33,308 nucleotides of DNA, taken from the NCBI GenBank assembly GCA_947632235.1, contig CANROO010000007.1, forward strand, positions 1 through 33,308, given 5' to 3'. Below the pieces are notes generated by a model. That model worked only from the letters and a program-made list of their open reading frames with translations. It was not told the origin of the DNA and did no database searches. Within the stretch, counting starts at the first letter, position 1. Each line of letters begins with the position of its first letter. Source of the DNA: an uncultured Clostridia bacterium. GTDB taxonomy: Bacteria; Bacillota; Clostridia; Lachnospirales; CAG-274. Below, in pieces: positions 1-33,308 of this stretch. A program made the translations under genes and the position numbers.

Positions 1-29
1 CTCGCACTATCTAAAATCATATAAATGTT

Positions 30-356
30 CTATGCAAAAACAAACTGTATGAGAAGCATATAGCAGAGGGTTCCGCTGAGTATGGAAAGGAGCATATTAT
101 GCTTCCATTTATGAAGTACGGCAACGAGAGTTATGGCTATAATTTCGGGTATGCCGTGACTGCCCGAAAGAAGACTGACATTTCTGAGGCAATATATTAC
201 AAGCATTGCCATTACGGAATAAGGAAGCACCGTGCCCAGATAGAGTATAGGCCTTGGAGTGTGCTTTGAAAAGAGCACGAAGGGCAGAAGGCGCAGAAGC
301 ATAGTAACGCCTGCCATAACGGCTATGAGTATGAGAGAGTGTGTCGTATCAATCAT
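30..356 (-). CDS. azlD: AzlD-like branched-chain amino acid transport protein
   Basis: Small 108-aa hydrophobic protein with AzlD-like 'LLRLLPFVLFSKHTPRPILYLGTVLPYSVMAMLVIYCL'; overlaps the end of the AzlC-like gene. Confidence 0.88.
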   Translation of the reverse strand: MIDTTHSLILIAVMAGVTMLLRLLPFVLFSKHTPRPILYLGTVLPYSVMAMLVIYCLRNVSLLSGSHGIPEIIAITLVAVLHKWKHNMLLSILSGTLCYMLLIQFVFA

Positions 357-1050
357 TATGGACCGCCCTCCCCTCTATCCTGCCTTTTAGCACAAAAAGT
401 CCTACGCTTATGACAAGCATTGCCGGTATGAGAAATCTGTCCGCGCCGAATATCAAAAGGCATACTATCGAAACGGCAAGACCCCACAGCGCCGGGAGAT
501 GATCCTTGTTCTTTTCCCACTGCTCCACGAATATGCTCACAAAGAGCGCAGTCATCGAAAAGTCTATGCCTGCGGAATTAAATTCCACCGCTGAGCCTAT
601 AACAGCGCCTATAAAACCTCCCATTATCCAGTAGCTCTGATTCATGAGAGTGAGCAGAAAATTGAATACATTTCTGTCTGCGCCCTCGGGAAGCTCGGGG
701 TCCACGCATATGAGCGAATATGTTTCATCGGTAAGTCCGAAGGCGGCATACCACTTTTTCCAACCCATATCCTTGTATTTTTCTATCATGGATATGCCGT
801 AGAAAATATGTCTTGCATTGACCATAAGCGTCATAAGGGCCGCAGAAACAAAAGAGGCTCCGCTTGCAAGTATATCTACGCCGACATACTGCATTGCGCC
901 TGCGTACATGGTGATGCACATAAGTATTGCCCAACGATAGGAATAGCCCTTTGCGCTGAGGAGCACGCCGAAGCCCGTGCCGAGCACGATATAGCCTGCC
1001 ATAACGGGGAGCGAAGCCTTGAACGCCGCTTTTACTGTTGTTTTATTCAT
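349..1050 (-). CDS. azlC: AzlC-like branched-chain amino acid permease
   Basis: 'ASLPVMAGYIVLGTGFGVLL...MYAGAMQYVGVDIL...NARHIFYGISM...FGLTDETYSL' is typical of AzlC. Confidence 0.92.
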   Translation of the reverse strand: MNKTTVKAAFKASLPVMAGYIVLGTGFGVLLSAKGYSYRWAILMCITMYAGAMQYVGVDILASGASFVSAALMTLMVNARHIFYGISMIEKYKDMGWKKWYAAFGLTDETYSLICVDPELPEGADRNVFNFLLTLMNQSYWIMGGFIGAVIGSAVEFNSAGIDFSMTALFVSIFVEQWEKNKDHLPALWGLAVSIVCLLIFGADRFLIPAMLVISVGLFVLKGRIEGRAVHND

Positions 1051-1071
1051 ATGTTATTGCTCTCTTTCGTA

Positions 1072-2247
1072 TTATTTTATGACCTTGTCTACCTCTATGA
1101 CGGGATAATATTTATCATTCAAGGCTCTTACGGCATCTTCAGCCTTTTGTCTGATGTCGTCATCATCCTCTTCAAATCCGAAGGGAATTTCAAGGTCGAA
1201 AATTATATTTGTTCTGTCGGGTCCGTCCGTCATTCTGAAATCATGAAAGCCCAGCTCGGGGCTTATGGAATGCAGAGCGTCCTCAACCTGCTTTCTTATC
1301 CTGTTTATATTTTTGTTGTCTGTTTCAATGGGATCCATGTGTATGCTTATTTCGCAGTTATATTTATGCTTTATTCTCTCCTCCGCGCCGTCTATGGCAT
1401 CATGAGCCTCCATTATGTTCATATCCGCAGGTATCTCGGCATGAAGCGAAACAAGCAGTCTGCCCGGTCCGTAATCGTGTATGTGCATATCGTGTATACC
1501 GCGTATTCTCTTTTCCTTGAGCACCTCCTCCTCTATTGCCTTCACAAATTCGGGATCGGGCGCCTGACCGAGGAGAGGGCGCAGAGTGTCGGAAGCCGTA
1601 TCTATGCCTGCTTTGAACACAAACACCGCCACAACAAGACCTGCAAAGCCGTCTATATTGATATTGTAAAGACTGCCCATAAGTATGCTTATAAGCACGG
1701 CAAGAGTGACGATGCAGTCATTCCTGCTGTCGGCGGAGGTGGCAAGCAGAGCCGAAGAATTGATTTTGACGCCGAGCTTTTTATTGAAGCCTGCAAGCCA
1801 GAATTTAACGGCTATTGAAGCGATAAGTATGCATACGGAAACAGCCGAAAATTCGAGAGCCTCGGGGTGTATTATCTTGACTGCGGAGCTTTTGAAAAGC
1901 TCCAGAGCCATAAGCATGATCAAAAGAGATATTATAAAGCCGGATATATATTCATATCTGCCGTGTCCGTAGGGATGCTCGCTGTCGGCAGGCTTGTTGG
2001 CAAGCTTGAAGCCTATTATGGTTATTATTGAGGACGCTGCGTCCGAAAGATTGTTGAAGGCGTCCGCAACAACGGAAACGGAGGCAGTGAGGATGCCTGC
2101 CGCTATTTTTGACACGAAAAGAAGGAGGTTGCAGAGTATGCCTACGCCTCCGCTCAACGCGCCGTAGGCATGTCTGACCTCGGGTCTTGATATATCTTCG
2201 TCTTTGCCTATAAACAGCTTCAGTAACAATGCTGTCATTTTATACAT
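1072..2247 (-). CDS. Cation diffusion facilitator (CDF) family transporter
   Basis: 'SVVADAFNNLSDAASSIITIIGFKLANKPADSEHPYGHGRYEYI' CDF signature and a C-terminal cytoplasmic domain. Confidence 0.93.
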   Translation of the reverse strand: MYKMTALLLKLFIGKDEDISRPEVRHAYGALSGGVGILCNLLLFVSKIAAGILTASVSVVADAFNNLSDAASSIITIIGFKLANKPADSEHPYGHGRYEYISGFIISLLIMLMALELFKSSAVKIIHPEALEFSAVSVCILIASIAVKFWLAGFNKKLGVKINSSALLATSADSRNDCIVTLAVLISILMGSLYNINIDGFAGLVVAVFVFKAGIDTASDTLRPLLGQAPDPEFVKAIEEEVLKEKRIRGIHDMHIHDYGPGRLLVSLHAEIPADMNIMEAHDAIDGAEERIKHKYNCEISIHMDPIETDNKNINRIRKQVEDALHSISPELGFHDFRMTDGPDRTNIIFDLEIPFGFEEDDDDIRQKAEDAVRALNDKYYPVIEVDKVIK

Positions 2248-2431
2248 TTCCTTTCCTTATATACCTGCAAGCTATATATTAACACATATATAGGCAGTTA
2301 GAAAAGAGTAACTTTTATTTGATAGAATCGCTTTGACTTCATTATACTATTTTATGCAATAATCAAATTCATATTGAAAAAAAAATATATTTATGTTAAT
2401 ATTAATATATAATGAATGAAGGAGGTATTTT

Positions 2432-3565
2432 ATGGACATTCTGGATAAGTATATCGACCAACTGCTTGAAAAAAGCACACCTCAGGCTCCTATATGGAAC
2501 ATTGAGAAGATCAAGAGCGGAAAGCCCTCTACATGGAACTACATCGATGGCTGTATGATAAAAGCCATTCTTGACCTCTATGCAATAAAGGGCGACGAAA
2601 AATTCCTTAAATTTGCCGATGATTTTATAGATTATTTCGTTCAGGAGGACGGAAGCATAAAGTCATACGACCCCAAGGAATACAACATTGACAACGTAAA
2701 CGCAGGAAAGACATTATTTGAGCTCTACAAGCTGACGGGCAAGGAAAAGTACAAGAAAGCCATAGAGACGATATATTCGCAGGTGCAGTCTCAGCCGAGA
2801 ACGGAGGAAGGCAACTTCTGGCACAAGATGATATATCCCAATCAGGTATGGCTTGACGGTATGTATATGGGACAGCCTTTCTATATGCAATATGAGGTGG
2901 AATACAACAACTGCAAGAACTGCAGAGACAGCTATGAGCAGTTCCTCAATGTATACAAGAACTTGAGAGACCCCAAGACGGGACTTTACTACCACGGCTA
3001 CGACTGCTCAAGAAAGGCTTTCTGGTGCGACAAGGTAACGGGACTTTCAAGAAACTTCTGGCTGAGGGCTCTGGGCTGGTACGCTATGGCTCTTATAGAC
3101 ACGATTTCCGTTATGCCCGAAAATATGCAGGCTGAGAAGGATAAGCTCTCGGAGATATATAAGGAGCTTATAGACTCTATGCTCAAGTATCAGAGCGAAA
3201 ACGGTATGTGGTATCAGGTGGTAAATCTCGGCGGAATACCCGGCAACTACCTTGAGACAAGCGGTAGCTCTATTTTTGCTTACGCAATAATGAAGAGCGT
3301 AAGAATGGGCATACTTGACGAAAGCTACTTCAAGTACGGCGAAAAGGCGTTCAACGGCGTATGCGAGAAATATCTTTCCGAAAAGGACGGAGAGCTCCAG
3401 CTTGACGGCATATGTCTTGTGGCAGGCTTGGGACCCGAGGACAACACAAGGCGCGACGGCACATTCGGCTACTATATGTCGGAGCCCGTTGTGTCAAACG
3501 ATGCAAAGGGTGTCGGTCCTCTCGTGCTCGCTTACATAGAGATATTGTATAAGGAAAAGGGATAA
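2432..3565 (+). CDS. GH105 family glycoside hydrolase (unsaturated rhamnogalacturonyl hydrolase, YteR/YesR-like)
   Basis: 'WLDGMYMGQPFYMQYE', 'LSRNFWLRALGWYAMALIDTI', 'NYLETSGSSIFAYAIMKSVRMG' match GH105; RBS AAGGAGG upstream of the ATG. Confidence 0.9.
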   Translation: MDILDKYIDQLLEKSTPQAPIWNIEKIKSGKPSTWNYIDGCMIKAILDLYAIKGDEKFLKFADDFIDYFVQEDGSIKSYDPKEYNIDNVNAGKTLFELYKLTGKEKYKKAIETIYSQVQSQPRTEEGNFWHKMIYPNQVWLDGMYMGQPFYMQYEVEYNNCKNCRDSYEQFLNVYKNLRDPKTGLYYHGYDCSRKAFWCDKVTGLSRNFWLRALGWYAMALIDTISVMPENMQAEKDKLSEIYKELIDSMLKYQSENGMWYQVVNLGGIPGNYLETSGSSIFAYAIMKSVRMGILDESYFKYGEKAFNGVCEKYLSEKDGELQLDGICLVAGLGPEDNTRRDGTFGYYMSEPVVSNDAKGVGPLVLAYIEILYKEKG

Positions 3566-3572
3566 GATTATG

Positions 3573-3602
3573 AAAGGACGGCGTGTGAGCCGTCCTTTTT
3601 TG
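3573..3602 (+). terminator. Rho-independent terminator after GH105
   Basis: aaaggacggc-gtgtga-gccgtccttttttt hairpin plus T-tract. Confidence 0.85.
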
Positions 3603-3631
3603 CTGTATAGAAGTATTTAAAAGCAAAAGAC

Positions 3632-3650
3632 GGGCGAGCAATGCTCGCCC
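3632..3650. repeat. GC-rich palindrome GGGCGAGCAATGCTCGCCC
   Basis: Near-perfect 19-bp inverted repeat between two convergent genes, with no T-tract on the plus strand. Confidence 0.5.
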
Positions 3651-3665
3651 CTATAATTAATAAGC

Positions 3666-4118
3666 TTACATAGTGGTTTGAGGGGGATATTTACTGCGAT
3701 GTTTTTTGACTGCCTTGCAGGCTATGTACATAACGACAAGTCCGACGCATATACCGAAAAAGTCTATCCAAACATCAATTACGGAGCTTGAGCGGTCTGC
3801 GCTGAAATTCTGTATGGTTTCGTCCGCCACTGCCACCATAAGCCCGGCAAGAGGCGCGTATGCCATATGCTTGGCATAGAGTATGCAGTCCGATACAAGC
3901 AGACAGGAAAGGCATAAAAATTCCGTAAAATGCGCCAGCTTCCTCACAAAATGCTCGCTTAAGCCTCCTATACCCAGCGCCGAAAGTATATTGTTTATCA
4001 TTTCCTTTACAGTCTCGCTGAAGGCAGAGGATTCTGTGCCCGTTGCAATGGAATTGTTCCATATAAAGGCTATACAAAGTATTGTGAGTATAACGAACAA
4101 AAATCTGTATTTTTTCAT
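3666..4118 (-). CDS. VanZ-like family membrane protein
   Basis: 'WNNSIATGTESSAFSE...LSEHFVRKLAHFTEFLCLSCLL...DETIQNFSADRSSSVIDVWIDFFGICVG' is a VanZ pattern; start reassigned to MKKYRF at 4118 because the track ORF runs back into the upstream gene. Confidence 0.85.
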   Translation of the reverse strand: MKKYRFLFVILTILCIAFIWNNSIATGTESSAFSETVKEMINNILSALGIGGLSEHFVRKLAHFTEFLCLSCLLVSDCILYAKHMAYAPLAGLMVAVADETIQNFSADRSSSVIDVWIDFFGICVGLVVMYIACKAVKKHRSKYPPQTTM

Positions 4119-4122
4119 GATA

Positions 4123-4860
4123 TCACTTCTTTTTGTTGAAAAGGCTGAGATAATAGGATTTTTTGAGTGCCTTTTCACTTTCATAGGAGCTTTTCATTGT
4201 GGAAACAATGCTTGTGTCGGCACCTATGGCGTTGAGCTTGCCCTTCATCTCGCCAAGAAGGCTGTCCACCTGCGAATCCGCCTCATTTTCAAGAGAGGCT
4301 GCCCTGCCGAGGTATTTTGACATAAGAGCGCCTGTTCCCATGCCGTTTTTATGGTCGGCCTTCGCCTGGTCTATAAGGTTGCCTATCTGTCCGAGATAGT
4401 TGGCTTTAAGCGCATAGAGCTTGACGGTGTATTCGCTGACAATGGCTGAAGCCTGAGCCTGCTTTGACTGCGCCGGGCTGCTGCCCGAATTGCCCGAAGG
4501 CTGAGAGGATGCTCCCGCCTGAGGCGACATGCCCTGCCCGTCCAAGGACTGAGCCGGAATATTGCTCTCCGCCATGATATTTGCCATGGCCTCGTCAACT
4601 GTCATATCGCCCTTTCTTATGGCTTCCTCCTCCTCGAGAGTAAAATCTCTGAGACCGCTTATATTGTAGTTTTCAAGCTCCTGCTCCACTTCTTTTTTGT
4701 TGTCTGTTATCTGCTGTTGTATTTCCTCGTCCGAACTGCTTGCGCCCGTAATGACAGCCGAGATGTTGTTTCTCTGCGTGAACAGTACAATTGCTATTAT
4801 TGCTATGATAATGATAACAACAAGACAGCCGATGCCAAGGCATCCTTTTCCTTTTTTCAT
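4123..4860 (-). CDS. Hypothetical membrane-anchored protein with one N-terminal TM helix and a charged/Q-S-rich extracellular part
   Basis: 'MKKGKGCLGIGCLVVIIIIAIIAIVLF' then polar low-complexity sequence; RBS GGAGG before ATG at 4860. Confidence 0.7.
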   Translation of the reverse strand: MKKGKGCLGIGCLVVIIIIAIIAIVLFTQRNNISAVITGASSSDEEIQQQITDNKKEVEQELENYNISGLRDFTLEEEEAIRKGDMTVDEAMANIMAESNIPAQSLDGQGMSPQAGASSQPSGNSGSSPAQSKQAQASAIVSEYTVKLYALKANYLGQIGNLIDQAKADHKNGMGTGALMSKYLGRAASLENEADSQVDSLLGEMKGKLNAIGADTSIVSTMKSSYESEKALKKSYYLSLFNKKK

Positions 4861-4871
4861 AAAAACCTCCG

Positions 4872-5576
4872 TCAATCTATTCCTAATATTTCCCTGCTTC
4901 GCTTTTCGATGTCGTCAAGCACTCTTGCGCCGAGCTTTTTATTTATTATTTCAGCCGCCTTGCCGAGCGTCTGAGGTCTTGAGTCGGTGTTGTGCATATC
5001 CGAGCCCAGAAGCCTGACGGTGCCGTCCGAAAGCCATTTAAGCGCCTTGCCCTTTGTGAACATACTGAGAAGATGCTCGCCGTTCATCTGGGCGACCACA
5101 CGCATGGACAAAAGCCTTTCGATATTGTCCGTGCCCTTCTGAAAGCCCGTGAAGCGCTCCAGATGCGCGATAACGGGAATAAGCTTGCGGTTGTATATTA
5201 TATTCTCCACCTCTTGGAAAACCCTCGAATTCCATTTGTTGAAGGGCATTTCAAGAAGAATATATTTTGTATTGTTTATTGAAAGGCGCTCTATGCCCTC
5301 GTAATCGCTTATGCCGTTGAAATAATACACCTCGGCGCCGTAATATATATCGGGGATATTTTCCTGTCCCTCAAGAGCCCTTTCGAGCTTATCTACGGCG
5401 TGAGCGCGTCTTTCGAGAAAGCTGTGTACGGAGTCGCCTTTTATGTAAAAATGAGATGTGGAAAGCACTGCAGTCACACCCTGAGCCGAGCTTTCCTTAA
5501 GCATTTCCACTGACATTTCGGGGCTTTTGCTGCCGTCGTCCATGTTGGGAAGAATATGAGAATGCATATCTATCAT
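4872..5576 (-). CDS. PHP-domain tyrosine-protein phosphatase (CpsB/YwqE family)
   Basis: 'MIDMHSHILPNMDDGSKSPEMSVEMLKESSAQGV', 'VIAHLERF', 'LLGSDMHNTDSRP'; start reassigned to 5576 with RBS AGGGGGG. Confidence 0.88.
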   Translation of the reverse strand: MIDMHSHILPNMDDGSKSPEMSVEMLKESSAQGVTAVLSTSHFYIKGDSVHSFLERRAHAVDKLERALEGQENIPDIYYGAEVYYFNGISDYEGIERLSINNTKYILLEMPFNKWNSRVFQEVENIIYNRKLIPVIAHLERFTGFQKGTDNIERLLSMRVVAQMNGEHLLSMFTKGKALKWLSDGTVRLLGSDMHNTDSRPQTLGKAAEIINKKLGARVLDDIEKRSREILGID

Positions 5577-5665
5577 AGAACTGCCCCCCTGCTGAAACTT
5601 TTGGGTATAAACCGATAGAATAATTATATAAAAATAAAAATGTTTTGTCAATAAATTTGGAAATT

Positions 5666-5700
5666 AAAAAAGGCAATACACGAGGATATTGCCTTTTTTT
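5666..5700. terminator. Bidirectional terminator between the giant surface-protein gene and the PHP phosphatase gene
   Basis: aaaaaaggcaata-cacgagga-tattgccttttttt inverted repeat with A/T tracts. Confidence 0.8.
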
Positions 5701-5717
5701 AATGAAATCTTAATATA

Positions 5718-8700
5718 TTACTTTGCGGAATATACAGCAGTCTTGGTGTCTGCGTCCCAGTCTACTTGCACTCCCAGAGCATTGCCTAAAGCCCTGAAGG
5801 GAACGAACATTCTGCCGTCCGTTATTTCAGCCTTAACACCGTTGTCCATGGTCTGCTGTTTGCCGTTTACGGTCATTACATTGTTGCCTGCGGTGAATTG
5901 TATGGTTCCGCCGAAACTTATTGTTGCCGTCTTAGTGATTGCATCCCATGTTACAGACTTGCTGTTGTCGGCATCCGATACATCGCCGCCCGCTATTGCA
6001 AGAGCCACAAAACGGAGAGGAACGAGGGTCGAATTTGAAGCTGTCTGTATGTAGGGAGCCGCATCGACAGTATATTCCTTGTTGCCTATAACTACGGAGC
6101 TATTGCCTATAGTTACCTTTACAACATTTGAAAGAGCGGGCGCTGCGGTAGTCGCCTCTGTCTTGGGCTCGGACTTAGAAGCTGACTTTGAGGTTGTTGC
6201 TTCCGTAGTTGCCTCGGTCGTTGTGGTCTTATTTGATGACGATGATGAACCTCCTCCGCCGCCCGAAGGACCTCTTCCGCCTGTAGGATCCTTCTTTGTG
6301 GTGGTCTCCGTGCCTGTTTCGGTTACAACTGCCTTGGTTGTGGTCTCGGTGGACTTGTCTGTTACAGTCGTTGTAGTGGGCTGTGTAATAGGAGCCTTGG
6401 TAGTGGTCTGGGTTGATGTTACGGTCGTTGTTGTCGCCTGAGTTGATGTCTCGGTCACTGTGGTTGTTGTAGATGAACCATCTTTTTCAAACACAGCATT
6501 TAATATTCCACCTTCATCAGCTTTTGTTTTGTATATTGGTATTGAGCTGATTTTTTTGTCATTTACATACCAACCTACAAAATGGTATCCTGAATCAGGT
6601 ACAGCTCTAAATTCCACAAAATCCGATGAATCATATACACCTGTACCTGTTGCATTTCCACCGTTTGATGAATTAACTAAAATAAAGGTTCTGTTATAAT
6701 TATACTCATCTGCTGACACAATATATTTTTTTTCATCTTTTCCGTGTGGAATCGCATGAAATGACATATTGTTATATAAGTCATCTTTGGGAATAATTGC
6801 ATAAAATACATTGCCATTTCTTATAGCTTTACTTTCTTTTTTAATACCATTTTTATCCTCATATACAACAGTCAAATCATCAATTATATCTTGTACATAT
6901 TCATATACTTCATATGCAACAACATAATCGTTTTCTGTTGTCAAAGTTCCTGCATTAATAAGACTTGCTACACTATCAATATCTTCCACATTATAATTTA
7001 TTATAGCAGCATCAGATAAATTTCCGCTTGAATCTTCAACTGTAAGAACCGCAACATGGTCTCCTACTCCTACAAAATCATCAAACTCAAATTCACCTGT
7101 TGAAGGATCATAGCAATCTAAATATAAATTTCTTTCTTCTCCATCAACTAAAAGCTTTATATTGTATACTGATATAGAGCTAAAATCAGAATTAAATGTT
7201 GCATTAAATCTACCAAATATTGAATTAATAGGGGTATATTTAAAGTCTTTTATTGTTGGCTTTGTTGTATCTAAACAAAGCATATATTCTCCGCTCTTAG
7301 TAATTGTTGCGCTTACAGTTTTATTTGTTAAATCAACATTACTTTCAAGCTTATTGTAAAGGCCTTCTGTATTATCCCACTTATAAATTGCAACATTGCT
7401 TATTTGTGAATCTGTAAGTTTTGAAATATCTACTTCTGCATATGATAACTCAAGCTTCATAGGCGTATCTTCAAAATCTTCAATGTAGTTTCCATTTTCA
7501 TCACTAACATTTACAATAAATGTATCTCCAAAAGATTTTGCCACACCAATATTGTCTTCTTCCTGAAGTTGATCTGCTCTAAGGATATTATACACCGGTT
7601 TGGATATAATAACATCATTGCTGACTGTCGCAATATCATCATCTTTAACTCTTGAAATGGTTACTTTTCGATTTTTATTGTCAGTTTCAACAGGTGTTAT
7701 TTTAGCCATACCTAATATTGAAGCGCCTATATTTGCTCCTGCTTCAACAACATTGTCAACAACATCCGTTACATAGTCTTTTAAAATATCTTCAATGGGA
7801 TCAAGGAATGAAAGTAGATTATAATTTTTTGCCCATGAGTAATCATCATAGACGCCTGTTTCTTTTATACCATTTTTATTGAATACACCTTCACCTGTTG
7901 TATATGAACTGGAAACAGCTCCAGAAATATTTGCGTCTAAGCCTACTGTTACACCTGCACCAATGCCAATAGATAAGGGTAATGATATTGTTTTTGTATT
8001 GCTTTCATTGTCCTTATAATTTGAATAATCGTTATATTCACCCAGAATATTCAATAAATTTTCCATGTTGTTTTCGCTTATGGTCACACCATCTTTATCA
8101 ACATATTTTTTAATATCGGCATTTTCTGCAACAAGCTTATCAAACAAACTTCCTGATACTTCAGCTTCAAAACTGTTTCTTGTAATATCTGTATTGCCAA
8201 ATAGCTGTACAGGATTTTCAGAAACAGGATATTCTACACTATAGTTAATTTTTTCTGCTTTATCTTTGGTGTCATAATCAACTTTAAATTGTTTAGTTGT
8301 ATCATAATCAACCGTCTTAATTTTTCCTATTGAAGTGCTTATTTTTGTAGAATTTTTATTTTTAGCCGCAAAACCAAGTTTGAAAAAGTCTGCTGCTTCG
8401 GTAAAGGTCTCTTCCAAAGTTCTGCTGGAAGACTTGTCACCCTTTTTGCTTTCAGTAAAACTTGTAACGGTTTCGCTTTTATTTCCCGAGAATGTACCTT
8501 TCAAATTGCCATAAGATACATTAACGCTAGCACCGCCTTGCGAAAATGAAACAGCAATTCCGTCTTTAGTTGTAATATTATCTTTAATATTTTTTGTTTC
8601 AACCAAATCCATTAATTTATTATTTATCTTGGTTAAAACTTTTGATTTTAAACCTGTACCCGTTGAAAGAAATACATCAAAAACAGTAAGAGCCGCATAT

Positions 8701-11700
8701 ATAGCATTTTCTCTATATTCCGGAGAGTTTTTATCAAAGTAATCTTTAAGTGTGATTGTGTAGCCGTCTATCTTGCTGTAATCAAAATCACCGCTTGCAG
8801 CATCAATACCTACTTCAACACTTGTGTTTTTGATTTTTGAACCCAAGCCTATACTTGCGTTTACTCCTGCCTTGTACGGATTTCTGTCAACACTTAAAGT
8901 TAAATCTGTATTTCCCGGGCTTTGATTATAACCTATGCCAAACCGCCTTGACGAGCCAATAGAAACACCGGATTTTATTTCAGATAATTCTATCGGTCCA
9001 AATTCTAAAGTTGCGCCTGTATTTCCATATACGCTGCTTTCAACTTTGCCCGAAAAAATTTTACTGAAAACTAAATCATCTACTTCGATTTTATAAAATA
9101 AATTGGTATTATTGTATACAACACCTGCTCCCTCTGCCAAACTCACAGTTATGTCCATATCTGAGCTTACATTTGGAATTCTTATATCAAATACACCGTT
9201 ACTGTCCGTTATGGTTGTGTCATAGCTTTCTCCATTATTTAATGTGTAAGTAACGCTTTGATTTGCCACAGGTTCATTTTTACTGTTTAACAAAGAAGCA
9301 TATATAACAGCTGTTCCGTTTTTACCTACTTTGACAGTTGAATTATCAAGTTCAGGATAATATGGAAGAACATTATATTCTGTGTCAACCTGCTTTATTT
9401 CAGGCATAACCAATAATACACAGCTTGCCTGTGCGCCATCATCGGCTTTCACCGTTAGTACAGAAGAACCTTCTTTTATAGGTCTAAATGTTCTGCTTAT
9501 TGTATTATTAGCTTTATTTCTATCTTCGGATATTCCTTCTGCAATACCGGCATCGGATAATGTCCATGAAATACTGTTAAGAAAACTATCTACATATTTA
9601 TCTGAACTATTCTGTGTTGAATATGTTGCATTAATGGTTATAGGGGTTCCCACATAAGCATATTTCACTATATTTCCGTTTATTTTGAGTGTGGTATCGC
9701 CATTGCTGCCGCTGTCAGAACCAATATACTTAACGCTGTCTGTACCTATTATCTTAGCTTCATTATATTGTGTTTTCTCAAGAGCACCTACAATATCCCT
9801 CTGTGATGCATAATAATTTTTACCCCTGAATTCTGCTATCTGGTCATATAATTCATCAAATTTTTGATTTTCATAATACTCACTACCTCGTCTACCAACT
9901 TTTAATCTGCCAATCATACCGCCTATATAGTCATTTTCTTTTTTATCACTATAACTTATTTTTCCATAACTATTACAATTTTCTATAGTTTGCGTAGCAT
10001 CTTCGGTAAGATCTAGTCTTTCATTCGAACCTATTAGTCCGCCAATAACACAACTGTTATCTGTATCACTTGAAGTTATATTGCCATAGTTATCGCAATT
10101 TTTTATATTCCAACATGTTTCTGCTGCTATTCCACCAATCTTACCACCGTTAACCACATTTATATTCATGTATGACTTGCAATTTTCAAGATTGTGTACA
10201 CGACAATTAGATATAATACCGCCAATCATGCTACAATTTTCAGTGTATATGGTTCCCTTTGACATACAGTTATAAATTTTTACATTCTCACCCGTAATTG
10301 TTGTTGCACATATTCCACCTACCTGTACATCCCATATATCAAATAAAAAAGGAAATCTGTCATTTTCATTATAAATATTATAATCATTTGATTTCACTGA
10401 AATATTTCCCTCATATGTACTATTTTTTATATTAACTTCATTTTCTTCGGCATAAGTTATACCACATCTATATACAATACCGCCTATTGATACATTATGA
10501 GGCACACTTGAATCACAAGATATATCACAATTGACTCTACAGTTGTTACATTGATTAACATAGGTTGATAATCCTCCTACCCAAAATAGACTACCTTGTA
10601 AAATGATTTCGCCTTCATAATATGAATCTTCAATTGAATTTACAGAAGTTGCTATTCCGCCAATCTCATCCACTCCACCTATATTGTAATCATATATAAT
10701 TGATGTAGAATAACTTTTATTAATTGATAAACAACAACCTGCAATTCCGCCAATGCGCCTACCTGAATTATATGTTGTAATATTACCTGTACTATAAGAG
10801 TTATATATTCTACACTCGCCGTCTTCTATATATTCTGATTCTGAACCAATTATACCGCCGATATTGCCATTTACAGAATTTTCCATGTTATTCATAATAT
10901 AAATATCTCCGCTTGAATAACAATTCATAATATCTGTACTTTTATTAGCTATTCCGCCTACATCTATAGTATTACTGCTATATTTTGTTGGATTTAGATC
11001 AATAGAAATGTTGCCTGCATTAATACACTTTTCAATTCTATCAAAATATCCTATACCCGAAACATATGCACTTGCTGATTGAATGCAATGTATATTTATA
11101 TTCATCATATTAATTGTTTTATCAATTGAATCGGGATTCCGTAAAGTACTAGAACTACCTCCAGCGTTATATGGTGATGCAATATTTAATGCAATTCCAT
11201 TTGCATCACACTGCTTACCGGAGCAATATAATGTTCCAGAAGAATAACAACTCAAAATTTTTGCATTAGCATAACGATCAACGCAAATGCCGGCAACCCT
11301 AGCATATGTAGTTATATCAGACCCTGTCTTATAAACGGCAATATTACCATTTACATAACAGTTATATATTTCTAAATCTGTTAAATCATTGGCATTGCTA
11401 TCATAATTAATCGTAACCAAACCACAGGCAATCTCGCTTCCCGTGACATTTACATTTTCTAAACCTATATTTCTGAATATATAATTTGAATTCTCAGAAT
11501 AAGGATAACCTATACACAACAAACTTGCTATATCAATATTTTCGGAAATAGGTACATTCAAATTATATATTTTATGTCCGCAACCCTCAAGAATTATACC
11601 CGCAAAAGAACCATACTTATTATTTTCAACTACTATGGGTTCCCATATACCATTATTATAAGTACTCAAATCAATATCTTGCGTAAGATAATATTTTCCA

Positions 11701-12044
11701 TTATCTCTGATATTTGCTAAATCTTCGGCAGTACTTATAGGAATATAATCGTCAGTAATATTATATTCAATATCTTCTATAAAACCGTTATCCTTTATAT
11801 AGGGCATATCGGCAACGGGTTCTATAAAATTACTTTCTCCTATTTCCGGTACTGTAAAACTAGCCGTAGCAATACCGTAATCTTCATTTTCAAAATCATC
11901 AGGATAGTCAACTGATGAAGGTGTAATAATGTTATCCTCATTTGAAATAAAATCTCTTAATAGATCATTTTCTTCAGCATAAGCATAATTTAAACTTGTT
12001 ATCAACATAACCACGGAAAGTAAAAAACTTATTTTTCTTTTCAT
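5718..12044 (-). CDS. Very large (2108 aa) secreted/surface mosaic protein: signal peptide, GLUG-like beta-helix repeats, Ig-like segments, uncharacterised middle region, InlB B-repeat-like domain, Thr/Val linker, C-terminal copper amine oxidase N-terminal-like domain
   Basis: Signal peptide MKRKISFLLSVVMLITSLNYAYAEE; repeated 'IGGIx...NSYSTGNI' units; 'GSGYHFVGWYVNDKK'-type InlB repeat (actual DSGYHFVGWYVNDKK); 'TTTTVTETSTQATTTTV' linker; C-terminal 'LVPLRFVALAIAGGDV...MFVPFRALGNALGVQVDWDADTKTAVYS'. RBS AGGAGG upstream. Confidence 0.9.
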   Translation of the reverse strand: MKRKISFLLSVVMLITSLNYAYAEENDLLRDFISNEDNIITPSSVDYPDDFENEDYGIATASFTVPEIGESNFIEPVADMPYIKDNGFIEDIEYNITDDYIPISTAEDLANIRDNGKYYLTQDIDLSTYNNGIWEPIVVENNKYGSFAGIILEGCGHKIYNLNVPISENIDIASLLCIGYPYSENSNYIFRNIGLENVNVTGSEIACGLVTINYDSNANDLTDLEIYNCYVNGNIAVYKTGSDITTYARVAGICVDRYANAKILSCYSSGTLYCSGKQCDANGIALNIASPYNAGGSSSTLRNPDSIDKTINMMNINIHCIQSASAYVSGIGYFDRIEKCINAGNISIDLNPTKYSSNTIDVGGIANKSTDIMNCYSSGDIYIMNNMENSVNGNIGGIIGSESEYIEDGECRIYNSYSTGNITTYNSGRRIGGIAGCCLSINKSYSTSIIYDYNIGGVDEIGGIATSVNSIEDSYYEGEIILQGSLFWVGGLSTYVNQCNNCRVNCDISCDSSVPHNVSIGGIVYRCGITYAEENEVNIKNSTYEGNISVKSNDYNIYNENDRFPFLFDIWDVQVGGICATTITGENVKIYNCMSKGTIYTENCSMIGGIISNCRVHNLENCKSYMNINVVNGGKIGGIAAETCWNIKNCDNYGNITSSDTDNSCVIGGLIGSNERLDLTEDATQTIENCNSYGKISYSDKKENDYIGGMIGRLKVGRRGSEYYENQKFDELYDQIAEFRGKNYYASQRDIVGALEKTQYNEAKIIGTDSVKYIGSDSGSNGDTTLKINGNIVKYAYVGTPITINATYSTQNSSDKYVDSFLNSISWTLSDAGIAEGISEDRNKANNTISRTFRPIKEGSSVLTVKADDGAQASCVLLVMPEIKQVDTEYNVLPYYPELDNSTVKVGKNGTAVIYASLLNSKNEPVANQSVTYTLNNGESYDTTITDSNGVFDIRIPNVSSDMDITVSLAEGAGVVYNNTNLFYKIEVDDLVFSKIFSGKVESSVYGNTGATLEFGPIELSEIKSGVSIGSSRRFGIGYNQSPGNTDLTLSVDRNPYKAGVNASIGLGSKIKNTSVEVGIDAASGDFDYSKIDGYTITLKDYFDKNSPEYRENAIYAALTVFDVFLSTGTGLKSKVLTKINNKLMDLVETKNIKDNITTKDGIAVSFSQGGASVNVSYGNLKGTFSGNKSETVTSFTESKKGDKSSSRTLEETFTEAADFFKLGFAAKNKNSTKISTSIGKIKTVDYDTTKQFKVDYDTKDKAEKINYSVEYPVSENPVQLFGNTDITRNSFEAEVSGSLFDKLVAENADIKKYVDKDGVTISENNMENLLNILGEYNDYSNYKDNESNTKTISLPLSIGIGAGVTVGLDANISGAVSSSYTTGEGVFNKNGIKETGVYDDYSWAKNYNLLSFLDPIEDILKDYVTDVVDNVVEAGANIGASILGMAKITPVETDNKNRKVTISRVKDDDIATVSNDVIISKPVYNILRADQLQEEDNIGVAKSFGDTFIVNVSDENGNYIEDFEDTPMKLELSYAEVDISKLTDSQISNVAIYKWDNTEGLYNKLESNVDLTNKTVSATITKSGEYMLCLDTTKPTIKDFKYTPINSIFGRFNATFNSDFSSISVYNIKLLVDGEERNLYLDCYDPSTGEFEFDDFVGVGDHVAVLTVEDSSGNLSDAAIINYNVEDIDSVASLINAGTLTTENDYVVAYEVYEYVQDIIDDLTVVYEDKNGIKKESKAIRNGNVFYAIIPKDDLYNNMSFHAIPHGKDEKKYIVSADEYNYNRTFILVNSSNGGNATGTGVYDSSDFVEFRAVPDSGYHFVGWYVNDKKISSIPIYKTKADEGGILNAVFEKDGSSTTTTVTETSTQATTTTVTSTQTTTKAPITQPTTTTVTDKSTETTTKAVVTETGTETTTKKDPTGGRGPSGGGGGSSSSSNKTTTTEATTEATTSKSASKSEPKTEATTAAPALSNVVKVTIGNSSVVIGNKEYTVDAAPYIQTASNSTLVPLRFVALAIAGGDVSDADNSKSVTWDAITKTATISFGGTIQFTAGNNVMTVNGKQQTMDNGVKAEITDGRMFVPFRALGNALGVQVDWDADTKTAVYSAK

Positions 12045-12093
12045 TGCATTTCCTCCTGATAATTTTTAGCATACTTTAGTATATTTTAAATAT

Positions 12094-12122
12094 ATTATAG
12101 TTCTTTTTAAAAGAATTGTCAA
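12094..12122 (-). promoter_or_regulatory. Consensus SigA-type promoter for the giant gene
   Basis: On the minus strand TTGACA-attcttttaaaaagaac(17)-TATAAT. Confidence 0.85.
12101..12115. promoter_or_regulatory. Candidate operator palindrome TTCTTTT-T-AAAAGAA
   Basis: Perfect 7-1-7 dyad inside the spacer of the promoter, in the intergenic region shared with a divergent XRE regulator. Confidence 0.5.
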
Positions 12123-12178
12123 TACTGTTTTATGTTAGTAAGCTTAAATTGGGAGATTATATGAAAGGAGGCTTTTAT

Positions 12179-12517
12179 ATGGGAAATACGAATATTTTAG
12201 GGAATACAATACGGCAGGCAAGGATGGAAAAAGGTATTACTCAAGAGGGCTTGGCGGAGATGGTAGACATAACCACCATACATTTAAAGCACATAGAGGG
12301 CGGACAGGGAAATCCGTCAATAAATGTACTTTTTAAGCTTGCCAAGGCTTTGGACTTTTCCGTGGACAGCATAATTGCCGAAAAGGATATATCCGAAAAT
12401 GACGGCTTATCGGAAGCTCTCAAAAGCAATATCCTCTACCTCCTCCAAAAATGCACTCCTGCGGAGCTCAGGCTCATAGCCGACATTATAAAGGACATAC
12501 AGAAAAACAGAGAATAG
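12179..12517 (+). CDS. XRE-family (Cro/C1-type HTH) transcriptional regulator
   Basis: 'GNTIRQARMEKGITQEGLAEMVDITTIHLKHIEGGQGNPSINVLFKLAKALDFSVDSII'; RBS AAAGGAGG supports the ATG at 12179. Confidence 0.93.
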   Translation: MGNTNILGNTIRQARMEKGITQEGLAEMVDITTIHLKHIEGGQGNPSINVLFKLAKALDFSVDSIIAEKDISENDGLSEALKSNILYLLQKCTPAELRLIADIIKDIQKNRE

Positions 12518-12519
12518 CA

Positions 12520-12555
12520 AAAGGACTTCGTGAAGATGTACGAAGTCCTTTCTTT
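12520..12555. terminator. Bidirectional terminator between convergent XRE regulator and sigE
   Basis: aaaggacttcgt-gaagatgt-acgaagtccttt 12-bp stem followed by a T-rich run. Confidence 0.8.
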
Positions 12556-13262
12556 TATACAAGCTTCATTATTTCCTTTCTAAGCCTGCCTATTATTTTC
12601 TTTTCAAGGCGTGATATGTAAGACTGGCTTATGCCGAGGATGTCGGCGACCTCCTTCTGCGTTTTTTCCTCGCCGTCGCTTCCTATGCCGAAGCGGAGCT
12701 CTATTATTTCCTTTTCCCTTCCGCTTAGCTTTTGTATGGCGGTGCGCAAAAGCTGTCTGTCGACCTCCTCCTCTATGCCCCTGTATATTATGTCCACATC
12801 CGTTCCGAGGATATCCGAAAGCAGCAGCTCGTTGCCCTCCCAGTCCACATTGAGGGGCTCGTCTATGGACACCTCGGTCTTGGTCTTTGTGGTGCGTCTC
12901 AGGTGCATAAGTATCTCGTTTTCTATGCACCGCGAGGCATAGGTGGCAAGCTTTATGTTCTTTTCGGGCTTGAAGGTATTTATTGCCTTTATAAGCCCTA
13001 TAGTGCCTATGGATATGAGGTCCTCCACATTTATGCCTGTGTTCTCGAATTTTCGGGCTATATATACCACAAGGCGCAGATTTCTTTCTATGAGCACATC
13101 TCTTGCGTTTTCATCGTTCCTTTCGGTGAGCGCCTCCAGAAAACGCGCTTCCTCCTTCGGTTCAAGAGGCTCGGGAAGTATGTCGCTCCCGCCTATATAA
13201 AATATTTTACCGCTCTCGGCAAATTTTTTGAAAAATCTCTCCAGACAACCCTTTTTCTCCAT
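12555..13262 (-). CDS. sigE: Sporulation sigma factor SigE
   Basis: '[63 protein letters not shown]' and '[14 protein letters not shown]...[24 protein letters not shown]'; start set at 13262 by RBS AGGAGGTATATAATAATG. Confidence 0.93.
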
Positions 13263-13264
13263 TA

Positions 13265-14110
13265 TTATATACCTCCTAAATGTCTTGGACTTATCAATGC
13301 GCTGTACAGCCCGTTTTTGCTCAGGTTGAAACGGCATATACCTATTATGGGCTTATTTATTATTTTGTCATCTATCTTCACGCTGTCTGCCACAAAGCCT
13401 ATCATCATGCCTTTTTCATTGCCTACGCTCCTGAAGGGTATTATCCTCAGACTTTTTCTGAAGCTGTCCTCGGAAATGGCAGAAACTATCTCCATGAGGT
13501 TGCTCTCGCGCTTGTTTTCATATATCTCCACAAGTTTTGAGGGAAGTATCGCCTTTAAGGCGCTGTATTCCGCGACTATGACGGGCTTGTTGCTTATGGG
13601 CTCTATGAGCAGATTGCCCGTATCCACAAGAGCATTTATATTTATTATTTTGTTACTGCAATATATATCTATGGAATGATAGGAAGAACCTTTTTTGAGT
13701 ATATTCAAAACTATATATGAAGCGTATGTTATGCCAAAGCTTATGAGCAGGACAATATAACTGAATTTATCGGTAAAATAGTTAAGAACAAGGAATATGA
13801 CTGCGTTTACGCAGAATGAAACCAGCTTGAAGGCTATGGTGTATCTCATGAGCTGCCATATGTCCAAGGGCTTGAAAAGAAAGACAAGCTCACAGAGGCT
13901 AAGGGCGAGCATGGTCATGAAGTTCAGCGCCGCCCTGTAGGGCGATATGACGATGAGCGTGTAAGCAAGGGAAACACAGAAAGCCGTGAAAAGCTCCCTC
14001 GCAAGGGAAAGTCTTGCCGCCAGAATTTTTTTTGTAAACTCTATTATTAAAAAATTGACCGCAAGGTTTATAAAAAGCATTTCATCCGCATAAATATTGA
14101 CCGTCATCAT
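13265..14110 (-). CDS. spoIIGA: Sigma-E processing peptidase SpoIIGA
   Basis: Polytopic N-terminus, C-terminal '[23 protein letters not shown]' aspartic protease-like DTG motif, directly upstream of sigE. Confidence 0.9.
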
Positions 14111-14195
14111 CTCACCGCCGTGTCCGTACTTTATAATTTAATTATAATAACCGAGGTTGTAGTTTTTTGTATAATTTGTGTGCGCGGACATAAAA

Positions 14196-14232
14196 AAATT
14201 GCGACAATATTGGCAGAATATTATCGCAATTT
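14196..14232 (-). terminator. Rho-independent terminator for the GH28 gene
   Basis: aaattgcgayaatatt inverted repeat (15/16 pairs by eye) followed on the minus strand by a T-tract. Confidence 0.7.
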
Positions 14233-14257
14233 AAAGCTGTTATATTTTGAGTTGTTT

Positions 14258-15613
14258 TTATGCATCGGGCTTCATGAGAGTGATGTTGGTCTGGAAAATG
14301 TTTTCGGCATTGTCCATCATTATTTCGCCCTTTGTGGCGCATGTGAAGTTGCTTATATGTACATCGTGTACGGGCATCTGCGGAAGTCCCGATATTGAAA
14401 TGGGCGTGCCTGCCTTTGTGCAGTTGATGTTGTTAATGTAAATATTTTTGAACTCGGGGATCTCCTCTATGGACACCTCCTGGCCCTCCTTGCTGTCCAT
14501 GTTGTAGCCCATGCTGAAGGTGATAGCCTCGTTGTGTATGCTTATCATATTGATATTGTCTATGTATATCTTTTCGACAATACCGCCCCTGCCTACACAG
14601 CTTTTGAAGCGCAGACCTATGTCGGTGCCTATGAATGTACAGTCGTTGACATATATGTTCTTAAGTCCGCCCGACATTTCGCTGCCTGCTACAAATCCGC
14701 CGTGGCCGTGATAAACTATGCAGTTGGACACGGACACATATTCGCTGGGCATACCGAGCTTTCTGCCGTCCTCGTTCTTGCCGGACTTTATGCAGATAGC
14801 GTCATCGCCCACATCGAAGGTGGAGTTGCTTATCTTTACATACTTACAGCTGTCTATGTCTATGCCGTCGCCGTTCTGGGCAAACCACGGATTTCTGACA
14901 TTTATGTTCCTTATGGTGACATTCTTGCAAAGCCATGGATGCAGACACCAGGCAGGCGAATTCTGGAAGGTGGGGCCGTCAAGGAGCACCTTGTTGCATC
15001 TTGTGAAGTTTACAAGCACGGGACGCAGGAAGGAGTGATATTTCTCGCAGACCTCCTTGTTCTTGTAAAGCTCTGGCTGAGGGATGAGGGTGTTGTTTGC
15101 CTCCATATTTATCTCATCGGGCCACCACACTGTCTCTTCCGGGCCTTCCTCTACAATACCGCCTCTTGCTATGGTTTCCTTCCACTCTACGCCGGAAATT
15201 TTCCACTTCTTTACGGGGCGCCATCTTCTGCCGTTGCCGTTAATTATGCCGTCACCCGTGATGGCCACATTTTCAAGATCCTTGCCGTATATGGGAGATA
15301 TACAGCGGTACATGAAAAGACCTTCAAAGCTGGTGTTTATGAGCGGATAGTCCTTCGGGTCGTTCGAGAAGAAGATGATAGCGCCGTTTTGAAGGTGCAG
15401 GTTGACATTGCTCATAAGCTCAATGGGACCTGTGTACCACACGCCGTTAGGCACAACTACTATGCCTCCGCCGTCGGCATTGCACTTCTCTATAGCCTTT
15501 CTGAATGCCTCCTGATTGTTTGTTCTTGTATCGCATATGGCGCCGAAGTCCGTAATGGGATAGCTCACATCCCTGAAAGTCGGGAGCAAGGCGTCAAATT
15601 CGGGTTTTTCCAT
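14258..15613 (-). CDS. GH28 family glycoside hydrolase (polygalacturonase-like)
   Basis: 'DFGAICDTRTNNQEAFRKAIEKCNADGGGIVVVPNGVWYTGPI', 'QNGDGIDIDSCKYVKISNSTFDVGDDAICIKSGK', 'GHGGFVAGSEMSGGLKNIYV'. Confidence 0.93.
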   Translation of the reverse strand: MEKPEFDALLPTFRDVSYPITDFGAICDTRTNNQEAFRKAIEKCNADGGGIVVVPNGVWYTGPIELMSNVNLHLQNGAIIFFSNDPKDYPLINTSFEGLFMYRCISPIYGKDLENVAITGDGIINGNGRRWRPVKKWKISGVEWKETIARGGIVEEGPEETVWWPDEINMEANNTLIPQPELYKNKEVCEKYHSFLRPVLVNFTRCNKVLLDGPTFQNSPAWCLHPWLCKNVTIRNINVRNPWFAQNGDGIDIDSCKYVKISNSTFDVGDDAICIKSGKNEDGRKLGMPSEYVSVSNCIVYHGHGGFVAGSEMSGGLKNIYVNDCTFIGTDIGLRFKSCVGRGGIVEKIYIDNINMISIHNEAITFSMGYNMDSKEGQEVSIEEIPEFKNIYINNINCTKAGTPISISGLPQMPVHDVHISNFTCATKGEIMMDNAENIFQTNITLMKPDA

Positions 15614-15782
15614 TTTTTATTCCTCCTGAACAGTCAAATATATGCTTTTGCAAAAGCCCGTAACAAGACTTTTATTCTTTGGATTAATTATATAACAATT
15701 TTTATAAATAGTCTAGCTTTTTTTTGAAATTTGTGATATGATATAGAAATACTATTATTTTTAAAGTGAAAGAGTGATATGA

Positions 15783-16706
15783 ATGCCTATAAAGGTTTCG
15801 GATAATTTGCCTGCAAAGGACATACTTAACAAGGAAAATATATTCGTAATGGGAGAGGACAGAGCCTTCCACCAGGACATAAGACCGCTTAAGATACTTA
15901 TACTGAACCTTATGCCCAACAAACAGCAGACGGAGGTACAGCTTCTTAGGATACTGAGCAACACTCCCCTGCAGCTTGAGGTGAGCTTTCTGCACATGGA
16001 AAGCCATGTGTCAAAGAATACATCGGAGGAATATCTGGCGGAGTTCTACAAGGTGTTTGACGATGTTAAAAAGGAAAAATTTGACGGTATGATAATAACG
16101 GGCGCTCCCGTGGAGCACCTGCCGTATGAGGAAGTGAACTACTGGCAGGAGCTTACGGAGATAATGGAGTGGAGCAAGACGAATGTACACAGCACATTCC
16201 ACATATGCTGGGGCGCGCAGGCGGGGCTTTATTACCATTACGGCATACCCAAGTATAAGCTTGACAAAAAGGTGTTCGGCGTGTTTCCGCACACCAAGCT
16301 TTACAACCACGAGGAGCTTCTCATAGGCTTTGACGACATTTTTTATGTGCCTCATTCAAGACATACCGAGGTGAGGGTCGAGGATGTGGAAAAGAACGAA
16401 AACCTCCATATACTCTCAAAATCGGACGAGTCGGGACTTTACATAGCGGCGGACAAAAACTGCCGTCAGATATTTGTGATGGGACATTCCGAATACGAAA
16501 CGGACACCCTCGCAAACGAATATTTCAGAGACCTTGAAAAGGGGCTTGACATAGACATACCCAAGCACTATTTCAAGGATGACGACCCCACTAAGGAGCC
16601 CATAGCTCTTTGGAAGGCGCACAGCAATCTGCTCTACACAAACTGGATAAATTACTGCGTATATCAGAGCACGCCTTATGACATAAACAAGATAGGCGAA
16701 AAATAA
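15783..16706 (+). CDS. metA: Homoserine O-acyltransferase (MetA family; likely acetyltransferase)
   Basis: '[36 protein letters not shown]', '[18 protein letters not shown]', '[19 protein letters not shown]'. Confidence 0.95.
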
Positions 16707-16734
16707 AAAAATACTATAATATTAAAAATAACTG

Positions 16735-16762
16735 TTGCAAAAAATACCTTCTATGGTATAAT
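16735..16762 (+). promoter_or_regulatory. Promoter for tRNA-Ser
   Basis: TTGCAA-N16-TATAAT about 40 bp upstream of the tRNA. Confidence 0.6.
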
Positions 16763-16802
16763 ATAAAAGGTGGAAGGTATTTTTGCGGCAGACATTACTT
16801 AT

Positions 16803-16889
16803 GCAGAGGTGTCCGAGTGGTTTAAGGAGCCGGCCTCGAAATTCGGTGCTCCCGTTAAGGGACCGCGGGTTCGAATCCCGCCCTCTGCG
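16803..16889 (+). tRNA. tRNA-Ser, anticodon CGA; 3' CCA not encoded
   Basis: Acceptor GCAGAGG/CCTCTGC, class II long variable arm, loop CTCGAAA, T-arm GCGGG-TTCGAAT-CCCGC. Confidence 0.93.
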
Positions 16890-16902
16890 CTTTTTACAAC
16901 AT

Positions 16903-16937
16903 AAAAAAGCACCCGAAATTTATCGGGTGTTTTTTTA
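16903..16937. terminator. Bidirectional terminator downstream of tRNA-Ser and the convergent anti-sigma-like gene
   Basis: aaaaaagcacccga-aattta-tcgggtgttttttt. Confidence 0.8.
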
Positions 16938-16942
16938 TTCTC

Positions 16943-17815
16943 TTATGCTATGCTCTTTGCCATATTTATGAGCTCGTCTCTTGAAATAAGACCATGAGCA
17001 GATATTGCTACGGAAACATCGTCCTCCGTTTCGAAGTCGATATTTCTGCCGTCTATTATAACTGCCTTTCTGCCGTTTATGTCTACTTCCTCCATCTCGC
17101 CGTCTGTAGACATTCTGTAGGCTGTTTCATCGTTCAGAAGTCTTTCGTGAACAACAAGCTTTTCGCCCTTGGCATTTGCATATTCTATGTTCATATATAA
17201 ACTGCTCGGGCTGCCGTCTTCATCGGTAAAGCTGTAGCATCTCGAAAACTCAAAGCCCTCGGGAAGAGCTAAGGGAACCTTTAAATCAAAATCTATATTT
17301 GACTTGGCTTCATCTATGGTCGCAAAGCTTACCTCGGCTTCCTCTGCCTTATCCTTGATATATACATCGGAGTCCTTGAAGGCTTCTTTGAATACAGCTT
17401 CAAGCTCATCCTTAGAAAGAAGCTTGCCCTCGCTGTTATAAAGGGAGTCCATATCCTCATGCCTTACAGCATCGAGAGGCTCGCCGTCTGCTGTAAAGAA
17501 CTTGCCCTTGAGAGCATCGGGGAGCTCGTGAGGCGCATTGGGATCCATCTGTGTGAAAATATTGTGTCCCGTGGTTATGTTCTTTATTATTTTGTCGATA
17601 CCGCCGGTTGCCGCAGTAACGCCGGTGCCGAGCACAAGGACCGCTGCGCAGAGCAGCACGGCAAACTTCTTTGCAGGCAGTCTTTTATTGCTGTTTTCCA
17701 AATTCTTCATTTTATATACTTCCTCCTCCGAAATGACAGCAGCATCATCATATATGCTGAAGTCCATCTTTACATCATTTAGATAATCATATTCGTTTTT
17801 CATGGTTATCATCAC
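16943..17815 (-). CDS. Single-TM protein, putative anti-sigma factor / DUF4367-like
   Basis: Cytosolic N-terminus, TM 'KKFAVLLCAAVLVLGTGVTAATG', extracytoplasmic domain 'LALPEGFEFSRCYSFTDEDG'; 4-bp ATGA overlap with the upstream ECF sigma gene. Confidence 0.65.
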   Translation of the reverse strand: MMITMKNEYDYLNDVKMDFSIYDDAAVISEEEVYKMKNLENSNKRLPAKKFAVLLCAAVLVLGTGVTAATGGIDKIIKNITTGHNIFTQMDPNAPHELPDALKGKFFTADGEPLDAVRHEDMDSLYNSEGKLLSKDELEAVFKEAFKDSDVYIKDKAEEAEVSFATIDEAKSNIDFDLKVPLALPEGFEFSRCYSFTDEDGSPSSLYMNIEYANAKGEKLVVHERLLNDETAYRMSTDGEMEEVDINGRKAVIIDGRNIDFETEDDVSVAISAHGLISRDELINMAKSIA

Positions 17816-18360
17816 GACCTTTCCTTAACAAATAAACGGCGGAGCTTTCTGCGTCCTCTTGAAAGACGGTTGTAAATATAGCCCTCACTCCTTCCCTGAG
17901 ATGAAGCTATTTCATCTATGGGGCTGTCCATTATATATCGTCTTATGAATATTTCCCTGTCCTTTTCGTCAAGACCCGAAAGCAGGGAGGCGACCTCCTC
18001 CTCGGTCTCCTGCCTCAAAAGCTCTGCGCTCATTCTTTCATCCGCTATGTCTTCCTTCAGCTCACCCGTCATAAGCTCTCTGTAATACCTGCGCTTGAAG
18101 TCGATAGCCCTGTACTTGGCAACCGCTCCAATCCAGTTTTTGAGAGTGTTCTTATCGGGGTCGTACCTTTTTATGTTCTGCCAGATCTTAAAGAGCACAT
18201 CGTTTATGCAGTCCTCCTGCCACATGGGAAAATTTCTGAGATGATAATATACTATGGACCTTATAAGTCCTCCGTAGAGCCTCACAAGCTCATTAAAGGC
18301 ATCCTCACTGCCTTTTTGTATGCTCTTGGCAAGCTCTCTGTCGCTTTGGTGCATCGTCAT
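17812..18360 (-). CDS. ECF-type RNA polymerase sigma factor
   Basis: 'AFNELVRLYGGLIRSIVYYHL...EDCINDVLFKIWQNIKRYDPDKNTLKNWIGAVAKYRAIDFKRR' and 'LDEKDREIFIRRYIMDSPIDEIASSQGRSEGYIYNRLSRGRRKLR'; start at 18360 with RBS AAGGCGG. Confidence 0.92.
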   Translation of the reverse strand: MTMHQSDRELAKSIQKGSEDAFNELVRLYGGLIRSIVYYHLRNFPMWQEDCINDVLFKIWQNIKRYDPDKNTLKNWIGAVAKYRAIDFKRRYYRELMTGELKEDIADERMSAELLRQETEEEVASLLSGLDEKDREIFIRRYIMDSPIDEIASSQGRSEGYIYNRLSRGRRKLRRLFVKERS

Positions 18361-18441
18361 CACCGCCTTATTACTTGTTTTAAGAAGCGCTTCAATAAAT
18401 ATTACGCTCAAAAATATGATTTTCTATCATTCCGGAGAAAA

Positions 18442-19326
18442 TTATTTCAAAATTTCCTTGAGTTCGTTCAAAAGGGCTTCGGCAGCAGGCGTGAATACCT
18501 GATATTTTTTCCATATCACATACATCTTGGTCTCAAGCGCAGGTTCAAGCGGACGGAAGGTGATACCGCTCTTGCCGTCCGTTTCCAGAAGCTTGTCAAA
18601 AACAAACGCAAGTCCAAGTCCTTCCTTTACCAGAACCGATGCATTGTTTGCAAGATTAAATGTGACACAGAGGTCAAGCTTATCCGTTATGTTGTTGCTC
18701 CACCTCGGGATGTCTGCGTTTACAGCCTGTCTTGATATAAAAACGGGATATGGGAGTATATCCTCTGCCGTTACGCTTTGTTTTTGAGCAAGAGGATGTC
18801 CTTCGGGCATAATAACACCCCATACATCGCTTTCGGGGATCTCAATATAATTATACTGCGAAAGGTCGGGAGGCTCCGCTATTACGGCAAAGTCGTATAT
18901 GCCCCTTTTGAGCTTTTCATCCAGCTGTTGAGTATCCCCGCTTATTATGTGATATTTTATGAGCGGATATTTTTTTCTTAATGCCTTTATGGCTTCGGCA
19001 AGATATTTTATAAGGCAGGATTCCGCACAGCCTATATAAACATCTCCCCTTACGGTATCGCCAAGAGTACGGAATTCATCCTTTATCTTGTCCGCCATTT
19101 CCAGAAGGTCCTCCGTTCTCCTGCGCAGAAGCATACCCTCGTCGGTCAACCTTATGCTGTAGCTGCTTCTTGTAAAAAGCTGTTTTCCGAGTTCTTCTTC
19201 AAGCTCCTTCATAACGCGTGAAAGCGTGGGCTGCGACACATGAAGCCTTTCGGCAGCCCTTGACATATTTCCCTCTCTTGCTATTTCAAGAAAATATCTC
19301 AATGTCCTTATTTCCATAAATATCAC
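18442..19326 (-). CDS. LysR-family transcriptional regulator
   Basis: 'MEIRTLRYFLEIAREGNMSRAAERLHVSQPTLSRVMKELEEELGKQLFTR' LTTR HTH. Confidence 0.95.
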   Translation of the reverse strand: MIFMEIRTLRYFLEIAREGNMSRAAERLHVSQPTLSRVMKELEEELGKQLFTRSSYSIRLTDEGMLLRRRTEDLLEMADKIKDEFRTLGDTVRGDVYIGCAESCLIKYLAEAIKALRKKYPLIKYHIISGDTQQLDEKLKRGIYDFAVIAEPPDLSQYNYIEIPESDVWGVIMPEGHPLAQKQSVTAEDILPYPVFISRQAVNADIPRWSNNITDKLDLCVTFNLANNASVLVKEGLGLAFVFDKLLETDGKSGITFRPLEPALETKMYVIWKKYQVFTPAAEALLNELKEILK

Positions 19327-19462
19327 CTCATTTTTATTTTAACATTATAAGTTATTTGCGTCAAGAATAACAGGATATAAGATATAAGTATTATGAAGGT
19401 GTATAAGTGTATGGTATAATAAAAATAACAAGGTAACAAAAGCAATGAAGGAGGCATAGGAA

Positions 19463-20434
19463 ATGACTGAAAAATGGGATAAGGTATTTGAAAAAAGCGA
19501 CAAGGTAAATCACAGCAAGGTGAGCTTCAAAAACAGATACGGCATTACTCTGGCGGGAGATCTCTACGAGCCTAAAAATGCAGAAGGAAGGCTTCCCGCA
19601 ATAGCAGTGTGCGGACCCTTCGGCGCCGTAAAGGAGCAGTCATCGGGACTTTATGCCCAGACCATGGCGGAAAGAGGATTTATAACGCTTGCCTTCGACC
19701 CCTCGTTTACGGGCGAAAGCGGAGGAAATGTAAGATATATGGCTTCTCCCGACATAAACACGGAGGACTTTATGGCGGCTGTAGACTTCCTGTCGCTGTA
19801 TGAAAAGGCTGACCCCGACAGGATAGGCATAATAGGAATATGTGGATGGGGCGGTATGGCGCTGAATACTGCTGCGCTTGACACAAGAATAAAGGCGGCC
19901 GTGGCTTCCACTATGTACGACATGACAAGAGTGAACGCCAAGGGTTATTTTGACAGCGAGGACAGCGAGGAAGCCCGCTACCAAAAGCGCGCGGCAATGT
20001 GCGCACAAAGGCTTGAAGACATCAAAAACGGAGAGTATAAGCTCGGCGGAGGAGTTGTGGATCCTCTGCCCGATGACGCGCCGTTCTTTGTGAAGGATTA
20101 CTACGACTATTATAAGACAAAGAGAGGCTATCACGAGCGTTCTCTCAATTCAAACGGCGGCTGGAATGTAATAGGCTGTGAATCATTTTTAAATCAGCCT
20201 ATACTTAAATACAGCAATGAGATAAGAAGCGCAGTACTCATTATTCACGGTGAAAAGGCACATTCCTGCTATTTCAGCAGAGACGCTTATGCGGATATGA
20301 CAAAGGACAGCAAATACACCGGCAACAAGGAGCTTATGATAATTCCGGGAGCGGTACACACGGACCTGTATGACAGAAAGGACATAATACCCTTTGAAAA
20401 AATCACGGAATTTTTTAATAAGTATATGAATTAA
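19463..20434 (+). CDS. Alpha/beta hydrolase family protein (YcjY/dienelactone hydrolase-like)
   Basis: 'LAGDLYEPKNAEGRLPAIAVCGPFGAVKEQSSGLYAQTMAERGFITLAFDPSFTGESGG', 'VLIIHGEKAHSCYFSRDAY', 'GAVHTDLYD'; divergent from the LysR gene. Confidence 0.88.
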   Translation: MTEKWDKVFEKSDKVNHSKVSFKNRYGITLAGDLYEPKNAEGRLPAIAVCGPFGAVKEQSSGLYAQTMAERGFITLAFDPSFTGESGGNVRYMASPDINTEDFMAAVDFLSLYEKADPDRIGIIGICGWGGMALNTAALDTRIKAAVASTMYDMTRVNAKGYFDSEDSEEARYQKRAAMCAQRLEDIKNGEYKLGGGVVDPLPDDAPFFVKDYYDYYKTKRGYHERSLNSNGGWNVIGCESFLNQPILKYSNEIRSAVLIIHGEKAHSCYFSRDAYADMTKDSKYTGNKELMIIPGAVHTDLYDRKDIIPFEKITEFFNKYMN

Positions 20435-20470
20435 AAACAATTTCCTCATTTTTCAATATGTATACACGCA

Positions 20471-20512
20471 AAAATATCCGATACGGCTTTATGCCGGTAT
20501 CGGATATTTTTT
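20471..20512. terminator. Bidirectional terminator between convergent hydrolase and MerR genes
   Basis: aaaatatccgatac(.)ggc-ttta... gccggtatcggatatttttt stem with one bulge. Confidence 0.75.
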
Positions 20513-20540
20513 AGCAGTAAATGCAAAAAATGAGCAAATT

Positions 20541-20981
20541 CTAAAAATCCGTTTCGAGTGGTTCCATAGCCCTTAATATTTCCTCGGAAGGCTCCGCCGA
20601 ATCGGACTCGCACATTATTTTATAAAATGCGCATTTATAATCTATTATACTCAGGGACTGCTTGAGTTCATCCATTTTGCTTTCGGTTTCCTTTTTTTGC
20701 TTAAGGAGCATCTCATAGCGCTCCTTATATGTGGAACGGCCTTCTCTGCAAAGCCTGAAATATGTTTTGATGTCATTGAGCTGCATGCCTGTGCCTTTAA
20801 GACATTCCAAAAGCTTGAGCCAGGACAGATCATCCTCGTCAAAAATACGCATATTTCCTCCCGAGCGCTTTATCAGCGGGAGCAGACCCTGCTTGTCATA
20901 ATATCTTATTGTTGAAATAGGAATATTAAGTATTCTGGATACCTCACCTATAGAGTATGTTTTACCCTCCATAATATTCAC
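20541..20981 (-). CDS. MerR-family transcriptional regulator (start GTG 20981 or ATG 20972)
   Basis: 'GKTYSIGEVSRILNIPISTIRYYDKQGLLPLIKRSGGNMRIFDEDDLSWLKLLECLKGTGMQLNDIKTYFRL'. Confidence 0.93.
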   Translation of the reverse strand: MNIMEGKTYSIGEVSRILNIPISTIRYYDKQGLLPLIKRSGGNMRIFDEDDLSWLKLLECLKGTGMQLNDIKTYFRLCREGRSTYKERYEMLLKQKKETESKMDELKQSLSIIDYKCAFYKIMCESDSAEPSEEILRAMEPLETDF

Positions 20982-21171
20982 CGTCCCCCAATATTAGAAC
21001 TAGGTATAAGGTTCTGTCCAAAATAATCAAACCCCATAATTAGCACAGCTTTCTTAGCTTATTTAAATTATACACCATCCCCCAATATAAAAAATAGGTA
21101 TAAGGTTTTGCCCAAAATAATCAAACCCCATAAAACAGCACAGCTTCTTTAGCTTAATTAAATTATACACC
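20979..21171. repeat. Imperfect tandem direct repeat, two copies with a period of about 94-95 bp
   Basis: Copy 1 20979-21076 and copy 2 21073-21171 share cacc(g/a)tcccccaatat...taggtataaggtt(c/t)tg(t/c)ccaaaataatcaaaccccataa...agcacagctt...agctta(t/a)ttaaattatacacc; roughly 85-90% identical by eye. Confidence 0.9.
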
Positions 21172-21192
21172 ATAAACTCAACTTTAGGTCAA
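21162..21192 (-). promoter_or_regulatory. MerR-type promoter with 19-bp spacer upstream of the MerR gene
   Basis: Minus strand TTGACC-taaagttgagtttatggtg(19)-TATAAT. Confidence 0.7.
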
Positions 21193-21277
21193 GTGTAATA
21201 ATTCATTTAAAAAGTTTTCTGTAAGACTGCACAAAAAGATATTCAATTTTTATGCAAAATAACTAAATTTTGCATAT

Positions 21278-22387
21278 TTATTTGATTATTCCCAATGTAT
21301 AAAATAATATTAAAAACAGCAGAAATACCACATTTACAACAGTAAAAACGGTTATGTAGCGCTTCACATCCGCACCCTTTATTTTTGTATAAAATTTGAA
21401 TGATATAAGACCGGCAAGGGAGGCTATAAGACTTCCCAGACCTCCTATATCCGTACCCAGAACAAGCGCTCTGTAATTCTGCGTAAATCCGCTCAGAACT
21501 ACTGCCGCAGGTACATTGCTTATTATCTGGCTTGCTATGAGCGATGCGCCGAAAGCGCTTTTGTTTATTATACCCTCTATTATGTCTTTTATAAACGGTA
21601 TTCGCTCTATGTTGCCCACAAACACAAAAAATGCGCAGAAGGTCATGAGCAGAAGCCAGTCCACGGAGCTAAGCGTTCTGTGGTCGAATATTATAAGCGC
21701 AAGAGCAGTCAGTATGACGGCTATGCGCCAGTCTGCAAGCCTTACGACCGAAAGGAGCGACACCACGGCAAGTACAGTATATATGATGATATTGACCTTT
21801 TTTATGTCCGCTTTTTCGCTTTCGAGCTTAGCCGAAATCTTTTCGGACGGTACGCCGAAGGTCATAACGCAGAGCACAACGAAGCTCAGAAGTATGACGG
21901 GGAGAGTTATAGAGAAAAACTCGCCCGTGGGGATATTGAATTTGCCGTAGAGATAGAGATTCTGGGGGTTGCCCACGGGTGTGAGCATACTGCCCATGTT
22001 TGCGCCCGCCGTCTGGAGCACAAGGGTGTATATTATAAGCTCTTTCTTTTTGCATAGAGTGAGTATTGCTATGGCGAGGGGCACAAAGGTTATGAGCGCC
22101 ACATCGTTTGTAATAAGCATGGATGAGAAGAAGCAGAGCATCCAGAGCACAAAAACAAGCGTTCTGGTGTTTTTTACCATCGACAATATTTTCTCAGCCA
22201 TATACTTTATAAGTCCCATTGCACTGAAGCCTGCCACCACCGACATAAGACAGAACAAAAGTCCTATCGTTCTGTAGTCTATGTAGTCTATATACTGTCT
22301 GTCGGGGAGCACGAAGAAGGCCGATATAACGGCGCAGAACAGAGCTGCAAAAAGAACCGGGTCCTTTTTTATTATCTTCAAAAGCAT
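21278..22387 (-). CDS. SLC13/ArsB-NhaD superfamily permease
   Basis: 'FFSSMLITNDVALITFVPLAIAILTLCKKKELIIYTLVLQTAGANMGSMLTPVGNPQNLYLY' is typical of this superfamily. Confidence 0.88.
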   Translation of the reverse strand: MLLKIIKKDPVLFAALFCAVISAFFVLPDRQYIDYIDYRTIGLLFCLMSVVAGFSAMGLIKYMAEKILSMVKNTRTLVFVLWMLCFFSSMLITNDVALITFVPLAIAILTLCKKKELIIYTLVLQTAGANMGSMLTPVGNPQNLYLYGKFNIPTGEFFSITLPVILLSFVVLCVMTFGVPSEKISAKLESEKADIKKVNIIIYTVLAVVSLLSVVRLADWRIAVILTALALIIFDHRTLSSVDWLLLMTFCAFFVFVGNIERIPFIKDIIEGIINKSAFGASLIASQIISNVPAAVVLSGFTQNYRALVLGTDIGGLGSLIASLAGLISFKFYTKIKGADVKRYITVFTVVNVVFLLFLILFYTLGIIK

Positions 22388-24268
22388 TTACCTTACACCT
22401 TTTTTCTTATGTATATTTCTTATAGTCTTTTTCTTTTTTTGTTCCGAGGGCCTTTTATTCTGCGCCGGAGCGTTATTTTTGGGACGAATGAGACAGCGCT
22501 TGTCATAGCCTATGAGGTCTGTTCTGCCTGCCTTATGCAGTGCCTCGTAAACAAGGTCATAATTGCGCGGAAGCCTGTACTGTATGAGCGCTCTCTGCAT
22601 GGCCTTTTCGTGAGGCGAGCGCGGAATATAGACCTCCTTCATTGTCCTTGGATCAAGCCCCGTGTAGAACATACAGGTAGAGAGCGTGCCGGGCGTTGGG
22701 TAGAAGTCCTGCACCTGCTCGGGCATACTGCCCGTATCTCTCAGATATTCGGCAAGCTCAACGGCAGACTTGAGCGTACTGCCCGGATGTGAGCTCATGA
22801 GATAGGGCACGAGATACTGCTCCTTGCCTATTTTTCTGTTTATATCATAAAACTTCTTTGTGAAGCTTTCATACACCTGTCGGGAGGGCTTGCCCATTTT
22901 TTCGAGCACCTCGGGGGATATATGCTCGGGCGCGACCTTTAGCTGACCGCTGACATGATATTGACACAGCTCCTTAAAAAATGTATCGTCCTTATCATAT
23001 ATGAGATAGTCGTATCTTATGCCCGAACGCACGAACACCTTTTTGACCCTCGGCAGAGCTCTCAGCTTCCTGAGAAGCTTAACATAGTCGCTGTGGTCCA
23101 CATCGAGATTTTTGCAGGCTGCGGGAAAAAGGCACTGTCTGTTAAGGCAGGCGCCTTCCGTGAGCTGTTTTTTGCAGGCAGGCTGTCTGAAATTGGCAGT
23201 GGGTCCGCCCACATCATGTATATAGCCTTTGAAATCGGGCTCTTTTGTTATTTTTTCGGCTTCGGAAATTATGGAGGAATGGCTTCTGGACTGTATCACC
23301 CTGCCCTGATGAAAGGCAAGAGCGCAGAAATTGCAGTTTCCGAAGCATCCCCTGTTGCTTATTATGCTGAAACGCACCTCGTCAATTGCAGGCACACCGC
23401 CCTTTTCGATATACATGGGGTGAAATGTGCGCATATAAGACAGGGAATAGCTGTTGTCAAACTCTTCACGGCTAAGCGGATAGGACGGCTTATTCTGCAC
23501 AACATAGCAGTCCTTGTAGGGCTCGGCAAGGATATTGGCCGTAACGGCATCGGTATTTTCATATTGCTTTAAAAAGCTCTCTGCGTATGTCTTTTTATCC
23601 GAGCACACATCCTCGAATGAAGGGAGCTCAATATAGTCCTCATATATATTTTCAAGGCTTTTTGTTTTATAGACCGTGCCTCTTACATATGTTATGTCCT
23701 CTGCCTTCAAGCCGCCGTCAAGAGCCTCGGCAAGCTCAGCTATCTGATGCTCGCCCATGCCGTACATGAGTATATCCGCCTGTGAATCCAGAAGTATGGA
23801 GCGCCTTACCTTATTGTCCCAGTAATCATAGTGCGATAGCCGTCTTAAGCTGGCTTCTATACCGCCTATCAATATGGTGACATCCCTGCCGTATGCCTCT
23901 CTTATTCTCTGACAATACACTATTGTTGCCCTGTCGGGTCTGTGACCTCCCTCTCCTCCCGGGGAATAGAGGTCCCTTTCCCTTTTCTTCTTGGCTACGG
24001 AATAGTGGTTTACCATGGAGTCTATATTGCCGCCGCTCACAAGAAAAGCAAGCCTCGGCTTTCCGAAGCGCTTAAAGTCTTCCGCGCTGTGCCAATCGGG
24101 CTGAGGTATGACGCACACCTTATAGCCGCGGCTTTCCAGAAGCCTTGTTATGATAGCCATACCGAAGGACGGATGATCCACATAGGCGTCACCGCTCACA
24201 TATATAAAGTCGGGCTGTTCCCAGCCTCTTTTTTTCATTTCATCGTATGTTACGGGTAAAAAAGCCAT
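22388..24268 (-). CDS. YgiQ-family radical SAM protein
   Basis: '[34 protein letters not shown]', '[30 protein letters not shown]', '[23 protein letters not shown]'. Confidence 0.95.
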
Positions 24269-24283
24269 TTCACACCTCTGTAT

Positions 24284-25645
24284 CTATCTGTTCATCCAGC
24301 CCGGCAGATACTTGTTTTTAAGTCTGCCCTTTACGACCTTGCCCCAGCCTAAGGGATAGCCTTCAACGCACACGAGCGCCCAGCCGTCGTCACATTCTGC
24401 ATTGAAGCTCTCGCCTCTTAAATATCTTTCAAGCCTTTCGTCTTCAAGGCCCAGATCTATGCTGTTTTTTACATCCTCTTTTTTGAGCGTCATGGCGTAA
24501 GCCTGACTTGGTTCAAAGCGGTTCTTTTTACTCTCGCCTATATAAAGTCCGCTTCTTTTAACTCTCAGAGCGCTCAGATCAAGGCAGTACGGCACGGAGA
24601 AAAGACTTTCCTTATGCAGAACAAGGTTATCCTCAGTTCCCTTTTTCATGGTTTTATCCGCAAAGTCATAATAATCCTTCAAAAGCTTTGCACTTGCCGT
24701 TCTGTCCTTTGGAAGCTCGGGCGGTATATCCTCGCCCTTTTTATGCAGAAGGCAGAGAAAATGTCCCTCGCCCTTCACCTTATAGGGCATGAGCCTTCCG
24801 CATTTTTTAAGCTCGGCACTGCCGTTTTTTGTCCAGTCCGCTCTGCCTTCAGAGAAGCCTGCGCTCTTATCAAAGTCCATAAGCTCGAAGTCGGGATTTT
24901 CATTCAGAAATTCCTGTATCATGCCCTCGTCCTCTTCGGGAGCAAATGTGCAGGTGGAATAGGCAATTATTCCGTCACCGCTCAGAAGCTCGGCTGCGGC
25001 CTTTAGAATTTCTCTCTGGAGCTTACAGCAAAGCTCCGTCTTATGCGTTGCCCAGCTTCTGACTGCCGTATCGTCCTTTCTGAACATACCCTCTCCGCTG
25101 CAGGGGGCATCTACCACAACGCGGTTGAAAAAGCCCCTGAAGCGTTTTGCAAGCTTTGACGGGTCTTCATTTGTAATTATGGCATTGGGAATACCGCTGA
25201 GCTCTATATTTTTAAGAAGAGCAAGACAGCGCGAAGCGCTTATGTCGTTGCTCACAAGTATGCCCTTGCCTTTCAGCTTTGCGCCTATCTGCGTGCTTTT
25301 GCCTCCCGGCGCAGCGCAGAGGTCAATGACCCTGTCGCCCGGCTTTACGGGGAGCATGGCGCCGGTGGACATTGCGGACGGCTCCTGTATGTAATAGAGC
25401 CCTGCGTTGTAAAATGGATGCTTTGCAGGGCGCACATTATCGCCGTCATAATAAAAGCCCTCACTGCACCACGGCACGGGCGAAAGCTCCCAATCAACGC
25501 TGTCCCTGAGCTTCTCGGGGCTTATTTTAAGGCTGTTTGCCCTAAGTCCGTACAGCCTCGGCTGTGAGAAGCTTTCAATATAAAGCTCGTATTCATCGCC
25601 GAGAAGCCTTTTCATTTTTTCGGTGTATTCCAAAGGTAAATTCAT
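24284..25645 (-). CDS. NOL1/NOP2/sun-family rRNA m5C methyltransferase (RsmF/RsmB-like)
   Basis: 'VIDLCAAPGGKSTQIGAKLKGKGILVSNDI', 'VVVDAPCSGEGMFRKD', 'IIAYSTCTFAPEEDEGMI'. Confidence 0.94.
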   Translation of the reverse strand: MNLPLEYTEKMKRLLGDEYELYIESFSQPRLYGLRANSLKISPEKLRDSVDWELSPVPWCSEGFYYDGDNVRPAKHPFYNAGLYYIQEPSAMSTGAMLPVKPGDRVIDLCAAPGGKSTQIGAKLKGKGILVSNDISASRCLALLKNIELSGIPNAIITNEDPSKLAKRFRGFFNRVVVDAPCSGEGMFRKDDTAVRSWATHKTELCCKLQREILKAAAELLSGDGIIAYSTCTFAPEEDEGMIQEFLNENPDFELMDFDKSAGFSEGRADWTKNGSAELKKCGRLMPYKVKGEGHFLCLLHKKGEDIPPELPKDRTASAKLLKDYYDFADKTMKKGTEDNLVLHKESLFSVPYCLDLSALRVKRSGLYIGESKKNRFEPSQAYAMTLKKEDVKNSIDLGLEDERLERYLRGESFNAECDDGWALVCVEGYPLGWGKVVKGRLKNKYLPGWMNR

Positions 25646-25714
25646 TTTGAACCCTCATTCTGCAATAAAAAATATATATAAATATATATTAACATTTTAT
25701 CTTTACAATATCAA

Positions 25715-25743
25715 TTGAAAATAACAAAAAAATGTTGTATACT
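25715..25743 (+). promoter_or_regulatory. SigA-type promoter for the flavin reductase-TPR operon
   Basis: TTGAAA-N17-TATACT, 27 bp before the ATG at 25771. Confidence 0.7.
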
Positions 25744-25770
25744 AATATAAAAGTAATAAGGAGGCAGTTT

Positions 25771-26361
25771 ATGGCAAAGCAGATATGGAAGCCCGGCACC
25801 ATACTTTATCCCGTACCGGTGGTCATGGTGAGCTGCGGCAGCATGGAAAAAAGCAACATAATAACCATAGCATGGACGGGAACCATAAATTCCGACCCCG
25901 CTATGACATATATCTCCGTGAGACCCGAAAGATATTCATACAACATAATAAAAGAAAGCGGAGAATTTGCAATAAACATAACCACGGAGGAGCTTGCAAG
26001 GGCTACCGACTGGTGCGGAGTGAGAAGCGGACGGGACTATGACAAATTCAAGGAAACGGGACTGACAAAGGAAAAGGCGCAATTTATAAGCTGTCCCATA
26101 ATAAAGGAAAGTCCCATATCCATAGAGTGCAGGGTGACGGAAATAAAAGAGCTCGGCTCGCACCATATATTTTTGGCAGAAATACTCGGCGCAGATGCGG
26201 ATGAAAAATATCTGAATGAAAGCGGAAAATTTGAATTTGAAAAATCAAGACCTATATGCTATTCGCACGGGGAATATTTCGGACTGGGCAAAAAGCTGGG
26301 CAAATTCGGCTATTCCGTTGAAAAAAGAAAAACTAAAGCGAGAAGGAAGAAAAGCAAATGA
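25771..26361 (+). CDS. Flavin reductase family protein (flavoredoxin-like)
   Basis: 'LYPVPVVMVSCGSMEKSNIITIAWTGTINSDPAMTYISVRPERYSYNIIKESGEFAINI'; start reassigned to ATG 25771 with RBS AAGGAGG. Confidence 0.92.
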   Translation: MAKQIWKPGTILYPVPVVMVSCGSMEKSNIITIAWTGTINSDPAMTYISVRPERYSYNIIKESGEFAINITTEELARATDWCGVRSGRDYDKFKETGLTKEKAQFISCPIIKESPISIECRVTEIKELGSHHIFLAEILGADADEKYLNESGKFEFEKSRPICYSHGEYFGLGKKLGKFGYSVEKRKTKARRKKSK

Positions 26362-27203
26362 ACAAAAGAACACAAAAAATTGATCTTGTGAAATACTGGA
26401 GAGGCGTGCTTCTGGGATATATGATGCTTGCCTTTATAATACTTGTGTACTTCAAAAAGATGTCGGAATGGTGGCTCATACCCGCATTTCTGGTGTTTAT
26501 GCTGGCAAGCGCTATAGTATGCCGCAACTATGTGCTGGGCATGATAGGCAATATGTTTTATTTTTTCAGAAAGCCCGACAAGGCGAAGAAGTTTTATAAA
26601 ATTGCCGTTAAGCGAAACACAAGAAATGTGAAGGCGCTTTACAACTATGCTCTTGACGCTCTGCACGAGGGACGCGCAGAGGAAGCTTTGAATGTATTTA
26701 AAAGAGCCGAAAAAATAAACAACAAGGTACTTTTTGAAAAGCTCATACCGCTGGCTGTATCAAGCTGTTACTGGGTGATGGGCGACCTTGACAAGGCAAT
26801 AGAGGAAATAGAGGATCTGCAGAAAAAATTTAATTATATAAATCCCAATACGCTTACTACGCTTGCATATTTTTATCTCTTGAAGGGCGATACGGAAAAG
26901 GCGGAGGAGCTTACCAAAAAGGCGCTTGAGGATAACAACGGCTACGCTCCCGCCTGGGATAATATGGGGCAGATATATTACAACAAGGGCGATATGGACA
27001 AGGCGGAGGAATATTTTGAAAAAGCGCTCGGCATACGGGAAAATATGACGGAAAGCCTTTATTACATGGGCATGATATGCAAGAAAAGAAATGACGGCAA
27101 AAAAGCCAAGGAGTATTTTGAAAAGGCTCTCGGAGGCTATATCTCAGCCCTCAGCACGGTGAAAAAAGAGGATATAGAAAGGGAATTGGAGAGTATAAAA
27201 TAA
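26358..27203 (+). CDS. TPR-repeat membrane protein
   Basis: Two N-terminal TM segments and TPR units such as 'APAWDNMGQIYYNKGDMDKAEEYFEKALGI'; ATGA overlap with the flavin reductase gene. Confidence 0.88.
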   Translation: MNKRTQKIDLVKYWRGVLLGYMMLAFIILVYFKKMSEWWLIPAFLVFMLASAIVCRNYVLGMIGNMFYFFRKPDKAKKFYKIAVKRNTRNVKALYNYALDALHEGRAEEALNVFKRAEKINNKVLFEKLIPLAVSSCYWVMGDLDKAIEEIEDLQKKFNYINPNTLTTLAYFYLLKGDTEKAEELTKKALEDNNGYAPAWDNMGQIYYNKGDMDKAEEYFEKALGIRENMTESLYYMGMICKKRNDGKKAKEYFEKALGGYISALSTVKKEDIERELESIK

Positions 27204-27236
27204 CAATCTTTTTGAAAAAACATAAGAATATATCTT

Positions 27237-27270
27237 AAAATCCTGCTCGTGTAAGGGCAGGATTTTTTTT
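27237..27270 (+). terminator. Rho-independent terminator after the TPR gene
   Basis: aaaatcctgc-tcgtgtaagg-gcaggatttttttt. Confidence 0.8.
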
Positions 27271-27291
27271 GCGGAAAATTATGCAAAATAC

Positions 27292-27320
27292 AAAGCCGTC
27301 CATATTCTACAGACGGCTTT
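27292..27320 (-). terminator. Hairpin downstream of uppP
   Basis: aaagccgtc-catattcta-cagacggcttt inverted repeat just beyond the uppP stop codon. Confidence 0.6.
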
Positions 27321-27325
27321 AAAAA

Positions 27326-28153
27326 TTATCTCATAAATGCAAAGTATACTATAACAAGAAGTCCGAGAGCTATTCTGTAATAGCCGAATATCTTGAAGCT
27401 GTTTCTCTTGATATAGCTCAAAAGGAACTTTATGGCAAGCACGGAGACCACAAATGATATGCCCATACCCACTATAAGCATAACAAGCTCATAGAATGAA
27501 GGGAAGCCGAACTTAAAAAGCTTTAAGAAGCTTGCGCCGAACATAATGGGTATTGCAAGAAAGAATGTAAATTCAGTTGCCACATATCTGGATGTGCCGA
27601 GGAGCAGACCGCCTATAATGGTAGAGCCCGAACGGGATGTGCCCGGAACAAGCGCAAGTATCTGGAAAAGACCTATGCCGACTGCTGTCTTTAAAGGAAG
27701 CTTATCCAGATTTTTATGCTTTATATTCTCTTTTTTTCTGTTGTTTTCAATTACAATAAACGCTATACCATAAGCAATGAGAGCAACCGACACAACATAT
27801 GGGTTGAAAAGATACTTGTCGAGCAAATCATCAAAGAGAAGACCTATTATTGCGGCGGGTATGCAGGCAATAATTACCTTAAGCCACAAATTTATGGTGT
27901 CCATTTTTTCGTTCTGCGTTTTCTTATTGCCAAAAGGATTGAGCTTATTGAAATATATTACAACTACGGCAAGTATAGCGCCGAGCTGTATAACAACATC
28001 GAACATCTCCATAAATCTATCGCTTGAAATATAGCCTATTAACTCCTCAACTATTATAAGGTGACCCGTGCTGCTTATGGGCAGCCACTCCGTTATACCC
28101 TCTACTATACCCAATATCAGCGTTCTGATAAGGTCATGAAAAAATACTATCAT
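27326..28153 (-). CDS. uppP: Undecaprenyl-diphosphate phosphatase
   Basis: 'GIVEGITEWLPISSTGHLIIVEELI' and 'LVPGTSRSGSTIIGGLLLG' BacA/UppP motifs. Confidence 0.96.
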   Translation of the reverse strand: MIVFFHDLIRTLILGIVEGITEWLPISSTGHLIIVEELIGYISSDRFMEMFDVVIQLGAILAVVVIYFNKLNPFGNKKTQNEKMDTINLWLKVIIACIPAAIIGLLFDDLLDKYLFNPYVVSVALIAYGIAFIVIENNRKKENIKHKNLDKLPLKTAVGIGLFQILALVPGTSRSGSTIIGGLLLGTSRYVATEFTFFLAIPIMFGASFLKLFKFGFPSFYELVMLIVGMGISFVVSVLAIKFLLSYIKRNSFKIFGYYRIALGLLVIVYFAFMR

Positions 28154-28163
28154 AATAACCTCC

Positions 28164-29861
28164 TTATTTTGTGTTTATAGTAATTATTCTTTCGTCATTA
28201 TCCCAGTTGACCTCTGCATTGAGCGCTTCGGACACTGCCCTTAAAGGCACCATGCTCCTTCCAGACATAATCTGAGGTCTCACTTCCATAATTATAGTAT
28301 CTTTTTGATCAATTAGCAAGACTTTTTCGCCAATTACAAAAGAAATTTCTGTATTATCCTTTTTTGCCCTAACCTGCTGTGTGTCGTTATTCCAGCTTAC
28401 ATCGGCTCCCAAAGCCTCAAAAATAGCCCTGAACGGCACTAAAGTACGGCTGTTTTGTATAACAGGCTTTATATCAAAGCTGACCTGATTGCCGTTTACA
28501 AAAACCAGAATATCATTTGTGTTGTTTACAAGCTTTGCCGTAGTAGCTTCGACGGGAGCCTGCATTACAGGTGCCGAAGTTGGCGCAGCCTGAGTTACGG
28601 GCGCAAGCGTTGTCGCCTCCGCCTGAGTTTCAATCTCTGCGGGAGCAGACAAAATGCCGTTTTCGGTTTTTACTATGTTTTTTATGTAAGAAAGATCATT
28701 GACAAATTTATATCGGAAATGTATTTCTCCCGATATTTTATCAAAGCTCTTGTTATAATCCATCTGCTGTTGTATAGCCTTGCCCGAGCACCACGGACTA
28801 GACGCGGAAGCGCCGTCGCATTTATAATCGGCAAGACCTATGTAAAGCTTTGTATTGCAGTTATTAAGTGTCTGCACCCACCAATTTACCGCTTCTTTAT
28901 AGTCAATTGTTTCGTTGCCTATCTGCCAATAAATCTGCGGGGCTATGTAGTCTACCCATCCCTCGAGCGCCCATTTTCTGCTGTCGGCATAGTTCTTATA
29001 ATAAGATTCGCTGCCGTATGTATTGCTGCCGAGGGAATTATTTTTCTTATTTGCCCATACTCCTACGGGACTTATTCCAAATTCAACGGAAGGATCGAGA
29101 GCCTTAATTCTGTCGTGCAGAGCCTTTACAAGCGTATTTACATTGTTCCTGCGCCATTCCGACTTTTCTGTGCCGTTTCCGTATAGAGCATAGCTCTTGC
29201 TGTCGTCAAAGCCCTGACCCGGATAGAAATAATCATCAAAGTGTATGCCGTCTATATCGTAATTATTAACTATTTCTTCTACACCTTTTATAACAAGCTG
29301 CTGCACCTCTGGTATTGCAGGGTCAAAATAGAGCTTGCCCTCAAAAGGCACTACCCACTCCGGATGCTGTCTGGCGGGATTGGAATAGGCAAGGCTGTCG
29401 AGAGTGAGCGTTGTTTCGTTTGTAACTCTGTAAGGATTTACCCAAGCATGGAGCTTTATACCCTTGCTGTGCGCTCTGCTTATCCAATATTCCAAAGGAT
29501 CGAAGCCGTCCGAGGGCGCTGTGCCCTGAGAACCTGTGAGCCAATGGCTCCAGCAATATATATCGGACTTATAAAAGGCATCGCAGGCAGGTCTTACCTG
29601 AAAGAATATATCAGTAATGCCCATGTCTGCGCAGTTATCAATTATTTTGTCCGCCTCGCTTCTGAGAAAAGCAGAGTCGGTAGTGCGTTTTGAAGGGTAA
29701 TCCAGATTTAAGGTTGTAGATACCCATATGCCCGACATTCTGCCGTTATCCGTCACAACGGCGGGCGTTGTGGTTTCCGCTTCGGCAGTCGGTATATCAA
29801 AATAAGCAAGCTGAAATATGAGTACAGCCGAAAGTATTATTGTCAACAGGTATTTATTCAT
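28164..29861 (-). CDS. Secreted family 10 (GHL10/DUF187) glycosylhydrolase-like protein with C-terminal copper amine oxidase N-terminal-like domain
   Basis: 'GIWVSTTLNLDYPSK...FFQVRPACDAFYKSDIYCWSHWLTG...LHAWVNPYRV...IDGIHFDDYFYPG' and C-terminal 'RTLVPFRAIFEALGADVSWNNDTQQV...RSMVPLRAVSEALNAEVNWDNDERIITI'. Confidence 0.92.
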   Translation of the reverse strand: MNKYLLTIILSAVLIFQLAYFDIPTAEAETTTPAVVTDNGRMSGIWVSTTLNLDYPSKRTTDSAFLRSEADKIIDNCADMGITDIFFQVRPACDAFYKSDIYCWSHWLTGSQGTAPSDGFDPLEYWISRAHSKGIKLHAWVNPYRVTNETTLTLDSLAYSNPARQHPEWVVPFEGKLYFDPAIPEVQQLVIKGVEEIVNNYDIDGIHFDDYFYPGQGFDDSKSYALYGNGTEKSEWRRNNVNTLVKALHDRIKALDPSVEFGISPVGVWANKKNNSLGSNTYGSESYYKNYADSRKWALEGWVDYIAPQIYWQIGNETIDYKEAVNWWVQTLNNCNTKLYIGLADYKCDGASASSPWCSGKAIQQQMDYNKSFDKISGEIHFRYKFVNDLSYIKNIVKTENGILSAPAEIETQAEATTLAPVTQAAPTSAPVMQAPVEATTAKLVNNTNDILVFVNGNQVSFDIKPVIQNSRTLVPFRAIFEALGADVSWNNDTQQVRAKKDNTEISFVIGEKVLLIDQKDTIIMEVRPQIMSGRSMVPLRAVSEALNAEVNWDNDERIITINTK

Positions 29862-31182
29862 CAGCGTTCTCCTTTATAAATTCAAGCCATTTTTTAAGCT
29901 TTGCCTCCTGACCGTTATCACTCAGCTCATAATATACTTTATTCACAAGCTCATCGGGGAGGTATTGCTGTCTGACATAATGATTTTTGAAATCGTGTGC
30001 ATATTTGTAGCCTATGCCGTGTCCCAATTCACCTGCACCAGAATAATGCGTATCTTTAAGATGTTCGGGAACACCCGAAGTCTGTATTTTGCTTACATCA
30101 GCCATAGCCTTATCTATAGCCATAACTGCGGAATTGCTCTTGGGAGAACAGGCTACATAGGCTGCCGCCTGAGTGAGATTGATACGACATTCGGGAAGTC
30201 CCAGATAGTCTACAGCCTGCGCAGCCGCAGCTGCCACAACGACTGCCATAGGATTGGCATTGCCCACATCCTCCGAGGCGCATATGAGTATACGCCTTGC
30301 AATAAAGCGCGGATCCTCGCCCGCATAGAGCATTTTGGCAAGATAATATACAGCCGCATCGGGATCGGAACCTCTCATACTCTTTATGAAAGCCGAAATG
30401 GTATCATAGTGATTGTCGCCGTCTCTCTCGTAATTCACGGCGCGTTTTTGTATGCACTGCTGCGCCGTTTCCATATCTATATGTATTATGCCCTCTGCGT
30501 TTCTCTCCGTAGTGAGAACAGCAAGCTCAATGGCATTGAGGGCTATCCTGGCATCACCGTTTGAGGAATCGGAAAGAAAATCAAGCGCATCCGCATCGAT
30601 AGAAGCATTATAGCTTCCCAAACCCCTTTCACTATCATCTAAAGCTCTTTTGAGTATGGTCTTAATATTATCCTTTGTAAGATGTTTAAGCTCAAATATT
30701 ATACTCCTGGACACGAGAGCCTTATTTACCTCAAAGTAAGGATTTTCCGTAGTTGCGCCTATAAGTATTATTGTTCCGTCCTCAACATAGGGAAGAAGCG
30801 TGTCCTGCTGTACCTTATTGAAGCGGTGTATCTCGTCTATAAAGAGTATGGAACGCCTGTTGTAGCCTCCCAAAAGCGTTTTAGCCCTGTCTATGGTGTC
30901 TGTAATGTCCTTTTTGCCCGCCGTGGTGGCATTTATCTGCATAAACTCGCTTTTTGTGGTGTTGGCAATAACTCTGGCAAGAGTTGTTTTGCCCGTGCCG
31001 GGAGGTCCATAAAATATGATGGACGAGAGCTTATCCGCCTTTATTGCTCTGTAGAGCAAGGTGTTTTTTCCTGCAATATGCTCCTGTCCCACAAACTCCT
31101 CAAGAGTGCGCGGTCTTATCCTTGAAGCAAGAGGACTTTCTTTTTTTAAATTGTTTTCTGCCTGAAAATCAAATAGATCCAT
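29854..31182 (-). CDS. rarA: Replication-associated recombination protein A (RarA/MgsA), AAA+ ATPase
   Basis: 'LASRIRPRTLEEFVGQEHI', Walker A 'FYGPPGTGKTTLARVIA', 'ILFIDEIHRFNKVQQDTLLPYVEDG'. Confidence 0.96.
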   Translation of the reverse strand: MDLFDFQAENNLKKESPLASRIRPRTLEEFVGQEHIAGKNTLLYRAIKADKLSSIIFYGPPGTGKTTLARVIANTTKSEFMQINATTAGKKDITDTIDRAKTLLGGYNRRSILFIDEIHRFNKVQQDTLLPYVEDGTIILIGATTENPYFEVNKALVSRSIIFELKHLTKDNIKTILKRALDDSERGLGSYNASIDADALDFLSDSSNGDARIALNAIELAVLTTERNAEGIIHIDMETAQQCIQKRAVNYERDGDNHYDTISAFIKSMRGSDPDAAVYYLAKMLYAGEDPRFIARRILICASEDVGNANPMAVVVAAAAAQAVDYLGLPECRINLTQAAAYVACSPKSNSAVMAIDKAMADVSKIQTSGVPEHLKDTHYSGAGELGHGIGYKYAHDFKNHYVRQQYLPDELVNKVYYELSDNGQEAKLKKWLEFIKENADE

Positions 31183-31186
31183 TACT

Positions 31187-32215
31187 CTAACCTCTTATAT
31201 ACATCGCATCGCCGAATGAAAAAAATCTGTATTTATTTTCTACGGCGCATTTATAGGCATTCAGAACATTCTCTCTGCCTGCAAGCGCGCTCACAAGCAT
31301 AATAAGCGTGGACTCGGGCAAATGAAAGTTGGTTATAAGTTCGTCTATTATTTTAAACTTATATCCGGGATATATAAAAATATCCGTCCATCCGCTCTGC
31401 GCCCTTATATATCCGTTTTCATCTGCAACAGATTCAAGCGTTCTTGTGCTGGTGGTGCCAACCGCTATTATCCTTCCGCCGTTTGATCTTGTATTGTTTA
31501 TTATATTGGCATTTTCTTCATCTATCATATAGAACTCGGAATGCATTTTGTGATCGTTTATATCTTCCGTCTTTACCGGACGGAATGTACCCAAGCCGAC
31601 ATGAAGAGTAAGCTTTGCGATATTTACGCCCTTTTCTTCAAGCTCCGACAAAAGCTCCGGGGTAAAGTGAAGTCCCGCCGTAGGCGCTGCCGCAGAGCCT
31701 TCATTCTTGGCATAAACAGTCTGATACCTGTTCTTATCCTCAAGCTTTTCCTTTATATACGGAGGAAGAGGCATTTCACCAAGCTTATCGAGTATCTCCT
31801 CAAATATGCCTTCATATTTGAATTTTACTATTCTGTTGCCGTCATCCAGCACTTTTTCTACCTCGGCTTCCAGAAGACCGTCGCCAAAAGTTATTATATG
31901 TCCCGGTCTTGCTTTTTTGCCCGGGTACGCAAGCGTTTCCCATCTGTTGCCGTCCAATCTTTTTAAAAGAAGTATCTCTACGCCGGTACCCGTATCCTTT
32001 CTTGCGCCCATAAGTCTTGCCGGGAGAACCTTTGTTTCATTTATAACAAGGCAGTCGCCTTTGTTTATAAGTGAAAGTATATCTCTGAATACCCTGTGTT
32101 CCGTTTTGCCCGTATTCTTATCAAGCACCATAAGCCTTGATTCGTCCCTCTTTTTGAGAGGGGTCTGCGCAATAAGGCTTTCGGGAAGATCAAAATAAAA
32201 ATCACTTTTTAACAT
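31187..32215 (-). CDS. queA: tRNA preQ1(34) S-adenosylmethionine ribosyltransferase-isomerase
   Basis: '[25 protein letters not shown]', '[20 protein letters not shown]', '[14 protein letters not shown]', '[22 protein letters not shown]'. Confidence 0.97.
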
Positions 32216-32227
32216 AATTTACCGTCC

Positions 32228-33308
32228 TTATTTTATCTCTACTCCGGTGTAGTAGAACTTAAGTATATCCTTGAATGTAAAGCCTGCCTCAGCCATAGAC
32301 TTGGCGCCGTATTGGCTCATACCCGTGCCATGACCGAAGCCTTTGCCATCGAGCGTTACAGTACCCGCCTTACCTGTTGTGACGGTGACGGGCGCATCCT
32401 TTCTTACGGAGCCACCGACGCTTTGAGCATAAAAGCTGGAGCCGAGAGAGCCTGTTTTCCCTTCTCCATTACCCGCTATTATTTTATCGCCCGCGGAGTG
32501 TACACTGCCATCGGTGCCCACAACATATATTGGCGCACCCGTAACTGTTGTCTGCGCTCCGCCCGTAAGAACAAAGTTTCTCGAGGGAAGATCGCCCTCC
32601 TTGCCGGAAGAAAATGCAGTCCTTATGGCATTGCCCGTTATGGTTTTGCTGCCCTGAGAACCCATAAATGTGAGCGCCATAACAGCTCCGTTTTCATCAT
32701 ATTCTGCCTTTACATTAACTATATTGCCCACTCCGTAGCCGTTTGCAGAGCAAATATTTGTAAGCTCATTATATGTATATTCCCTTGTCCACTCGCGATA
32801 TTCCTTTTCATATATATCCGCCTTGGCTTTTAAATAAGGCGTATCTCCGCCCCATACATCGGAGCTGTTTAGAAGCGCTCCTCCGTCAGATGAAAAATAT
32901 ACCGCGTCAATAAGGGTGTTGTCATAATATATGCATAGTCCCTTTGTGGCATCTACGGCAGCTATTCCCGCCTCCGTCTCTTTTTCGGTGCCGTTGTAAT
33001 CCTGACAGTGAGTGCCGTCGCAGAGATCAGCATATTCGTGTTTTTTTAGATTTCTTTTCATATATGTTCTGGCTGCGACTGCCTGCGCTTTCTGAGCCTC
33101 GCTGTTCCAGCTTGCGGGCATTTCGGAATTTATGACGCCATAGAGATATTTATCCTCATCTATAACATTTATTGCGGTAATAGCATTGCCCTGTCTGTAA
33201 AGCTCTATATCATCTCTGTAGTGCTTGTAGCCGAGGCTGACCGTTCCCGAGGGGGTATTTACCCTTGCAGGAGAGCTTCCGTCAACAATAAATTTATAGG
33301 CTCCGTTT
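32228..33308 (-). CDS. SpoIID/LytB domain protein, 5'-truncated by the window edge
   Basis: Frame stays open from the track start (33121) to 33308: '...DKYLYGVINSEMPASWNSEAQKAQAVAARTYMKRNL...GFGHGTGMSQYGAKSMAEAG'. Confidence 0.92.
   Translation of the reverse strand, partial: NGAYKFIVDGSSPARVNTPSGTVSLGYKHYRDDIELYRQGNAITAINVIDEDKYLYGVINSEMPASWNSEAQKAQAVAARTYMKRNLKKHEYADLCDGTHCQDYNGTEKETEAGIAAVDATKGLCIYYDNTLIDAVYFSSDGGALLNSSDVWGGDTPYLKAKADIYEKEYREWTREYTYNELTNICSANGYGVGNIVNVKAEYDENGAVMALTFMGSQGSKTITGNAIRTAFSSGKEGDLPSRNFVLTGGAQTTVTGAPIYVVGTDGSVHSAGDKIIAGNGEGKTGSLGSSFYAQSVGGSVRKDAPVTVTTGKAGTVTLDGKGFGHGTGMSQYGAKSMAEAGFTFKDILKFYYTGVEIK

Follow-up and report, generated by a model that had tools for sequence, protein, structure and literature searches.

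A consensus promoter divergent from an XRE-type regulator gene, with candidate operator dyads and apparently exchanged surface-protein genes, in an uncultured Clostridia bacterium

The closest described system by sequence is that of SinR, the biofilm matrix repressor of Bacillus subtilis, a small HTH_3 protein that controls surface or matrix genes and has the half-site motif GTTCTYT (PMC3163267). Phages and mobile elements have divergent switches of the XRE/Cro-C1 kind (P22 c2, ICEBs1 ImmR), in which dyads separate a repressor-like gene from a strong promoter that faces away from it. A 17-bp spacer of an exact consensus promoter may also contain a dyad, as at the CsoR-type operator of the genome studied here, and in the C. 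difficile S-layer cassette the surface genes differ between close relatives and the flanks are alike. The locus described below has something in common with each of these arrangements. It lies in a window of 33,308 nucleotides, in which the gene of a giant surface protein (5718..12044, minus strand, 2108 amino acids) and the gene of an XRE/Cro-C1-type regulator (12179..12517, plus strand) are separated by an intergenic region of 134 bp (12045-12178).

The small divergent XRE gene that a sequence-only reading of this DNA had pointed out is indeed there: it starts with the ATG at 12179, behind a ribosome-binding site read from the sequence (AAAGGAGG, 12164-12171, plus strand), and encodes an HTH_3 protein of 112 amino acids whose place in the XRE/HTH_3 family is given by an E-value of 8e-13 and a PF01381 score of 48.6 bits against a cut-off of 23. 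On the far side of xre a hairpin (AAAGGACTTCGT / ACGAAGTCCTTT, 12520..12551) is read directly and, judging from its letters, is likely a two-way terminator; beyond it lie the conserved neighbour sigE (12555..13337, minus strand) and then spoIIGA (13265-14110), and these neighbours fix the position of the locus. The giant protein has an N-terminus that, judged by eye, resembles a signal peptide, and a C-terminal PF07833 region, outside which neither Pfam nor NCBIfam gave a function. Close XRE orthologs were found in two other genomes, G001 (97% identity) and G006 (69% identity), and a GTDB scan for close matches returned the same two only, both being rabbit-sample 'Lapin' Clostridia MAGs. Three orthologous loci are thus compared, those of the window genome (G000), G001 and G006.

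Among solved structures the best sequence match of the window XRE is SinR (1b0n/3zkc, E 1e-7), and control of surface or matrix genes is what we propose for the window XRE as well. However, the match covers the HTH part only (residues 7-79 of 112), and SinR is a master regulator, whereas the window xre is a divergent local gene beside which no SinI-like gene was seen. The half-sites are 2 bp apart in the tested SinR oligonucleotide and 3 bp apart at the window locus. Orthology with SinR or its paralog SlrR was rejected, the SlrR model giving 24.7 bits against a cut-off of 250 and the SinR match being partial. In comparison with the phage-type switches, which the XRE loci of other genus members resemble in being prophage-like, the proposed target at the window locus is a surface-protein operon and the flank consists of sigE and spoIIGA, with no adjoining phage genes. 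A viral scan with the window XRE returned only distant HTH matches (26-47% identity), so that a phage origin is unsupported.

The promoter of the surface gene occupies 12094..12122 on the minus strand and reads TTGACAATTCTTTTAAAAAGAACTATAAT, with the -35 hexamer TTGACA at 12122-12117, a 17-bp spacer and the -10 hexamer TATAAT at 12099-12094; the TTGACA-N17-TATAAT announced by the sequence-only reading is therefore exact, and xre diverges from it at a distance of 87 bp. The window contains two exact matches to this pattern (12094-12122 and 5623-5651) against 0.03 expected in shuffles, and the 2.4-Mb assembly contains 53, against none for the reversed control pattern, so that the consensus sites, taken as a class, can be regarded as genuine promoters, of the SigA (sigma-70) type by their exact pattern and by its excess over the control. 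Both hexamers and the 17-bp spacing are also exact at the orthologous loci of G001 and G006. The second consensus promoter of the window (5623-5651, minus strand) overlaps the TTG-start end of a CpsB/CapC-like open reading frame (4872-5651) and is retained in G006 (C14:15948).

Three dyads are stacked over this promoter and just downstream of it. The palindrome O1, TTCTTTT-T-AAAAGAA, lies in the spacer at 12101..12115 and is a perfect 7-1-7 dyad, exactly as first noticed. O2, TATATTT-T-AAATATA (TATATTTTAAATATA, 12080..12094), had been overlooked; it is likewise a perfect 7-1-7 dyad, placed just downstream of the -10 hexamer. O3, ATACT-TT-AGTAT (12071..12082), is a 5-2-5 dyad downstream of the start site, which is expected near 12087, and both O2 and O3 are candidate operators. 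According to their coordinates the centres of O1-O3 are 21 and 10.5 bp apart, which is about whole helical turns, and two 7-1-7 dyads within 134 bp have a P of 0.0035.

The sequence-only reading had tentatively assigned the operator to O1 itself (12101-12115); on this view bound XRE would directly block RNA polymerase between the -35 and the -10. Its perfect 7-1-7 symmetry at an ideal place agrees with this assignment, as does the enrichment of spacer dyads with arms of at least 7 at the exact-consensus promoters of the genome (5 against 1.1 expected, P 0.0025). The plus-strand half GTTCTTT (12100-12106) fits the motif GTTCTYT of SinR, the nearest solved relative (PMC3163267), although the other half matches at 6/7 only, the spacing is off by one and the site is absent in G006. 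A dyad at the spacer position beside a likely repressor gene does occur in this genome, since the csoR/copA consensus promoter (G000:C24:8715-8743) carries a CsoR-like dyad inside its 17-bp spacer; another spacer dyad, AAATGCTT-N3-AAGCATTT, at G000:C21:9549-9577, lies upstream of a gene that by eye resembles thiC. CsoR belongs to a repressor family unrelated to the window XRE, and the csoR and C21 dyads keep their arms and vary only their loops among G000, G001 and G006, whereas the arms of O1 are not kept in the same genomes. In the G001 promoter (TTGACAATTCCTTTAAAAAGAACTATAAT) the hexamers are intact and one arm of O1 is altered without compensation, and in G006 (TTGACAATTAATTCAAAGTATACTATAAT) the hexamers and their spacing are intact, the XRE ortholog is retained and O1 is lost. 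Conservation across orthologous loci, which the sequence-only reading had itself proposed as a check, therefore turned out against O1, which fails in G006 and is impaired in G001; nor does it have a second copy at the locus, a candidate for such a copy having been rejected (P 0.88). The failure in G006 is softened by the fact that the regulator there has diverged too (69% identity). Taken together, it is rather unlikely that O1 by itself is the operator.

The other dyads behave differently in the same small sample. O2 is perfect in G001, and where O3 would be expected G006 carries TATACTTTAAGTATA, also a perfect dyad, its centre being 45 bases from the start of the -35 hexamer compared with 45.5 for O3; it resembles O2 with one base in each arm changed together, from T:A to C:G. 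As regards a dyad shared between relatives, which a divergent autoregulated module would have, the three loci thus present an unconserved O1, an O2 kept in G001 and an O3-like dyad in G006. On these few sequences the O2/O3 region may have a better claim to be the operator than the spacer dyad.

It could also be supposed that O1 is a chance product of an AT-rich spacer, that XRE regulates only itself or a distant target and that the surface gene is constitutive. In a spacer so rich in AT, O1 exceeds the chance expectation by only a modest margin (P about 0.01-0.04): for arms of at least 7 the P is 0.02 in a random spacer of pooled composition and 0.04 when its own spacer is shuffled, and for a random 29-mer taken from the intergenic region after shuffling, when the gap may not exceed 1, it is 0.009. 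The asymmetric change in G001 is in line with a chance origin, and so is the uniqueness of the motif, a genome-wide search of the 2.4-Mb assembly having found no second exact copy of the 15-mer, so that a regulon of the window XRE is not definable. That dyads are common in AT-rich DNA counts against the operator reading in general. On the other hand, the unit of xre and promoter is retained in G001 despite the changed cargo, and all four XRE-divergent consensus promoters of the window genome are linked to PF07833 genes, which makes a constitutive surface gene doubtful.

These four are the promoters, out of the 53 exact ones, from which an HTH_3 gene diverges at a distance of 63-104 bp, in a genome with 18 HTH_3 matches (some of them in sigma factors) and 55 PF07833 matches. 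Behind C7, the contig of the window, lies the giant protein; the cargo of C101 is LRR_5 plus PF07833, that of C107 an LRR_5-dockerin protein and a cohesin protein with a PF07833 region, and that of C114 PF07833 plus Big_2. PF07833 genes or operons therefore follow 4 of 4 XRE-divergent promoters, against 1 of the 49 others within 8 kb (hypergeometric P 1.7e-5, which is indicative only, because the loci are few, some regions are truncated at contig ends and the test was devised once the pattern was known). A further case is G006:C68. Recurrence at four loci thus strengthens the earlier proposal that XRE controls the promoter of an exposed protein, as do the site motifs repeated at the sister loci and the csoR/copA spacer dyad; the proposal loses O1 as its specific operator, while the on/off switch which it suggested may still apply.

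Each of the three sister loci repeats its spacer motif at a short distance. The motif of C114, ATAGAGT-N5-ACTCTAT, is present twice, and its spacer copy is identical in three genomes. At C101 the 19-bp spacer motif recurs just past the xre stop (L110, 102-120 and 525-543), and this distal copy reads in G001 and G006 as AATATTC-N5-GAATATT, a perfect 7-5-7 dyad and possibly an auxiliary operator. At C107 ATAAGATATTA is found again in front of xre (P 0.045). Among the matches listed the window XRE has no strong second match in its own genome, and the XRE proteins of the four loci are not close to one another, so that each locus is predicted to have its own regulator and its own site. In terms of position, the C114 copies flank a consensus promoter beside another XRE gene (L108, 7856-7910), and the C101 motif lies at 7145-7163 (L154) and 1393-1411 (L157) in the stretches of the relatives. 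A dispersed element of about 100 bp was also seen at C107 (L109, about 3322-3425); both G001 and G006 contain it dozens of times, in either orientation.

In more distant members of the genus, where the best-scoring XRE genes were judged without Pfam, no XRE locus was recognised as a PF07833 operon, and the genes divergent from these XRE genes are mostly prophage-like in look; the link to surface genes is therefore claimed only for the window genome and its two closest relatives. The divergent layout appears to be a general habit of XRE genes, which this sub-lineage uses for surface genes. Within the window genome itself, further XRE genes diverge from promoters that are at or near consensus at L113 (G000:C84, 2975-3359) and L117 (G000:C32, 1787-2489), one of them facing a serine recombinase and the other a superinfection-immunity-like protein (PF14373).

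Given that an exact and conserved promoter lies divergent from the gene of an HTH protein and that this layout recurs at four loci, we consider it probable that this is a regulated divergent promoter, repressed by XRE at dyads over and just downstream of it; the binding, the repression, the signal and the dyad used are what we infer. In the absence of the repressor the surface promoter would be strongly on by default. XRE would bind dyad-symmetric sites over and just downstream of the promoter, repress it and thereby set the expression of whichever surface gene follows, and it would probably control its own gene too. The operator would most likely be at least one of the dyads O1-O3 in this stack, and O2/O3 are better candidates than the spacer dyad by itself. 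There are XRE proteins that activate, such as the C proteins of restriction systems, and restriction-system C-protein chains are among the weak structure matches of the window XRE. Activation of the surface promoter, instead of its repression, is nevertheless very improbable, considering that the three candidate sites overlap the hexamers or lie downstream of them, which is the geometry of a repressor, and that a promoter with both hexamers and the spacing at consensus, such as that of the window, needs no activator.

The genes behind the promoter differ between the three genomes. Compared with G001, identity is 92-100% per 60-column block from about 12083, just past the -10, through xre and onward, with the exception of the terminator block (73%), whereas the surface-gene side is unalignable; at the other end most of the last ~200 codons of the giant gene are 82-100% identical, with a break near 6400. 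The segment 6400..12083, as delimited by these alignment breakpoints, is thus replaced by other genes in G001. Compared with G006 the breaks are near 6480 on the left and, on the right, within xre at about 12457, so that the segment replaced (about 6480-12457) includes most of xre. The xre end of the locus and the C-terminal anchor are kept in the three related genomes, and the promoter is almost unchanged in two of the three. Between these flanks G001 encodes a 172-aa protein, an LRR-dockerin protein and a cohesin-PF07833 protein, and G006 encodes PF07833, NPCBM, LRR-dockerin, GBS_Bsp-dockerin and cohesin-PF07833 proteins. Of the giant protein itself only the last ~250 residues, the PF07833 anchor region, are shared with relatives, and in a search of 36 relatives every match listed lies within its last ~330 residues. 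At C114 a different 675-aa protein with no Pfam match follows an identical promoter in G006.

Different surface genes are therefore present between conserved flanks in close relatives, as in a surface cassette, in a collection that holds one genome per species. The proteins differ from those of the C. difficile S-layer cassette (here PF07833, cohesin, dockerin and LRR), and at the window locus a local XRE gene with its consensus promoter forms one flank. The breakpoints, which are sharp, suggest recombination at the locus; it is formally possible that they are assembly errors of the MAGs, against which stands the giant reading frame, intact across the left-hand junction. On the recombination reading, the locus would supply a constant expression end to surface genes that can be exchanged. 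We propose tentatively, as a reading that is conceivable though short of probable, an expression site with a fixed XRE gene and exact promoter at one end and the PF07833 anchor at the other, between which surface operons (the giant protein, LRR-dockerin plus cohesin-anchor, other sets) would be swapped by homologous recombination. Several such modules would exist per genome, each with its own XRE and private operator and hence its own switch per surface set.

The single ingredients of the locus, the divergent XRE-controlled promoter among them, are already known, and it is the exchange of cargo that is its less ordinary aspect. Our results suggest a testable rule for this uncultured lineage of gut Clostridia, by which surface proteins with cohesin, dockerin and leucine-rich-repeat regions would be placed under a very strong promoter and an XRE repressor that is local and private to each set. 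Should the surface genes indeed be exchanged, a single regulated promoter would act as a socket into which one surface coat or another fits, with consequences for the encounters of such bacteria with hosts, phages and fibre.
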